Source: Anaerotignum sp. MB30-C6 (GTDB lineage Bacteria; Bacillota; Clostridia; Lachnospirales; Anaerotignaceae). From it: a stretch of 64,000 nt of DNA. A program made the position numbers and the translations under genes. Where the stretch lies: assembly GCF_030908465.1 (NCBI RefSeq), contig NZ_CP133078.1, positions 2,046,001 through 2,110,000 of the forward strand, written 5' to 3'. The notes beneath the pieces are model-generated. The model was not told the origin of the DNA. It made no database searches and saw only the letters and a program-made list of their open reading frames with translations. Positions 1 to 64,000 of this stretch are shown here, piece by piece; position 1 is the first letter of the stretch; each line of letters opens with the position of its first letter.

Positions 1-358
1 AAGAAACCATCCATACCAGTGTTAAAAGTCCTCTATTTTTAGAAAGTAAATTTCCTCTTTTTTCATCCAAGTTTAATTTAAACCCCTTTTGTTTTACCAA
101 TAAATTTGTTATACTTATAAAGTATGCATAGAAATATAATCCAAAACAAGCATTAAACGGTAAGAATTTTTATTATTCTTACTTTTCGCTTCAAAAACTT
201 AACTAATATTCTAACACAAAATCCGGGAGGAAACAAAAACAAATCGTCTTTTTGTATATTTTTATTACAAAAAACCAATAACCTAATGTGTATCATAACT
301 CCCTTGAAGCATATATCATTCTAACACAAATTTTCCAAAAGTCATATAGGAGAAGCCA
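1..358. other. AT-rich intergenic region upstream of the first carboxypeptidase gene
   Basis: No convincing gene is visible. A TATACT box lies at 110-115 with a TTTTGT-like hexamer 17 nt before it, a possible promoter for the gene starting at 359. A 7-bp AT-rich inverted repeat (161-167 with 175-181) could be a weak hairpin. The short string ATTCTAACACAAA occurs twice (about 208 and 318); its meaning is unknown. Confidence 0.4.
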
Positions 359-1720
359 ATGAAACAATCATTTTTAATTACCTTCTTATCTTTTTGTTTA
401 ACAATACCTTGTTTTTCAGCTTTCGCTCAACCCCTTTCAGAAGCTGAAACAAATTTATATACGCCCCTTGGGGAACCAGAAATATGCGCTGAGGCCGGAA
501 TCCTCATGGATGCAACCACAGGAGAAATTCTATACGAAAAAAATAGTAAAAATCGAATGTATCCTGCCAGCATTACAAAACTTATGACAGTACTTTTGGC
601 CTTGGAAAATGGGAAATTAGATGATTCCATTACCTTTTCCCACGAGGCAGTCTATAGCATAGAACCAAATAGTGCCCATATCGCTATGCAGGAGGGCGAA
701 CAAATCACCTTGGAGCAAGCCTTATATGGCATTTTGCTCCGCTCCGCCAACGAAGTTTCTAACGCTGTTGCCGAATATGTGGACGGCTCCATTACGGCAT
801 TTGCCCAACATATGACACAGCGAGCCAAAGAGTTGGGTTGTAAAACAACAAATTTTGTAAATGCCAACGGTCTTTTTCATGAAAATCACTATACGTGCGC
901 TTATGATATGGCTTTGATTGCCAAGGAGCTGTTAAAACAAGACGCCTATCGTGAAATGATGAGCGCCACATATTACGAAATCCCCCCGACCAGTAAGCAA
1001 CCTGAAATCAGGTATTTACATGGGCAGCATCAGATGCTTAACAAAAACTCCATTTACTATTATGAATACGCAACTGGAGGAAAAACGGGCTATGTATCCG
1101 AAGCTTTAAATACTCTGGTCACCTTTGCAAAAAAGGGAGATACGGAACTAATTGCTGTGGTTTTAAAATGCAGCGGTGCTGAGCACTATGTGGATTCTAA
1201 AGCTTTATTCGAATATGGTTTTGCTAATTTTCAGACGGCAAAAGTTTTTGCTGCTGGAGATTATACAAAAACAGTGGAAGTTGTGGAGACATACAAAAAT
1301 AAAACATCAAGCCTTGGAAATATTACAGTGGCACCGAAGGATGATGTTTATAAAACAATTCCTGTGAATTCAACTTTGTCAAACATTCAAGTTGATTTGG
1401 AATACCCCGAAACCCTTGATGCCCCCGTAACAGCAGGCCAAGAAATAGGCACACTAACAGTGAAATCAGGCCAGAAAACAATTTCAACGGTTCCCCTATT
1501 GGCTCAAGGAACCATGGAAGAAACCCCCGAAGAAACTCGCTTGGCACAAGAAAAAGAAAAAAGGGATAAATTACTAAGAATAGCGGGTATCGTTCTTCTG
1601 GGAATTCTCCTTTCCGCTATGATTCTATTTGGCATCACTCGTACCATTGGTCATTTCAAAAGAAAGCAACGCAGAAAACAGCGGGCTTTGCGTAGAAAAA
1701 GACTACGTAAGAGAAATTAA
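359..1720 (+). CDS. D-alanyl-D-alanine carboxypeptidase (S11, DacF/PBP5 type)
   Basis: This is a low-molecular-weight penicillin-binding protein that trims the terminal D-Ala from peptidoglycan stem peptides outside the membrane. A signal peptide covers about residues 1-24 (ending AFA-QP). The S11 catalytic motifs are all present: SITK (Ser71, Lys74), SAN (129-131) and KTG (242-244). A beta-rich domain follows, then one membrane helix (about 405-427) and a very basic tail of about 25 residues. The C-terminal anchor is a true transmembrane helix rather than the amphipathic helix usual in PBP5. The start is supported by AGGAGA a few bases upstream. The gene appears monocistronic, with a strong terminator just after it. 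Several clostridial paralogues (dacB, dacF) would look alike, so no symbol is assigned. Confidence 0.93.
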   Translation: MKQSFLITFLSFCLTIPCFSAFAQPLSEAETNLYTPLGEPEICAEAGILMDATTGEILYEKNSKNRMYPASITKLMTVLLALENGKLDDSITFSHEAVYSIEPNSAHIAMQEGEQITLEQALYGILLRSANEVSNAVAEYVDGSITAFAQHMTQRAKELGCKTTNFVNANGLFHENHYTCAYDMALIAKELLKQDAYREMMSATYYEIPPTSKQPEIRYLHGQHQMLNKNSIYYYEYATGGKTGYVSEALNTLVTFAKKGDTELIAVVLKCSGAEHYVDSKALFEYGFANFQTAKVFAAGDYTKTVEVVETYKNKTSSLGNITVAPKDDVYKTIPVNSTLSNIQVDLEYPETLDAPVTAGQEIGTLTVKSGQKTISTVPLLAQGTMEETPEETRLAQEKEKRDKLLRIAGIVLLGILLSAMILFGITRTIGHFKRKQRRKQRALRRKRLRKRN

Positions 1721-1752
1721 ATTCTTTTTCTATAGGTTACAAATGTTCATAT

Positions 1753-1795
1753 ATACAAAAAGAGGTTGGCAATTTTTGCGAACCTCTTTTTGTAT
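1753..1795. terminator. Rho-independent terminator after the carboxypeptidase gene
   Basis: A perfect 15-bp inverted repeat (1753-1767 with 1781-1795) has a 13-nt loop. A-rich and T-rich edges let it work in either direction. Confidence 0.85.
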
Positions 1796-2052
1796 TTACT
1801 TTTCTATTAAGGACGAAACACAACATTACGTTATATTAATTTTTGTTCCAGATAAAGGGCAGAGGTGGGTCGTGCATTACTCGCTTAAAATAATCAATGA
1901 TTTGCAATAACTTCTCCTGAACGAATCTAGCAGTAGTTATTTACATCTGCCCCCATTCATGACAAGCCATCAAAAGCAAATAATATGCGCAACAGGCCAT
2001 GTCTATCGTTTTGCTCCACCAGAAATTTATAACGCTACCATGAAACGCAAAT

Positions 2053-2084
2053 AAGTACCCACATCTTAAAAGATGGGGTACTTT
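2053..2084 (-). terminator. Terminator of the SH3/NlpC gene
   Basis: The inverted repeat AAGTACCC..CATCTT / AAGATG..GGGTACTT lies just past the stop codon of the minus-strand gene, with a short T-rich end. The stretch 1796-2052 before it holds no supported gene. Confidence 0.65.
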
Positions 2085-2099
2085 ATTGAGTCCATTAAA

Positions 2100-3215
2100 T
2101 TATCTTACTACACGTCTTGCTGTTACATATGTATTTGCACTATAACCACTATTTAAAGCTGTTACTGTAACGCCATAGGCTGCACCGTCGGTGGAGTGGA
2201 TGTAGTTTCCATCACCCATATAAATGCCTACATGGGAAATACGGCTGTTTCCACCTGCGTTAAAGAATACCAAATCCCCAGCTTGTAACTGAGACTTTGA
2301 AACTTCTACGCCATTAGATACCATGGAATAAGAGGATCTATTTAAAGTAACACCAAAATTCTTCATAACTGCATAAACAAAACCAGAACAATCCACGCCT
2401 TTTGTCAAATTGGTGCCACCCCAAACATAAGGAGTTCCAATAAACTGCTTGGCATAAGATACAACTTCTGCTCCTTTTGAACCGTTAGATCTGGAGGTAC
2501 GCTCCCCGTTACGAATGGAAAGGAATTCTGCACTTACATAACCTTTCTGTCCATCATCGGTAATAATTCTTACCCATTCCTGACCCACACGGTCGATGTT
2601 CACCTCAGTGCCATAGGGCAAAACTGTTAACACCGTTGAAATCGTTGATGCTTCTTTTCGTAATTTTAAACCTGTGGAAGCAGTAATCACACCAAATGTA
2701 TTCTCAATATCTTGTCCTGCATTTTCCACTGCCTCAGAGGCAACAGCGGTAACTTTTGTTAAGAGATTGCCAGTAACATAATCTTTGCTAACATATGCAT
2801 TTGACCCACTATAAGAAATACGATACCAGTCTCCGCTTTGGCCCGTTACGACCACGGCATCCCCGTCGCTCAGCTTCCCCAAAGAATCTCCAGAAGCGGA
2901 AGGGGCTTTTCTTACATTTACACTATTGCCAGTAACAACTGCCTCGATTTTTGTTAACTCAAAATAGTCGGCAGAAACAAAAGCATCGTCGCCTTCAAAG
3001 GAAATTTGATACCAGTCTCCGTCTTTTGCTAATACTATATATTCAGAGCCCTTACTAATTTTACCAACAACATCTGCCTCTGTGTTAGCTTCTTTTCTCA
3101 CGTTAACAGCGGATCCGGTAGCTTGTCCCGAATCAGCGGCAAAAGCAACAGTAGAGCCTACCATAAGGATAGATGTTGTGATACAAATTTGTTTTAGCGC
3201 TTTGGAAATCATCAT
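2100..3215 (-). CDS. Secreted SH3-domain NlpC/P60 peptidoglycan endopeptidase
   Basis: This is a cell-wall hydrolase predicted to cut stem-peptide bonds in peptidoglycan. A signal peptide (about 1-27, ending AFA-AD) is followed by three bacterial SH3 repeats (about 31-88, 92-148 and 175-234), each with the VRKEA/VRKAP/LRKEA signature. The C-terminal NlpC/P60 domain covers about 250-371. The catalytic Cys276 is in DCSGF, His328 in SHVGIY, and a third polar residue, His340, in the YIHS segment. SH3 repeats probably hold the enzyme on the wall. It is transcribed alone, with its own strong promoter at 3271-3299 and a terminator below it. The ATG is preceded by GGAGGAGAAATT, which supports the start. 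Confidence 0.92.
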   Translation of the reverse strand: MMISKALKQICITTSILMVGSTVAFAADSGQATGSAVNVRKEANTEADVVGKISKGSEYIVLAKDGDWYQISFEGDDAFVSADYFELTKIEAVVTGNSVNVRKAPSASGDSLGKLSDGDAVVVTGQSGDWYRISYSGSNAYVSKDYVTGNLLTKVTAVASEAVENAGQDIENTFGVITASTGLKLRKEASTISTVLTVLPYGTEVNIDRVGQEWVRIITDDGQKGYVSAEFLSIRNGERTSRSNGSKGAEVVSYAKQFIGTPYVWGGTNLTKGVDCSGFVYAVMKNFGVTLNRSSYSMVSNGVEVSKSQLQAGDLVFFNAGGNSRISHVGIYMGDGNYIHSTDGAAYGVTVTALNSGYSANTYVTARRVVR

Positions 3216-3270
3216 GCCAATTTCTCCTCCGTAACCATCAAATTAAAATTGTTACATAATTGTTAAATTA

Positions 3271-3299
3271 AGTATAAGTATAATTAATAATTTTGTCAA
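3271..3299 (-). promoter_or_regulatory. Sigma-A-type promoter of the NlpC/P60 gene
   Basis: On the minus strand, TTGACA (3294-3299) and TATACT (3271-3276) are separated by exactly 17 nt. Both hexamers are near consensus, about 55 nt upstream of the start codon. Confidence 0.8.
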
Positions 3300-3501
3300 C
3301 GTGTTTCTTCATAAAAACACATAATTTTTATGTATTGCATATAAAAAATCCCTATATTCAAGGCTTTTCGACAATTCACAATTATTTTTTATTTTTTTCA
3401 AATTTTATAATATTAATATTTCAAAAAAATTAAGATTTTTTAAAGGGCACCAACTTTTTCTCTGATGCAAGTTATCAATTTCCTTTTTATTTGGGACAAA
3501 A

Positions 3502-3540
3502 AAGGCAGCCTCATTTATCGTCTATAAATGAGGCTGCCTT
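3502..3540 (-). terminator. Terminator of the first chemoreceptor gene
   Basis: A perfect 17-bp stem (3502-3518 with 3524-3540) has a 5-nt loop and is followed on the minus strand by a run of T. The rest of 3300-3501 is AT-rich with no gene. Confidence 0.92.
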
Positions 3541-3550
3541 CACTTTATGA

Positions 3551-5632
3551 TTAATATTTGCTATTATCCTTATCTCTCACACTTAGGTTTTGATCTTCCG
3601 TAAAGCCATCGTAGTCAGAGAACGCATCGTTACCCCCAGAGGATTTAACTGCATACTTTGATCCTTTCGTCTTAAACTCAGAAATCAACTCTTTTAGCAA
3701 GTTTGCCTGACTGGATAGTTCCTCACTAGCAGCGGCACTTTCTTCAGCAGTAGCAGCATTCGTTTGAACGACTGCAGAAATTTGTTCAATACCAGAATTA
3801 ATCTGTTCAATGGAGGATGCCTGCTGTTGAGATGCATCCGCAATTTCAAAAATCAAGGAAACGACTTCCTTACCGCCTACAGCACTCTCTTCCAAAGACA
3901 CAGCGGTGCTGCTTGCAATTTTCGTTCCACTTTTAACCGCTTCCAAAGTTTCCTCAATTAATACCGTGGTGCTCTTTGCTGCCTCTGTAGATTTGCCAGC
4001 TAAATTCCTTACTTCGTCAGCAACTACGGCAAACCCCTTGCCTGCGTCACCTGCACGTGCTGCCTCTACCGCCGCATTTAAAGCAAGTATATTGGTCTGA
4101 AAAGCAATGTCATCGATTAGTTTGATTATTTTGGAAATCTCCGCTGATCTCTGGCTAATCTGCTCCATAGCCGCTATCATTTCTTGCATTTCTTGATTAC
4201 TATTGGCAAGCACTTTTCCCGAAGCTTCAGCTTTTTCCCTTACCAAGGTGGCATTTTCTGCATTTTTCCTGATTTGATCTGCCATTTCTGCAATGCTTGC
4301 TGAAAGCTCTTCAATAGAGCTTGCTTGTTCTGTTGCCCCTTGAGAGAGCGCCTGTGCGCCGTTTGCCACTTGGTCTGAGCCACTATTTACCTGATCTGAT
4401 GCTTGGTTAATTTGCAATAGTGTTGCGTTTAGATTATTCAACATTGCTTGGGTATTCACTTTGATTTTTGCAAACTGACCTACGTATTCCCTCTGTAGTT
4501 CTGTAGTTAAGTTACCCTTAGAAATTTCTAAAAGGACGTCTGCAATTTCATCGATATATCCTTGGTAATTTACCAACCTTTCAATGGTTAGACGGAATGC
4601 GGCGGCAAGCTGCCCCACCTCACCCTTGGTGTTCACATCTAATGCAACATTAAAATTACCATCGGCAATTTGTTGCGCCGCTTCTGTTATTTTTATGATG
4701 GGCTTTGAAATGGCACCGCTAACAAAAAATGTTACAATGGCACCAAAAATAATTGCTCCAAGAATTAAAACTAAGAATGTGTTTCGTACCTCTCGAACTT
4801 CCTCATCTAGTTCTGAGTGTTCCATGCCCATAACTACAATCCACGGGGTATGTTCAACGGGTGCAAACCCTGCAATTTTTTCTACTCCGTTATAATGATA
4901 AGTACCTGATGCAACTTTTCCCGTAATCATTTCCTCAGTAAGGGCACCCAACTCTTTTAATGATTCATTAGTCTTTGCATTTTCAATGTCATTATCTTGC
5001 TGCATTACTAAATCAAAGTTTTTGTGTCCAACTGTAGTTCCTTCATTGTTTATAATATAGCCATATCCTGTGGAGCGAAAAGCAATCTCTTCTGCTACTT
5101 TCGTAAGGGTGGAGCCATCCTTACGTCCATAGAATACCCCCTGTAGCTGTCCATTGGCGTAGATTGGTGTTGCGTCAATCACAACAAGTTCCCCCGTTGC
5201 ATTGCTAATGATGACATCAGACACAGCCGGTTCACCACTTAAGGCTTTTTGGAAATAATCCCTTCCGCCTATCTTTACTTTGGTGCCTGCATTGTCAAAT
5301 ACCGTAGCATTTCCTTCCTTGTCTGCAAAGGCAAAAGCTATATAACCTGCTCTTTGTGCTTCTTTTTGTAAAAAGGAAGCCTTTTCCTCCCAAGGTGTTT
5401 CTGTATCAAGAATCATACCGTTTTGTGCAAGCCCTTCCAGGTACTTAAGGTCTGTTTCAACCAAAGCATGGATATAGTTTGCCTCCGTGACCGCCATCAT
5501 TTCTAATTCGCTGTAGGCGTCTTTTTCTATAACATTACTAACATTAGTGATGTTAATAACCCCTAGCACTGCAGTAATTAGAAATATTACTAGAGTAAAT
5601 CCTGACATTAATTTTAGTCTTATTGACTTCAT
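3551..5632 (-). CDS. Methyl-accepting chemotaxis protein, dCache-type (paralogue 1)
   Basis: This is a membrane chemoreceptor that signals to CheA/CheW. The first membrane helix covers about residues 8-30. A periplasmic double-Cache-like sensor runs to about 280 and contains the typical VVIDATPIY and GRKDGS segments. A second helix (about 285-307) leads to HAMP, then a long coiled-coil signalling domain whose hairpin tip contains [19 protein letters not shown]. The ligand is not evident; dCache domains often bind amino acids or small metabolites. It has the same length (693 aa) as the next gene and is a clear paralogue of it. After the signalling domain comes a variable linker of about 40 residues ending in DNSKY, an ending shared in form by the other two receptors here. 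No sigma-D promoter was recognised. Confidence 0.95.
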
Positions 5633-6095
5633 TTTCCTTCCCCTCCTATTTCTGCTTTCTATAATTGTTAAGAAACCTTTAGCATTATCGTACTCTACTT
5701 AAAGTTTCTCCCAAGCCTTACGCCCCGCCCTCTAATATTACTACTCCTTCCTTCCTTATTAATTTGTTTTGACTACACTGCTAGATAAATGAAATTTCAA
5801 AGTTAGTGGAATATAATACCTGTAGAAATTTAAATTATTTCCAATTATGTAATAGATTTCATGGAATATTTTACCATAATTAAAGACAAGAATCTACATA
5901 TTTCGTCAATTTATACATATTTATTGAATAATACTAAAAAATAGTTCACTCATTTTGTTTCTTTCATAAACTATAACTTTTGCTAAAAAAGTGGCTCATT
6001 AGCCTTATAAAATCTTTTCATAGTGCAGTCTGAAAGCTCATTTCATGTTGCCACAGCTGAACTGTTCTTCAGCGCACCTTTTATTAAGCCAAACA
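5633..6095. other. Intergenic region between the two chemoreceptor genes
   Basis: No ORF worth calling. A purine-rich AGGAGGGG segment just upstream of 5632 is the ribosome binding site of the receptor. I looked for a c-di-GMP riboswitch, common before clostridial chemoreceptors, and for a sigma-D promoter, and found neither. The remainder is AT-rich. Confidence 0.5.
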
Positions 6096-6133
6096 ACAAA
6101 ACCCCATCTATCCAAATAACAGATAGATGGGGT
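6096..6133 (-). terminator. Terminator of the second chemoreceptor gene
   Basis: The 12-bp stem ACCCCATCTATC / GATAGATGGGGT (6101-6112 with 6122-6133) is followed on the minus strand by TTTTGTTGTTT. Confidence 0.85.
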
Positions 6134-6151
6134 GAGCCTTAAATTTAACTT

Positions 6152-8233
6152 TTAATATTTCGTTTGGTCATAGTCCCCTTTTATGGGACTATGAATTTGA
6201 CTATAGCTTCCATTGCCTGGATAATCAGAGTTGTCTTGTTTATATTGTGCCAAATAGTCAGGTTCCTTGGTTTTAAACTCTGAGACTAATTCTCTTAACA
6301 AGTTTGCCTGCCCTGATAGCTCTTCACTAGCTGCCGCACTTTCCTCTGCAGTGGCCGCGTTGGTTTGAACCACTGATGAAATTTGTTCAATGCTCAGGTT
6401 AATTTGTTCAATCGCAACTGCCTGCTGTTGAGATACATCGGCGATTTCAAAAACAAAGGCTATGACATCCTCGGCACCCAAAGCGCTTTCTTCCAAAAAT
6501 TGCGCCGTTGTGCTTGCAATAGACGTACCGGTCTTTACTGCTTCCAGGGTTTCTTCTATTAAAATTGTAGTACTTTTTGCCGCTTCCGTAGATTTTGCCG
6601 CTAAATTCCTTACCTCATCGGCAACAACTGCAAAGCCCTTACCTGCTGTTCCTGCCCTTGCCGCCTCTACGGCTGCATTTAAAGCCAAAATATTTGTCTG
6701 AAATGCAATATCATCAATGAGTTTTATAATTTTTGAAATTTCAGAAGATCTAAGGCTGATTTGATCCATGGCTATTATCATCTGTTTCATTTCTTCATTA
6801 CTGTTTTCTAACACTTTGCCAGAAACTTTTGCTTTTTCACTAACAACACTTGCTTTTTCTGCATTCTTTTTAATCTGTAATGCAATATTACCAATTTCAG
6901 CGGAAACTTCTTCAATGGAGCTTGCTTGTTCTGTGGCACCTTGGGAAAGAGCTTGGGCACCAGTTGCCACTTGGTCTGAACCACTATCCACTTGTTCAGC
7001 AGATTGATTGATTTGTGTCATGGTTACATTAAGATTATGAAGCATCGCTTGGGTATTCACCTTTACTTTTTCGAACTGCCCTTCATATTCTCTTTTCAAC
7101 TCTGTAGTCAAATCTCCATTGGAAATATTTAAAAGGGTATCAGAAATTTCATCGATATAGCCTTGGTAATTTACCAGTCGCTCAATGGTCTGATTAAAAG
7201 CAGTGGCCAATTGCCCAACCTCATCTTTTGACTTCACATTCAGCGCAACATCAAAATCCCCTTGGGCAATTTGTTGTGCCGCTTTTGTAATTTTTTTCAA
7301 AGGCTTTGTAATAAAACTACTTACAAAATAAGTTGCCACAGCCCCTAAAATAACCGCCGCTGTAATCATTGTAATGAGAACACTCGTCAGTGACCGCAGT
7401 TCATCCAAAACTTCGCTGCTTTCTATACCCATTATGACAACCCAGGGCGAATCCGCAACAGGTGCATAAGCTGCAATTTTGTCTACATTGTTATATAAAT
7501 AGCTACCGCTTCCAACTTCACCAGAGGTCATTTTTTTCATAAGCTCATCTATATTTGTTCCAGAGTTATCAGCTTTGATCCTTTCGAATACATTGTTTTT
7601 TTCCAATACCATTTCCTCATTTTCATGACCCACAGTGGTTCCTTGTCTATTGATAATTTGGCAGTCTCCTGTGGTGCCATAAGTGATTGACGTAGCGATA
7701 TAACAAAGTGATGAGCCATCTTTTCGTCCACAAAAGACCCCTATAATCTCACCATCAGCGTATATAGGCGTAGCATAAATAATAGAAAGTTCTCCTGTTG
7801 TAGCATCTACTATAATGTCTGAAATATTCCCTTCGCCCTCTAAGGCTCTTTGAAAATACTCTTTTTCCCCAATATTTTCCTTCTCTCCCGCACGATTAAA
7901 AAACCTTGCATTTCCCTGCTTATCTACAACTGCAAAGTCTTCAAAACCTGCTCGCTCCGCTTCTTTTTCGAAAAAAGAAACTTTGTCTTTCCAAGAAGTT
8001 TCGGAATCGTAAATAATATTGTTTTGTGCAAGCCCTTCTACATATTTTAGGTTTGAATTGACTAATGATTTAATGTATTTTGCTTCAGATACCACGATTG
8101 TTTCTAAATCCTTATGGGCTTCTTCTATCAAGTTGTTACTAAAAATCTTTATGTTGATAAATCCTAACGCCCCTGTAACAATAAATATTACGAAAGAAAA
8201 AATAACAATTAACCTTAGCTTTATAGACTTCAT
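6152..8233 (-). CDS. Methyl-accepting chemotaxis protein, dCache-type (paralogue 2)
   Basis: This chemoreceptor has the same architecture and length (693 aa) as its downstream neighbour: a helix at about 8-30, a Cache sensor to about 280, a second helix, HAMP, and a methylation/signalling coiled coil with the [19 protein letters not shown] tip. The signalling halves are nearly identical, whereas the sensor halves differ more (for example [17 protein letters not shown] here). This suggests duplication followed by change in ligand. The C-terminal linker differs from paralogue 1, yet it also ends in a D-x-[S/T]-K-Y form (DQTKY). It is separated from the next receptor by a terminator, so the two are transcribed independently. 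Confidence 0.95.
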
Positions 8234-8520
8234 TACAATCTCCTTCCACCGTTTTGTTTGCCTGATGTTCTACATCTCCCCCAAATTGTAACCCTTAAAA
8301 AACCTAGTCTTAATATATAGAAATTCACAGGACTTCCCGCTGATTTCTTTTTTCCCATACTGAGTCTTCCAGGCTTGGCCAAATTTTAAGGGAAGGAAAT
8401 TCCAGCAAATAGAAAATGAAATCCCTTCATTTATACTATGCTTCCTTTAAATATATTGTGAAAAAGCCTATTCATAGTTAAGTTTTAATCCATTCAAGTT
8501 TTTTTCTTGTATTTTTTGAC
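8234..8520. other. Intergenic region upstream of chemoreceptor 2
   Basis: No gene or known RNA element recognised; presumably it carries the chemoreceptor promoter. AT-rich. Confidence 0.4.
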
Positions 8521-8521
8521 A

Positions 8522-8552
8522 TAAAAAAAAGCAAATGACCTCTGTCATCTGC
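8522..8552 (-). terminator. Terminator after the M29 aminopeptidase gene
   Basis: A 9-bp stem with one G-T pair (8531-8539 with 8544-8552) and a 4-nt loop is followed on the minus strand by eight T. Confidence 0.85.
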
Positions 8553-8569
8553 CTCTTTACTGTTTATCT

Positions 8570-9685
8570 TTATAAAACTTCTTCTTTAAACCTGCCATTT
8601 TCGTAGAAGAGTTGACCATCGGCAAAAATCTTTCCCTCAATGGTCATATCCGTAATCATATCCCAGTGAATGGCCGATTCATTTTTGCCCCCTGCCTCAT
8701 GAAAAGCTTCGCCAATTGCCATATGCATAGAGCCACCGATTTTCTCATCAAAAAGGATGTTCTTGGTGTGTCGCTGTATGCCATAGTTTGTTCCAATTGC
8801 CACTTCGCCAAAATAGCGAGAGCCCTCATCGGTATCGATATAAGATAAAAGCTGGCTTTCCATTTCTTTGTTCTGGCAAGTTGCCTCTACAATGCGTCCG
8901 CTTTTAACATGTAACCTTACTTTCTCGAACTCATTTCCATTCATAATGGATGGATAGGAAAAGGTTATATGTCCATCTACGCCATCTTCAACGGGAGAAG
9001 TGAATATCTCCCCATCGGGAAAATTTTCTTGCCCGCAGCAGTTAACCCATTTTCTACCCTCAATGGAAACACGTATATCTGTATCCTTGGTTACGATATG
9101 CAGTTCTTTTTTATCATCTAAGTACTTCACCCAGCGTTCCTGCCAATGGGCCATTTCCTCCCACTTCGCCACAGGGTCTGCCTCATACAAAAAACCTGCA
9201 CCATACACAAAATCTTCATATTCTTCCAAGTTCATTCCTGCATTTTGTGCATCACCGTTGGTAGGAAATTGGGTACCACACCACCGCAATTCTCCAGTCC
9301 CGATTCTATCGGAGTAAATTTTACGGTTTTCTCTGTTAGCTAGGCGGCGTTGCTTTAACTTTTTCCCGTCAATGGATTGAAAAACCTTAACGTTCTCACT
9401 GCCCCAAGCACTAATCCACACATCGCTTTTTGCACAGGCACCAAAGCGGATATTCTCTCGTGCATATTGCTCTTGGCTACCGTTTTTTAAAATTTCCGCA
9501 TCCACTTCTGGAACATCGATATAATATTCAATTAAAGCACCATTTTTTAAAGCTGCACGGGTTACAGCCTTTACAAAGGGTAATGCCACATCTTCCCCAG
9601 ATATGGCAACACGATCCCCCTCTTTTATTTTAGTTGAATAGTTAACTAAAACCTCTGCCAACTTCTCCAAACGTTCATCTCTCAA
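8570..9685 (-). CDS. M29-family aminopeptidase (AmpS/PepS type)
   Basis: This is a cytoplasmic metallo-aminopeptidase that removes N-terminal residues from peptides. At 371 aa it is close to the usual 370-410. The N-terminal domain begins RDERLEKLAEVLVNYS, typical of the family. The C-terminal half has the expected metal ligands: Glu in TSPVEDGVDG, Glu in FGEVAIGTNYG, His in GGSMHMAIG, and the HxD pair in AIHWDM. It is followed by a terminator and preceded, with a 9-nt gap, by the isochorismatase-fold gene, so the two are probably co-transcribed. Confidence 0.9.
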   Translation of the reverse strand: MRDERLEKLAEVLVNYSTKIKEGDRVAISGEDVALPFVKAVTRAALKNGALIEYYIDVPEVDAEILKNGSQEQYARENIRFGACAKSDVWISAWGSENVKVFQSIDGKKLKQRRLANRENRKIYSDRIGTGELRWCGTQFPTNGDAQNAGMNLEEYEDFVYGAGFLYEADPVAKWEEMAHWQERWVKYLDDKKELHIVTKDTDIRVSIEGRKWVNCCGQENFPDGEIFTSPVEDGVDGHITFSYPSIMNGNEFEKVRLHVKSGRIVEATCQNKEMESQLLSYIDTDEGSRYFGEVAIGTNYGIQRHTKNILFDEKIGGSMHMAIGEAFHEAGGKNESAIHWDMITDMTIEGKIFADGQLFYENGRFKEEVL

Positions 9686-9694
9686 AAAAACACC

Positions 9695-10216
9695 TCACTT
9701 CACAGTTACGTGGCACATTGCTAAAGTTGTTAGTGCCGCTTTATGGGTTTCAGGGGTTACCCCGGCACAGCAGGCAGAATCCACACTGATTTTCATTTCA
9801 GGCATCCTTGCCTTTAATAAAATCGCATTAGAAACCACACAAATATCAGTGCAAAGGCCAACCAATTCCACCTCAAGCTCCTCTTTTACCCACTCATTAT
9901 ATAAAAGCTCCACCAACTCCACAGAGCCAAAAGTAGGCTTATCAATCACTGGGACAACCTCCAAAGCTTGGGCAATTCTTTTATCAAGCTGCCAGCCCTC
10001 TGTTCCTCTAACACAATGAACTACGGGGAGTTTTTCCCCCTCTTGTGTTTCCAAATAATTTTCTTCATGGGTATCTCTGGTAGCAATAATATTCTCTTTT
10101 GGATACTGACTAATTTTATTCAACACACAATCAACAATTTCTTCGGCTTCTTTTGTTCCCAAAGAGCCGTCTATAAAATCCTTTTGCATATCAATTACAA
10201 TAAGTACTTTTTTCAT
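9695..10216 (-). CDS. Isochorismatase-fold cysteine hydrolase (nicotinamidase-like)
   Basis: This is a cytoplasmic amidase of the isochorismatase/nicotinamidase superfamily. The catalytic triad is visible: Asp9 in VIDMQKDF, Lys93 in IDKPTFGS, and nucleophile Cys126 in LCTDICVVSNA. The TRDTH segment near residue 46 resembles the metal-binding D-x-H region of nicotinamidases. At 173 aa it is somewhat short for PncA, so the substrate (nicotinamide or another amide) is uncertain. It sits directly upstream of the M29 aminopeptidase. A salvage role is plausible but is inference. Confidence 0.85.
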   Translation of the reverse strand: MKKVLIVIDMQKDFIDGSLGTKEAEEIVDCVLNKISQYPKENIIATRDTHEENYLETQEGEKLPVVHCVRGTEGWQLDKRIAQALEVVPVIDKPTFGSVELVELLYNEWVKEELEVELVGLCTDICVVSNAILLKARMPEMKISVDSACCAGVTPETHKAALTTLAMCHVTVK

Positions 10217-10359
10217 CGTCTACCTCCAAATTTTCCATAAATTCACTGATAGATTAATCATACAACAACTATCTAAAAATATCCATACGCATTTTTCCCA
10301 TCTCAAGAAGGAAAAGAATTAGAAAAGTAAGAGAAAAGGTAAATTTCCTTGCCTTCCCC

Positions 10360-10389
10360 TTGACAGAACATTTCTTTTCGGTTTATGAT
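10360..10389 (+). promoter_or_regulatory. Promoter of the T-box/proS transcript
   Basis: TTGACA (10360-10365) and TATGAT (10384-10389) are separated by 18 nt, just upstream of the T-box leader. Confidence 0.75.
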
Positions 10390-10395
10390 AGTATC

Positions 10396-10621
10396 TGATA
10401 AAAACAGTGATAAGGAATAGTAAAAAAGTGCCCTTGCCCATAGAAAATAGGCGGTTGATGCAAGCCTTGGCAAACCTTTTTGAACCCACCTCTTGAGTTC
10501 CGTAGGGAAAATGCGGCGTGCTTGGCGTTAACAAGTTTGAGAGGACGGAATTTTTCCGTCAATTAGGGTGGCACCGCCAATTCGACCTTGGTCCCTTTTT
10601 TGGGATTCAGGTCTTTTTTTG
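10396..10621 (+). promoter_or_regulatory. T-box leader (tRNA-Pro sensing) controlling proS
   Basis: The conserved T-box sequence AGGGTGGCACCGC lies at 10565-10577 and is followed at once by an intrinsic terminator (10584-10620: GACC..TCCC stem, T6 loop, GGGA..GGTC, then T7). This is the standard T-box layout, in which uncharged tRNA pairs with the leader and prevents termination. The gene downstream is prolyl-tRNA synthetase, so the tRNA should be tRNA-Pro. A candidate specifier is a CCC (or shifted CCA) codon at about 10485-10488 in the 3' half of stem I (TGAACCCACC). The exact specifier needs a folded model. Confidence 0.9.
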
Positions 10622-10707
10622 TGGTGAAAAAGCCAAACGAATTAAGCTTAACAAAGAGGAACCTGTTTTAGGCATATAAAATAAAAAAGCAATGAGGAGG
10701 AACGATA

Positions 10708-12144
10708 ATGGCAAAGGACAAAAAATTGGTGGAATCCATTACCGATATGGAGTTGGATTTCCCTCAGTGGTACACCGACGTAGTAAAAAAAGCAGACTTA
10801 ACGGAATATTCCAGTTTAAAAGGATGTATGATTATTCGCCCTTACGGCTATGCAATTTGGGAATTGATTCAAAAAGATTTGGATAGACGCTTTAAAGAAA
10901 CAGGCCATGAAAATGTATACATGCCAATGTTTATTCCCGAAAGCTTGTTACAAAAAGAAAAGGATCATGTAGAAGGCTTTGCACCCGAGGTTGCGTGGGT
11001 AACCCACGGCGGCGAAAACAAGTTGCAGGAGCGTCTTTGTGTACGCCCTACTTCCGAAACCCTTTTCTGCGAGCATTACGCAAACATCATTCAGTCCTAC
11101 CGTGATTTGCCTAAGCTTTACAATCAGTGGTGCTCCGTTGTTCGTTGGGAAAAGACTACCCGTCCTTTCTTGAGAACCACAGAATTCTTATGGCAAGAAG
11201 GTCATACTGCCCATGCAACTGCAGAAGAAGCAGAAACAGAAACCATCCGTATGCTAAACGTTTATGCTGATTTCTGCCATGAAAATTTGGCAATTCCCGT
11301 TATCAAAGGAGAAAAAACAGAAAAAGAGCGTTTTGCAGGTGCGAAAGCAACCTATACCATCGAAAGCTTGATGCATGACGGTAAGGCTTTACAGTCTGGC
11401 ACAAGCCATAACTTCGGCAACGGCTTTGCCCAGGCTTTCGGCATTCAGTATACTGACAAAGACAATCAGCTTCAGTATGTTCACCAAACAAGCTGGGGTG
11501 TAACCACACGTTTGATTGGTGCATTAATCATGGTTCATGGTGACAACAGCGGTCTTGTTTTGCCTCCAATGGTAGCACCTACACAAGTGATTATCATCCC
11601 CATTGCACAGCATAAAGAAGGGGTTTTGGAAAAAGCCGCAATAATAAGAGAAAATCTAAGCAAAGTCTGCCGCATTAAGTTAGACGATTCTGATAAATCC
11701 GCTGGCTGGAAGTTTAGCGAATACGAAATGAAGGGTGTTCCTCTTCGTTTGGAAGTTGGCCCTAAGGATTTGGAAAAGAATCAGGCTGTTCTTGCAAGAC
11801 GTGATACTGGGGAAAAAATCATTGTTTCCTTGGATGAACTGGAAGAAAAAATCCCCGTCTTACTGAAAGAAATACAGGAAAACCTGTTGAAAAGAGCCTC
11901 CCAACGAAGAGATTCCAAAACCTATTCTGCGACAAACATGGAGGATTTCGAACGCACGTTAAACGAAACTCCTGGGTTCGTAAAAGCAATGTGGTGTGGT
12001 GATCAGGCTTGCGAAGATGCCATCAAAGAAAAAACTGCAGCTACAAGCCGTTGCATCCCCTTTGAACAGGAAGAAATTTCCGATACTTGTGTTTGTTGTG
12101 GCAAAAAAGCAAAACATATGGTTTACTGGGGTAGAGCATATTAA
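10708..12144 (+). CDS. proS: Prolyl-tRNA synthetase, short archaeal/eukaryote-like form
   Basis: This enzyme charges tRNA-Pro with proline in the cytoplasm. At 478 aa it is the short type without the bacterial INS editing domain found between motifs 2 and 3 in E. coli-type ProS. Class II motifs are evident: RPTSETLF and [20 protein letters not shown] around motif 2, and a C-terminal zinc-type domain with [17 protein letters not shown]. The ATG is preceded by GAGGAGG at 10694-10700 with 7-nt spacing. It is controlled by the upstream T-box leader and followed by a terminator. Loss of the INS domain would leave Ala-tRNA-Pro uncorrected unless a separate deacylase exists. One is encoded in this window at 59392-59886. 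Confidence 0.96.
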
Positions 12145-12216
12145 TTTGCTTAAAGAAATCGCCTACTTTATAGAGGCCTACTCATAGTGTATAGTAAATA
12201 TTTTAAAATTGAATAA

Positions 12217-12262
12217 GAAAAAAACAGCACGCATTGGAAATGTCCTTGCGTGCTGTTTTTTT
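12217..12262 (+). terminator. proS terminator
   Basis: The stem ACAGCACGCA / TGCGTGCTGT (12224-12233 with 12247-12256) has A-run and T-run flanks that extend the pairing, and ends in T7. Confidence 0.9.
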
Positions 12263-12475
12263 GTTGGCACCGAAAAGGATAGATGAACCCCCAGTTCAAG
12301 GGGGGTGGTCATACTACAATCAATTTGGTCTGCCAACCCCAGAAATAGCATAAGAGGTTAGAGCCAGGAGAAAACTCCCAGCCCTAGGAAACCCCTTATT
12401 TCATGGTTGTTTGTCTACCCTAGACCTACTTTGTTGCGTAGGCACTAAAGAAAAAAACAGTATGCTCTATTTCTA
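12263..12475. other. Hairpin-rich intergenic region between convergent proS and chemoreceptor 3
   Basis: Several GC-rich inverted repeats lie in a row: ACCCCC/GGGGGT (12287-12292 with 12301-12306), a GAGCCAGGAG/CTCCCAGCCC hairpin near 12361-12384, GTCTA/TAGAC, and CCTAC/GTAGG near 12423-12440. None has a clear T-run. They may be degenerate terminators or traces of a small mobile repeat. Confidence 0.45.
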
Positions 12476-14479
12476 TTAATACTTACTATCATCCATTGTA
12501 TTTTGCTCAAACTCTGACATGTTATCTGATAGCATGGATGGTGCAGCGGAATGAATATCTCTCAGTATAAACTTATCTACAAGAGATTTTAACACTTGAG
12601 CCTGTCCAGAAAGTTCTTCACTTGCAGCAGCACTTTCTTCTGCGGTTGCAGCATTTGTCTGTATCACTGCAGCAATTTGTTCTACACCAGTAGTAACTTG
12701 GTTTACTGCATGAGCCTGCTCATTTGATGCATCTGAAATTTCGTCCACGATTAAAGTAACTGTTTTAGCGCTGTCTACAACGTTTAGCATGGACTTTGCA
12801 GTGGCATCAGCTATTTTCATACCATTTTCTACAGCCCTAATTGTTTCTTCAATCAGCATAGCTGTACTTTTTGCTGACTCTGCACTTTTTCCTGCCAGAT
12901 TTCTAACCTCGTCCGCAACAACTGCGAAACCTTTTCCTGCATCTCCTGCTCTTGCTGCTTCAACCGCCGCATTAAGTGCAAGAATATTCGTCTGAAAAGC
13001 AATAGAATCAATAACTTTTATAATGTTATCAATTTCTCCCGATTTATTGCTAATTTCATTCATCGCACGAATCATGTCCTGCATTTGGTTGTTACTTATC
13101 ATAATCTCATCTTGCGCTTTTTCTGATTCTATTTTTGCATTTGAGGCACTATCGGCATTGTTTTTTATTCGATCTGATATTTCTGCAATTGTTGCAGAAA
13201 GTTCCTCTATGCTGCTGGCTTGTTCCGTAGAACCCTGCGAAAGTGACTGCGAGCCAATTGAAACCTGATCAGAACTACTAGAAACTTGTTCCGATGCCTC
13301 ACTAATTTCTTCTATAACATCACTTAGATTATGAATAATGTTATCCATTGAGATTTCAATCTTCTTTAAATCACCTACATATTCAACAGATGTAGATACT
13401 GCAAAGTTCTTTTGGGCCATTTGATCTAAGACTTCGGAAATATCATTGATCACTCTTTTTAGCATGCTAGCTGTGTTATCGAAAGTGTTTATAAGTACAC
13501 CGATCTCATCCTGGGAGGTTGCCTCTAATTTGATATCAAAATCTCCAGATGCTATGCTTTCTGCTGCTTTTACTACTTGACCGATTGGATTTATCATCTT
13601 GCGAAGCACTAAAATCATAGTAAGAATAATAAAAATCAGCGCTCCAATGGCGATGATAATCAAAGATGTTGTGGTTTTTGTTACATCTGAAAACATGTCA
13701 GGTTCTTCTATCGCTGTCAATGACCACCAAGTTTCACCTGCTGCATCAATAGGATAATAGAATCTATTCATTTTTACACCATTATCAGCATCAATGCAAG
13801 TGGTGAACGCATTTTTCTCTTGATAACCTTTTTCTGTAAGCTCCTGATCCTTGGGATTTGGAGTCCATTCAGACATATTCTTACCAATGCTGCTTCCGTC
13901 TTTCGTTTCACTGTCAAAAATAAGATTTCCCGTAGAATCCAAAATGCATGTATACATAGTTGGATAATCACTGTTTTCATTATTAAATCTGTTGAAGTTG
14001 CTTACATTCATATCAACAGAAATAACACCTAAAAATTTACCATCAATTTCAATGGGTGAATTCACTGATATTACAAGATTTCCTCTGGCGATATATGGTT
14101 TCGTCATTGTTGTTTTATTTTCCAGCTTAGTTTTTTCATAGAATTCAAGTTTGGAATATGTAGAATACTCACTTGTGTCTACTTCATTTTCAGCTAAATC
14201 GGAATTTATAGCAACAGCATAGCTTTCTATACTTTTATTGAAAGCATATGGTTCAAAAAACACCCCAGCACCATCAATAAATTCATTGTTTTTAACGGTG
14301 CTACTTAAGGTTGAAAGCATATAATCTTCTGAATTTATCTGCCAATTTGTCATTGCTACGCCAAATACTTGACTTTTAGCATCGCCAGCCTCTTCTTCGG
14401 ATAAAGTTTTCACTTTTGCATAGGCATCACTTAAATAGCTTTCAATGTCTAGTGTTACATTTTCTGCATTATCTATCAC
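12476..14479 (-). CDS. Methyl-accepting chemotaxis protein 3, main part (frameshifted 5' end)
   Basis: This ORF of 667 aa opens at a GTG and carries a Cache-type sensor (about residues 1-255), a membrane helix (about 268-290), HAMP, and the full signalling coiled coil with [19 protein letters not shown]. It lacks the N-terminal membrane helix every such receptor needs. That helix is encoded immediately upstream in another frame (14476-14658); the two ORFs overlap by GTGA. Adding one T in GGTTCA near 14483-14488 would give a continuous ..[13 protein letters not shown].. reading. A 1-nt deletion, real or from sequencing, is therefore the simplest explanation. The tail ends in DDSKY, like the other two receptors. 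Confidence 0.9.
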
Positions 14480-14658
14480 ATTTGAACCTGTGTTCCACTA
14501 TATTTTGCCATAATATCAAATTCAGCCGAAATACCTTTCGAAATAGATGACTGAATATTCACTACAGCAAACCCGATAAATAAAGTAAAAATAATTAGAA
14601 GCATTATTGCTTCTATAAATCCAATTTTAGATGACAATTTCATTTTTTTAAATATCAC
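14476..14658 (-). pseudogene. N-terminal membrane segment of chemoreceptor 3, cut off by a frameshift
   Basis: A short reading frame encodes KMKLSSKIGFIEAIMLLIIF and the rest of a single membrane helix, then the start of an extracellular segment ending GTQVQM. This is what should precede the 667-aa chemoreceptor ORF. The likely start is GTG at 14656-14658, preceded by AAGGAG with 7-nt spacing; an internal ATG is at 14641-14643. It ends in TGA overlapping the GTG of the next ORF. It could be translated separately by coupling, but a split membrane receptor of this kind is not a known arrangement. Confidence 0.75.
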
Positions 14659-14718
14659 TAAATACTCCTTATCAATTTTTCGTATGTTAAGCTGAATGAA
14701 AATTGAGTTGTCGGGCAT

Positions 14719-15363
14719 AACAGTGGTAAAAACACCCTAAAACAGCAATATTCATCACTTTCATTAGTTTGGCAAAGATAAATTTGGAAAGCAAAAATTG
14801 TTTTTGCACCTAAACTTACAGCAGCTTTGCCTGCATCTGTTTCTTTCTTGTTTGGTAAAGCAGAACTCAAAAGTATGCAGCTTTCGCCTTTTGTCATGAT
14901 TACTGTCTTGTATCAATTCATTATCGGTAAAAACTCCACAAAAAAAATTGTCAGACCGTTACAGTACTTACAATAATCCGATTAAGTGCTACAACATCCC
15001 AGACGCCAAATACATTCGCGTTAAGTTAGCACAATCTCTCATTGAATCCTTTGACGATCGGTTCAAAGCTTGGTACAAAAACAAAGCATGGTTTTCATTC
15101 TCAAATCAGCGAATGCTGCCATTGCTTTTTTTCTTTCTTAAATCTCACTTGTCCATACCAAGGCTTAAATGGGTTCAACTCCTGCTCAGGTCGCCGAAGC
15201 TCACTACAACTCGGCTCCTTTTTATAATTAGAAACTCTTTCGTTCTTAATTTATATCAGTCTTCACCACCTTATTTACATTTTGTTACAAAATTCGGCAC
15301 AATAAGTAACTTATCAATATGCTACTATATACAGTATGAAATATCAATCAATTTTTGGAAAAT
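14719..15363. other. Unexplained region, possibly decayed coding DNA
   Basis: About 640 bases between chemoreceptor 3 and the zincin gene have higher GC content than ordinary spacers here. Two ORF-like readings exist (a plus-strand one from 14948 running antisense into the zincin gene, and a minus-strand one at 14658-14897). Neither has a ribosome binding site, domain or convincing composition. The region could be the remains of a mobile element or lost gene, but I could not identify a family. Confidence 0.3.
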
Positions 15364-15747
15364 TTACATATTTCTTCTTCTTCTTTTTTCAATTTTCTTC
15401 AACTCTTTTTCATCTTCTAGAATCAAATCTATATTCCCGCACATAATCTCCACATGATGCTGAAATTCATGGCGCAAAACATCACGTATTTCCTTAATCA
15501 TTCTCTCCTTAACAAAGTTCCTGCAAACCTTTGCAAAAGAACCATAGTATAATTCAATGCGACATCCAAGAAATTCATCTTTAATATATAACCCTAAAAT
15601 GTAAACAGGGGCCTTTTCTCTGGATAAAGGATGTAACCGCTCCTCCTCTTTTAATCGTATCCCTCCGTTTAACCCATTATAAAAAACGGAAGGAATCTCA
15701 TTGGCAACCTGGTCAGCCAAAATCTCAAACTCTTCCATAGAAATCAT
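15364..15747 (-). CDS. Small zincin-like metallopeptidase family protein
   Basis: This 127-aa protein has a clear HExxH zinc-peptidase motif, HEFQHH, at about residues 92-97. It lies in a helix following a compact alpha/beta region (SVFYNGLNGG, PVYILGLYI, IELYYGSF). Size and motif match the short zincin-like metallopeptidase family of PF06262 type, common in Firmicutes and of unknown substrate. The C-terminus is highly basic (KKIEKRRRRN). There is no signal peptide, so it is probably cytoplasmic. It is transcribed away from the Cys-rich gene starting about 170 nt upstream. Function is not known. Confidence 0.8.
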   Translation of the reverse strand: MISMEEFEILADQVANEIPSVFYNGLNGGIRLKEEERLHPLSREKAPVYILGLYIKDEFLGCRIELYYGSFAKVCRNFVKERMIKEIRDVLRHEFQHHVEIMCGNIDLILEDEKELKKIEKRRRRNM

Positions 15748-15915
15748 AAATTCACCTACTTTCCGTTTTCAGTATAACATAAAGACTCCAAATTTATTTC
15801 TTTCGAAAATATTAAAAAATAACTTGGCCTTTTCTTTCTCACCAATTCGCAATTCTTTCATATTTTATAGTAGATAGGGTGTACAAATTATAACACTCAA
15901 GAGGAAAGGAGGTAT

Positions 15916-16173
15916 ATGATGGGCAGACAAACACAATCCCACGATAGATGGCACAAATGCCACTGCCACTGCTGCTGTTGCTGTTGCTGTTGTTGCAGAT
16001 GTTGGTGCAGAAATTATTGCAGATGGCAAAGATGGTGGAGATGGCAGACTATCTTATGTAACAGCACCAATCTAGAAGAAATTGCTGCAGTTATGAATGA
16101 AATTAAAGCATTCGAGGAAGAAGACGATGATGACTTTCAGGATTTTAGAGACAATAATCGTATCTGTAAATAA
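15916..16173 (+). CDS. Cysteine-packed small protein of unknown function
   Basis: I do not recognise this gene. It encodes about 85 aa. After a short polar start comes a block of 21 residues of which 14 are Cys, including nine in a row and CHCH and CRCWC segments. This is followed by a Trp/Arg-rich stretch (RWQRWWRWQ) and an ordinary acidic tail (FEEEDDDDFQDF). Support for translation: a near-perfect AAAGGAGG at 15905-15912, best spaced (6 nt) for the second ATG at 15919, and a terminator just after the stop. Metal binding or a disulphide-rich spore or cell-surface role are possible guesses. One caution: shifted by one base, the same DNA reads as Ala/Val-rich (GTNATATAAVAV..), but that frame has no start codon and stops earlier. 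Confidence 0.6.
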   Translation: MMGRQTQSHDRWHKCHCHCCCCCCCCCRCWCRNYCRWQRWWRWQTILCNSTNLEEIAAVMNEIKAFEEEDDDDFQDFRDNNRICK

Positions 16174-16192
16174 TCTCGAAGCTTAGACAAAT

Positions 16193-16229
16193 AAGAACTG
16201 TCCATCCCCAAAATGGCAGTTCTTATTTT
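16193..16229 (+). terminator. Terminator of the Cys-rich gene
   Basis: AAGAACTG (16193-16200) pairs with CAGTTCTT (16217-16224), with inner CCAT/ATGG pairing, followed by ATTTTG. It makes the Cys-rich gene look monocistronic. Confidence 0.75.
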
Positions 16230-16382
16230 GATATATAAAAATATTGTTCGTTTTATGTAGATTTATTAAAAATCTTTCTTAAAAAATGTATATGCCCTAC
16301 TTATCTTTCTTTTCATTGGAAAAGCACCTTTTGTCCGCAGATTGATATAATGGGAGTATAAATCTATAAGGAGGTCGTTCCC

Positions 16383-17129
16383 ATGCGCCCTATCGTATCT
16401 TTAGATGATGTCAGCCTTAGATATCACAGCATTGGCGGTGAAACATTGGCTGTTTCCCATTTATCTCTTTCCGTTCCATCAGGAGAATTTCTCAGCATCG
16501 TTGGCCCTAGTGGATGCGGAAAGTCTTCCTTACTTTCTATGCTAGCGGGACTTATCACTCCTTCTAAAGGTAATATTTCTGTAAACGGAGAAATTGGGTA
16601 TATGCTTCAAAAGGACTATCTATTGGAATGGCGTACCATTCGCAGTAACGCCCTTTTAGGACTTGAAATTCAAAATAAACTTACACCAAAAAACACTGCT
16701 TACGTAGAAGCCCTACTGGATCAATATGGTCTTGGTGACTTTAAAGATCATTATCCCTATCAGCTTTCAGGTGGGATGAGACAAAGGGTTGCTTTAATTC
16801 GTACATTGGCCGTACGCCCTGATATCCTTTTGTTAGATGAACCCTTTTCTGCCTTAGACTATCAAACCCGCCTTTCTGTTGCCGACGAAATCGGAACCAT
16901 CATACGTAAAGAGGGAAAAACCGCAATTCTGGTAAGCCATGATATTTCCGAGGCAATTAGCTTAGCAGACAGAGTTGTTGTTTTATCCTCCAGACCAGCA
17001 AGCGTAAAAAAAATATATGATATTAAGCTTTCAATCGAGCAATATAGTCCCATGAAGGCACGAGAGGCACCAGAATTCCGTGAATACTTCAACGCAATTT
17101 GGAAGGAGCTGGATGTTCATGTGGTATAA
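16383..17129 (+). CDS. ABC transporter ATP-binding protein, NitT/TauT (SsuB/TauB) family
   Basis: This ATPase powers an importer of the nitrate/sulfonate/taurine/pyrimidine-precursor family and acts at the inner face of the membrane. Walker A is GPSGCGKSS (about 41-49), the Q-loop is YMLQKDYLLEW, the signature is LSGGMRQRVALIR, Walker B is DILLLDEPFSALD, and the switch His is in LVSHDISEA. Length (248 aa) is normal. AAGGAGG lies just upstream of the ATG. Its 3' end overlaps the start of the permease gene, so translation is coupled. No solute-binding protein gene is nearby, so the substrate cannot be inferred. Confidence 0.93.
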   Translation: MRPIVSLDDVSLRYHSIGGETLAVSHLSLSVPSGEFLSIVGPSGCGKSSLLSMLAGLITPSKGNISVNGEIGYMLQKDYLLEWRTIRSNALLGLEIQNKLTPKNTAYVEALLDQYGLGDFKDHYPYQLSGGMRQRVALIRTLAVRPDILLLDEPFSALDYQTRLSVADEIGTIIRKEGKTAILVSHDISEAISLADRVVVLSSRPASVKKIYDIKLSIEQYSPMKAREAPEFREYFNAIWKELDVHVV

Positions 17130-17937
17130 AAGAGATTTAAAATCAGTTTCAAAAGAACAAGCAGCATTTTTAAACCGATTGCGTAAACGAAAAAACGCTG
17201 TACTTGGCATACAATGGTTACTTCTAATCGGATTTTTCCTACTTTGGGAAAGTGCTGCACTTTTGGGCTGGATTGACCCATTTATTTTCAGCCAACCCAG
17301 TAGAATGTTTCACGCAGGGGTTCAAATGTTAAAAGACGGATCCCTATGGACACATATAGGAACGACCCTTGGGGAAACGGTTGCTGGCTTTTTACTTGGA
17401 ACAGTATTAGGCACGCTAACCGCAGTTTTATTGTGGTGGAATCGCTTTATCTCAGAGGTGGCTGAGCCCTATTTAGTTGTTTTAAATTCCCTACCTAAAA
17501 CCGCCCTTGCCCCCATTATCATCGTTTGGTTAGGCAACAATCAAACCTCAATTATCGCCGTTGCACTATTAACCTCAGTGATTGTAACAGTAATGAGTGT
17601 GTTAAACGGCTTTTTACAAGTTGATGCAGAAAAGATAAAGTTAATTCAAATTTTTGGAGGAACCAAAGCACAGGTTTTGACAAAAGTGGTTTTCCCTGCA
17701 AATATTCCTTGTATTCTTAACGCCCTTAAAATTAATGTAGGGCTATCCTTCGTTGGTGTTATTGTCGGCGAATTCTTGGTTGCCCAATCTGGCTTGGGGT
17801 TTTTAATCGTCTACGGAAGCCAGATATTTAAACTAGACTGGGTAATGTTAAGCGTTATGATTCTTGCTATTATGGCTGCCTTAATGTACGAAGGTATCGC
17901 TTTCCTCGAAAAGAAATGTTTAAAGTGGCAACAATAA
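17113..17937 (+). CDS. ABC transporter permease, NitT/TauT (SsuC/TauC) family
   Basis: This inner-membrane permease is the partner of the preceding ATPase. It has about six membrane helices and the EAA-like cytoplasmic loop segment (LIQIFGGTKAQVLTKVVFPANIP) that docks to the ATPase. The reading frame is open from 17080. AGGAG at 17104-17108 favours the ATG at 17113 or, with better spacing, 17119, giving about 273-275 aa. It overlaps the ATPase gene by about 10-17 nt. The transporter lacks an encoded binding protein here; it may use one from elsewhere in the genome. Confidence 0.92.
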   Translation: MFMWYKRDLKSVSKEQAAFLNRLRKRKNAVLGIQWLLLIGFFLLWESAALLGWIDPFIFSQPSRMFHAGVQMLKDGSLWTHIGTTLGETVAGFLLGTVLGTLTAVLLWWNRFISEVAEPYLVVLNSLPKTALAPIIIVWLGNNQTSIIAVALLTSVIVTVMSVLNGFLQVDAEKIKLIQIFGGTKAQVLTKVVFPANIPCILNALKINVGLSFVGVIVGEFLVAQSGLGFLIVYGSQIFKLDWVMLSVMILAIMAALMYEGIAFLEKKCLKWQQ

Positions 17938-17940
17938 AAC

Positions 17941-17998
17941 AAACTCCTTTGCTTGTTATGACTTTTTTATTGTCAAACATACAAAGGAGTTTTATTAT
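17941..17998. terminator. Shared terminator between convergent permease and aspartokinase genes
   Basis: AAACTCCTTTG (17941-17951) pairs with CAAAGGAGTTT (17982-17992) over an A/T-rich loop of about 30 nt. T-rich on the plus side and usable in either direction. Confidence 0.7.
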
Positions 17999-18024
17999 TA
18001 ATTAAATTCATTTCCTGCTACAAA

Positions 18025-19332
18025 TCAAACAAATTCCTCATAAATTGCACGGATTGCCGCTTCCATCTCATTTTCCAAAACCCCAACCCATGTACTCAAT
18101 TCACCACTGCCTTGGTTAATCATAACCACGCCAATGCCTTGCTCTTTCAATATTTTATAAATACGGTTTACCGTTGCACGATTATGAATGATGCCATATC
18201 CAACAAGAACAATCCCTGCAATTTGGCGCTGAATGTTAAGGGAGTAGGCTATTCCCAATTTTTGAATTTCTTCTTGAAACAACCCTTCCACTATACTAAG
18301 CTGATGGGTATCCACCATGAGGCACACGCAATTGATTCCCGATGGTAAATACTGAAATACCAAACCACAATTTTTAGCCGCCTGCAACACCCCTTGCACA
18401 AAAGCTAAAGTCCGATCGGCCTGTTCTTTTTCCACCACCAGTAATGTGAAACCTTTCTTCCCAGCAATGCCTGCAAAAATAGCAAAATCTTCCCTTTGCA
18501 CTGCGGTACAAGTGATCGTGGTACCAGGATGCTTAGGCAAGTTGGTGTTACGGATATTTGTGGGGATGCCCGCCCTATTCACAGGATAAACGCCATCCTC
18601 ATGAAGCACCGTAGCCCCTGCACAGCAAAGTTCATGCATCTCATGATAAGTAATATGGCTAATGGGCTTAGGGTTATTTACGATGCGAGGGTCTGCCATC
18701 AAAAAGCCTGAAACATCAGTCCAATTTTCGTATAGTTCTGCCCTTGCAGCACGAGCCACAATTGCTCCAGTAATGTCACTTCCACCACGGGAAAAAACAC
18801 GAATTTCCCCGTCAGGGGTACTTCCGTAAAAACCAGGTATCACCACGTTTTCATGCTGTTCCAACCTTTTACTCAATATTGCATTTGTTTTTTCAGCATC
18901 AAAAACGCCCTTTTCATCAAATAGAATAACCTCGGCCGCATCTAAAAATGCAAAACCAAGGTAATCTGCTAATAAAAGACCGTTTAGATATTCGCCTCGG
19001 CTAGCGCAATAATCCGCCGAAGCTCCAGATGCAATGTTCTTATTTATTTCATCAAGATATGCCTCAAGGTTTAAAGACAAATTCAACTCCATAGCAATAT
19101 CAAAATATCTTTGTCGAATTCTCTGAAAAGTTGCTTGAAAAGACTGACCATCACCCTGTTCACTGTGACAGCGGTACAAAAGGTCTGTCACTTTATCATC
19201 ATCATGAAATCGTTTACCCGGTGCACTAGGAACGATGAGTGTCCGTCGGCTATCTGCCAGAATAATATCCCGTACTTTTTGAAACTGACTCCCACTTGCC
19301 AGAGAACTGCCACCGAATTTTGCTACAATCAT
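18025..19332 (-). CDS. Aspartate kinase
   Basis: This enzyme phosphorylates aspartate, the first step toward aspartate semialdehyde, lysine, threonine and methionine. The kinase signature VAKFGGSSLASGSQFQKV is at the N-terminus, a substrate loop FSRGGSDITGAIVA is mid-protein, and C-terminal ACT-type regulatory repeats start at about residue 290 (FTLLVVEKEQAD.., AGIVLVGYGI..). The frame is open to 19353 (a TTG), but ATG at 19330-19332, preceded by GAGGGGG, is the better start. It follows the polyamine operon on the same strand, but a separate promoter-like sequence and a leader hairpin lie between. Its pathway makes the aspartate semialdehyde used by the carboxyspermidine dehydrogenase next door. 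Confidence 0.93.
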   Translation of the reverse strand: MIVAKFGGSSLASGSQFQKVRDIILADSRRTLIVPSAPGKRFHDDDKVTDLLYRCHSEQGDGQSFQATFQRIRQRYFDIAMELNLSLNLEAYLDEINKNIASGASADYCASRGEYLNGLLLADYLGFAFLDAAEVILFDEKGVFDAEKTNAILSKRLEQHENVVIPGFYGSTPDGEIRVFSRGGSDITGAIVARAARAELYENWTDVSGFLMADPRIVNNPKPISHITYHEMHELCCAGATVLHEDGVYPVNRAGIPTNIRNTNLPKHPGTTITCTAVQREDFAIFAGIAGKKGFTLLVVEKEQADRTLAFVQGVLQAAKNCGLVFQYLPSGINCVCLMVDTHQLSIVEGLFQEEIQKLGIAYSLNIQRQIAGIVLVGYGIIHNRATVNRIYKILKEQGIGVVMINQGSGELSTWVGVLENEMEAAIRAIYEEFV

Positions 19333-19358
19333 CGTAAATTTCCCCCTCACCAAACCAC

Positions 19359-19433
19359 AGAACGGTCAGAAACTCTGCCCGTTCTGTATATAAACAAATT
19401 TCTTTATATGCTATAAGCATGGTAATATGTCAA
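19359..19433 (-). promoter_or_regulatory. Probable promoter and leader hairpin of the aspartokinase gene
   Basis: On the minus strand TTGACA (19428-19433) is followed after 18 nt by ATATAA (19404-19409). Between this and the start codon lies an 8-bp hairpin, CAGAACGG/CCGTTCTG (about 19359-19387), without a T-run. It suggests independent, possibly regulated, transcription of the kinase. Confidence 0.5.
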
Positions 19434-19489
19434 TCAACTTTTATCAATGCCCTATAGAAAACTTCTAAATAGAAACTTTTGGTATTTCA

Positions 19490-20620
19490 TTAAGACAAAC
19501 GCTCTTTAAAATCCACATATCCAAACTTTCTGATTGTACGAATGCTTCCATCTCCTTGAAGTAATGCGATGGATGGCAGACACATTCCGTTAAACGTATT
19601 ATTTTTAACCATAGAATAAATGGCCATATCCTCAAAAATAAGCTTATCCCCAACGAAAAGGGGCTGCTCAAAGGAATAGTCCCCTATTACATCACCTGAC
19701 AAGCAGGTTGCGCCCGCCAAACGATAGGTAAAGGGCTTTTCACCTGCTTCACCACTCTGCCACAAAGGCGGACGGTATGGCATCTCAATGACGTCAGGCA
19801 TATGGCAAGCGGCAGAAGCATCCAAAATTGCAATTTCTATGCCATTTTGTACCACGTCCAACACGGAAGCCACCAAATACCCTGCCTGAAGGGCTACTGC
19901 CTCTCCTGGCTCCAAATAAACTTCCACGTTATATTTTTTTTTGAAATGTACAATACAATCTACCAGTGCGTCCCGATCATAGTCGGCACGGGTGATATGA
20001 TGACCACCGCCAAAATTCACCCACTTCATTTGTGGCAAGAATTCACCGAACTTTTCTTCCACCGCCGCTAGAGTTTCAATAAGGGCATCACTATTTTGTT
20101 CGCACAATGTGTGAAAATGCAGACCCTCAATACCCTCCAATAAATCAGGACGAAAATTCTCCCTTGTCACTCCAAGGCGAGAACCTTCCGCACAAGGGTC
20201 GTAAATACCATGGTCTTGAGTAGAATGCTGTGGATTTATGCGAATACCGCAACTTCTCCCTGCTCTGAGGGCTTTTTCCCTATATTTTTGCCACTGGACA
20301 AAAGAATTAAAGGAAATATGGTCACAGAGTTCAACAATCTCGTCAAACTCTTTTTCCATATACGCCCCAGAAAAGATATGGGTTTCTTTTCCCATTTCCT
20401 GAAAACCAAGCTTTGCCTCAAACAAACCACTGGCAGTTGTTCCTGCAAGATAGCCCCCAATTAGGGGATACACAGCGAACATAGAAAAGGCTTTTTGTGC
20501 CAGCAAAATTTTACAGCCGGCACGCTCCGCCACATCCTTTAGTATAACAAGGTTTTCAACCAAACGGTTTTCATCTACAACGTAACAAGGGGTTTCTACC
20601 GATAACAATACCTTTTCCAT
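19490..20620 (-). CDS. nspC: Carboxynorspermidine/carboxyspermidine decarboxylase
   Basis: This PLP enzyme of the alanine-racemase fold decarboxylates carboxyspermidine (or carboxynorspermidine), giving spermidine (or norspermidine). The PLP lysine is probably Lys43 in LLAQKAFSMF. Other marks are INPQHSTQDHGIYDPCAEGSR (in two adjoining pieces), the FGGGHHIT loop that holds PLP phosphate, and the C-terminal DASAACHMPDV and YSMVKNNTFNGM segments. At 376 aa it is normal for the family. It overlaps the preceding dehydrogenase gene by TAATG, so the two are translationally coupled and act in sequence. Confidence 0.93.
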   Translation of the reverse strand: MEKVLLSVETPCYVVDENRLVENLVILKDVAERAGCKILLAQKAFSMFAVYPLIGGYLAGTTASGLFEAKLGFQEMGKETHIFSGAYMEKEFDEIVELCDHISFNSFVQWQKYREKALRAGRSCGIRINPQHSTQDHGIYDPCAEGSRLGVTRENFRPDLLEGIEGLHFHTLCEQNSDALIETLAAVEEKFGEFLPQMKWVNFGGGHHITRADYDRDALVDCIVHFKKKYNVEVYLEPGEAVALQAGYLVASVLDVVQNGIEIAILDASAACHMPDVIEMPYRPPLWQSGEAGEKPFTYRLAGATCLSGDVIGDYSFEQPLFVGDKLIFEDMAIYSMVKNNTFNGMCLPSIALLQGDGSIRTIRKFGYVDFKERLS

Positions 20621-21822
20621 TAGTCCACCAACTCGGGGTTAAAGTCTTCAACCCAAGGCAAGCCCCATTTGTTCAGTGCATCCATGAATGGGTCTGGATC
20701 AAACTCTTCCATATTCCATACACCTGGTTTGTTCCATGTACCATTCATTACAAGCATTGCGCCAATCATAGCAGGTACGCCTGTGGTGTAAGAAACTGCC
20801 TGACTTCCTACTTCCTTGTAGCATTCCTGATGGTCACAAATGTTATATAAGTAATAGCTCTTCTCTTTGCCATCTTTCACACCCTGGAAGATGCAACCGA
20901 TGTTTGTTTTGCCTACAGTACGAGGGCCAAGGCTTGCAGGGTCAGGCAATACTGCCTTTAAGAACTGCAAAGGAACAATCTGCTGTCCTTCAAATTCAAT
21001 GGGCTCGATGGAGGTCATACCTACGTTTTCCAAGCATTTCAAGTGTGTCAAGTAGCTTTGACCAAATGTCATAAAGAAACGGATACGTTTGATTCCCTTA
21101 ATATTTAAGCCCAAGCTTTCCAATTCTTCATGGTGCAAAAGATACATATCCTTTTTGCCAACTTCCGCAAAGTCATACTCACGCTTAATTTCCATAGGCT
21201 CAGTTTCTACCCATTCACCGTTTTCCCAGTAGCTACCGTTGGCAGTTACTTCACGGATATTGATTTCAGGGTTAAAGTTTGTTGCAAAAGGATAGCCATG
21301 GTCACCGCCATTACAGTCAAGGATGTCGATATAATTGATTTCATCAAAATGATGTTTTTGAGCATAAGCAGAGAAAACACCAGTAACACCAGGGTCAAAG
21401 CCACTACCCAAAAGGGCGCAGATACCCGCTTCTTTAAACTTTTCACGATATGCCCACTGCCATTTGTATTCAAACTTTGCAGTATCCAAAGGTTCGTAGT
21501 TTGCAGTATCGATGTAGTGGGTTTTTGTAATCAAGCAAGCATCCATAATGGTCAAGTCCTGATATGGCAATGCAAGATTTAAAACAACGTCAGGTTTAAA
21601 CGCATTAATCAGTGCAACCAATTCATCTACATTATCTGCATCCACCTGAGCTGTCTGGATTTTTGTTTTTGTCGTTCCCTCAAGCTGTTCTTTCAAGGCG
21701 TCACACTTAGATTTCGTACGGCTGGCAATCATGATTTCCTCAAAAACTTCACTGTTCTGGCAGCATTTATGGATTGCAACACCAGCAACACCGCCACAAC
21801 CAATAATCATACATTTTCCCAT
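20620..21822 (-). CDS. Carboxynorspermidine/carboxyspermidine dehydrogenase (saccharopine dehydrogenase family)
   Basis: This enzyme joins aspartate semialdehyde to putrescine (or diaminopropane) with NAD(P)H to make a carboxylated triamine. The Rossmann start is MIIGCGGVAGVAIHKC; other family marks are NLALPYQDLTIMDACL, ALLGSGFDPGVTGVFSAYA and the C-terminal SYTTGVPAMIGAML. At 400 aa it matches the bacterial carboxynorspermidine synthase group rather than lysine-forming saccharopine dehydrogenases. The adjacent nspC decides between these readings. It is the fifth gene of the polyamine operon, 13 nt after speB. Confidence 0.92.
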   Translation of the reverse strand: MGKCMIIGCGGVAGVAIHKCCQNSEVFEEIMIASRTKSKCDALKEQLEGTTKTKIQTAQVDADNVDELVALINAFKPDVVLNLALPYQDLTIMDACLITKTHYIDTANYEPLDTAKFEYKWQWAYREKFKEAGICALLGSGFDPGVTGVFSAYAQKHHFDEINYIDILDCNGGDHGYPFATNFNPEINIREVTANGSYWENGEWVETEPMEIKREYDFAEVGKKDMYLLHHEELESLGLNIKGIKRIRFFMTFGQSYLTHLKCLENVGMTSIEPIEFEGQQIVPLQFLKAVLPDPASLGPRTVGKTNIGCIFQGVKDGKEKSYYLYNICDHQECYKEVGSQAVSYTTGVPAMIGAMLVMNGTWNKPGVWNMEEFDPDPFMDALNKWGLPWVEDFNPELVD

Positions 21823-21835
21823 TTTCTCGTCTCCT

Positions 21836-22690
21836 TTACTTTGTCATCTGCAATAATATTTCTCTCGTAATTTTACAAGCAACGGCAGTGGAACTACCGC
21901 TTTGATCATAGTGAGGTGAAAGCTCATTGATGTCACAGCCAACAATGTTTAGTTGATGCAACTGCATAACGGCTTCCAACAATTCTTTAAATGTGATACC
22001 CCCTGCTTCCGTGGTGCCTGTTCCACAAAATATGGAAGGATCCAACACATCAAGGTCTAAGGAAAAATACACTGGCTTCCCCTTAAGGTTTGCTACAGCT
22101 TCTGAAAATCCCGTTAGATCGAATTTATGCAAACAAGTATGTTCCTTTGCAAAGTCAAACTCATATTTTTCACCACTACGGATGCCAAATTGATGAATTC
22201 TACCGTCTCCTACCAAGTTCCACACCTGCCTCATTACCGTAGAGTGGGAAAGAGCCTCTCCCATATACTCTGTACGCAAGTCTGTATGGGCATCCAAGTG
22301 GATGATATGCAAATCGGGATAATGCTTTACCACGGCACGCATAGCACCCAATGTAATCAAATGCTCTCCGCCTAGCATTACAAATTTTTTCCCGTCATTA
22401 AGAATTTGCTCCGTATAGTTTTGTGTCATCTCCAGCACCTTCTCCGTGTTACCAAAGGGAAGTTCCAAATCTCCCCCATCGAAAATTTCATAGTCCACAA
22501 GATCACGGTCACTATAGGGTGAGTATGTTTCAATACCGAAAGATTCATTCCGAATGGCCGAGGGGCCAAAGCGAGTACCCGGGCGAAAAGAAGCTGTTCC
22601 ATCAAAGGGTACGCCAAAGAGCACAACTTCTGCCTTTTCATAATCGGCCTCACAAGCCAGAAATGTCTGTATATTTTTATTCATTTTCAA
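21836..22690 (-). CDS. speB: Agmatinase (ureohydrolase)
   Basis: This enzyme hydrolyses agmatine to putrescine and urea. The binuclear manganese motifs of the arginase family are intact: GGEHLIT, HLDAHTDLR and SLDLDVLDPS. FGVPFDGTASFRPGTRFGP near the N-terminus and the C-terminal VGCDINELSPHYD are also typical. At 284 aa it matches bacterial agmatinases. It overlaps speE by 14 nt, a sign of coupled translation. The operon also has the SpeA-type decarboxylase that would make agmatine, which supports agmatine over other guanidino substrates. Confidence 0.92.
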   Translation of the reverse strand: MKMNKNIQTFLACEADYEKAEVVLFGVPFDGTASFRPGTRFGPSAIRNESFGIETYSPYSDRDLVDYEIFDGGDLELPFGNTEKVLEMTQNYTEQILNDGKKFVMLGGEHLITLGAMRAVVKHYPDLHIIHLDAHTDLRTEYMGEALSHSTVMRQVWNLVGDGRIHQFGIRSGEKYEFDFAKEHTCLHKFDLTGFSEAVANLKGKPVYFSLDLDVLDPSIFCGTGTTEAGGITFKELLEAVMQLHQLNIVGCDINELSPHYDQSGSSTAVACKITREILLQMTK

Positions 22691-23528
22691 GCATCTCCTT
22701 TACATAAGTGGGTAGAGCAAAAGCGCCCACATGCAAATTCGTGTTGTAATAACGAGTTGCAATGCCTACCTTTTTCCAAACATCGGCCTTTAAGTCATTT
22801 AAGGGATGCAACGCTTTTGATGCAAACCCAAATAACCAATGCCCCGAAGGATATGTGGGAATGTGTGCTTGATAAACACAGCTAATGGGGAATGCGTGGG
22901 CAATACGCCTATGGGCTGATTTCATCGCCTTTGCATCTTCATTGTAAAAAGGACTTTCATGCTGATTTATCAATATCCCTTTCTCCGTAAGTGCGTTATA
23001 ACAGTTACCATAAAATTCTTTGGTAAACAGCACCTCTCCAGGTCCAAAAGGGTCTGTGGAGTCCACAATGATTAGGTCGTAAGCGTTCTCTGCACGACGG
23101 ACAAATTTCAAGCCGTCTTGAAAATGAAGGCGTACCCGTGGATCTTCGAAGCCACAGGCAGTTTTGGGCAAATACTCTTTGCAAACTGCCACCACACGCT
23201 CATCAATTTCCACCACATCCATCGTTTCAATGCCACTGTATTTGCTAAGCTCACGCAACACGCCGCCATCCCCTGCACCAATTACCAGCACATTTTTCAC
23301 ATCAGGGTTCACAGCCATTGCTGTATGGGTAATCATTTCATGATAAATAAATTCATCCCGCTCAGTCAGCATCATAATTCCGTCTAAGGTTAAAAACCGA
23401 CCAAATTCAGGAGAGTCAAATATAGATATTTCCTGATAATTACTCTTTTCATAGTGGAGTTGCGTGTTTACTTTCAAAGAAAAGCGTACATTTGGTGTAT
23501 GATATTCACTGTACCATAAGTCGTCCAT
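22677..23528 (-). CDS. speE: Spermidine synthase (aminopropyltransferase)
   Basis: This enzyme transfers the aminopropyl group of decarboxylated SAM to putrescine, giving spermidine and methylthioadenosine. The N-terminal beta domain (LWYSEYHTPNVRFSLKV) is followed by the SAM-type fold with VLVIGAGDGGVLRELSKY. The catalytic aspartate region is IIVDSTDPFGPGEVLFTKEF, with GILINQHESPFY after it. At 283 aa it is standard for bacterial SpeE. It lies 1 nt after speA's stop, in the same operon as speD, which makes its co-substrate. Confidence 0.94.
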   Translation of the reverse strand: MDDLWYSEYHTPNVRFSLKVNTQLHYEKSNYQEISIFDSPEFGRFLTLDGIMMLTERDEFIYHEMITHTAMAVNPDVKNVLVIGAGDGGVLRELSKYSGIETMDVVEIDERVVAVCKEYLPKTACGFEDPRVRLHFQDGLKFVRRAENAYDLIIVDSTDPFGPGEVLFTKEFYGNCYNALTEKGILINQHESPFYNEDAKAMKSAHRRIAHAFPISCVYQAHIPTYPSGHWLFGFASKALHPLNDLKADVWKKVGIATRYYNTNLHVGAFALPTYVKEMLENE

Positions 23529-23529
23529 T

Positions 23530-24978
23530 TCATTCTCCTTTCAGTACATTCAGATGCCTGACATCCATGCTCTCAGGCCCCGTTAGGGAACAGCCCTTTT
23601 CTTTTGCATACTGGATATAGGCAATAATTTCTGGAGTTATCTGCTCTCCTGGCGCAAGAATGGGAATTCCAGGGGGGTAACACATTACAAACTCTGCACA
23701 AACTCTACCTCCGCATTCCTCAAGGGGAAGGCTAACTTTTTCGGCGTAAAACGCAATCTGTGGAGAAGTATTTACTGTTGGGCTGATATACTCACTATCT
23801 AACATGTTTTTATTGTCATTTTTATAAATTCGTCTAATTTCAGAAAGGGCACTAATCAAGCGTTCGATGTTTTTATTTTTATCTCCTACGGAAATATAAG
23901 CAAGTACGTTGCCCAAATCTCCGAATTCAATTTGTATGCCATACTCGTCACGAAGCAAGTCGTAAACTTCAATGCCCGCAAGACCCAGTTGCAAAGTGTT
24001 TATGGAAAGCTTCGTTGTATCAAAGTCAAAGACGCTATCACCATTAATCAATTCCTTGGAATAAGCATAATAATCGCCGATGGCGTTGATTTCATCCCTT
24101 GCATATTGGGCAAACTTTTTCACTTTCTCAAAGGTCTCCTCCCCCCACAGTGCAAGGTTTCGCCTTGAAATATCTAGGCTAGAAAGTAGCAGGTAAGAAC
24201 CACTAGTGGTTTGGGTAAGGTTGATGATTTTTCTAACGTAGTTTTTATTTACCTTTTCACCACAAAGTAAGATTGAACTTTGTGTCAGGGAACCACCAGA
24301 CTTATGCATACTTACCGCCGCCATATCTGCTCCAGCGGCCATGGCAGAAATAGGCATGTCCTTACCGAAGTAGAAATGAGTTCCGTGGGCCTCATCTACA
24401 AGAACCCGTAACCCCTTTTCATGGGCAATTTCGGTTATTTGCTTTAAATCGGAGCAAATACCATAGTAGGTTGGGTTGTTTACCAAGATTGCTTTGGCAG
24501 TGGGATGCTCCTCAATGGTACGCTTTACATCCCGCAGGGACATACCCAAGGCTATCCCCAGCTTTTTATCCGTTTGAGGGTTGATGTAAACGGGTACAGC
24601 ACCACAAAGCACCAGAGAGTTTATTATACTTTGGTGTACGTTTCGGGGAAGAATAATCTTATCTCCACTTTTTACGCTGGAAAGAATCATAGCCTGTACA
24701 GCAGAGGTTGTACCACCCACCATGAAAAATGCATGTGCTGCACCGAAAGCCTCAGCGGCAAGCTCCTCTGCTTCTTTGATGACACTTACAGGGTGGCAGA
24801 GATTATCCAACGGCTTCATAGAGTTCACATCCACCGACAAACACTTCTCACCTAAAAATTCTGTCAGCTGGGGGTTGCCCTTTCCGTGTTTATGCCCAGG
24901 CACGTCAAAGGGTACCAAGCGTTCGTGACGCATACGCTCCAACGCCTCAAGTAATGGAACTTTATTCTGATCTTTCAA
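23530..24978 (-). CDS. speA: Arginine decarboxylase (fold-III, short Orn/Lys/Arg decarboxylase)
   Basis: This PLP enzyme is predicted to make agmatine from arginine. The PLP lysine is Lys226 in [11 protein letters not shown], with the preceding [11 protein letters not shown] cofactor-binding segment. At 482 aa it belongs to the short Bacillus SpeA-like group, without the N-terminal wing domain of E. coli decarboxylases. Arginine rather than lysine or ornithine is favoured because agmatinase is encoded in the same operon. The start is TTG (24976-24978), supported by AGGAGG with 7-nt spacing, and overlaps the stop of speD as TTGA. Confidence 0.9.
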
Positions 24979-25754
24979 CGCTTTACCTCCTGATAAATAT
25001 TAGAGCCGCTAAAAATTTCAATCATTTCACGGCGTAATGAATTCGTAATATCCAAACGGATTTGGGGTGGAATTTCGTAAACATCGGAATTAAATAAATA
25101 ATTCTGCAGCACCAAATCCTTAATCAGCATCTTTGTATGAAAAATATTAGACTGATATATATTTACATCAATGGCATCGTATTTTTGCAAAACATCGTTA
25201 TCGATATAATCCTGAATGGAAGTAATATTGTGGTCGATAAACAGTTTTTGCCCTTCCATATCTCGAGTAAAGCCCCTCACACGATAGTCCATGGTGATAA
25301 TGTCCGAATCAAAGCTTCCAATCAAAAAATCCAAAGTGGATAGTGGTGTGATTTCGCCACAAGTAGCTACATCAATATCCACACGAAAAGTAGCAATGGA
25401 AGTATCTGGGTGGTACTCCGGATAGGTGTGTACGGTGACGTGGCTTTTATCCAGATGTGCCACAACCGTTTCCCCACTACGAGTCTTCACCATACTTTCC
25501 TCGGCAATCAAAAAAGTTACACTGGCACCTTGGGGTTCATAGTCTTGCTTCGAAATATTAAGCACAGTTGCGCCAATCATTTCAGTAAGTTTCGTCAATA
25601 TTGCAGTCAGACGCTCGGAATTATACTGCTCATTAATATACTTAATATAATCCTGTTGTTCTCTAGCCGTTTTAGCATAACAGATGTCATAAATATTAAA
25701 ACTCAACGATTTTGTGAGATTATTAAAACCATATAATTTCATTTTTTCAACCAT
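24975..25754 (-). CDS. speD: S-adenosylmethionine decarboxylase proenzyme, E. coli-type
   Basis: This pyruvoyl enzyme makes decarboxylated SAM, the aminopropyl donor for SpeE. It is the longer bacterial class (259 aa). Self-cleavage should occur at Lys103-Ser104 in [14 protein letters not shown], converting Ser104 into the pyruvoyl group. The proton-donor cysteine is probably Cys132 in [12 protein letters not shown]. It is the first gene of the polyamine operon. Its ATG is preceded by GGGGGG with 7-nt spacing, only about 20 nt after the terminator that closes the long leader. Expression of the whole operon must therefore pass through that terminator. Confidence 0.94.
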
Positions 25755-25773
25755 TTAAAATCCCCCCAAGCAA

Positions 25774-25811
25774 TAAAAAAAGATGCACCACAGCATACTA
25801 TGGCACATCTT
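25774..25811 (-). terminator. speD leader: Intrinsic terminator (attenuator) in the polyamine operon leader
   Basis: On the minus strand a 14-bp stem (25798-25811 with 25780-25793, three G-U pairs, loop TATG) is followed by T7. It sits 19 nt before the speD start codon, with no room for a promoter between, so it either attenuates the operon or ends a separate small RNA with read-through. Confidence 0.9.
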
Positions 25812-26154
25812 ATAAACGTTCAAATAAATTTGGGTACGAACCAAGAATCTCATCTCTACTGCTTGCAATAGAGGGCTTCTCGCCTGCTACCTAAATGTTT
25901 TCAGAGTCTATATAGTAAGAACTACTTTTACTACTCCTTATTATTGACCGTTTCACAAGTGTGTACCCTAGTACACTTGGTTATGAAGTAACCAACTGGC
26001 AATTGAGTTGCCAACTTATAAAAGTTGCGCTCTTAACGCAATCAATAATGTGAAGCAAAGCTTCACAATCGGCAGTTGACCCGGCTGTCCGTATGGCCTT
26101 GAGTTTCAAAGTTGAAACTGGTCAAAAGTGTCCTCGCTATATGCGATTGAAAAC
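25812..26154 (-). ncRNA. Structured leader RNA of the polyamine operon, class not recognised
   Basis: About 340 nt between the promoter and terminator form many perfect short inverted repeats. In transcription order: UCGC/GCGA (26134-26146); a long-range UUGACC/GGUCAA pair (26120-26125 with 26076-26081) enclosing AGUUUCA/UGAAACU (26102-26119); UGUGAAGC/GCUUCACA (26049-26067); UUGCG/CGCAA (26025-26041); AACUU/AAGUU (26013-26026); UGGCAA/UUGCCA (25997-26013); UUGGUUA/UAACCAA (25977-25995); GUGUAC/GUACAC (25961-25976); and a 9-bp stem at 25854-25873. Six hairpins are packed nearly end to end in about 107 nt. I see no T-box, SAM, lysine or c-di-GMP consensus. A large known ncRNA class such as raiA cannot be excluded by eye. 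Confidence 0.7.
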
Positions 26155-26160
26155 AGGCTT

Positions 26161-26190
26161 ATTTTAAAACAAAACATCATAGTTTGTCAA
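26161..26190 (-). promoter_or_regulatory. Promoter of the polyamine operon leader
   Basis: On the minus strand TTGACA (26185-26190) and TAAAAT (26161-26166) are separated by 18 nt. The start of transcription would be near 26154, giving a leader of about 400 nt. Confidence 0.75.
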
Positions 26191-26308
26191 TAACTTTTTC
26201 AAATTTTCTTTAATTTTCTTTTTTTTTAGCTGAAAACCCCTTCAAGAAACTGGACTTATTCTGCCTTAACTGGTCATTTTGCCTTTTTTGTGATACAATC
26301 TAAAATAG

Positions 26309-26314
26309 TATAAT
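26309..26314 (+). promoter_or_regulatory. Minus-10 box of the LysR-type regulator gene
   Basis: A perfect TATAAT lies 36 nt before the ATG of the divergent LysR gene. A matching -35 is poor. Confidence 0.45.
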
Positions 26315-26349
26315 AATCTAAAAATACGAAAGATAAAGGTGATTTCATT

Positions 26350-27264
26350 ATGCAGTTTAAAGCATTGGAATACTTAGAAGCAATTTATAAGTATAAAAAC
26401 TTTACAAAAGCGGCGGAAGCACTTTTTGTTTCTCAGCCTGCTGTCTCTGCTTCCGTGCGAAAGCTTGAAGAAGAGTATAACATGAAGCTTGTGATAAGGA
26501 CGCCAAAAAAAGTGCTTTTCACCCCCGAAGGTGAGGCTTTTGTTCAAAAAGTAATGCCTATTTTAGATGAACTACGTGCCATAGAGTCGGAGATGCTGTC
26601 AAAAAGCCGAAATCAGAAAAAAACGTTGCGGCTGGGACTTTCCCCCACGGCACCTCCCGAAATTGTACACGGAATTTACCAACACTTCCTACCATCCTTA
26701 TCGGACAACGAAGAGGTTTTTTTCGATGAGGGCGGTGCGTATTACCACATTACGAAAATCACAAATGGCGAAGTGGATGTTGCAATTAACGTGATTCCAG
26801 AAAACATCGGGGAATTTCCAGTTGCGTCTATCCCATTGTATCAACAAGAAATTTGCCTTTTAGTACGGGAAGATAGCCAGCTGGCAGCCTATGATAAAAT
26901 TCCTATACAAATGCTAGACTCTACACCCATTACCAGCCTAGGGGCTTCTTCTTATTTGCCAAAACGCTTGGAAATGGAGGCTGAAAAAAGAAATATTCAC
27001 CTGAAAGTTGCATCCAAGCATTTGCAACAAACCAGCTATATCGAGGAAATACTTTTGGGAGGCAGTTCGGGTATCATAAACGTTGATCATAACAATACGC
27101 CCCGTGCCCTTTATGCCCACAAACCTTTAGTTACAAGACCTTTTCAAGAGCCAATGTTTCTGGATATAGGTATTTTGTACCGAAAAGAGGGACATATGCA
27201 ATCTTTAACAAAAAAAATTCTTGATTTTATTGAAGATGTAGCAAAGCATTGCAAGCAACCTTAG
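26350..27264 (+). CDS. LysR-type transcriptional regulator
   Basis: This is a DNA-binding regulator with an N-terminal winged helix-turn-helix (FTKAAEALFVSQPAVSASVRKLEE, in two adjoining pieces, about 18-41) and a periplasmic-binding-like effector domain (about 90-300). At 304 aa it is standard. LysR proteins commonly control the divergent neighbour, so the polyamine operon, or the dehydrogenase gene downstream, is a possible target. The inducer is unknown. The gene ends before a terminator and is monocistronic. Confidence 0.93.
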   Translation: MQFKALEYLEAIYKYKNFTKAAEALFVSQPAVSASVRKLEEEYNMKLVIRTPKKVLFTPEGEAFVQKVMPILDELRAIESEMLSKSRNQKKTLRLGLSPTAPPEIVHGIYQHFLPSLSDNEEVFFDEGGAYYHITKITNGEVDVAINVIPENIGEFPVASIPLYQQEICLLVREDSQLAAYDKIPIQMLDSTPITSLGASSYLPKRLEMEAEKRNIHLKVASKHLQQTSYIEEILLGGSSGIINVDHNNTPRALYAHKPLVTRPFQEPMFLDIGILYRKEGHMQSLTKKILDFIEDVAKHCKQP

Positions 27265-27276
27265 CCTAGCGCATTC

Positions 27277-27314
27277 AATCCTCCAAAAATATATTTTTTC
27301 CGGTGGATTTTTTT
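27277..27314 (+). terminator. Terminator of the LysR gene
   Basis: AATCCTCC (27277-27284) pairs with GGTGGATT (27302-27309) with one mismatch, followed by T-rich DNA. Confidence 0.7.
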
Positions 27315-27466
27315 GTAAGTTTTACAACTATTATAATTCTTAATAATAAAAGTTTTTTATGTTACGAGAGAAATTATGTATTGTACAAATATACAGAATT
27401 CTCCTAAAATATGATTTAAGAAATCTGTTATTTTTCCTAATTTTTTTATAGCTAGGAGGAAGTATT

Positions 27467-28501
27467 ATGGTCCAAATGATGAAATGTGTTGTGAAAGAAA
27501 GACCTGAAGTTGGCGCATTGGTTCTTACAGAAAGACCTATTCCCACATATGGTGCCAACGATATACTTGTTAAAGTAAAGGCTGCGGCTGTTTGTGGAAC
27601 CGATGTACATATTCATGAATGGAACGAGTGGTCCCAAAAACGCATAAATCCCCCTTCCATTATTGGTCACGAATTTGCAGGTGAAGTCATAGCCGTTGGC
27701 GAACATGTGGCTACGATTAAGGTTGGCGATTTAATTTCCGCAGAAACTCATATTGTTTGCAACGCCTGCACCCTTTGCCACAATGGCTATGAGCATGTAT
27801 GTGCAAACACCAAAACAATTGGGGTATCCAGAGATGGCTGTTTTGCAGAGTATATCGCAATACCCGCTGAAAATGCCATTGTGTACGATCCATCCACCCC
27901 CGTGGAAATTGTTTCTATCATGGAACCTTTTGGCGTGGCAGTTCATGCCGCCATGGAGTTTCCCCTTGCTGGCAAAGTCGTAATGGTAAATGGTTGTGGC
28001 CCCATTGGGGTTATGGCTGTTGCTGTTGCGAAAAAATGTGGTGCTGCAAAGGTATTTGCCATAGAAATCAACAAACAGCGTGCTGCCTTGGCATTACAAA
28101 TGGGGGCTGATGAAGTTTTAAACCCTACGGAAGTAGACGTTGTCCAAGCGATTAAAGAAAAAACAGACCATGGTGTTGAAGTTGTAATAGAGTTTACAGG
28201 AAATACAAAAGCAATCAAAACTGCCATCGAATGCATGGCACCCGAAGGAAAAATGGCAGCAGCTGGTTTGCCAGACGGCTCCGTTGACTTTGACTTCTCT
28301 GAATTTGTATACAGTGGTAAAGTAATCAAAGGCATTGCCGGCCGATTGATGTACAAAACTTGGGAAGACGCAAAAGGTCTTATCGCTGGTGGTTTAGACC
28401 TTTCTCCCATCGTTACCCATACGCTACCTTTAGAAGAGTTTGAAGAAGGTCTTCGTTTGATGAAAAGCGGAGAATGCTGCAAAGCAATTTTAATTCCTTA
28501 A
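27467..28501 (+). CDS. tdh: Zinc-dependent medium-chain dehydrogenase, L-threonine 3-dehydrogenase-like
   Basis: This enzyme is probably an NAD-dependent oxidation of L-threonine to 2-amino-3-ketobutyrate. Catalytic-zinc ligands are in AAVCGTDVHIHEWNEWSQK (Cys) and IIGHEFAGE (His-Glu). Structural-zinc cysteines are in VCNACTLCHNGYEHVC. The NAD-binding motif is GCGPIGVMAVAVAKKCGA. The HEWNEWSQK loop and DGCFAEYIAIP are Tdh-like rather than general sorbitol-dehydrogenase-like, but related polyol dehydrogenases share much of this. No kbl (its usual partner) is adjacent. It starts at ATG 27467 with AGGAGG upstream and ends before a strong terminator. Confidence 0.82.
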   Translation: MVQMMKCVVKERPEVGALVLTERPIPTYGANDILVKVKAAAVCGTDVHIHEWNEWSQKRINPPSIIGHEFAGEVIAVGEHVATIKVGDLISAETHIVCNACTLCHNGYEHVCANTKTIGVSRDGCFAEYIAIPAENAIVYDPSTPVEIVSIMEPFGVAVHAAMEFPLAGKVVMVNGCGPIGVMAVAVAKKCGAAKVFAIEINKQRAALALQMGADEVLNPTEVDVVQAIKEKTDHGVEVVIEFTGNTKAIKTAIECMAPEGKMAAAGLPDGSVDFDFSEFVYSGKVIKGIAGRLMYKTWEDAKGLIAGGLDLSPIVTHTLPLEEFEEGLRLMKSGECCKAILIP

Positions 28502-28542
28502 AGAAAGTACTACTTCCCCTTACCGTTCAAATATAGTACTTT

Positions 28543-28567
28543 GCCCACCCTCTTTGGGTGGGCTTTT
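28543..28567 (+). terminator. Terminator of the tdh-like gene
   Basis: The 8-bp stem GCCCACCC/GGGTGGGC has a TCTTT loop, followed by TTTTCT. The stretch 28568-28758 holds nothing else recognisable. Confidence 0.9.
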
Positions 28568-28758
28568 CTATTGGGATATTCAAATTTACTGTTGCTCATC
28601 CTTTTGTCTTCTGAAGACTTAAGGCTTATGGGCACTGGTATTCATGTTTCATTGAAAGTCAAATTTTAACATCCTATCCAAAGGAAAGTATGTTTTACCT
28701 TCATATCGTTCTATAATAAGGTTTAAGGGAAGGGTTTTTATTTTCACGCTCATTTGCA

Positions 28759-28800
28759 AAAAAAAGCCCAATTGCAAGTAGTAAACACGCAATGGGCTTT
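28759..28800 (-). terminator. Terminator after the small membrane protein gene
   Basis: AAAGCCCA-A-TTGC (28763-28774) pairs with GCAA-TGGGCTTT (28789-28800), followed on the minus strand by nine T. Confidence 0.85.
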
Positions 28801-28842
28801 TTCAAACTTTTTCAATTCCACTGTTTTAAGGAACAAGGAATT

Positions 28843-29142
28843 TTAATCTTCAGAAGTAATTTTCATGACAAAACCTTCTTCATCTTCATCATCATCCCAG
28901 TCCAAAAATTCATCCTCATCTTTGCAGAATGGGCATTCCATGCCCAACAATCTACAAAGTATAACAATTGTTGTTACGGCAAAAACTGCACCGCTTATTG
29001 CCAAAATCGACCTTTTGTTTTCTCTTGGCAAAGAAATACCAATCATCACACCAAAGGCAGCAAGGCAAAGCTTAAAAATAGCAATGTCCTTCCAATCAAA
29101 TTCCACAATGTAGCTGTTTAAAAATTCTTTTAACTTGTTCAT
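28843..29142 (-). CDS. Small two-helix membrane protein with CPFC motif and acidic tail
   Basis: This is a 99-aa protein with two probable membrane helices (about 22-37 and 46-65) joined by a short basic loop (PRENKR). A CPFC motif and a very acidic tail (DWDDDEDEEG) follow. Similar short clostridial proteins of unknown function are often mislabelled as transporter permeases. It is translationally coupled to the ApbE gene upstream (4-nt overlap) and ends before a terminator. The CPFC pair could bind metal or be redox active; that is inference. No function is assigned. Confidence 0.75.
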   Translation of the reverse strand: MNKLKEFLNSYIVEFDWKDIAIFKLCLAAFGVMIGISLPRENKRSILAISGAVFAVTTIVILCRLLGMECPFCKDEDEFLDWDDDEDEEGFVMKITSED

Positions 29143-30230
29143 TGTTTCCCTCCTTGTCTTTTTACAGTTTCATAAACAAAGTCATTATCCCTACCTTCAA
29201 AGGCAAAGAAGTCAGCCGCACCTTCTGTGGCGATGACCCTCCCATCTGTTGTTATAAAAACACCTTCAAAGTCATCGCTGTTGCGCCACAAATTGACAGC
29301 CTCATCCAAACCCATTACAAACAATGCAGTAGATAATCCATCAGCTTTTGTACCATCTTTACTAATGACAGTAACAGATAGCAAGCCTTTATCAGCAGGA
29401 TACCCCGTTTGTGAATCAATTATGTGGTGATAACGTTTTCCATCTTCGTCAAAGTAGCGTTGATAGCCCCCAGAAGTAATCACCGAACAATTCTCCACCT
29501 CTAATAATCCAACATAATCATTAGCATCCAAGGGATTTTCAATGGCAATTTTCCATTTTTCACCATCAGGCTTTGTTCCTATGGCAGAAATGTTCCCTCC
29601 TAATGAAAAAAGTCCGCTGGTTACACCTCTTTCTTTTAATAGTGCTGTAACAGCATCGGAAGTATAACCCTTTGCAATACCGCCTAAATCTACGGCCATG
29701 CCTTTTTTTAATAATTCAGCTGTAACAGCCTCTCCATCCAAAATCAAATCTTCAGCTTTTGTAAAAGGCAAAAGGCTTTCCAATGTTTCCGCCGATGGAA
29801 CGTGCTTTTCCTCATCGGTGGTAAAACCCCAAGCTTTTACAACGGGGGATATGGCTAAATCATAAGCTTCATTGGTAAGCTCCCCAATCTCCTTTCCCCT
29901 TTGCAATACTTTCAACGTGTCTTCTGAAACAGAAACTGCACCTTGTCCCGCTTGTTGGTTAAGCCTAGTAATCTCACTCTCCTCCATGGTTACAGAAAAT
30001 AACCTTTCCAATCTACGAATTTCCTGCTCCGCTTCTGTTAAAAGCTGCTCTCCGTTTTCATCGTATAATGTAAACTGCATAATTGTATCCATGGCAAAAG
30101 TTGTCATTTCATGTAGATTCTCATCTGAGTATTTATCAAGCATTTGTTGTGCTTGCTCTCTTTTTTCTGCACATCCGCTAAAAAGAAAAGTGCAACACAG
30201 TAAAATTGAAATTATTTTAGTTCTTTTCAT
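29139..30230 (-). CDS. apbE: ApbE-family FAD:protein FMN transferase, lipoprotein
   Basis: This enzyme covalently attaches FMN from FAD to threonine or serine of extracytoplasmic flavoproteins such as RnfG/RnfD or NqrB/NqrC. The lipoprotein signal ends in the lipobox FSGC (Cys20). ApbE marks: TFAMDTIMQF, VDLGGIAKGYTSDAV, SLGGNISAIG, and the magnesium/FAD-binding region HHIIDSQTGYPAD. At 363 aa it is normal. It is co-transcribed with the small membrane protein and lies just after the Mrp-type operon, separated by a terminator. None of the usual flavinylation targets is in the window. Confidence 0.93.
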   Translation of the reverse strand: MKRTKIISILLCCTFLFSGCAEKREQAQQMLDKYSDENLHEMTTFAMDTIMQFTLYDENGEQLLTEAEQEIRRLERLFSVTMEESEITRLNQQAGQGAVSVSEDTLKVLQRGKEIGELTNEAYDLAISPVVKAWGFTTDEEKHVPSAETLESLLPFTKAEDLILDGEAVTAELLKKGMAVDLGGIAKGYTSDAVTALLKERGVTSGLFSLGGNISAIGTKPDGEKWKIAIENPLDANDYVGLLEVENCSVITSGGYQRYFDEDGKRYHHIIDSQTGYPADKGLLSVTVISKDGTKADGLSTALFVMGLDEAVNLWRNSDDFEGVFITTDGRVIATEGAADFFAFEGRDNDFVYETVKRQGGKQ

Positions 30231-30360
30231 AGTTTGGTTCTCCTAATCTTGTGTAATTATATTTTAACCCCTTCAAAGGCTGATGTCAATTAAAGTGAGT
30301 TTGAATCAGTTTCAATAAATTTTTGTTATTCCTAGGGATGTTTCTAAAAATCCACAGAAA

Positions 30361-30407
30361 AAAGCCCAATTGCTAATTTACCTTCCTAAATTAGCAATAC
30401 AGGCTTT
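30361..30407 (-). terminator. Terminator of the Mrp-type operon
   Basis: The 11-bp TTGCTAATTTA/TAAATTAGCAA stem, with outer AAAGCC/GGCTTT pairing (30361-30366 with 30402-30407), is followed on the minus strand by T-rich DNA. Confidence 0.85.
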
Positions 30408-30434
30408 GTCCTATACAAAAATATTTTTTCAAAA

Positions 30435-32393
30435 TTAAACTAAAATATAAAGCATGGCAACGGCAAGGCCAACACCGATCATCAGTAAGCTTTTTGCAAA
30501 ACCTTCACCATATACAACCTTATCAGCATCTATATCTCTATAGGTTGAGAAGTACTGATCCTCAGGGGGTATAACTCGCCCACTATCATCGTTAAAAACA
30601 AGCATACGAGAAATAGCCACAAAGCCATCGGTAAGGGAGCCCAGCATACGAGCAAATAAACCACCTACGAAGGGTAACCAGCTTAATAATGCAGGGCGAT
30701 AAAGTCTGTCTTCCAAACTTAAGCCCCTTGGCCAACGATCAACGTAAACTAGATTACCATTTTCATCCTTTGCCATTAATACTTTTCTGATAAACAAGAA
30801 GTATACCAATGCGCCCAGAACAAGGGTAATGACAGCTCCTTTTAAATTAATCCAGGCAAAGTAATGCACCGCATGATCGGGGGCATGGGAACCCATAAAA
30901 TGATAACTGAGGTCTGCAATTTTTTCTGCTGTTTGGTGAGGGAAAATACCTAAAACAGGCAGGATTACCCCACCAATGGTCAAAGTGGTTGCAGTAAGCT
31001 TATTCATATAAGGCCCGTGGTTATGGACATGATGGGTATCGGGATAAGGATTTGTATCCACAAATACGGCAACAAAAATCTTTGTCATGTAAGCCAGGGT
31101 TAAACCACCAGAGAATAAGAACAACCACTCCACCGTTTGCATATACAGGGTGGACTGACCTGCTTCTTGTAAAATAACAATGTATTCTACAATGCTTTCG
31201 TGAATTAAAGTTTTACTGATATATCCATTCCAAAGGGGTATACCTGTTATGCCTAATACACCCATTAAGAAGATAAACTTCAATAAAGGTTTATCTTTCC
31301 CCCATCCCCTAATTTCATTGAGGTTTAGCTTATGTACGTTCATGTATACCACACCGGCAGACATAAATAGAACCAACTTCAGCAGGGAGTGGTTTGCAAC
31401 GTGAAGAATGGTTCCCCCTGCCGCCAAGGCATTATGAGAGCCCAATAATCCTTGCATACCAATTGCCGTTGCCACAAACCCAATCTGAGACAGGGATGAG
31501 CAGGCTAGGGTTCTTTTCAAGTTGATAGAGAATACCGCTAAAACTGCCCCCAAAACCATAGTAATGACACCTAATAGTAAAGTTAAATCGCCCCAAGTTG
31601 CATCATACAAAAACAGTTTACAGCTTAAAACCAACATACCATAAACACCTGATTTTGTTAAAATACAGGATAATAACGCACTGGCAGGGGCAGGAGCCAC
31701 AGGGTGGGCCTCCGGCAGCCAGATATGGAGCGGAAAAACACCTGCTTTTGCACCAAACCCAAACAAAACAAGAACACCAACGGCATAAAATGCCCTTTTA
31801 TCCTCTTGTGCTGCCACAAATGCAGCCAATGCATCAATATTCAGTGTGCCTGCCATATTATACATCATAAACAAGCCCATCAAAAGCACCAAACCACCGA
31901 TTACTGCAACGGCTAAATACGTATGTGCGGCACGAATTGCAGTTTCACTTTCTTCATGAATAACCAATACAAAAGATGTAAATGACATGATTTCAAAGAA
32001 AATAAATGTAGTATACAAATCTGCGGAAAGGAAAACCCCTAACGTTGCCCCAAGGGTCATTAACATAAAGAAATAATATCTGTTTCGATTACGGTAATGG
32101 GCAAAGTATTCCTTGGAAAAAACCGTAGTCATAAACCATATAAAGGAAGTTAAAATTGCCATTACCACCCGAAGCCCATCACAATCAAAACTTAAGCCCA
32201 ACCCACAAAAAGCGGGTAAAGAGTAACTTGCGTGGGTTCCGAGCAATAAAGTAGCCCCCACCAACGTCAAAAATGTTACAAGGCAAGCCCAATTACTTCT
32301 TGCTTCTTTATTTTTTCGTCCAATCATGTAGCCTAATACTGCGGCTACCATAGGGAAGAAAACCAATAACGGTAAAATGATATTTCGTTCCAT
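30435..32393 (-). CDS. Mrp/complex-I antiporter-like subunit (NuoL/MrpA N-terminal type), 652 aa
   Basis: This large membrane protein is the last gene of the Mrp-type operon. The proton-translocating core (about 60-430) has the conserved features: Glu in FFEIMSFTSFVLV, Lys in GFGAKAGVFPLHIWLPEAHP, and LACSSLSQIGF. A C-terminal extension has more helices and a cytoplasmic segment. A HVHNHGPYMN stretch near 460 is His-rich. At 652 aa it is shorter than a full MrpA (about 800), because the usual MbhD/MbhE-like C-terminal parts are encoded as separate genes upstream here. It probably conducts H+ or Na+ in the complex. Confidence 0.88.
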   Translation of the reverse strand: MERNIILPLLVFFPMVAAVLGYMIGRKNKEARSNWACLVTFLTLVGATLLLGTHASYSLPAFCGLGLSFDCDGLRVVMAILTSFIWFMTTVFSKEYFAHYRNRNRYYFFMLMTLGATLGVFLSADLYTTFIFFEIMSFTSFVLVIHEESETAIRAAHTYLAVAVIGGLVLLMGLFMMYNMAGTLNIDALAAFVAAQEDKRAFYAVGVLVLFGFGAKAGVFPLHIWLPEAHPVAPAPASALLSCILTKSGVYGMLVLSCKLFLYDATWGDLTLLLGVITMVLGAVLAVFSINLKRTLACSSLSQIGFVATAIGMQGLLGSHNALAAGGTILHVANHSLLKLVLFMSAGVVYMNVHKLNLNEIRGWGKDKPLLKFIFLMGVLGITGIPLWNGYISKTLIHESIVEYIVILQEAGQSTLYMQTVEWLFLFSGGLTLAYMTKIFVAVFVDTNPYPDTHHVHNHGPYMNKLTATTLTIGGVILPVLGIFPHQTAEKIADLSYHFMGSHAPDHAVHYFAWINLKGAVITLVLGALVYFLFIRKVLMAKDENGNLVYVDRWPRGLSLEDRLYRPALLSWLPFVGGLFARMLGSLTDGFVAISRMLVFNDDSGRVIPPEDQYFSTYRDIDADKVVYGEGFAKSLLMIGVGLAVAMLYILV

Positions 32394-32410
32394 ATTTGTT
32401 TTCCTCCTTT

Positions 32411-33889
32411 CTAAACTACCCCTGTCGCCACCAACTCAAGAACATTGAGAAGGCTTGAAGGGAAAAGTCCAATTATAACTGTAACAACGGTCAAAATCAC
32501 CAAAGGGATGGTCATATACTTATTGGGATCTTCTACATTTTGATAATACCCTTGTGCGTACTCCTTCTTTCTTGGGAAGTAAGCTCTGATAATAATATAA
32601 AATATATACAGAGCCGTCAAAACAGCCGATATAATCAACGCAATAATCCCTATATAAGCGATTAAGTTATCTGACTGCACCGCTGCCGTCGCCAAGGCCC
32701 ACTTACTATGAAAACCTGCAAAAGGCGGTATCCCAACCAAGCTTACCCCCGTTAGTGCCATACTTAAAAAGGTAATAGGCATAAGTCTCCCAAAGCCTTC
32801 TACTTCGTACAAATACTCCTTATGGGTCTTATACAAAATAGCCCCGGCAGTAAAGAACAGGGTGATTTTAATCACAGCATGATAAATCATATGCAAAAGT
32901 CCTGCTGTGAGGCCTGCAGGGCTCATCAATGCCACACCAAAAACAATATAGGAAAGATTAGAAACTGTAGAGTAAGCAAATCTTCTTTTAATATGAGGTG
33001 TCCTCAGAGCAATAGTAGAGCCAAACACAATGGTAATGGCTGCCGCAATAATAATTACACTTTGTGCCCAAGTACCCACTAAATACTCCGTACCAAAACT
33101 ATAATAAATCAAACGGATAATTGCAAACACGCCTGATTTAACGACAGCTACCGCATGAAGCAATGCCGTAACTGGTGTAGGTGCAACAGAAGCCTTTGGC
33201 AACCATCGGTAAAAAGGGATGACTGATGCCTTTACACCGAAACCAAAGAATGCCATAAGGAAAATAATGAGTAATGTATCCTCATGCCCCTTCACAAGTT
33301 GTGGATTTAATACACCGCCGTAAACGAACTCCATTGCGTCGCTGTAGCAATATATAAATACAAAACCAATAAAGGCCAACGCTGCACCAAACATCATGTA
33401 AAATATATATGTTTTCCCCGCATGTCGGGCTTTGTTATCTAAGGCATGCATAACCAAAGGCAATGTTGCCAAGGTTAAAAATTCGTAGAATAGATACATG
33501 GTTAAGAAGTTTCCAGAAAAAGCCACACCTAAAACAACACCATAAGTCATGGTAAAGAAGGCAAAGAATTTGTCCTCCCTACCCTCATGGGTCATATATT
33601 CAAAAGCATAGACCGTAGTAATTCCCCATAAGAGAGAAACCATGGTACCAAAAACCTTTGACATCCCGTCGATATGTAAGGTTAAAGATAACTTTTCACT
33701 AAAGTGGAACAGATTTACCACACCCGCATCCACACCATAAATTGCGTAAAGAGCTAAAACAGTATTGATCATGGTGATGGACAAAACCCAAATTTCACGT
33801 TGCTTTCTATTTTTAAATTTTACCGGCAGCAGCGCAACACCTGCTATGATCGGAAAGATCACCGGTAAGATCGTTGCAAATTGATTCAT
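32411..33889 (-). CDS. Mrp/complex-I antiporter-like subunit (MrpD/NuoM/N type), 492 aa
   Basis: This is the third of four antiporter-like subunits in the operon. It has about 14 helices and the conserved proton-path signatures FYEFLTLATLPLVMHA (Glu), GFGVKASVIPFYRWLPKASV (Lys), HAVAVVKSGVFAI (Lys) and FAYSTVSNLSYI. The distribution of charged residues in the helices matches active ion-translocating subunits, so it is probably functional. It lies 18 nt after the preceding antiporter gene. Which ion it carries cannot be read from sequence. Confidence 0.9.
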   Translation of the reverse strand: MNQFATILPVIFPIIAGVALLPVKFKNRKQREIWVLSITMINTVLALYAIYGVDAGVVNLFHFSEKLSLTLHIDGMSKVFGTMVSLLWGITTVYAFEYMTHEGREDKFFAFFTMTYGVVLGVAFSGNFLTMYLFYEFLTLATLPLVMHALDNKARHAGKTYIFYMMFGAALAFIGFVFIYCYSDAMEFVYGGVLNPQLVKGHEDTLLIIFLMAFFGFGVKASVIPFYRWLPKASVAPTPVTALLHAVAVVKSGVFAIIRLIYYSFGTEYLVGTWAQSVIIIAAAITIVFGSTIALRTPHIKRRFAYSTVSNLSYIVFGVALMSPAGLTAGLLHMIYHAVIKITLFFTAGAILYKTHKEYLYEVEGFGRLMPITFLSMALTGVSLVGIPPFAGFHSKWALATAAVQSDNLIAYIGIIALIISAVLTALYIFYIIIRAYFPRKKEYAQGYYQNVEDPNKYMTIPLVILTVVTVIIGLFPSSLLNVLELVATGVV

Positions 33890-33907
33890 AACGTTCCCAC
33901 CCTTTCC

Positions 33908-35374
33908 TTAAAAAATTACGCCGCTAATACTATTAATAAAAGATTCTAAGCTGTTTGGAAGAATACCCATTATAACAATGGCGATGGTTAAAACCACCAG
34001 TGGCACTGTCATCAGTTTATTGGGTTCCTTCTTCTCAAAGGTATCGTAGTCAAAGTTATTTCCTGGGAAAAATGCGCTGGATACAATGGAAAGCAAGTAT
34101 CCCGCCGTTAACAATGCACTTACCATAAGGATCGCAACGCCAACAATCCCTAACGTGCCCATAGAAGAACTTAAAGCCCCTTGGGCTAAAAACCATTTGC
34201 TAATAAACCCACCTGTTGGAGGAATCCCCACCAGGGATAAGGCTGCAATGGCAAAGCACCACATAACAATTGGCATTTCTTTACCAATCCCTCGAAGCTG
34301 ATGCACATAGGTGCTTCCCGTTTTGTAAATAATCGCACCGGCACAAAGGAACAATACATTCTTCGCTGCTGCGTGAAACGCTACCTGAAGCAATGCACCA
34401 GTAAAACCAATTGGCGTTAAGAGCATGATGCCAAATAAAACATAAGAAACCTGACTTACTGTGGAATAGGCCAATCTTTTCTTTAACACCTTTTCTTTAT
34501 ACGCCAACATAGATCCCATGAAAATAGTTGTCATGGTTAAAATCAGCAACGTTGTTTGTGCCCAAGAGCCTCTGATAAAGTCCGCACCAAACAAAAAGAA
34601 TGTTACACGAATGATACAGATTACACCACCCTTTGTAATAATACCAGAAAGCACTGCCGACGCAGGAGACGGTGCCACAGGGTGAGCCGTAGGCAACCAT
34701 GCATGAAGGGGGAACATACCCGCCTTACAGCCAAAGCCAATTGCCATTAAAAGATAAACCCATAACAAGAGATTTTCTCTACCCGCAACTAGGGCCATGT
34801 TTAATGTGCCGCCAGCTGCAAACTCTGTGGTAAAACAGTAGGTATTCAGGAAGAAGAATCCCAAAAGACCGAAACCAGCACCAAAAATGGAGTATCCCAG
34901 ATATTTCATCCCCGCCCGCACCGCTTGGGGTTCCTGCGTATGGATGACCAAAGGCAATGTTAATATGGTCATAAATTCATAAGAAAGGTACAGTGTCATC
35001 ATGTTTTCTGAAAAACATAAACTTATCAATGTACCCAAAGACATAACGTAATACATGAAAAACCGAGCTGGCTTATGTTCATGTTTCATATATTCCGCTG
35101 AATAAATTGCAGCTAAAAGCCAAACTATACTGATAATACAAGCAAAAAACTTGCCGATACCATCCACACGATAGGCAATGGAAAGCCTATCTGTGATTTC
35201 CCACACCGTTAAACCCCCTTGGCTCATAACCATATAAATGACCAGAGCCAATTCAACGGCAATTGTTCCAATAACCATGATGTTTCGTTGCTTCTCATTC
35301 TTCATAAAGCCGATGATGACCCCTGCAATAAACGGTAGCATGATCGGCAGCAACAATATCGAATTTCCAGACAT
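33908..35374 (-). CDS. Mrp/complex-I antiporter-like subunit (MrpD/NuoM/N type), 488 aa
   Basis: This is the second of four antiporter-like subunits. Conserved segments are LSYEFMTILTLPLVIHT (Glu), GFGCKAGMFPLHAWLPTAHP (Lys), GIITKGGVICIIRV (Lys) and LAYSTVSQVSYVLFG. It is closely related to the 492-aa neighbour, which suggests gene duplication within the operon. The short gaps on both sides (about 20-30 nt) show it is part of the same transcript. Confidence 0.9.
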   Translation of the reverse strand: MSGNSILLLPIMLPFIAGVIIGFMKNEKQRNIMVIGTIAVELALVIYMVMSQGGLTVWEITDRLSIAYRVDGIGKFFACIISIVWLLAAIYSAEYMKHEHKPARFFMYYVMSLGTLISLCFSENMMTLYLSYEFMTILTLPLVIHTQEPQAVRAGMKYLGYSIFGAGFGLLGFFFLNTYCFTTEFAAGGTLNMALVAGRENLLLWVYLLMAIGFGCKAGMFPLHAWLPTAHPVAPSPASAVLSGIITKGGVICIIRVTFFLFGADFIRGSWAQTTLLILTMTTIFMGSMLAYKEKVLKKRLAYSTVSQVSYVLFGIMLLTPIGFTGALLQVAFHAAAKNVLFLCAGAIIYKTGSTYVHQLRGIGKEMPIVMWCFAIAALSLVGIPPTGGFISKWFLAQGALSSSMGTLGIVGVAILMVSALLTAGYLLSIVSSAFFPGNNFDYDTFEKKEPNKLMTVPLVVLTIAIVIMGILPNSLESFINSISGVIF

Positions 35375-35402
35375 TTTCTCACCTCAACCTCTCACCGTTT
35401 GC

Positions 35403-36908
35403 CTACTGTGCTAATAAACCAATGCTCATTTGGATGATACGAGTTATTGGGCGATAGTAAACACCTAAAGCGAAATTTAGTATTATAAACCCAACGATAG
35501 AAACGGCAAACATGGGTGAAACCTTAGCAAAGGGTTTTTTCTCTACCCCTTTTACAGGCGACCAGATTGCAATCACGGAAGGTAAAAAATATAATGCGTT
35601 TAACACCATACTAACACCTAAAACGATTAAAACCGCAGCCATTTTTCCCGAAGAATATACTGACGCTGTGGCAAAATAAACTTTTGAAATGAAGCCTGCC
35701 AAAAGGGGAATACCAACCATAGATAGAGCACCAACAGTATAACCCACACCTGCCAACGGATTACGAAGGGCCGCTCCTCTCATATGATAAATCTTATCCT
35801 TGCCGCCATTATCCTCAACAAAACTGCCACAGCAAAGAAAGAGCAAAGTCTTTGTAATGGCATGGGCAAGGATATGGAAACATGCCGCCGTCATCCCTAC
35901 TCGGGTACCCATACCGATACCCATATAAATGTAGCCAATTTGTGCCACAGAGGAATAAGCAAGCATTCGTTTCATTTTTCGTTCCCGCATGGCATAAACG
36001 GAACCCATTACCATGCCAGCCAAACCAAAAACAAATAGAACTTCGGTAATTTTCAACGTATGCATTACTAACTCGGAAAACACACAATAAATCAACTTGA
36101 TTCCCAAGATAATATAGCTCTTTAAAACCAGGCCCGACAAAATACCACTAGAAGTGGGTATTGCCGCATTATAAGCCCCAGGTAACATGGAATGAAAGGG
36201 AAACAGCGCACTCTTAATCGCAATACCAATAAACATAAATCCAGTTACAACCATTAAAGGTGTGGCATATTCACCTGTTTTGAAGATTCCAACAATCGCT
36301 TCTTGCATTTGGGGAAAAAGCAGATGACCCGTAATGCTATACAAAATACTGACACCCAAGAGGAACAAACCAGAACCTAAAAGGCTGATTACCAAGTAAT
36401 GGGTTGTTCCAACCATAGATTCCGGTGTTCCTTTGGCCATGATTAATGCACATGAAGCAATGGTATTAATTTCAATAAAGACATAAGCCGTAAAAATATC
36501 ATTTGTATAGATTAGTGCCAACATAGCACCAAATAAGGCATTGAGCATAATGAAGTATAACGGCTGCTTTTCCGCCACCACATCCTTCATTATAAAGTCC
36601 AAGCCACCACTAACCGTTAACAGCATGACAAGGCTAAACGTAACTGCCATTAACGCTTCTAAGGGGCCTGCCCGAAGCTCATTCCCCCAAGGTGCAGGAA
36701 AATGCCCCATCATGTAATAAAAAGTTTCCTGGTTCTTAACCACACGAAACAGTAAAAGACCAGACATAATACAAACAACAAAAACCATAACTGTATGGAT
36801 TTTGAAAGCTACTTTTCCATCCTTTGCCAAGGCGGTAATAATACCGCAAATCATAGCCAGAAAAATGCTGAAAAAGGGTATATTATGTATCCAATTTATA
36901 TGCTCCAT
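35403..36908 (-). CDS. Mrp/complex-I antiporter-like subunit (MrpD type), 501 aa
   Basis: This is the first of four antiporter-like subunits in transcription order, directly after the MrpC-like gene as MrpD is in classical Mrp operons. Conserved proton-path segments include VFIEINTIASCALIMA (Glu), AIKSALFPFHSMLPGAYN (Lys) and LAYSSVAQIGYIYMG. Some positions are looser than in its two downstream neighbours (for example SMLPGAYN in place of WLPTAHP), so its ion path may differ. Its ATG overlaps the stop of the MrpC-like gene by 1 nt. Confidence 0.9.
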   Translation of the reverse strand: MEHINWIHNIPFFSIFLAMICGIITALAKDGKVAFKIHTVMVFVVCIMSGLLLFRVVKNQETFYYMMGHFPAPWGNELRAGPLEALMAVTFSLVMLLTVSGGLDFIMKDVVAEKQPLYFIMLNALFGAMLALIYTNDIFTAYVFIEINTIASCALIMAKGTPESMVGTTHYLVISLLGSGLFLLGVSILYSITGHLLFPQMQEAIVGIFKTGEYATPLMVVTGFMFIGIAIKSALFPFHSMLPGAYNAAIPTSSGILSGLVLKSYIILGIKLIYCVFSELVMHTLKITEVLFVFGLAGMVMGSVYAMRERKMKRMLAYSSVAQIGYIYMGIGMGTRVGMTAACFHILAHAITKTLLFLCCGSFVEDNGGKDKIYHMRGAALRNPLAGVGYTVGALSMVGIPLLAGFISKVYFATASVYSSGKMAAVLIVLGVSMVLNALYFLPSVIAIWSPVKGVEKKPFAKVSPMFAVSIVGFIILNFALGVYYRPITRIIQMSIGLLAQ

Positions 36909-37282
36909 TATTCCCCTTCCTCCTCTCTGGATAGCCTCATTATTTCGTCCATATTCAACGTTCCATAATGCTTATAAAGCCGCTGAACCAAAGCCAGAGA
37001 AAAGGCTGTAATGCTAACAGCTACAACAATCCCCGTCAAAACCAAACCTGCTGGAACGGGATTTATATAATGAGAAGCATCTATAATGCCATCGGTTAAA
37101 ATAGGCGCAACTCTTCCTGAGATATAACCTTTCGCCGCCAAAAATAAATACACCGCTGTATCCATGATATTTAGGCCGATGAATTTCTTAATCAAGTTAT
37201 TTTGTAGCAACAGATTCATAAAGCCAATCCCAAAGAGGATGACTGAAGCTGCCTCATAAAAATTTGTTCCCAGATGATTCAT
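36908..37282 (-). CDS. mrpC: Mrp antiporter subunit C (NuoK-like)
   Basis: This small three-helix membrane subunit of 124 aa is homologous to NuoK of complex I. Visible marks are ASVILFGIGFMNLLLQNNLIKK at the N-terminus (given only as a locator), ILTDGIIDASHYINPVPAGLVLTGIV in the central loop region, and VAVSITAFSLALVQRLY at the end. It is encoded between the MnhB-type and MrpD-type genes, matching the B-C-D order of classical Mrp systems. Confidence 0.9.
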   Translation of the reverse strand: MNHLGTNFYEAASVILFGIGFMNLLLQNNLIKKFIGLNIMDTAVYLFLAAKGYISGRVAPILTDGIIDASHYINPVPAGLVLTGIVVAVSITAFSLALVQRLYKHYGTLNMDEIMRLSREEEGE

Positions 37283-37284
37283 AG

Positions 37285-38190
37285 TTAAATGTCTCCTTTA
37301 GTAAACAACGCAAAAAAGCCATACATGGTACAAGCAACAATTAACCCTACACAAATATTTAAGGGCAAAATAAAGCCTCCGCTTAAAATATCTCCGGGTG
37401 TGCCTTTGGGAATTGCAAAGCCGACATGGTTGGCGCCGGTAAAAAAGGAATATGTTTTGCAAGCGCAGTATGTCAACAAACACCCCACGCTAATTGCAGT
37501 AAACGTGCGGAATGTAAAAAATGTACGCATCTTTTTCTGTCCATATGCACTGGCATAAAGAATCAAGCCCGCACCGATAATGGAGCCTCCAGAAAATCCA
37601 CCTCCAGGAGAAAGATGCCCGTTAAGAATAACATAAATCCCATAAAGGATTACCAATGGCGCCAGCACCTTGCCACCCATCTGTAATATCGGTTTTTTCT
37701 CCCGTTCATCAAAAATATTATCCTCATATTTTTCCTGCTCCTCCTGGGCGCAGTAATTTTTGCTGTCTTTTTTCAGCAAAATCACCGCACACATAACCGC
37801 TAAGAACAGAACATTTGCTTCTGCAAAAGTATCGAAAGCACGATAATCTAAAATCATACCTGCAACAAAGTTGGTAGCCCCAGTTTCCTCAATACCACTT
37901 TCCAAATAACGCTCCATAACCTCATTGTTTGCAGGGTTATGAGGATTACCGAACTCAGGCAGTCCATTGACTACTCCCAGCATAATTCCGATAAAGAGTA
38001 CCGATATGGCAATGCTTAAAAACATATAAAGCTTTCTATGTTCTTTTACATATTCCATTGTGAAATGGCTACGCCAATCACTTTTTTCTCTTTTTGGTCT
38101 GGAAACAATATATTTATCTGCATCTAGGATGACTTCCTCTCCATCCACCCATGCTTGTAAATGTTTCCAAAATGTTTTTTTCTCATTCAT
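37285..38190 (-). CDS. MbhE-like plus MnhB-domain fusion subunit
   Basis: This membrane subunit is about 301 aa, twice the size of classical MrpB. A cytosolic segment (about 1-45) is followed by a helix and an MbhE-like part (GLPEFGNPHNPANNEV..FVAGMILDYRAFDTFAEANV..), as found near the end of long MrpA or in Mbh hydrogenases. The C-terminal half is a normal MnhB domain (LVILYGIYVILNGHLSPGGG and FSGGSIIGAGLIL). ATG at 38188-38190 with GAGGG upstream is preferred over the GTG at 38202. In classical Mrp these modules sit in MrpA's tail and MrpB; here they are fused to each other. Confidence 0.85.
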   Translation of the reverse strand: MNEKKTFWKHLQAWVDGEEVILDADKYIVSRPKREKSDWRSHFTMEYVKEHRKLYMFLSIAISVLFIGIMLGVVNGLPEFGNPHNPANNEVMERYLESGIEETGATNFVAGMILDYRAFDTFAEANVLFLAVMCAVILLKKDSKNYCAQEEQEKYEDNIFDEREKKPILQMGGKVLAPLVILYGIYVILNGHLSPGGGFSGGSIIGAGLILYASAYGQKKMRTFFTFRTFTAISVGCLLTYCACKTYSFFTGANHVGFAIPKGTPGDILSGGFILPLNICVGLIVACTMYGFFALFTKGDI

Positions 38191-38191
38191 A

Positions 38192-38446
38192 TCAGCCCTC
38201 ACGTGTACCTTTCAGAGCATGAACTTTTTTCAGTGTGAGGAAGAATAATACACTGTCAACACCTGCACCCACTGCCGCTTGGGTAATGGCAAGGTCAGGA
38301 GATTCCAAAAACAACCAAATTACAGCCATAATAGAACTGTATCCCATAAAAATAATCACTGCGATAAATAAGTTTCTCGTAAACGAAACGCCAATTGCAC
38401 ATGCAATTAAAAACAATAGTAATGTGACTTGAATACCCGTACTCAT
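38192..38446 (-). CDS. MbhD-like small membrane subunit (DUF4040)
   Basis: This 84-aa protein has two or three helices and the signature SPDLAITQAAVGAGVDSVLFFLTL (in two adjoining pieces), typical of the MbhD/DUF4040 domain that normally lies in the C-terminal part of MrpA. Here it is a stand-alone gene. Its start overlaps the MrpG stop (4 nt) and its stop lies 1 nt before the fusion gene's ATG, so translation of this block is tightly coupled. Confidence 0.85.
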   Translation of the reverse strand: MSTGIQVTLLLFLIACAIGVSFTRNLFIAVIIFMGYSSIMAVIWLFLESPDLAITQAAVGAGVDSVLFFLTLKKVHALKGTREG

Positions 38447-38748
38447 TTTTCACGCACCCTTTCTTCAAAGTTCTTATTCGTCAATATTTCAACCTTTGCA
38501 ATACTGTGGGTTGCGATGGGCCCAGACATCCAAAAAAACAAGATAATTAGAAATAGCTTTAGGCTGGCAAATACATTTATGCCTAAAATAATCAAACCAA
38601 TTATGACGAAGCCTAACCCAAGGGTATCACCCAAGGCAGCTGCATGCATACGGTTTAATACATACTTAAATCGAAAAATTCCTAATATAGAAACCAAAAA
38701 AATAACTAGACCAGCAATCATAAAAATTGCCGCTATCACTTCTCTCAT
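38443..38748 (-). CDS. mrpG: Mrp antiporter subunit G
   Basis: This is a small subunit of 101 aa with about three helices. Characteristic MrpG/MnhG segments are FLVSILGIFRFKYVLNRMHA and LGDTLGLGFVIIGL, with GPIATHSIAKVEI near the C-terminus. It sits in the F-G order usual for Mrp operons and overlaps both neighbours by a few bases. MrpG is needed for assembly of the complex in other bacteria. Confidence 0.9.
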   Translation of the reverse strand: MREVIAAIFMIAGLVIFLVSILGIFRFKYVLNRMHAAALGDTLGLGFVIIGLIILGINVFASLKLFLIILFFWMSGPIATHSIAKVEILTNKNFEERVREK

Positions 38749-39065
38749 TATTCCTTCGCCTCCTCTTCTTTTCTTTTTAAGAACAGTTCTCTACCTTTAT
38801 GATGCAGGGTAACAACATGACAAATAATTACAACTGCTAAAAAGCTTAATAAGGTATAAACTAATGCAACGTCAATCAGCCATACCTCATTTAAATAGGC
38901 TGAAAGAATACAAATCATGGCTGTTGTCATCGTACCGATCATATTAATAGCCATGATTCGGTCCGTGAATCTTGGTCCTTTAATTGCTCGGATCAATACG
39001 ATACAAACCCCCATAGCCAGCAGGCCCACAGCAATTTCCAAAACCAACTTTAATCCTTCACTCAT
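38748..39065 (-). CDS. mrpF: Mrp antiporter subunit F
   Basis: This three-helix subunit of 105 aa has the MrpF/MnhF signature IRAIKGPRFTDRIMAINMIG and a polar Lys/Glu-rich C-terminus. Its start overlaps the stop of mrpE by 4 nt and its stop overlaps mrpG, so E, F and G are translated as a coupled block. Confidence 0.9.
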   Translation of the reverse strand: MSEGLKLVLEIAVGLLAMGVCIVLIRAIKGPRFTDRIMAINMIGTMTTAMICILSAYLNEVWLIDVALVYTLLSFLAVVIICHVVTLHHKGRELFLKRKEEEAKE

Positions 39066-39526
39066 AACTTATCCTCCAACTTTCTTAATTCTTTAACGAA
39101 AACCGATTGATTCAAATCCTTTCCAAAGGATTTATCTAATGCATGAATCATATATGCATCGTCTTCAAGTTGAATTGTATATGTTCCTGGAGTTAAAGTA
39201 ATTGAATTTGCAAGAACGACTCTTGCAAGATCAGTTTTTATATCTGTTTTAAAATTTGTAATAGATGGGTCAATTTCTTTATTTGGGGATAAAATGATGC
39301 GAATTACAGCCAGATTGGATTTGACAATTTCCCGAAACAGTATCATTAAATACTTTATGTAAAGGGGCATATTTTTTAAAATGACTCTTTCTCTATTCAT
39401 ATGATAGTCCATATATTTACACATAAACCAATAAAGCCAAGCGCATATAGCAAGGCCAAATAATACAATCTCTAGGGTTATTTTACCATTAAATACAATC
39501 CATAATAAAAATAGCAGTACAAACAT
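39062..39526 (-). CDS. mrpE: Mrp antiporter subunit E
   Basis: This is the first gene of the operon and encodes 154 aa. Two N-terminal helices are followed by a soluble domain with the MrpE signature VVLANSITLTPGTYTIQLED. It is preceded by a strong promoter and a 5' leader of about 150 nt. Starting the operon with E-F-G and placing the antiporter subunits last is the order seen in Mbh/Mbs-like clusters and some clostridial Mrp operons, not the A-G order of Bacillus. Confidence 0.9.
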   Translation of the reverse strand: MFVLLFLLWIVFNGKITLEIVLFGLAICAWLYWFMCKYMDYHMNRERVILKNMPLYIKYLMILFREIVKSNLAVIRIILSPNKEIDPSITNFKTDIKTDLARVVLANSITLTPGTYTIQLEDDAYMIHALDKSFGKDLNQSVFVKELRKLEDKL

Positions 39527-40270
39527 ACCCTCATCCTCTCACATGTCAAAAAAATTACAATGATATTTCTTGAAAATCTACTACCATAATATAAGACACT
39601 TTAAAAACCTTTACGAAATCTTAACACCATATCTACATAAACTCCTGAATTTAAAAAAATTATGTTAATATCCAACTAATATATTATCTTCTCTACGGGG
39701 TTCTTGTCAAGCACCCCATAATAAGTAACAACTGTTTCTCACTATTTTTATACACAACAATATTTGTAATGTATGATTTGTATATAAATATTCTATTTAT
39801 AATACAATGTTTGTTATTATTTCATAATTTTTTCATGTATTTTATATGGTTTAAAATAATAAAAATTTAAAACTTCTTGTAAATTCAATAAAAAATGCAT
39901 TTCTTTATTTTATATTCTTATCTGACAACATTATTAAATTTATTGAATAGATAGCATTGATTTTTTAAATAGCAAATGCTGTTCTAGCACCTAATCAGCG
40001 CAACCTGTAGCAATATAAAATTTTTTTGTGCAATTTTCCACTTCAGTTCTGAAACATTTTTTCATTTTATTATTAAAAAAAATTCTATCTAAATCTAATC
40101 TTTTTCCGCCATTTGCCATATGAATTAGACACACTTTCATGATCACATATCAGAATTAAAGAAAATACTATTCCCCATTGCATAAATTATAACAAGGCTC
40201 AAATTCATTATCATACACCGTTTTTTTAAAGTGTAAAATTTCTTTTCCTTGATTATACTTTTCTTCAAAT
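39527..40270. other. Long AT-rich gene-free region holding the Mrp operon promoter
   Basis: About 740 bases lack any supported gene. On the minus strand TTGACA (39705-39710) and TAATAT (39681-39686), 18 nt apart, form a good promoter for the Mrp operon. Upstream of that (39720-40270) the DNA is extremely AT-rich with no convincing ORF, RNA element or repeat. Confidence 0.6.
39681..39710 (-). promoter_or_regulatory. Promoter of the Mrp-type operon
   Basis: TTGACA and TAATAT with an 18-nt spacer; predicted transcription start near 39674, about 150 nt before the mrpE start codon. Confidence 0.75.
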
Positions 40271-40299
40271 AAAAAAAGCATATGGAGAGAGCCATATGC
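40271..40299 (-). terminator. Terminator of the APC permease gene
   Basis: The 8-bp GCATATGG/CCATATGC stem (40278-40285 with 40292-40299) is followed on the minus strand by T7. Confidence 0.88.
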
Positions 40300-40342
40300 C
40301 TTATTAGGGAATAATGGAAAGCAATATAATAATATAGTATTA

Positions 40343-41668
40343 TTATGCTTTCTTTCTTGTTGTCAAATTATAAATCGGCAAACCAATTAAGGTTAAAACA
40401 ATACTACCAACAGCTATCATGCGAGTTGTTGAGCCTGACATGAATAGCTGATTCGCAACTACATAAATACCACTGATAATTGCGATTGCAGGAATTACGG
40501 GATACAGAGGAACTTTGTATGATCTTTCTGCATCAGGCATTGTTTTTCTTAAACGAATTACCGCAAAGAAAGTCAATGTATAGAAAATCCAACAAGTGAA
40601 AACCGCTAAGTCCGTTAATCTATTAAACTGACCACTTATGGCAAAAAGGCAAGCAATACCACCAACCAAGATGATAGAGTTTGTAGGAACCTGTGCCTTA
40701 TTAATTTTTGCAAGTGTGCTGCTAAAGGGCAAAGTTCCATTTTCCGCTAAGGAATAAGTTACTCGAGAGCCAGATAAGATAAAGCCATTTGCTGCACCCA
40801 ATACAGAAATCATAATGCCAACAGAAATAAGTTTGCCGCCGATATCACCAAAGATTGCAATGGCTACTGCCGATGCAGGAGCGGCTAAATTCATCAATTC
40901 GTTTGCAGGCAATACCCATAGATAAGCCAAGTTGATTACGAAATATACTGCCATAATGGCAGAAACACCACCAACAATTGCAACGGGTAAGTCCTTACCG
41001 GGATTTCTCATTTCACCTGCAATGGCACCAACATTTGTCCAGCCTTCAAAAGCAAACAAAATAGCAACCATTAACTGCCCTAAGATTATTGCTGGGTTTA
41101 AACCTTCTGCAACCATTGGTGTGAAGATGGGGTTGGCCCCAGAACCACGGATGAAACCAAAGACCATGAGTAAAATCAAAGGAATTAACTTACAAATAGT
41201 AAAGATAATTTGCACACCACCACCTACGGCAGAGCCAAGGTTATTCAGAATAATAACTGTGATAATTGCGCCAATGGCAATTGGCAATTGTAAGCCTTCG
41301 CCTACAAAAAGAGTGGCTTGTTGCGAAAAGATAACAGCTAGGGCTGCAATCATCGCAGGATAGAATAAAATACTTTGCATCCAACCTGCTAAAAATCCTA
41401 CTTTCTTTCCAAATGCTTCTTCTAGGTATACAACCATACCGCCGGTTTTTGGAATCATAATGGCAACTTCCGCAAAGGTCATAGCCGCTGCAATACAAAC
41501 CAAACCAGTAATCAACCATGCTAGCATACCTAACCCTGGGGCACCGCCGGTTGCCGTATAAATAGCCTGTGGTTTAAAGAAAACACCTGAGCCAATTACG
41601 CAACCTACTACTGTGGCCATAGCCGTGGACATACCAAGATTTTTTTTCAATTCTTGTTTCTTTTCCAT
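40343..41668 (-). CDS. APC-family amino-acid permease (SteT/LAT-like)
   Basis: This 12-helix transporter (about 441 aa) belongs to the amino acid-polyamine-organocation superfamily. The substrate-binding first helix has VVGCVIGSGVFFKPQ, with GSG in the unwound part, and the sixth-helix region has LFAFEGWTNVGAIAGEM, typical of the L-amino-acid transporter/SteT exchangers. ATG at 41666-41668 with GGAGG 8 nt upstream is the better start; the longer frame begins with TTG. A tandem glycine riboswitch with a terminator precedes it. The permease may therefore move glycine or a related amino acid, which is inference from the regulation. Confidence 0.92.
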   Translation of the reverse strand: MEKKQELKKNLGMSTAMATVVGCVIGSGVFFKPQAIYTATGGAPGLGMLAWLITGLVCIAAAMTFAEVAIMIPKTGGMVVYLEEAFGKKVGFLAGWMQSILFYPAMIAALAVIFSQQATLFVGEGLQLPIAIGAIITVIILNNLGSAVGGGVQIIFTICKLIPLILLMVFGFIRGSGANPIFTPMVAEGLNPAIILGQLMVAILFAFEGWTNVGAIAGEMRNPGKDLPVAIVGGVSAIMAVYFVINLAYLWVLPANELMNLAAPASAVAIAIFGDIGGKLISVGIMISVLGAANGFILSGSRVTYSLAENGTLPFSSTLAKINKAQVPTNSIILVGGIACLFAISGQFNRLTDLAVFTCWIFYTLTFFAVIRLRKTMPDAERSYKVPLYPVIPAIAIISGIYVVANQLFMSGSTTRMIAVGSIVLTLIGLPIYNLTTRKKA

Positions 41669-41732
41669 GTTTTCGCCCTCCAAAAAAATAATACTTTCAT
41701 TAATATTGCCAAATTAGCCTGTTTTTTTGCAA

Positions 41733-41773
41733 CAAAAAAAGGATACACAGACAGTATTTGCGCCTATATATCC
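41733..41773 (-). terminator. Expression-platform terminator of the glycine riboswitch
   Basis: On the minus strand GGATATA (41767-41773) can pair with TGTATCC (41741-41747), followed by T7. It directly abuts the last aptamer stem, as expected for a transcription-control platform. Confidence 0.8.
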
Positions 41774-41962
41774 TCTGTACCTTCACCTGAAAGCTTTACT
41801 TCGACGGCGGTCTCTTTACGAGACTCTCTCCAGAGTTCCATCCTTACAAGGTTCTTTGTACCTGAAAGTTTCTCCAAAAACGGCTCTTTTGGATTGCTCC
41901 ATCGGTTCTTACCTATTTTTATAAGATCTCCCTTGCATATCAACTGGCCTTATGTAATTTGT
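41774..41962 (-). promoter_or_regulatory. Tandem glycine riboswitch
   Basis: Two consecutive glycine-aptamer patterns are read on the minus strand. Aptamer 1 has GGGAGATC, then ACCGATGGAGCAA and GGAGAAACTTTCAGGTA. Aptamer 2 has CTCTGGAGAGA, then GACCGCCGTCGAAGTAAAGC and CTTTCAGGTGAAGGTACAGAG. The paired CTCTG/CAGAG closing stem and the CTTTCAGG core repeats are diagnostic. The order of promoter, two aptamers, terminator, permease is clear. The sense of control (on or off with glycine) cannot be read with certainty by eye. Confidence 0.88.
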
Positions 41963-41968
41963 AGAGTT

Positions 41969-41997
41969 AGTATACAATTTTCAAATAAACTTGTCAA
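41969..41997 (-). promoter_or_regulatory. Promoter of the glycine riboswitch/permease transcript
   Basis: TTGACA (41992-41997) and TATACT (41969-41974) with a 17-nt spacer; near-perfect sigma-A promoter. Confidence 0.85.
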
Positions 41998-42124
41998 TAG
42001 TTTAACTAATATTTTTTTTATTAAGATTAATTAATTTTTGCAATATCATGTTTGCAAAAAAGTATTACTTATTTACCATAATTCTTCATAATATGTACCA
42101 ATACCCCTACGTAAAGGTGATGAA

Positions 42125-43657
42125 ATGAGCAGAAAAACAATTATTACAGGCACGCTGATTTTAACAGCGGCTAATTTAATTACGAAATTCATGGGGTTTT
42201 TTTACCGTGTGTTTATGTCTAACGCCATTGGTGCAGAGGGAATTGGCTTGTACCAATTGATATTACCCATTTACATTTTAGCATGGAGCATTACCTCAGC
42301 AGGCTTCACCACTACAATCTCTCGCTTGACTGCCCAAGAAAATATTATGGGACAATCTGGAAATATTGGGAGAATTGTAAAGCAATCTATTATCCTTTCT
42401 GTATTGACCAGCCTTGTTGTTTCAGGATGTTTACTCTTATTTGCCGATGAGGTTGCTATGGTCATCTTAAAAGATAGCCGTGCCGCCCTGTCCCTTCGCT
42501 TGCTCGCCTTTGCAGTTCCCTTTATGGCAGCAGGTTCTTGCTTTAGGGGTTTTTTTCTAGGGCTGCAGAATGCCTTTGTACCAGCATTCTCTCAGGTTTT
42601 GGAGCAAGCAATTCGTATTTTAACCATTTATTTATTGGCTGGAATTTTTGTTCCTATGGGCCTTACCTATGCTTGCTGTGCCGCTATTGCAGGTGTGGTG
42701 ATCGGTGAATTTTTATCCTTTTCTTTTGTTGCAATCAGTTATTACCGCTTTAAAAGAAAGAAAAAAATGATTAAAAAACCAACACTTTCGCCTACTGCCG
42801 CCTGTAGTATGATTTTAACCATGGCTCTACCCCTTTCCGCAACAAGAATTGTTGGCTCTGTGCTTTCAACCACGGAAAACGTACTTATTCCCCGTCAATT
42901 ACAGCTTTATGGTCAAGGTGCAGCAGAAGCTTTAAGCTCTTACGGTGAGTTAACAGGTATGGCAATGCCCTTAATTTTGTTACCCTCAGCATGCCTAATC
43001 GCAGCCTCCGTTTCTTTGGTTCCAGAAATTTCAGAAGCTTGTGCTGTCAGACAAGATGAAAGAATTCGTCGTACAGTTTCTGTTACTTTTCTCTTTACCT
43101 TTATCGTAGGCATCGGAGCAGCGGCATTGTTTGCTGTTTTCCCAAGGGAGATTTGCTATATTGTTTATAACCGCCAAAGCTTGGGTGAACTACTTTTCCC
43201 CTTGGCATTTCTCTGCCCCTTTTTATATGCCCAAACAACCTTGCACGGCCTTTTAAACGGCATGGGAGAGCAGTTATTTTTATTCCGTAACAACCTGATA
43301 ACTTCTGCCATAACCATTGCCGGCATTTGGTTTTTTATGCCTCATTATGGAATCCCTGCATTTCTGGTTTCTTGGTCAGCTGGAATGGCATATTCTGTAG
43401 GTGCTTGTTTACATAAGCTATATTTGCGTACCGGGATATTCCCAAATTTAAGCGACTGTTTTATTAAGCCTCTGTTGGCAGGTGCGGCTTCTGGACTAAT
43501 CATCCGCTATATCATTCGCATCTCCACGCCGTCTAAGTTGCTTTTTTTTCTTTCCTTAATGGCTATGGGACTTCTATATCTCGTTTTCCTACTGTTCCTT
43601 GGTTGCTTCTCCAAAGAAAATATGGCAACATTTTTAGGAAAGAAAAAGAAGGTTTAA
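42125..43657 (+). CDS. spoVB: SpoVB-like polysaccharide/lipid-linked flippase (MOP superfamily)
   Basis: This membrane protein of about 14 helices (510 aa) belongs to the MVF/MurJ-related group; SpoVB is needed for spore cortex peptidoglycan in Bacillus. Typical N-terminus: GTLILTAANLITKFMGFFYRV and ..AIGAEGIGLYQLILPIY. Mid-protein LRLLAFAVPFMAAGSCFRGF and the C-terminal tail are also as expected. The start at 42125 has AAAGGTGATG upstream, a fair binding site. Related flippases act in teichoic acid or exopolysaccharide export, so a sporulation role is likely but not certain. Confidence 0.88.
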   Translation: MSRKTIITGTLILTAANLITKFMGFFYRVFMSNAIGAEGIGLYQLILPIYILAWSITSAGFTTTISRLTAQENIMGQSGNIGRIVKQSIILSVLTSLVVSGCLLLFADEVAMVILKDSRAALSLRLLAFAVPFMAAGSCFRGFFLGLQNAFVPAFSQVLEQAIRILTIYLLAGIFVPMGLTYACCAAIAGVVIGEFLSFSFVAISYYRFKRKKKMIKKPTLSPTAACSMILTMALPLSATRIVGSVLSTTENVLIPRQLQLYGQGAAEALSSYGELTGMAMPLILLPSACLIAASVSLVPEISEACAVRQDERIRRTVSVTFLFTFIVGIGAAALFAVFPREICYIVYNRQSLGELLFPLAFLCPFLYAQTTLHGLLNGMGEQLFLFRNNLITSAITIAGIWFFMPHYGIPAFLVSWSAGMAYSVGACLHKLYLRTGIFPNLSDCFIKPLLAGAASGLIIRYIIRISTPSKLLFFLSLMAMGLLYLVFLLFLGCFSKENMATFLGKKKKV

Positions 43658-43681
43658 ATATTACTTATCTTATTTTTCTAA

Positions 43682-43724
43682 AAAAAGTAGGGCTCTACCT
43701 CAACTGGGTATTGCCCTACTTTTT
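43682..43724. terminator. Terminator after spoVB
   Basis: The 12-bp AAAAAGTAGGGC/GCCCTACTTTTT stem has an inner TACC/GGTA pair and T-rich flanks. The rest of 43725-43930 is empty. Confidence 0.88.
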
Positions 43725-43930
43725 GTTTTGATTTTTGTATTTATTATCTTATCATCTATAAATTTTGCTTCTCGCCAGCTCTTAGCATTTAAAGTTACTA
43801 TCGAATTTTGCCCTAAAATCTCCCATTTCGTTGTAAGACAAGCATTTCGTGAATAAATGAAATCGCCCATTTGTTTTCACCATACAATCCCCTCCAAAGA
43901 AACCTTGTAGGACAAGATTGATTGGTACAA

Positions 43931-45205
43931 TTATAAGTTCACCAAGCCTTTTTCATACAATTTCTGCAAGGACATCATGATACCAAACTTAGCATGGTAC
44001 CAAGTTAAGCCACCTTGGAAATATACAGAGTAAGGAGGACGAATAGGGCCATCGGCACTAAGCTCAATGGAGGAGCCTTGCACAAATGCCCCTGCCGCCA
44101 TAATAACATCACAATTATACCCAGGCATGGCATAGGGTTCAGGTTTTACATAACTATCCACGGGGGCTGCTGCTTGAATCCCCTCGCAAAAAGCAATAAC
44201 ACCCTCAGCAGTTCCCAATTCCACCGCCTGAATAATGTCATGGCGTGACTCTCTACCATTGGGGATCACTGGGAATCCCAGCTTTTCGTACACATTTGCC
44301 GCAAATATGGCACCTTTTAATGCACCTGCCGTTACATTTGGAGCAAGGAAAAACCCTTGATACAAAGAACGCATAACATCCAAGCTGGCACCTACCTCCT
44401 GACCTAAGCCAGGGGCGCTCAAACGATAAGCACAGCGATCAATACAAGCCTGTGTACCGCAAATATAGCCACCTATGGGAGCTAGTCCGCCACCAGGGTT
44501 TTTAATTAAGGAGCCTACAATCATATCAGCCCCTACATCAGAAGGCTCAATAACTTCAACAAACTCACCGTAGCAATTATCCACCATACAAATAACATCA
44601 GGCTTAATTTCCTTTACAAAAGCGATTAGCTGACCGATTTTTTCCACTGAAAAAGTTGGACGCATCTGGTATCCTTTGGAGCGCTGAATGGTTACTACCT
44701 TTGTTTTATCGGTCATTGCCTTTCGGATATTATCATAATCAAAAGAACCATCGTCTAATAAGTCTACCTGTCGGTAGCTCACACCATATTCTTTCAAAGA
44801 ACAAGGTGATTGGCGTATACCGATTACTTCTTCCAATGTGTCATAGGGTTTGCCTGCTGGAGAAAGAAGTTCATCTCCTGGCAACAAATTTGCCGATAAG
44901 GCAATGGCAAGGGCGTGGGTTCCGCATGTAATTTGAGGGCGAACCAAAGCTGCCTCTGTATGAAAACAAGAAGCATATACTTGCTCCAAAGTGTCACGAC
45001 CAGCGTCGTTGTACCCATAGCCTGTAGTACCCGCAAAACAAGTGGCATCCACCCGCTCTTTTTGCATTGCTGCAATCACTTTACACTGATTATACTCCGC
45101 AATGGAGTCAATGCTCTGAAATCTGTCCTTTAAATTTTCTAAAATACTTTCACAAAATGCCTCTACCTCAGGGGCAATGCCTAACGCTTGGTACATACTG
45201 CTCAT
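43931..45205 (-). CDS. Methionine gamma-lyase family PLP protein (aluminium-resistance family)
   Basis: This PLP-dependent enzyme of the Cys/Met-metabolism superfamily belongs to the distinct group once annotated aluminium resistance protein (424 aa). The PLP lysine is in MIVGSLIKNPGGGLAPIGGY. Other marks: DATCFAGTTGYGYNDAGRDTLEQVYA at the N-terminus (locator only) and the C-terminal RPPYSVYFQGGLTWYHAK. The substrate is not established. In many Firmicutes this gene lies near miaA and hfq; here it follows topB directly (adjacent, no gap) and no hfq was found. Confidence 0.88.
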   Translation of the reverse strand: MSSMYQALGIAPEVEAFCESILENLKDRFQSIDSIAEYNQCKVIAAMQKERVDATCFAGTTGYGYNDAGRDTLEQVYASCFHTEAALVRPQITCGTHALAIALSANLLPGDELLSPAGKPYDTLEEVIGIRQSPCSLKEYGVSYRQVDLLDDGSFDYDNIRKAMTDKTKVVTIQRSKGYQMRPTFSVEKIGQLIAFVKEIKPDVICMVDNCYGEFVEVIEPSDVGADMIVGSLIKNPGGGLAPIGGYICGTQACIDRCAYRLSAPGLGQEVGASLDVMRSLYQGFFLAPNVTAGALKGAIFAANVYEKLGFPVIPNGRESRHDIIQAVELGTAEGVIAFCEGIQAAAPVDSYVKPEPYAMPGYNCDVIMAAGAFVQGSSIELSADGPIRPPYSVYFQGGLTWYHAKFGIMMSLQKLYEKGLVNL

Positions 45206-47398
45206 TTATTTCTTCTCTCCTTCATTTGCTTGCGGGGAATCATTTCCCTTTACAGTTGCATCTCTTATAAAATCCATTAATTCAATCCGCCCTTTTCCAT
45301 CAGCAGAAAAAATCATGGTTGCTTTTCCTTTTTCCCCTGTTTGGGGCAGAGTAACCCTAACATCAGGGATTTTTCCGTCTTTTAATACTGTTTGAATCAT
45401 TTTATTCGTCAGGTTTATTCCATAGGGCATAAGACTATCCTTCCAAACGGTAAACTTACAGCCAGACTTCCACCTTGTACAAAAATATGCTTTACTATTT
45501 TCCAAAACATCGCCTTCATTACAAACGGGGCATTTTCCCAAAGCTTTTCCATCTTTTTGTCTTCCCTTTTTCACTTCCTCAGGGAAAATAACGTTGGTTT
45601 TCCTTCGGACAGCATCACCTACCAAGAACGTGACATATCGTTTAATACTATCCATAAACCGCTGTTCTTCCATATTCCCCTTTGCAATGGAAGAAAGACC
45701 TTTCTCCCATTTTCCCGTTGTTTGGGGTGAGCTAAGTTCTTCGGGAACAACTTGAATTAATTGTCTGCCTTTTTCCGTGGGAATTAAGTTTTTCCCTTTT
45801 CTTGTAATATAACCCACTGCCAGCAAACGCTCAATAATCGCCGCTCGTGTTGCAGGTGTACCCAAGCCGCTGTCTTTCATCTGCTCTTTTAAAGCCTCAT
45901 CCTCAACGAAGCGGCCTGCATTTTCCATGGCGGAGAGCAAACTACTTTCCGTATAAGGTTTAGGTGGTGACGTTTTTTTCTTTAACGCCTTTGCCTCTAC
46001 AATGATATAAGTTTCGCCCTCTGACAAAGGCGGCAGCTTCTGCTCCTCATTGGTCTTCTCTTTTTTCGTCTTAACAGGAACCAGTTTTTTCTCTACACCT
46101 TGCCAACCATCATCCAAAACAACAGTCCCTTTGGATAAAAACCGCTCCTCGCAACAGCCGAAATAAACCTTTGTTACTTCATAACGATAATGGGGATAAA
46201 ACACACTGATAAACCTTGCCGCTACCAAAAGAAAAACATTTTTTTCCTCTTCCCCTAAGCTATCCAAACGGTGCCGTACATCTGTTGGGATAATGGCATG
46301 GTGATCCGTTACCTTTGTATTATCAACAATCCGCTTAGAAAAAGAAAGACCTGAATCAGTTAACAATGGGCTTGCGAAATCTTGAAAGAGTTTCGTTTCC
46401 CCTAACCGTTTCATGGTACTTTGTACTTTCCCCTTCATATCGTCACTTAAATAACGGCTGTCTGTTCTGGGATAAGTAATGAACTTCCTTTTTTCATATA
46501 ACCCTTGGGCAATATCCAAGGTTTTCTTAGCGGAGTAGCCAAATTTTTTATTGCACTCTCGCTGAAGCTCCGTTAAGTCATATAGTAAGGGTGCAGGTAA
46601 CCTTTTTTCTTCCTTATCAACCTTCGTTACTAAGGCATTTTGCCCCTCAACTTTCTTGGAAATTCCCTTGGCTTGTTCCTCCTTTTCAATTTTCGTTTGC
46701 TCTTCTTCATCTATCCAAAACCCTTGAAAACCGCCAAAATCGGTCTGAACTTCAAAGTAATCCTTAGAAACAAAGGCATCTATTTCTTTTTGTTTTTCTA
46801 CAATCAAAGCTAAAGTAGGCGTTTGTACACGGCCAATACTAAGAAGAACATTATAACGCAAGGTATACGCCCTGGTGGCATTCATTCCAACCAGCCAATC
46901 GGCCTCAGAGCGGCACTTTGCAGAATGATACAGTAAATCATACTCCGTACCATCTTTTAAATTGGCAAAGCCCTCTTTAATTGCTTGCTCCGTCATACTA
47001 GAAATCCAAAGCCTTTTAAAAGGCTTTTTGCATTTCGTAATATCGTAGATATAGCGGAAAATCAACTCACCCTCTCGCCCACTATCGGTGGCACAGACAA
47101 TAGACTCTATGTCTTTATCATTCATCCACTTATGCAGTATTTTTAATTGAGATCGGGTATTTTTAATTGCTTTTAACTCCATTTTTTCCGGTAAGATAGG
47201 TAAAGAGGCGAAGCTCCACTTTCTAAAAGTTTGATTATAATCCTCCGGCTCAGCCAAGGTTACCAGATGACCAATCGCCCATGAAATCACATACTTTTCA
47301 CCCATCAAAACACCATCGCCTTTTTGCGTCGCTCCCAGTGTTTTCGCTATGTCCCGGGCTACTGACGGCTTCTCGGCTACCACTAAAATTCTGCCCAT
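45206..47398 (-). CDS. topB: DNA topoisomerase III
   Basis: This type IA topoisomerase relaxes or decatenates DNA through a covalent tyrosine link. The Toprim domain begins MGRILVVAEKPSVARDIAKT (with Glu in AEKPS) and continues to CATDSGREGELIFR. The catalytic tyrosine is in FITYPRTDSRYLSDDM. C-terminal zinc-ribbon-like cysteines are in GKCPVCNEGD and YFCTRWKSGCKF. At 730 aa it is normal for Firmicute TopB. The ATG is preceded by AGGAGGTGG. It is co-transcribed with the following PLP enzyme. Confidence 0.95.
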   Translation of the reverse strand: MGRILVVAEKPSVARDIAKTLGATQKGDGVLMGEKYVISWAIGHLVTLAEPEDYNQTFRKWSFASLPILPEKMELKAIKNTRSQLKILHKWMNDKDIESIVCATDSGREGELIFRYIYDITKCKKPFKRLWISSMTEQAIKEGFANLKDGTEYDLLYHSAKCRSEADWLVGMNATRAYTLRYNVLLSIGRVQTPTLALIVEKQKEIDAFVSKDYFEVQTDFGGFQGFWIDEEEQTKIEKEEQAKGISKKVEGQNALVTKVDKEEKRLPAPLLYDLTELQRECNKKFGYSAKKTLDIAQGLYEKRKFITYPRTDSRYLSDDMKGKVQSTMKRLGETKLFQDFASPLLTDSGLSFSKRIVDNTKVTDHHAIIPTDVRHRLDSLGEEEKNVFLLVAARFISVFYPHYRYEVTKVYFGCCEERFLSKGTVVLDDGWQGVEKKLVPVKTKKEKTNEEQKLPPLSEGETYIIVEAKALKKKTSPPKPYTESSLLSAMENAGRFVEDEALKEQMKDSGLGTPATRAAIIERLLAVGYITRKGKNLIPTEKGRQLIQVVPEELSSPQTTGKWEKGLSSIAKGNMEEQRFMDSIKRYVTFLVGDAVRRKTNVIFPEEVKKGRQKDGKALGKCPVCNEGDVLENSKAYFCTRWKSGCKFTVWKDSLMPYGINLTNKMIQTVLKDGKIPDVRVTLPQTGEKGKATMIFSADGKGRIELMDFIRDATVKGNDSPQANEGEKK

Positions 47399-47471
47399 TT
47401 ACCCACCTCCTTTTTCGCCTTTCCAAAGTATACCACCCTTGCCCTAGAAAGGCAAACACTCCTTTGGTTGA

Positions 47472-47500
47472 TTGACATATATTGAAAATTGATTTAGAAT
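47472..47500 (+). promoter_or_regulatory. Promoter of the DegV gene
   Basis: TTGACA (47472-47477) and TAGAAT (47495-47500) with a 17-nt spacer, 41 nt before the start codon. Confidence 0.75.
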
Positions 47501-47540
47501 AGAATCACTTAAGAACGAATATATTTTACGGAGGTACGCT

Positions 47541-48425
47541 ATGCGACCATATCAGATAATTTCCGACAGTTCTTGCGACATTGCACCGGAATATATTGAA
47601 AAAAATAACCTAGGAATTGTTCCTTTTTTTGTTTCTTTTGATGGCCAGAAGTATTATAAAGAAATTTACGAATTAACACCCAATGATTTTTACGACAAAA
47701 TAAACGAAACTTCTGTCTTTCCAAAAACATCTCAGCCAACAATTCAAGACTACATGGATGTGTTTGAGCCCTATCTAAAAGAAGGGAAAGATATCCTATG
47801 TTTATGCTTAACTTCAAATTTCAGCGGCTCTTTCCAGAGTGCTGTAAATGCAAAAAATATTTTATCCGAATCATACCCCGAGGCAAGAATTGAGGTTATA
47901 GACTCCAGAAATGTTACAGCAAGCCAAGGTATCTTAGTTTGGGAAGTAATCCAAATGCGAGACGAAGGCTATACCTTGGACCAGCAGTTGGAGAAAATTG
48001 AAGTTTTAAAGGGAACCACAAAGATTAACTTTACCGTTGACTCCTTAGATCACCTACAAAAAGGTGGACGCATTGGTAAAGCCGCAGCTTTGGCTGGGAC
48101 CATTTTAAATATCAAACCAATTATTATCGCCCAACACGGGGAACTTTTCCCTGAAAGTAAGGTAAGAGGCCATAAAAAAGCCCTTCGCACAATCATGGAT
48201 ATGACACGCAAGGAAATTGGAGATAAAAAAGACCAATATCGTTTGGTTTTGCTTCATGCAGAACAAGCACGAAAAGCAACGACGGAAGAATTGGCCAATG
48301 AGCTGAAAGAAGAAGGCTTTGAGGTAATCACTCCTCCTTTGATACAAGTTGGTATCACCATCGGAACCCATGCTGGTCCTACTGCCATTGGTATTTGTTA
48401 TATTAAAAAACACGAACTTATATAA
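47541..48425 (+). CDS. DegV-family fatty-acid-binding protein
   Basis: This cytoplasmic protein of 294 aa has the DegV fold that binds a fatty acid, in some species serving the FakA/FakB kinase. Marks: IISDSSCDIAPEYIEKNN, KTSQPTIQDYMDVF, LTSNFSGSFQSA (lipid/phosphate loop), and GPTAIGICYI at the end. It may be a FakB; no fakA is in the window. The ATG has GGAGG upstream and its own promoter, and a terminator follows. Confidence 0.93.
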   Translation: MRPYQIISDSSCDIAPEYIEKNNLGIVPFFVSFDGQKYYKEIYELTPNDFYDKINETSVFPKTSQPTIQDYMDVFEPYLKEGKDILCLCLTSNFSGSFQSAVNAKNILSESYPEARIEVIDSRNVTASQGILVWEVIQMRDEGYTLDQQLEKIEVLKGTTKINFTVDSLDHLQKGGRIGKAAALAGTILNIKPIIIAQHGELFPESKVRGHKKALRTIMDMTRKEIGDKKDQYRLVLLHAEQARKATTEELANELKEEGFEVITPPLIQVGITIGTHAGPTAIGICYIKKHELI

Positions 48426-48473
48426 TATTTATTTTATTAACTATCCATATTTCTTCATTTGGCATTATAATGG

Positions 48474-48504
48474 CTGGTGTCTTAAACTGATACCAGTCTT
48501 TTTT
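48474..48504 (+). terminator. Terminator of the DegV gene
   Basis: The 8-bp CTGGTGTC/GATACCAG stem (48474-48481 with 48489-48496) is followed by TCTTTTTT. Confidence 0.85.
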
Positions 48505-48847
48505 ATGTTCATATTTATATCATAGACGCATCGACTGTGGCAATATTGAATCATTTGGTCATTTCATAAGTCATGTGTTTTTAAGATAAAGAAACATCAT
48601 ATCCCCGCCTGTTTCTAGGCTGCCTTTATAAAAAAAGGCAACACCCCCAAGTACAAATGTCATTATGAAAAAGACTCTTTTTACACCATAAAGGCTATGT
48701 CTCTTTGACTCTAAGCCTATTTCTTGGACAAACCTAAAGACTCTTTGATCACCCTGATTGAACTTTTTAACCTATCTTATTTTACCCGATTTGGATAAAA
48801 GGAAACAAACACACTTTATGGTTGTCTCTAGTATCTGTGGATAAGAA
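48505..48847. other. Intergenic region with a small hairpin
   Basis: No gene. One palindrome, TGCCTTT/AAAGGCA (48621-48627 with 48634-48640), has no clear role. Confidence 0.4.
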
Positions 48848-48878
48848 AGGTGCTTACAACGGGTTGTTATAAGCACCT
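48840..48878 (-). terminator. Terminator of the lipoprotein carboxypeptidase gene
   Basis: AGGTGCTTA/TAAGCACCT (48848-48856 with 48870-48878); T-tract on the minus strand is weak (TTTCTTATCC). Confidence 0.6.
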
Positions 48879-48903
48879 GAGTAATTAAAGACTCTTTTAT
48901 CTA

Positions 48904-50463
48904 TTAAAATCTTCTACGACCTCTTTTACTGCGTCTACGAGAGCTAGGCTTCCCTAAAGTATACCCACTAGAATATCTTCTTCTACGTCCACCAAAAATT
49001 CGTAAACCCAAGAAAATGAACACACCAACAGCAAGGATAACTCCTAGTCCAATTAAGCCCTTCATTGAGAAAACAATAGAAGTAAAGTTTTTAAAGAAAT
49101 ATTTGATATTGTTCCAAATTGTGCCCTTCGCAACTTCACGCCCTGCATATACACCCTCTGTCAAAACGGTTTTTCCATCAATTTGGAAAGAAGCCGTTCC
49201 CACCTTTGTATCTTTTGCAATGGGTGCTTTGAGCTTAAAGGTGCCATCCTTATTTTCATCCAAATAGGTCTGTTCATAGGCAGTTGTTGTTGAAACTCTG
49301 CCAGAAGTACCCTCAGGAAGATATGTTACAACATCTCGATTGAAAACCACATCAAGGGTGTCCCCCTGCAAACGATTATGTTTGGTCAATGGCACTGCTT
49401 CTAGCGGTGTAGCCGCCTTGCCAAGTTCCACCTTTTCATAAGCATTATAACCAAATTCAAAAAGATTTTTTGCGTCCACCCAACGACCAGGGTCTGGTGA
49501 GTTGAAAATGATAGCAATCAAAGTTTCCCCATCTTTCTCTGCCGCCGCCGAAACACAATGGCCTGCTTCGTTGGTAAAACCTGTTTTTATACCAGAAGCA
49601 TTGCCATATTTATATTCATTATCTGTAATTAAAAGGTTATGGCTTCTCCAAGCATATTCTTGGGTTTTCATACCATCCCCTTGGGCAAACATGTTATCTG
49701 CACCATTACCCGCAAAACTCTTTTCATTTGCTATTTCTGTTAACGTGGTATTATCAAGGTATGCACGGGCAAACAATGCCATATCATAGGCACTGCTATA
49801 ATGGTTTTCATCGTGATACCCGTGGGCATTGGTAAAATGGGTATTCACCGCACCTAATTCTTTTGCTTTATCATTCATAAGCCTAGCAAAAATATCTTGG
49901 CTCTCGGCAAAGGATAAGTTAGGGTTATTCTCCACTTTTTTTGCAACTGCCGCCGCTAAAACATTGGCCGAATCATTCCCTGAAGGGATAATCAAACCAC
50001 GAATTAAGTTTTTCACAGTCAACGTTTCGCCAACAATATGCCCTGCCTTACTGGAGTCAAGGGAAACCTCATTTATTTCAGTACCAACGCTAATCAGTTC
50101 ATCAGCTTTAAAATAGTCCATCACCACAAGGGCTGTGACCATTTTCGTCATACTGGCGGGATACATTTTTTCTTTCGCATTTTTATCAAAAAGAATGGTT
50201 CCTGTGGACTGCTCCACTAATATCGCCGATGCCGCCGCAATGTCTGGGGCATTATCCGCTTCAATAAAGGCCGTTTGCAGCAGTGGGGTGTTTGCAACAT
50301 CTATTGTTTCAACTTGTTCCCCTTCTTGCACTGCACTTTCCGTGTTCTCTATATTATCTGTACTTTCTGGTAAAGGTTTTTCATCTTTGCCACAGCCAGC
50401 AACACCCAAAGATAAGGTCATCGCCAGCAATAAGGCGAATTTTTTCAAAAATTGCTTTTTCAT
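48904..50463 (-). CDS. D-alanyl-D-alanine carboxypeptidase, lipoprotein with C-terminal anchor
   Basis: This S11 penicillin-binding protein (519 aa) is the second in the window. The N-terminus is a lipoprotein signal with lipobox VAGC (Cys24). Catalytic motifs are YPASMTKMVT (Ser and Lys), SGN in IPSGNDSANV, and KTG in GIKTGFTNEAGHC. A beta-rich domain is followed by a membrane helix (about 470-490) and a tail rich in Arg and Ser. It would be held by both a lipid and a helix, which is unusual for the family. It lies 17 nt after the CmpB-like gene and is probably co-transcribed with it. Confidence 0.92.
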   Translation of the reverse strand: MKKQFLKKFALLLAMTLSLGVAGCGKDEKPLPESTDNIENTESAVQEGEQVETIDVANTPLLQTAFIEADNAPDIAAASAILVEQSTGTILFDKNAKEKMYPASMTKMVTALVVMDYFKADELISVGTEINEVSLDSSKAGHIVGETLTVKNLIRGLIIPSGNDSANVLAAAVAKKVENNPNLSFAESQDIFARLMNDKAKELGAVNTHFTNAHGYHDENHYSSAYDMALFARAYLDNTTLTEIANEKSFAGNGADNMFAQGDGMKTQEYAWRSHNLLITDNEYKYGNASGIKTGFTNEAGHCVSAAAEKDGETLIAIIFNSPDPGRWVDAKNLFEFGYNAYEKVELGKAATPLEAVPLTKHNRLQGDTLDVVFNRDVVTYLPEGTSGRVSTTTAYEQTYLDENKDGTFKLKAPIAKDTKVGTASFQIDGKTVLTEGVYAGREVAKGTIWNNIKYFFKNFTSIVFSMKGLIGLGVILAVGVFIFLGLRIFGGRRRRYSSGYTLGKPSSRRRSKRGRRRF

Positions 50464-50480
50464 TGCCCATATCCTTTCTT

Positions 50481-51392
50481 TTAATCTTTTTTATACTTTT
50501 CTAGAAACTCTTTTTTAAACGCAGCAAACTCTTCGTTATATTTCTTAAACCGTAAGCCAGGGAACGCCTTCATGATACGTCGTTCGGTGAGACTGCTTTT
50601 CTTTAAAATCCGCTCTCGTCTTTCTAGCTTTTCTTTCATTTCAGACAAGAAAAAATCCCAGCGCAGTTGCTCATCCCCCCTTACGTTAGCAATTTGCCCC
50701 CTTCGTTCCTCTATTTTCTCCTTTAGTTTTCCCAAAGCTTCTGTTATCGGCAGTCTTTCCAAGTAATCGGAAACTTCTTTTTTCGCTTCAAACAACTTGC
50801 TTGTCTGGATTTTTTCACGCAAGGCAAGCCTTGTTTCCTCTAGCCTTGCCATTTTTTCCTTAAGGCGGAAAATATTCATTATTGTTATGCTGGCATCTGC
50901 AATTAAATAAATCAACAGCACTACACCTATAAATTCCCCTATGGTTCGGGGAATCCAATCCACAAAACGCTGAATGGGAGGCTGAATGTTACGCATCATA
51001 ATTACAGTAAGAGCTCCCCATTCTAATGAACGAATGAGGCATATTCTACCCTTAATATTAAATCGCATCTGGCTATAGTCCCACCATGTTGCGTGAAATA
51101 TTTTTTCTAACAAAACCGCAATCAAATATTCTACAACTGTTGCAATTAGTACACCGCCAATATATAACCATATTGCCTTCCCTTGAACAGGCGTTAACAA
51201 CAGAATCACCAACACCGCACCCGTCCCGTAAATTGGGCATAAAGGCCCGCTAATAAACCCACGGTTTACCCATTTGCCAAGGGAAACGGAAACAAATATG
51301 GATTCCAACACCCAACCAAGAAAGCTGTAAATAATAAAGTAAGCATACAGCTCAAAAAAAGGCATTCCCCATACTTGTGTTGACCACATCAT
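50481..51392 (-). CDS. CmpB-type putative ABC-transporter membrane protein (PF06541 family)
   Basis: This 303-aa membrane protein has the family signature IIYSFLGWVLESIFVS, then NRGFISGPLCPIYGTGAV, and a following EYLIAVLLEKIFHATWWDYS segment, giving five or six helices. The C-terminal third (about 190-300) is a basic, coiled-coil-like cytoplasmic domain. The family is called type-IV ABC transporter by homology, but no ATPase is near and function is not established. It lies between miaA and the carboxypeptidase. Confidence 0.8.
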   Translation of the reverse strand: MMWSTQVWGMPFFELYAYFIIYSFLGWVLESIFVSVSLGKWVNRGFISGPLCPIYGTGAVLVILLLTPVQGKAIWLYIGGVLIATVVEYLIAVLLEKIFHATWWDYSQMRFNIKGRICLIRSLEWGALTVIMMRNIQPPIQRFVDWIPRTIGEFIGVVLLIYLIADASITIMNIFRLKEKMARLEETRLALREKIQTSKLFEAKKEVSDYLERLPITEALGKLKEKIEERRGQIANVRGDEQLRWDFFLSEMKEKLERRERILKKSSLTERRIMKAFPGLRFKKYNEEFAAFKKEFLEKYKKD

Positions 51393-51410
51393 GCATCACT
51401 TCTTTAAAAA

Positions 51411-52352
51411 TTATTTTAGTATTTCCTCTTCTCTTAGATAATCCAAAACATCGGTCATTGCCAAACTTAAATCAGCCTTAGATAAATCCACCCATAAGCC
51501 ATCAATTTGGCGACGAAACCAAGTTAGTTGGCGCTTGGCAAAGTGCCGTGTACCTTTTTTTAACTGCTCGACAGCCGCCTCCAAAGAGCATTCCCCCTTA
51601 AAATAAGGAATAAACTCTTTGTAACCTAACCCTTGCATGGAAACCAGCTCTGGAGAATACCCCTTTTTCAAAAGGCCTTTTACTTCCTGAAGTAAGCCTT
51701 GCTCCATCATCAAGTCCACCCTGTAATTAATGCGTTCATAAAGCTTTTCACGCTCCATGGTCAAAATGATGACTGCGGCATTATAAGGGCTTTCCTTTTC
51801 CTTTTGCTCCGCATTATGCATGGAAAATTTTTCTCCTGTTAAGAAGTGATATTCCAACGCACGGGTTACACGCTTTACATTGTTGGCGTGAATGGTCTGT
51901 GCATATTCGGGATCAATCTGTTGTAATCGTTCAAACAATGCCTCAGGGCCTTCTTTTTCTGCCTGGGCATAACAAGCCTCACGAAAAGAGGTATCGCTAT
52001 CTGTTTCTGTAAAATCGTTATCATATAGCAAGGCATTGATATAAAATCCTGTACCTCCAACCAAAATGGGAATTTTCCCTTTTTCCCATATTTGGTTCAT
52101 ATAAGCCTTTGCTTTTTGCTGAAAAATCATAACGTTATATTCCTCATCGGGATATAACTCATCCACCAAATAGTGGGGAACATCTTGTTTTTCTTCCTCA
52201 GTTACCTTAGCCGTACCGATATCCATATAACGGTACACCTGCATAGAATCGGCGGATATGACTTCGCCGTTAATCTTTTTAGCCAATTCGATGGATAAGG
52301 AGGTTTTCCCACAGGCTGTGGGCCCTCCAATGATCACGAAAGGTTTCTTCAT
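51411..52352 (-). CDS. miaA: tRNA dimethylallyltransferase
   Basis: This enzyme adds a dimethylallyl group to N6 of A37 in tRNAs reading UNN codons. The P-loop is GGPTACGKTSLSIELA; the substrate-binding segments ISADSMQVYRYMDIGTAK and LVGGTGFYINALLY are conserved. At 313 aa it is normal. It lies 11 nt after mutL in a mutS-mutL-miaA transcript. Its product is the substrate of MiaB, encoded a few kilobases away on the same strand. Confidence 0.96.
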   Translation of the reverse strand: MKKPFVIIGGPTACGKTSLSIELAKKINGEVISADSMQVYRYMDIGTAKVTEEEKQDVPHYLVDELYPDEEYNVMIFQQKAKAYMNQIWEKGKIPILVGGTGFYINALLYDNDFTETDSDTSFREACYAQAEKEGPEALFERLQQIDPEYAQTIHANNVKRVTRALEYHFLTGEKFSMHNAEQKEKESPYNAAVIILTMEREKLYERINYRVDLMMEQGLLQEVKGLLKKGYSPELVSMQGLGYKEFIPYFKGECSLEAAVEQLKKGTRHFAKRQLTWFRRQIDGLWVDLSKADLSLAMTDVLDYLREEEILK

Positions 52353-52363
52353 CCTATCACCCT

Positions 52364-54286
52364 TTAATTCTGGATTCGCTTAAATTTTTTTTCCAGCTCG
52401 TATTTCGTCATTTCAATAATCGTTGGTCGACCATGGGGGCATGAAAATGGATTTTCCAGCTTTAATAAACGCCCAATCATTGCCTCCGCCTCTTGGAAAC
52501 TCATAAGATCATGGCCTTTTACTGCGGCTTTACAAGCCATGGTCGCTACGGTTAAAAGCTTCATATCAAATACCGAGCGTATTTTTTGCTCCGAAAGGCT
52601 ATCCAAAATTTCTGTAAAAAACCCTACACCACTGGGGTCCTTCAATAAATAAGGAACCGCTTTTAAAGCATATTGATTCCCAATAAACGTTTCAAATTCA
52701 AAGCCAAAGCCTTCCAAAAGCGCGATATTTTCCTTTAGGATTTCCAATTCCCCAGCTGTCAAATTTAACATTTGAGGCACCAACAATCTTTGGGAAGCCA
52801 CCCTCTCCTCTTGGAAACGGTTCATTAACTCTTCGTACAAAATACGTTCATGGGCAGCATGCTGATCGATCAAGTAAAGGCAGTCCCCTTGCTCAATCAT
52901 CCAATAGGTCTGAAAAATTTGCCCAATGATTTTATATTGCTTGAAGAAAGAATCCATGTTTGGTGTTACCTTTTCATTCAATGGAGTCTCATTTTCCAAG
53001 GTGAAATGTTCCCTTTGGAAATTTGAATTTTGTTCTGCTTGCTTTTCCTCTGCTTTCAAAGGCTCCACCAAAAACTCATCCGCCTTTTGGCGAACTTGGC
53101 TTTGCCCTGTTGGCTGTCTTTTCAAAAGCTGATCCACTGTTTTCCCCATGCCCAAAGGAGTACCTGTATCTTGGAAAGTTGATGGTTCTAATTGCTTATA
53201 GACTGGAATGTCTTCGATTTTTTGCTGTTGTGCTTCCAAGGTTCTTCCAGAAGCCTTTTCAGGGCTTTTCTTATCCCAACTAACCTGAGGAATTAAAACT
53301 TGCTCCTCCAGAGTTTTGCAAATCCCATCATAAAAGAACTCATAAACCTCATCATCGTTTTTAAAGCGTACTTCCAATTTCGCTGGATGCACGTTCACAT
53401 CTACTTGACTGGGAGACACCTCTAAGTTTAAAACAAAAACAGGGAATTTCCCAATTAACAAACGGGTTTTATAAGCATCCTCAACGGCAGATGAAACCAC
53501 CTTATTTTTAATAAAACGCCCATTAATAAACAAGTTTTCATAGTTTCGGTTTCCCCTAGAAAGTTCAGGCTTCCCAATCAAACCAGAAAGTGTATATTCC
53601 CCTTTCGAATAGCTTAGGGGGATCATACTGTTTGACGCTTCTTTGCCGTAAACGTAAAAAATAGACGCCTTTAAATCACCATTCCCTGCAGTATGCAGCA
53701 TAGTTGTATCGTTATTTATGTAGCGGAAAGAAACCTCAGGATGCCCCAAGGCCAATTTATTCATCAAATCAGAAACATAACCGCTTTCCGTTGCAGGCTT
53801 TTTCAGAAATTTTCGTCTTGCTGGCACATTGTAAAACAAATTCTTTACGGTAATGGTTGTGCCCTCCATACAGGAAGTGTCTTGTATGGTTTTGATTTCC
53901 CCACCACTGATTTCCACGAATGTACCCATTTCTTCATCCTTGGTTTTTGTTATCATTTCAACTTGGGAAACACCTGCAATACTGGCTAAAGCTTCCCCAC
54001 GAAAGCCAAGGGTAAAAATATGTTCCAAGTCTTCAATTTGGCTCATTTTGCTGGTTGCATGACGCAGAAATGCTGTTTTCACCTGCTCTTTTGGAATGCC
54101 CCCGCCATTATCAGAAATGCGGATATAAGAGATACCACCCTCTTTAATTTCTACAGTTACCGAGGTTGCCCCTGCATCTATGGCGTTTTCCACCAATTCT
54201 TTTACAACGGATTTTGGAGATTCTACCACCTCCCCCGCTGCAATTTTATTGATTGTTTTTGTATCTAATAGTTTTATGCTTTGCAA
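52364..54286 (-). CDS. mutL: DNA mismatch repair protein MutL with endonuclease motif
   Basis: This mismatch-repair ATPase and nicking enzyme is 640 aa. The GHKL ATPase motifs are ENAIDAGA, DNGGGIPKEQ and GFRGEALASIAGV. The C-terminal domain has the endonuclease motif DQHA(x2)E(x4)E, seen as DQHAAHERILYE, and the metal-site SCPHGRPT near the end. It is therefore the nicking type, as in bacteria without MutH. A variable linker separates the two halves. It lies 17 nt after mutS. Confidence 0.96.
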   Translation of the reverse strand: MQSIKLLDTKTINKIAAGEVVESPKSVVKELVENAIDAGATSVTVEIKEGGISYIRISDNGGGIPKEQVKTAFLRHATSKMSQIEDLEHIFTLGFRGEALASIAGVSQVEMITKTKDEEMGTFVEISGGEIKTIQDTSCMEGTTITVKNLFYNVPARRKFLKKPATESGYVSDLMNKLALGHPEVSFRYINNDTTMLHTAGNGDLKASIFYVYGKEASNSMIPLSYSKGEYTLSGLIGKPELSRGNRNYENLFINGRFIKNKVVSSAVEDAYKTRLLIGKFPVFVLNLEVSPSQVDVNVHPAKLEVRFKNDDEVYEFFYDGICKTLEEQVLIPQVSWDKKSPEKASGRTLEAQQQKIEDIPVYKQLEPSTFQDTGTPLGMGKTVDQLLKRQPTGQSQVRQKADEFLVEPLKAEEKQAEQNSNFQREHFTLENETPLNEKVTPNMDSFFKQYKIIGQIFQTYWMIEQGDCLYLIDQHAAHERILYEELMNRFQEERVASQRLLVPQMLNLTAGELEILKENIALLEGFGFEFETFIGNQYALKAVPYLLKDPSGVGFFTEILDSLSEQKIRSVFDMKLLTVATMACKAAVKGHDLMSFQEAEAMIGRLLKLENPFSCPHGRPTIIEMTKYELEKKFKRIQN

Positions 54287-54303
54287 GGAAATCCTCCTTT
54301 CTT

Positions 54304-56925
54304 CTACAGCCCTTTTGCTTTCTTTTGTAATTCAAAAAGAGTCTGTAACGCTTCAATCGGAGTCATAGACATCACATCCAACTTGGAAATTTCGTCTATC
54401 ATAACGTTTTCTGCTACAGAAAACATGTCTATTTGCTTTGCCGCTTCTTCTGCGTTTTCTCCAGATTCCACAGCAATTTTCTTTGCTTTTTTCGTAATAT
54501 CCGCAGCATTAAGCTGTTTTAAAATTTGACCACTGCGACGAATCACCTTAGGCGGCAACCCTGCTAACTTTGCAACCTGTACACCGTAGCTATGGTCTGC
54601 ACCGCCACGCTTAATTTTTCGAAGGAAAATAATATCTTCCCCCATCTCCTGTACGGCAATACAATAATTTTTCACACCAGAAAGCTTGCCCTCAAGCTCG
54701 GAAAGCTCATGATAATGGGTGGCGAAAAGGGTTTTTGCCCCAATTTGCTTTACATCAGCAATGTATTCCAAAACTGCCCAAGCGATGCTCAAGCCATCAA
54801 AGGTACTGGTACCCCGTCCGATTTCATCCAAAATTAAAAGGCTTTTTGCAGTGGCATTGTTTAAAATATTAGCCACTTCCGTCATCTCCACCATAAAGGT
54901 GCTTTGCCCTGCACTCAGGTCATCGGAAGCACCCACTCTGGTGAAAATTCTATCTACAATACCGATATGTGCTCCATCAGCTGGTACAAAACTTCCAATT
55001 TGTGCCATTAAAACAATTAACGCCGTTTGACGCATATAAGTAGACTTACCTGCCATATTTGGCCCTGTAATGATTGCCAGCCTAGTATCATCTTTATCCA
55101 AATAAATATCATTGGGAATAAATTGTCCCTGCATCATCTTTTCAACAACGGGATGTCGGCCAGCAGTAATGGAGATGACATCTCCTTCATCCACAACTGG
55201 CTTTACAAAATTCATACTTTGAGCAACATCCGCCAAAGATTGTAAAGCGTCAACCACAGATACAATGTGAGCACAATACTGAATACGCTCCACCTCAGCG
55301 GCAACGGCATTTCTAATGTCTGTAAAAATCTGATACTCCAAGGCTACAATTTTTTCTTCTGCCCCTAAAATCACCTCTGCCAATTCATTCAGCTGAGGGG
55401 TGATGTACCGCTCACAGTTCGCAAGGGTTTGCTTGCGAATATAGCGTTCTGGAACTTCCTTAATATTCGACTTTGTAACCTCTATATAATAACCAAAAAC
55501 CTTGTTAAAACGAACCTTTAGGTTTTTGATACTTGTTTTCTCTCTTTCTTCTTCCTCCATCTGGGCAACCCAAGCTGTTCCTTTTTCTTTGGCTTGGGCA
55601 TATGTGTCTAACTCCCCATCAAAGCCAAGCTTAATCATACCGCCTTCTCTAACGGAAAATGGAGGATCTTCTACAATAGCTTGCTCTATTAATGAATGAA
55701 TATTTTCCAACGGATCTAGTTTTTCACAAAGCTCCACCAGATAAGGGCTTTTGCACCTAGCTAAAATACTTTTCAACGAAGGAAGATTTTCAATGGAATT
55801 CTTTAAAGCCGCCAAATCTCTTGCGTTTGCACTTTGATATATCACACGGCTCATAATACGCTCAAAGTCATACATAGAGCGTAAAATATCTTTTATTTCT
55901 TCTCGTAAGAATAGGTCAGCACAAAGTTCTTCAACACCGTCCAACCTTTGTTGTATTTCTCCCGCTGAAATTAAGGGCTGTTCTACCCACCTTCTTAACA
56001 GTCTGGCTCCCATCGCCGTTTGGGTTTTATCCAAAACCCATAACAAAGAACCTTTACGGCTTTTTTCCCGCATGGTTTCCGTCAATTCCAAATTTCTTCG
56101 GCTAGAAACATCCAACAACATAAAGTCTCCCGTTGTATAATACTTCACCGTAGAAATATGGCTCAAATCATTTTTCTGAGTTTCTACTAAGTACCATATT
56201 AAAGCCCCTGCCGCAGCTACCGCCATTGGCTTTTTACTTAGTCCGTAGCCATCCAAGGTTTTTACCTGAAAGTGTTTTAATATTGCATCCTTTGCCGTAG
56301 CAAAATCAAACATTCGATTATCAATATCGTTCAAAAAATAGTGAAACTTTTCCTGAATTTCTTGGGCTAAGGGACTATTCAAAAAGGATTCATTACAAAT
56401 CACTTCCGCAGGGGAAAAACGAGCAATTTCATCCAAAATTTTGTTTGCCGCCTGAATGCTTGCAAACTCCGTTGTTTGAAACTCCCCTGTACTAACATCA
56501 CAAGTGGAGATACCATAGCCTGCCCCACTGCTATAGATAGCTAAAATATAGTTATTCTTTCGCTCATCCAAAACAGCGTTATCTAAAACAGTCCCTGGTG
56601 TAACAACACGAACCACATCACGTTTTACAATACCCTTGGCAAGCTTTGGATCCTCTACTTGCTCACAAATAGCAACTTTATATCCCTTTTCTACAAGTCT
56701 TGCAATATATCCATCAGCAGAGTGAAAAGGAACCCCACACATGGGGGCTCGTTCCTCTTGGCCCCAATCTTTTCCCGTTAGGGTAATTTCCAGTTCTTTT
56801 GAGGCGATCACCGCATCTTCAAAAAACATTTCATAAAAATCCCCTAAACGAAAAAAAAGCAGGCAATGCTTATAGTTATCTTTTATTTCAAAGTATTGCT
56901 GCATCATAGGCGTGATTTTTGCCAT
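54304..56925 (-). CDS. mutS: DNA mismatch repair protein MutS
   Basis: This mismatch-recognition ATPase is 873 aa. The N-terminal mismatch-binding domain includes the Phe-x-Glu motif region RLGDFYEMFFEDA (F-Y-E). The ATPase has Walker A GPNMAGKSTYMRQ, Walker B/signature LLILDEIGRGTSTFDG, and FATHYHEL. The C-terminal helix-turn-helix dimerisation region follows (GLPPKVIRRSGQIL). It is the first gene of mutS-mutL-miaA. Confidence 0.97.
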   Translation of the reverse strand: MAKITPMMQQYFEIKDNYKHCLLFFRLGDFYEMFFEDAVIASKELEITLTGKDWGQEERAPMCGVPFHSADGYIARLVEKGYKVAICEQVEDPKLAKGIVKRDVVRVVTPGTVLDNAVLDERKNNYILAIYSSGAGYGISTCDVSTGEFQTTEFASIQAANKILDEIARFSPAEVICNESFLNSPLAQEIQEKFHYFLNDIDNRMFDFATAKDAILKHFQVKTLDGYGLSKKPMAVAAAGALIWYLVETQKNDLSHISTVKYYTTGDFMLLDVSSRRNLELTETMREKSRKGSLLWVLDKTQTAMGARLLRRWVEQPLISAGEIQQRLDGVEELCADLFLREEIKDILRSMYDFERIMSRVIYQSANARDLAALKNSIENLPSLKSILARCKSPYLVELCEKLDPLENIHSLIEQAIVEDPPFSVREGGMIKLGFDGELDTYAQAKEKGTAWVAQMEEEEREKTSIKNLKVRFNKVFGYYIEVTKSNIKEVPERYIRKQTLANCERYITPQLNELAEVILGAEEKIVALEYQIFTDIRNAVAAEVERIQYCAHIVSVVDALQSLADVAQSMNFVKPVVDEGDVISITAGRHPVVEKMMQGQFIPNDIYLDKDDTRLAIITGPNMAGKSTYMRQTALIVLMAQIGSFVPADGAHIGIVDRIFTRVGASDDLSAGQSTFMVEMTEVANILNNATAKSLLILDEIGRGTSTFDGLSIAWAVLEYIADVKQIGAKTLFATHYHELSELEGKLSGVKNYCIAVQEMGEDIIFLRKIKRGGADHSYGVQVAKLAGLPPKVIRRSGQILKQLNAADITKKAKKIAVESGENAEEAAKQIDMFSVAENVMIDEISKLDVMSMTPIEALQTLFELQKKAKGL

Positions 56926-57262
56926 GATCGCCCCCCCTTTAAATCAATCATTGTCCTTCTGGAACAGCCATGTCCACACATGAAATCATCCTTGCAGATG
57001 AAAATACGGACACGTACTCATCCAATTCATTACGTCAATTCATTCATCTAATACATCGGTCTTAGAACCAATCTTCAAGAAAATAAATCTTGAAGCACAG
57101 CCTCAATAGTGTTACATACTATGCGTATTTTTGCTACACAAACATTCCTTTGCCTATATAAAAAATATATAGAGCCATATCTAAAACTGATTTACTTACT
57201 AAGTCTTATTTGATGAAATGAAATCGCAGCCCTATAAAGGCACTGTCGTTCATTCCATAAAT
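56926..57262. other. Intergenic region between ricA-like gene and mutS
   Basis: About 340 bases with no supported gene. It should contain the mutS promoter, but no strong -35/-10 pair was recognised. In Bacillus subtilis cotE lies at this place; there is no cotE-like ORF here. Confidence 0.45.
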
Positions 57263-57296
57263 TTTGAAAAACCCGAACCCCGCAAGGGAGCTCGGG
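57263..57296 (-). terminator. Terminator of the miaB-ricA operon
   Basis: The GC-rich hairpin CCCGA..TCCC / GGGG..TCGGG (57272-57281 with 57286-57296) is followed on the minus strand by TTTTTC. Confidence 0.85.
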
Positions 57297-57328
57297 CATC
57301 TATTCAACGCTTTATCTGTTCAATATAA

Positions 57329-57730
57329 TTAGTGGCAGCCACCGCCGCAAGATGCGCAAGAGCTAGGGCTGCAACCACTCTGCCCAGGTTCTTCGCCTGT
57401 CAAAGTAGATGTAACGATTGTGAAAATAGAGTTCATAAAGTTATTGAAGTTCATCTCAGCTGAGAACAAATCAGATGCAATCTTATTATTTCTGATTTCT
57501 TCGCCTCTTTTCGCCATATCTTCAGAAAATGCCTTTTGCTCTTCAGCGGAAATACCACCTGCCTGCATCTTCGCTTCGAACTCCTGATGCAGTTTGGTGT
57601 ATTCCTCAACTGCTGCTGCAATTTCAGGGCTTTCTTCATAAGCCTTTTTTGCTTCCAACAAAGCCTCAACCTGAGGAGTTTTCATTAATTCTTCGCCTAA
57701 GTTTCTTGCTAAATCATAAACTGATGCCAT
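57329..57730 (-). CDS. RicA/YmcA-YlbF family protein with Cys-rich tail
   Basis: This helical protein of 133 aa belongs to the YlbF/YmcA family. The helical core covers about 1-108 (SVYDLARNLGEELMKTPQV..). It ends with a cluster GCSPSSCASCGGGCH, four cysteines in 12 residues. In Bacillus subtilis the RicA-RicF-RicT complex carries Fe-S clusters and controls mRNA processing, competence and sporulation, and ricA lies next to miaB as here. ATG at 57728-57730 with AAGGTG upstream is chosen; the frame is open further but overlaps miaB. It may be RicA or RicF; RicT is not in the window. Confidence 0.85.
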   Translation of the reverse strand: MASVYDLARNLGEELMKTPQVEALLEAKKAYEESPEIAAAVEEYTKLHQEFEAKMQAGGISAEEQKAFSEDMAKRGEEIRNNKIASDLFSAEMNFNNFMNSIFTIVTSTLTGEEPGQSGCSPSSCASCGGGCH

Positions 57731-57740
57731 TTTTTTCACC

Positions 57741-59171
57741 TTAAACCCTTTCTGCAATAAGATAAAATGTTTTATTGTCAACGATCTTAACGGGTACCAA
57801 TTGCCCGATTAAATCTTTATTGCCTTTAAAATGCACCAATGCATTATTATCTGCTCGGCCTGTTAACACATCTTCGTTGTGTTTACTTACTTCTTCCGCC
57901 AAAACGGTAACTACTTTCCCCACCATTTTTCTATTTAAGTCAAAAATCATAGGGTTTAGAACGTCTAACATACGGTCAAAGCGGTCTTTGATAACTTCTT
58001 CCTCCACCTGATTCTCCATGGTTGCCGCAGGCGTCCCTGTCCGCTTGGAGTAAATAAAGGTGTAGGCCGTAGAGTACCCAACCATACGAATCACATCTAA
58101 CGTTTCTTGGAAGTCTTCTTCCGTTTCACCGGGGAATCCTACGATAATATCTGTGCTTAACGTAATATCGGGCATTGCCTCTTTTACTTTTCGTACTGTT
58201 TCTAGGTAAGATTCCTTTGTATAGTGACGATTCATACGACGCAAAATCTCTGTGCTTCCCGCTTGAACAGGAAGGTGTAAACTTTTGCAAACCTTGTGGC
58301 AATCCTTCATGGCTTCTATTAACTCATCGGATAAATCCTTAGGGTGTGAAGTCATAAAGCGGATTCGCTCAATGCCTTCAACTTCATTTAGTATGCGCAA
58401 AAGTTTCGCAAAACTAACAGGCTCGTCCAAACTTTTCCCGTAGGAGTTCACATTCTGGCCTAAGAGAACAATTTCTTTCACACCATCGTCGGCTAATTTT
58501 TGAACCTCTGCCAAAATATCCTCAACGCTACGGCTACGTTCTCTGCCTCGCACATAAGGTACAATACAATAGGAACAGAAATTGTTACAGCCAAACATAA
58601 TATTCACGGAAGCCTTATAAGGAAACTGTCGGATACTAGGCAAGTCTTCCACGATTTCTTCATGCTCCTGCCAAATATCATAAACGGTTTCACCGCTTTC
58701 CATACGAGTATTCATTAGTTCTGGCAATTTATAAAGGTTGAATGTACCAAACACGATATCCACATGACGATACTTTTCCCGTAACGTTTTCAAAACGGTA
58801 TCCTGCTGCATCATACAGCCGCATAAGGCAATTACGGTATCGGGCTTATCTTTTTTATAATGCTTTAACCAGCCCAACTTTCCATACACCTTTTGCTCTG
58901 CATTTTCACGCACACAACAGGTATTGTATATAACAAAATCCGCTTCCATTTCCTCATCTGTTCTTTCATACCCCATCTTGTCCAGCATTCCCTCTAGCTT
59001 TTCCGAATCATGGGCATTCATCTGGCATCCCATAGCCAGACTATAAAACTTTTTTTTCTTCCCTGTTTCACTTTCATATTCATCATTCTTTTGACGAATG
59101 AGGTGCATATATTCCAGCTGTCTGAATAACTCAGATTCATCCACAGCTATTTCTTTTCTCGTCTCGTTCAT
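57741..59171 (-). CDS. miaB: tRNA-2-methylthio-N6-dimethylallyladenosine synthase (radical SAM)
   Basis: This enzyme adds a methylthio group to C2 of i6A37 in tRNA. It has two 4Fe-4S sites. The N-terminal UPF0004 cysteines are in GCQMNAHDSEK, NTCCVRENAEQ and CGCMMQQD, and the radical SAM CxxxCxxC is in FGCNNFCSYCIVPYVRGRE. A C-terminal TRAM domain covers about 410-475. At 476 aa it matches the Firmicute form. It lies 10 nt before the ricA-like gene in the same transcript. Confidence 0.96.
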   Translation of the reverse strand: MNETRKEIAVDESELFRQLEYMHLIRQKNDEYESETGKKKKFYSLAMGCQMNAHDSEKLEGMLDKMGYERTDEEMEADFVIYNTCCVRENAEQKVYGKLGWLKHYKKDKPDTVIALCGCMMQQDTVLKTLREKYRHVDIVFGTFNLYKLPELMNTRMESGETVYDIWQEHEEIVEDLPSIRQFPYKASVNIMFGCNNFCSYCIVPYVRGRERSRSVEDILAEVQKLADDGVKEIVLLGQNVNSYGKSLDEPVSFAKLLRILNEVEGIERIRFMTSHPKDLSDELIEAMKDCHKVCKSLHLPVQAGSTEILRRMNRHYTKESYLETVRKVKEAMPDITLSTDIIVGFPGETEEDFQETLDVIRMVGYSTAYTFIYSKRTGTPAATMENQVEEEVIKDRFDRMLDVLNPMIFDLNRKMVGKVVTVLAEEVSKHNEDVLTGRADNNALVHFKGNKDLIGQLVPVKIVDNKTFYLIAERV

Positions 59172-59391
59172 AGCTCTTCCCTTTCATGCTATTTTTGGCG
59201 AAACTGCCATGTTTCAGTATAGCATAGAAATGCCATTGGCTCAACGGATTTTTTCAAAAAGACAAGCCATATAAAGGCTTCCCATTCTCAAAGCCATGGA
59301 AGAGCTTTAAAGAGTATTCACTGATTTTCACAGCCAACCCCATAAAAAACTCACCTAATTAGGGCTACAGCAGGTTTTTGAGATTCAGTAT

Positions 59392-59886
59392 TTAACGAGG
59401 TATTTCCACAATTTCCAGTTCGTTTCCATGTTCTTTTATAATATCAAAAACATCTTTTGGTGCTAGATAAATGGAAGCAGTATTATCATTGGGATGGACC
59501 CCAATTCTATCCACTCCAACAAAGTCCTTGTCAAAAAAAACCTTAACACTTCTTTCTGTGTCATTTAAGATACCCAGTGGTGTTACTGCGCCTTTTTTTA
59601 GTCCCAAATATTTCTCCAAACGCTCCTCCGAGGCAAAGGAAAGCCTTGTTAAACCAAGGGTTTTCCCGAAGGTTTTTAAATCCACTTTTTTATCGGCACG
59701 CAAAACTATAAGGTAATGGTTTGCGCCTTTTCCATCCCGCAAAAAAAGATTCTTTGCAACATCTAGATCTGTATCTAAGCCCAAACGAACCATATCATCA
59801 ATGGTATAGGCAGCTTCATGATCTACCCATTCATAAGCAATTCCTTTTTTATCTAAAAGTTTTCTTACTTCTTCTTTATTGTACAT
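59392..59886 (-). CDS. Prolyl-tRNA editing protein (ProXp-ala/PrdX, YbaK-like fold)
   Basis: This free-standing deacylase (164 aa) is predicted to hydrolyse Ala mis-attached to tRNA-Pro. Family marks: YNKEEVRKLLDKKGIAYEWVDHE at the N-terminus (locator only), KNLFLRDGKGANHYLIVLRADKKVDLK with the conserved Lys, KKGAVTPLGILND, and GVHPNDNTASIYL with GxHP. It fits the short ProS in this genome, which lacks the INS editing domain. It is transcribed alone. Confidence 0.92.
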   Translation of the reverse strand: MYNKEEVRKLLDKKGIAYEWVDHEAAYTIDDMVRLGLDTDLDVAKNLFLRDGKGANHYLIVLRADKKVDLKTFGKTLGLTRLSFASEERLEKYLGLKKGAVTPLGILNDTERSVKVFFDKDFVGVDRIGVHPNDNTASIYLAPKDVFDIIKEHGNELEIVEIPR

Positions 59887-60240
59887 GTTTTCCCTCTTTC
59901 CTTTGTAACCTTGTTGTAAATGATTTCATCGGTAAGTAGTATTATAGTTCCGTAATTATTATAACATAAAATAATAGAGAAAAGGAGCGGAGAATGGTGA
60001 ACCCACGTTGTCTGCCACCTGAAAACTAAAATGTTTCCTCAAATATATTTGATTCTAAGGGAGTCTGTGGACATAGTTGCTTTTATTTGCCACAAAACAG
60101 CCTCATTTGTATAAATTGGGTTTTGCATTTGTAATGTTTAATTAGAGTTGAAAGCCACAAAACTCAGTTAAAATTCAATATTTTTTAATAAAATTAAATG
60201 TTTACAAAATGTTCATAAACCCTACATACCCAATTCATAA
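59887..60240. other. Intergenic region, no gene recognised
   Basis: AT-rich, with no supported ORF. ACATACCC occurs near 60221 and again near 60302, flanking the candidate small RNA. Confidence 0.35.
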
Positions 60241-60343
60241 AACTATCTTATGATAGAACTATCCTTAAGAGAAGCAAGGATAAAGCAAATAATATAGTAA
60301 TACATACCCTCCCCTTTAAAAGAGCCCAAATGGCTCTTTTTTT
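60240..60343 (+). ncRNA. Candidate small non-coding RNA ending in a terminator
   Basis: Two hairpins, CTATC/GATAG (near 60243-60256) and TATCCTT/AAGGATA (near 60262-60284), are followed by a strong terminator, AAAAGAGCC/GGCTCTTTT (60318-60326 with 60332-60340) then TTT. No ORF or plus-strand gene lies upstream to use this terminator. A promoter is not clear. This may be a short RNA gene or leftover of one. Confidence 0.4.
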
Positions 60344-60715
60344 CTTTTCCCCTATCTTTTTTGTTTGTATTTTCATACATGCATGCTGCACTATGGACCC
60401 TAAGTGCTTTTATTCAATAAGATACGAAGGGTTTTAAGTTGAAAGATATATGGGAAAGTTAAACCTTAGAGAATAACGGAGCTGTATGCTATCTCATTGC
60501 TGATCTGCTCATGCTTTATGCACAAAGTAAGGATTCCAGTTATATATTTCTTGCTCAGCTTCTTATGCTTTATTAAGAAAATGATTGCTGAATATAAGAA
60601 ACGCATGTTCTTACATAAAGACCTTACCTTTTTAAATATATTCATTTAGAATTTTTACTTACATTTGGTTAATTATGATATAATAGATACAAATTTCCAC
60701 TAAAGGGAGGTAACC
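60344..60715. other. Intergenic region with minus-10 box of the glycerate kinase gene
   Basis: No gene. TATAAT at 60679-60684 is the likely -10 for the gene at 60716, though the -35 is weak. Confidence 0.45.
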
Positions 60716-61963
60716 ATGGGAATAATCAAAGAGGATGCAAAAAAAATAATTCATAGCTCCATTCAAAGAGTTTTATCCGATTCTGCTGTAAAACGTGCTT
60801 TAGAAGGGAAATCATTTTCAGGAAAGGTTGTTGTAATTGCTATCGGAAAAGCAGCATGGAATATGGCAAACGCAGCAGCGGAAATTCTTGGCGATGACAT
60901 TGAAAAAGGCATTGTACTGACAAAGTATCATCATAGTCAGGGCCCCATCAAAAACTTTACTGTTCTGGAAGCGTCTCATCCCTTACCAGACGAAAAAACC
61001 ATTACAGGAACAGAAGTAATAATCGAAGCTGTTTCTGACCTTTCTCCTGAGGATACTGTGATATTCTTAGTTTCTGGGGGTGGATCCGCTTTATTTGAAA
61101 AACCTGCGGGGAATTTGGGTTTGAAGGACTTATTGGAAGTTACGGACCAATTACTAAAGTGCGGCGCCGATATTGTTGAAATGAACACCATCCGCAAACA
61201 TCTCTCCGCTGTGAAAGGCGGTAAGTTTGCGGCACTTTGTGCTCCTGCCCAAGTGTATACCATTGCCCTTAGCGATATACTAGGTGATAGACCCGACTCC
61301 ATCGCTTCTGGCCCTACTTGCCCAGACCTTTCAACCTGTAAAGATGCTTTTGCCATCGTAGAAAAATATGGGCTGTCCTTAACAGAAGAAATGAAACAAC
61401 AACTTTTCGTTGAAACACCAAAAGAAGTTTTAAATAACACCATGCTCATCACAGGAAGTGTAAATGAGCTGTGTATTGCTGCGGCAAGTGAAGCAAAAGC
61501 TTTGGGTTATGAACCATTGATTCTATCTACTTTTGTTGATTGTGAGGCGAAAGAAGCAGGGCGTTTCTTAGCAGCCATCGGCAAGACCATACAAAAAGAC
61601 GGTTTCCCGTTAAAAGCCCCTTGTGCTATCATTTGTGGTGGCGAGACTGTTGTTCGTATTACGGGGAAAGGGAAGGGTGGCAGAAATCAGGAGTTAGCCT
61701 TATCCGCCGCAGCATCCATCACAGGTATGGATAACATTGTAATCGGAGCAGTTGGATCTGACGGTACGGATGGCCCTACGGATGCGGCTGGTGCCTTGGT
61801 TGACGGGTACACTAAAGAAACCTTAGATGAGGCAGGGATTTCCATCGTTGATATTTTGGCGGAAAACGACTCCAATCGTGCTTTAGCCATTACGGACGCA
61901 TTGGTGATGACAGGACCCACAGGAACCAATGTGAATGATTTATATTTCCTGCTGTGTAAATAA
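60716..61963 (+). CDS. Glycerate 2-kinase (MOFRL/GckA-TtuD family)
   Basis: This enzyme phosphorylates D-glycerate to 2-phosphoglycerate in the cytoplasm. The N-terminal DUF4147 domain has IAIGKAAWNMANAAAEIL and LVSGGGSALFEKP. The central motif MNTIRKHLSAVKGGKFA is diagnostic, as is LSDILGDRPDSIASGPTCPD. The C-terminal MOFRL domain has GKGKGGRNQELALSAAASI and GSDGTDGPTDAAGALVDG. At 415 aa it is normal. Old annotations call this family hydroxypyruvate reductase. The ATG is preceded by GGGAGG. It is monocistronic. Confidence 0.93.
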   Translation: MGIIKEDAKKIIHSSIQRVLSDSAVKRALEGKSFSGKVVVIAIGKAAWNMANAAAEILGDDIEKGIVLTKYHHSQGPIKNFTVLEASHPLPDEKTITGTEVIIEAVSDLSPEDTVIFLVSGGGSALFEKPAGNLGLKDLLEVTDQLLKCGADIVEMNTIRKHLSAVKGGKFAALCAPAQVYTIALSDILGDRPDSIASGPTCPDLSTCKDAFAIVEKYGLSLTEEMKQQLFVETPKEVLNNTMLITGSVNELCIAAASEAKALGYEPLILSTFVDCEAKEAGRFLAAIGKTIQKDGFPLKAPCAIICGGETVVRITGKGKGGRNQELALSAAASITGMDNIVIGAVGSDGTDGPTDAAGALVDGYTKETLDEAGISIVDILAENDSNRALAITDALVMTGPTGTNVNDLYFLLCK

Positions 61964-62201
61964 AGGAATTTCTATTTGTAATCCGTTATTTAAGTGCTAT
62001 ATTTTTTTAACACTGTAATATAGCCCTAGGCCTTTTGGGAACAATCGGGTATTATACTGAACTATCATAAGATACACCTTCATTGAATCTTAGAAACGAA
62101 TGTTGTTTTATTCTTAAATACGTTTACGAAAGGTAAGATGAGTGATATTGATACCAGCCCAAGCAACAACAACCCAGTCTTAAATCAAATTATGATTAAA
62201 T
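61964..62201. other. Intergenic region after glycerate kinase
   Basis: No gene or RNA element recognised before the terminator at 62202. Confidence 0.4.
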
Positions 62202-62230
62202 AAAAAACTCCACTTAAAGTGGAGTTTTTT
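62202..62230 (+). terminator. Terminator downstream of glycerate kinase
   Basis: A perfect 13-bp stem AAAAAACTCCACT/AGTGGAGTTTTTT with a 3-nt loop. It lies 240 nt past the stop codon. Confidence 0.85.
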
Positions 62231-62243
62231 ATTGATCTACATA

Positions 62244-62270
62244 CAAAAAAACACAGGAGAAATCCTGTGC
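62244..62270 (-). terminator. Terminator of the cold-shock gene
   Basis: CACAGGA/TCCTGTG (62252-62258 with 62263-62269), followed on the minus strand by T7. A second small palindrome TAGGAAG/CTTCCTA lies at 62278-62296. Confidence 0.85.
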
Positions 62271-62389
62271 TTTTCATTAGGAAGTTACGCTTCCTATTTT
62301 TGCCCAACAATATGAAGAGCTTGCTTGCATAACCAGAAATAATTTATATTATCAATGCCTAGGCATTTTCAATACAGAATCAATATCGA

Positions 62390-62590
62390 TTAAGCACGTG
62401 TTACATTTGCAGCCTGAGGGCCTTTAGCACCCTGAACAACTTCAAATTCTACTTCCTGACCTTCTTCTAAAGTCTTGTAACCATCAACCTGAATAGCAGA
62501 GAAGTGAACGAATACGTCGTCTTCACCAGGAACGGAGATGAAACCGAAACCTTTTTCTGCATTGAACCATTTTACTGTACCCTTTTTCAT
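62390..62590 (-). CDS. Cold-shock protein (CspA family)
   Basis: This 66-aa single cold-shock domain binds single-stranded RNA or DNA and acts as an RNA chaperone. RNP1 (KGFGFISV) and RNP2 (VFVHFSAI) are intact, and the N-terminus [13 protein letters not shown] is canonical. It is monocistronic, with a strong promoter, a short 5' leader of about 40 nt, and AGGAGG before the ATG. Unlike E. coli cspA it lacks a long cold-sensing leader, so it may be made constitutively. Confidence 0.97.
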
Positions 62591-62636
62591 TGAATAAATC
62601 CTCCTACATAGATAAATAAAGAACTGTTACACGTCA

Positions 62637-62665
62637 ATAATACCATAAATTTCATATAGTGTCAA
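62637..62665 (-). promoter_or_regulatory. Promoter of the cold-shock gene
   Basis: TTGACA (62660-62665) and TATTAT (62637-62642) with a 17-nt spacer on the minus strand. Confidence 0.82.
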
Positions 62666-62696
62666 CGCAAATTTCCCACTAAATCACTGTTCTCAT

Positions 62697-63164
62697 TTAC
62701 AAAGTTTCATAATTTTCGTCATTTTCTAACGTATTTTTCTGTATTGCATCCCTTGCTAATTGGTCACATCGCTCATTTTCAACATTAGACGCATGACCTT
62801 TTACCCATATAAAGGAAACGCTGTGAATTTCTAATAGTTTTAGCAAGCGTTCCCATAAATCCACGTTAGATGCTTTTTCTTTTTTGTTGCGCATCCAACC
62901 CTGATTACGCCATTTAATGGCCCAACCTTTTTCGATTGCATCCACAACATACTTAGAATCACTATAAAGCTTGACGGCACATGGTTCCTTTAAAGCTTCA
63001 AGCCCTTTAATAACAGCCAACACCTCCATACGATTGTTGGTTGTTTTAAAATACCCCCCCGACAATTCCTTACGGGCAGAGCCATAAAGCATCACAACTC
63101 CATATCCCCCCGGGCCTGGGTTTCCCGAACAAGCACCGTCAGTATATATCGTTACTGTCCTCAT
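62697..63164 (-). CDS. rnhA: Ribonuclease HI
   Basis: This enzyme cuts the RNA strand of RNA-DNA hybrids. The four acidic catalytic residues are in YTDGACSGNPGPGG, NRMEVLAVIKGLE, LYSDSKYVVDAI and ERCDQLARDA; the basic handle WRNQGWMRNKKEKA is also present. About 155 aa from ATG 63162-63164. The frame is open to 63188, but the ATG that overlaps the ispD stop as ATGA is the natural start and shows coupled translation. Confidence 0.94.
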   Translation of the reverse strand: MRTVTIYTDGACSGNPGPGGYGVVMLYGSARKELSGGYFKTTNNRMEVLAVIKGLEALKEPCAVKLYSDSKYVVDAIEKGWAIKWRNQGWMRNKKEKASNVDLWERLLKLLEIHSVSFIWVKGHASNVENERCDQLARDAIQKNTLENDENYETL

Positions 63165-63862
63165 TCTTCCTCCTCCTCCAAAAAACAAGTCCCTACAAGA
63201 ATATCCTCCCTTGTGGTTATCTTGATATTTTGATAGCTTCCTGGAATGACCTTTATTTTGGCTCCAGCGAATTCAGCCACCGAGGCATCATCCGTACCTA
63301 TAAAACCCTCTTGGGTTGCTTTTTTATAGGCACTCTCTATGATTTCTGTGCGGAAAGTTTGGGGTGTTTGAATATGCCATAGGGCACTTCGTTTTGGCGT
63401 TTCTACGACCACACCATCTTCATCACAAATTTTAATGGTATCCTTTGCTGCCACCCCAAGTACACAGGCACCATAGTTTTGTGCCGCTTCAATAGAACGA
63501 TCTATCATATCCTCCGTAACAAAAGGCCTTACGCCATCATGAATTAAAACGATTTCCGTTTTTTCGGAAAGAACATTCAGCCCGCATTTCACGGAATCTT
63601 GACGCTCTTTTCCACCGATTACCACAGCAGAGATTTTCTTCCATCCATAGTCTTTCACCATGGCATTCACATCTTCTATGTTATCCTTACCCGTTACCAA
63701 AACAATTTCTTGTATATTAGAGAACTGCTCAAATCGGCTTACCGTATGGGCTAAAATTTCTTTTCCCCTAAGCTTTAAAAATTGCTTACTGATTTGGCTT
63801 CCCATCCGTCTTCCTTTACCGGCAGCCACAATAATTGCAGTGGCAATGGTTCTATTGTCCAT
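63161..63862 (-). CDS. ispD: 2-C-methyl-D-erythritol 4-phosphate cytidylyltransferase
   Basis: This enzyme of the MEP isoprenoid pathway couples CTP to methylerythritol phosphate. The nucleotide-binding loop is IIVAAGKGRRMGSQISKQF, followed by the IVLIHDGVRPFV segment, KDTIK, and TPQTFRTEII near the end. About 233 aa from ATG 63860-63862, with GGGAGA upstream; the longer open frame (to 63943) adds an atypical N-terminus. It is followed in the same transcript by rnhA. The bases after 63862 to the window edge show no other gene. Confidence 0.94.
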   Translation of the reverse strand: MDNRTIATAIIVAAGKGRRMGSQISKQFLKLRGKEILAHTVSRFEQFSNIQEIVLVTGKDNIEDVNAMVKDYGWKKISAVVIGGKERQDSVKCGLNVLSEKTEIVLIHDGVRPFVTEDMIDRSIEAAQNYGACVLGVAAKDTIKICDEDGVVVETPKRSALWHIQTPQTFRTEIIESAYKKATQEGFIGTDDASVAEFAGAKIKVIPGSYQNIKITTREDILVGTCFLEEEEE

Positions 63863-64000
63863 GCACTGTCTCTCCCTTTTATAAAAGAAAAGCCCATGGC
63901 AACCCTTTAGTGAGTTTTGCTTCCGGGCTTTTATCATTTTCATTTACGAAGCAGCGGCTACCATTTTTGTAAAAATCATACGTCCGGCTGCTGTTTGCAA

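Follow-up and report, generated by a model that had tools for sequence, protein, structure and literature searches.

A conserved leader RNA with a terminator and a covarying antiterminator upstream of speD and other polyamine genes: a candidate polyamine switch

The speD locus and its leader

The window analysed here is a stretch of 64,000 nucleotides from Anaerotignum sp. MB30-C6 (NZ_CP133078.1, positions 2,046,001 to 2,110,000), and coordinates refer to the window unless another locus is named. It carries a polyamine operon in the order speD, Arg/Lys decarboxylase, speE, agmatinase, carboxynorspermidine synthase and nspC, of which the part after speD occupies 19490..24978. The genes were assigned as follows.

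24975..25754, minus strand: speD, S-adenosylmethionine decarboxylase, first gene of the operon (TIGR03331, 404.5 bits)
23530-24978, minus strand: Orn/Lys/Arg decarboxylase (NCBIfam/Pfam match)
22677-23528, minus strand: speE (NCBIfam/Pfam match)
21836-22690, minus strand: agmatinase speB (NCBIfam/Pfam match)
20620-21822, minus strand: carboxynorspermidine synthase (419.7 bits, below the model's curated cut-off of 800)
19490-20620, minus strand: nspC decarboxylase (NCBIfam/Pfam match)

The leader of this operon is framed by the following features.

26161..26190, minus strand: promoter of the sigma-A type, TTGACA-18-TAAAAT, with 11/12 matches to the consensus
26134..26146, minus strand: P0, short 5' hairpin TCGC-ATATA-GCGA, from reading of the sequence, conserved within the genus
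25854..25873, minus strand: hairpin CUCUA...UAGAG in the variable linker, from the sequence and the predicted fold
25775..25811, minus strand: intrinsic terminator, 14-bp stem and T tract, read in the sequence and found as terminators in homologues
25761..25767, minus strand: ribosome binding site GGGGGGA, 3' of the terminator, from reading of the sequence

In the window, the -35 box TTGACA is located at 26190-26185 and the -10 box TAAAAT at 26166-26161, with a spacer of 18 nt. The strong promoter that had been placed here by the initial annotation is thus confirmed, and so are the hairpin-rich leader of about 340 nt and the 14-bp terminator close before speD. The leader folds at -122.7 kcal/mol, compared with -95.8 (s.d. 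6.2) for dinucleotide shuffles (z = -4.33), and none of 100 shuffles was as low. Ten local hairpins and two long-range helices were counted. The terminator stem (25811-25780) has 14 pairs, three of which are G-U, and a 4-nt loop; the T tract runs to 25775/25774, and the ATG of speD (25754) follows the terminator by about 20 nt. Terminator-like sites numbered five, against 0.4 expected from shuffles. According to the comparison with relatives, the position of P0 holds a hairpin of different sequence in other genera too, and the linker after P9 varies in length and sequence among genera.

A divergent gene for a LysR-type regulator (26350-27264, plus strand) faces the leader and might add control at the DNA level. 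Elsewhere in the window, Rfam matches were obtained for a cspA-type element (62349-62734, minus strand), a glycine riboswitch (41839-41943, minus strand) and a T-box leader (10398-10599, plus strand). The last is the only T-box of the window, and a T-box identity of the speD leader (RF00230 with its GGUGGNACCGCG box) was rejected. No SAM riboswitch family was found among the matches up to E = 5 at 25600-26400. The leader was therefore also rejected as a spermidine riboswitch of the SAM-I type, as no SAM family matched at permissive thresholds.

Domain 1 and the Rfam family RF02440

The initial annotation had recognised no known RNA family in the leader. In the covariance-model search of Rfam, this holds for 25774-26068, where no curated family was found, but not for the 5' quarter, where 26124-26069 matches a known family.

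26069..26124, minus strand: domain 1, Rfam RF02440 (SpF59 sRNA/ldcC RNA), 70.8 bits against a cut-off of 37.2
26124-26120 with 26081-26077, minus strand: P1 of domain 1, covaries
within 26069..26124, minus strand: P2 of domain 1, covaries
26098-26096 with 26085-26083, minus strand: P1b of domain 1, GGC/GCC, covaries
26091-26089 with 26072-26070, minus strand: proposed pseudoknot of domain 1, CGG/CCG, invariant

Covariation neither supports nor refutes the pseudoknot, because its three pairs never vary. The family occurs as a single copy in the genome. It is not one of unrelated function, as RF02440 stands before genes of the same pathway. The 5' 54 nt of the leader are a clear member of the family. 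However, the RF02440 model spans these 54 nt only, is typed as a small-RNA gene and ends before domain 2; it contains neither that domain and P9 nor the antiterminator and terminator. The next 150 nt or so (26067-25902) are at least as conserved in relatives. The boundaries of RF02440 hence do not cover the whole conserved element, and the 54-nt "sRNA" annotation seems to capture just the first quarter, at the 5' end, of a regulatory RNA of about 200 nt.

The family appears to be named after the pneumococcal RNA F59. The name ldcC RNA presumably goes back to the motif-discovery study of Weinberg et al. (2017). Under that name the motif was already recognised, and its full extent may be partly described there. 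A literature search on the ldcC motif, SpF59 and RF02440 returned nothing about function.

Domain 2 and covariation

The remainder of the conserved RNA consists of the following elements.

26049..26067, minus strand: P3, variable linker hairpin between the domains; 6/6 pairs with changes in both partners across the 76 aligned sequences
25941..26048, minus strand: domain 2, branched, with 95.4% of cells paired; not in Rfam
26048-26040 with 25949-25941, minus strand: P4, enclosing P5 and P6 (alignment model)
26039-26027, minus strand: P5 (alignment model)
26023-26014 with 25960-25951, minus strand: P6, enclosing a genus-specific hairpin, P7 and P8 (alignment model)
26012-25998, minus strand: genus-specific hairpin inside P6
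25993-25979, minus strand: P7 (alignment model)
25976-25961, minus strand: P8, variable (alignment model)
25904..25936, minus strand: P9, GAGUAGUAAAAGUA ... UUACUAUAUAGACUC, stem with a conserved internal loop and double changes

The packed hairpins of the initial annotation are present, but they are not independent: most are nested within P4, with P7 and P8 within P6. The hairpins thus form one nested structure and not a row of separate units.

The full structure (P1, P2, P1b, pseudoknot, P3, domain 2 and P9) was written on 76 diverse aligned copies. In this alignment, 95.4% of the cells are paired, and 25 pairs are doubly changed against 12.3 in shuffles; the covariation score was reached by none of 500 shuffles. 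When the partners were slid by one to three columns, pairing fell to 29-47%. An unbiased scan of column pairs placed pairs of P1, P2 and P3 on top and also brought out an exchange of A.C to G.U that lengthens P6. For domain 2 and P9, a wider alignment was made with a model that leaves out domain 1 (R2). It includes divergent copies, and 25 of the 37 pairs are doubly changed against 5.7 in shuffles; the fit of this alignment to the model works in favour of the structure, but the signal is lost in the slid controls. P9 is paired in 97.5% (outer part) and 94.2% (inner part) of the cells of this alignment. Compensatory pairs, for which the initial annotation had suggested a search in relatives, are thus strong, and the conserved structured domain with compensatory changes that is expected of a riboswitch is present.

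A further possibility is attenuation coupled to the ribosome through a leader peptide, as in the ornithine-arrest leader of speF in E. coli. Enterobacterial polyamine genes do use such leaders. Here, however, the spacing of the conserved anchors is not preserved modulo 3, every frame is broken by single-base gaps and hairpin inserts, and no conserved start codon accompanied by a ribosome site was seen. A leader-peptide attenuator was rejected for want of a maintained reading frame, and we regard this explanation as scarcely credible.

In several copies (L010, L016, L021, L066, L191 and others), a hairpin and, after it, an unpaired conserved box (GCAAAUAUU or AAGCARRUAAU) stand 5' of P1. The conserved RNA therefore begins further 5' than modelled. 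CAGAGUCU, upstream of domain 1, is complementary to the 3' strand of P9, AGACUCUG.

Distribution

Genomes were searched with the full RNA model (R1) and with R2. R1 matched 48 of 382 genomes of the window's class and 30 of 300 genomes of the class Bacilli; R2 matched 47/373 and 38/399, respectively, in nearly the same genomes. RF02440 matched 41 of 391 genomes of the window's class. In the window, R2 found domain 2 alone at 25902-26048. At least eight genomes of the window's class carry domain 2 with no recognised RF02440 part, which is missing or unrecognisable in L274, L276, L279, L280 and L281 and degenerate in L275, L277 and L278. In all eight (8/8), a polyamine gene lies downstream. Some Bacilli (L194-L196, L287) show a GGGC/GCCC hairpin in place of domain 1. 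Several relatives are without the RF02440 part but retain P4-P9 together with the polyamine gene, so that P4-P9 seems to be the core of the RNA. Rfam searches miss the copies without the RF02440 quarter.

The fold recurs in Clostridia, Bacilli, Negativicutes and one Spirochaete. A blastn search of the leader gave no phage record and one Paenibacillus record from a plasmid collection, of 2.7 Mb. These results show that the leader element is real, conserved and widespread.

This breadth bears on protein-mediated attenuation, where an RNA-binding protein would read the fold and select the terminator or antiterminator by the polyamine level. The large leader with its long invariant stretches could be read by a protein too. 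Nevertheless, the protein would have to be kept across all four groups, and no dedicated RNA-binding regulator lies beside the leader, the divergent neighbour being a DNA-binding regulator of the LysR type. We consider this reading decidedly unlikely.

Some copies are degenerate or reduced and are useful as natural deletions: L132 and L138 have lost most of domain 2 and keep P9, L152 and L156 are without P5, and in L144 P7/P8 is shortened. Large inserts separate the P6/P7 side of domain 2 from the P8 side in L142 (4131-4471) and in L280, where two R1/R2 half-matches stand about 200 nt from each other. The ends of the L280 insert are complementary (GAGCCGAACAGTAATAATCC / GGATTGTTACTGTTCGGCT) and resemble those of a small mobile element, which may have broken the switch.

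Genes downstream of the leader RNA

The models gave 197 matches, 190 of them with enough readable downstream sequence. In 187 of the 190 copies, counted with near-identical genomes and hence not as independent events, the next gene downstream is a polyamine gene. The first gene is speD in 56 copies, an Orn/Lys/Arg decarboxylase in 53, carboxynorspermidine synthase in 41 and potA in 37; the families were confirmed on examples. A consistent position before the genes of one pathway, as expected of a riboswitch, is thus observed. Spermidine or a diamine is what speD/speE, the carboxyspermidine route, the amino acid decarboxylases and uptake have in common.

In three copies, L009 (737-958), L081 (1765-1985) and L113 (6688-6907), other genes lie downstream. 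According to Pfam, L009 precedes a carboxylesterase (PF00135), and L081 and L113 precede M28-peptidase lipoproteins. These copies have an extra hairpin after domain 1 and altered P7-P9, and are possibly variants of other specificity.

All the polyamine genes in question touch polyamine metabolism, and several metabolites of the pathway could signal. A riboswitch of the same mechanism could accordingly respond to SAM, decarboxylated SAM, MTA, arginine or agmatine. The RNA, however, also precedes potA, which serves uptake only, and carboxynorspermidine synthase. The carboxyspermidine route, which that gene opens, uses no SAM, decarboxylated SAM or MTA, and this argues against these three as the signal. 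Arginine or agmatine would leave the control of uptake and of speD unexplained. The effect of an uptake mutant in S. pneumoniae points to imported polyamine (PMC8540371). One of these compounds as the ligand is therefore a minor possibility in our estimate.

Terminator and antiterminator

Between the RNA and the gene, 180 of 187 copies have an intrinsic terminator below -8 kcal/mol, compared with 10.1% of shuffles; for a threshold of -12 kcal/mol, the figures are 177 of 187 and 2.0%. Two segments of the leader could form an antiterminator.

25951..25974, minus strand: antiterminator strand 1, the 3' side of P8 and P6, covaries across species
25795..25816, minus strand: antiterminator strand 2, UUUAUAAGAUGUGCCAUAGUAU, overlaps the 5' arm of the terminator

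Strand 2 copies the 5' strand of P6 (UUUUAUAAG; UUUAUAAG). In the window, the duplex of 25974-25951 with 25816-25795 amounts to -19.5 kcal/mol. Across 129 non-redundant copies, the 5' arm of the terminator is complementary to the P8/P6 3' strand of its own copy. When the arms were swapped among these copies, the mean duplex energy was -15.3 kcal/mol for the own arm and -12.3 kcal/mol for a foreign arm (z = -14.3); restricted to P8, the comparison gave z = -7.9. By gene class, three of four classes were clearly significant, and the carboxynorspermidine synthase class was borderline (p = 0.047). The own arm was better than a shuffled arm of the same locus in 128 of 129 copies. The 3' arm of the terminator, used as a control, gave no signal (z = -0.8). 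A 24-nt probe slid along the RNA was strong only over the P8/P6 3' side (z = -14.5 and -14.2); windows partly overlapping it gave -7.1 and -5.3, and elsewhere the absolute z did not exceed 2.3. The swap, shuffle, 3'-arm and sliding controls rule out that the signal stems from chance complementarity or from genome composition. From species to species P8 changes without constraint, and the terminator arm changes with it, which in these comparisons is the signature expected of an antiterminator.

Simple energy models are equivocal, with the antiterminator as the lowest-energy state for just 20 of the 129 transcripts in truncated form. Within the window, it reaches the minimum only once transcription gets to 25790, and in the full transcript the terminated fold is favoured by 12.8 kcal/mol. 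The antiterminator claim rests on covariation, because minimum-energy folding alone did not support it. Thus an exclusive antiterminator that reuses a strand of the putative aptamer, as expected of a riboswitch, is indicated by covariation and not by energy. The terminator is compatible with P6/P8, whereas the antiterminator is incompatible with either one. The state with the conserved fold is therefore the terminated one, and it would be OFF if a ligand stabilises the fold.

The pneumococcal homologue

A homologue in Streptococcus pneumoniae TIGR4 has been described under several names. SN20 lies between SP_0915 and SP_0916, is 318 nt long and has a predicted promoter and a rho-independent terminator; an FMN switch was suggested for it from a shared motif (PMC2887815). 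The same RNA is srn235 at 869478-869804 (PMC12323649) and F59 at 869510-869591, flanked by SP_0915 and by SP_0916, a decarboxylase gene (PMC3395615); F59 starts 32 nt past the start of SN20. SP_0916 is an arginine decarboxylase (PMC7531197). The homologue accumulates as an RNA of 318-327 nt (PMC2887815, PMC12323649). For the loci of putative Streptococcus type (L191-L193), we predict 328-333 nt from the start site to the T tract, and the core begins 35 nt in. SN20/srn235/F59/Spd_sr49 thus shares with these leaders, as judged by coordinates and lengths and not by the TIGR4 sequence, the site before an arginine decarboxylase gene and the length (318-327 nt reported, 328-333 nt predicted). The literature, in contrast, calls it a small RNA of unknown function.

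The initial annotation had offered attenuation by a ligand or a stable ncRNA that reads through into speD. Gene context, the conserved terminators and the covarying antiterminator lend good support to the former. The latter is not a separate alternative, because the pneumococcal homologue accumulates as a terminated leader would. An RNA that merely lies upstream of speD and acts in trans on other mRNAs, a reading prompted by the SpF59 sRNA name and by sRNA surveys of the pneumococcus, is very improbable. In S. pneumoniae it is indeed a discrete RNA, placed among candidate sRNAs (PMC12323649), and F59/srn235/SN20 is listed as a lung-fitness sRNA (PMC4387999). That effect, however, could be a polar one on speA. 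Furthermore, the same-strand position before a polyamine gene in 187 of 190 copies and the antiterminator, which ties the RNA to its own terminator, would both be needless in trans.

When the importer potABCD is deleted, intracellular polyamines are reduced, and qRT-PCR gives an increase of 16.9-fold for speA and 14.4-fold for speE, although RNA-seq of the same mutant reveals no such change for either gene (PMC8540371). Under AMXT 1501, which inhibits the importer, genes of the pathway go up 1.4-1.9-fold, whereas treatment with DFMO lowers two of them 1.5-fold (PMC10887117). The direction of expression mostly agrees with an OFF switch. The excerpts of the cited pneumococcal papers propose no polyamine switch, and the main text of a pneumococcal Term-seq paper does not mention the leader.

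Proposed mechanism and comparison with other RNA classes

What the analysis shows is a conserved fold, a terminator with a covarying antiterminator, and a setting before polyamine genes. The leader is probably a cis-acting, transcription-terminating OFF switch that senses a polyamine, most likely spermidine; here we infer the ligand, its direct binding and the OFF direction. RNA polymerase would start near 26154 and make a structured RNA of about 200 nt, comprising domain 1, P3 and domain 2 with P9. When the polyamine, most likely spermidine, is plentiful, it would bind the RNA and hold P6/P8 together; the terminator (25811-25780) would then form, and the polyamine operon would not be transcribed. 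When it is scarce, the P8/P6 3' strand (25974-25951) would pair with the 5' arm of the terminator (25816-25795), and polymerase would read through into speD. Polyamines bind RNA non-selectively, which counts against the reading as a polyamine switch, and copies from close genomes are not independent, which limits the evidence for a switch.

Tentatively, domain 2 with P9 might serve as aptamer in a widespread class of polyamine riboswitches that is structurally unrelated to the SAM-I-derived one. Domain 1 could then be a separable co-sensor or folding aid, lost or replaced in some lineages.

Polyamines attain millimolar concentrations, with most of the pool in complex with RNA, and before the spermidine report of 2023 no claimed polyamine riboswitch had been accepted (PMC10853860). 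The class reported then, a variant of SAM-I, likewise precedes polyamine genes (speE, speB, ldcC), acts by transcription termination and lowers expression with spermidine, but it has a four-stem SAM-I fold, unlike the speD leader (PMC10853860). The odc1 and potE motifs are also candidate RNA elements beside polyamine-related genes; their host groups and structures differ from those of the leader, odc1 being one hairpin with a pseudoknot in alpha-proteobacteria, and potE being confined to Veillonella with weak covariation (PMC8632094). A survey of RNAs in the human microbiome does not mention polyamine genes.

The class of 2023 is of narrow distribution, and its authors expect further classes (PMC10853860). 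The leader RNA described here is a common candidate in several Gram-positive groups and one Spirochaete, with a definite switching model. As a polyamine switch, it would explain two published observations in the pneumococcus.
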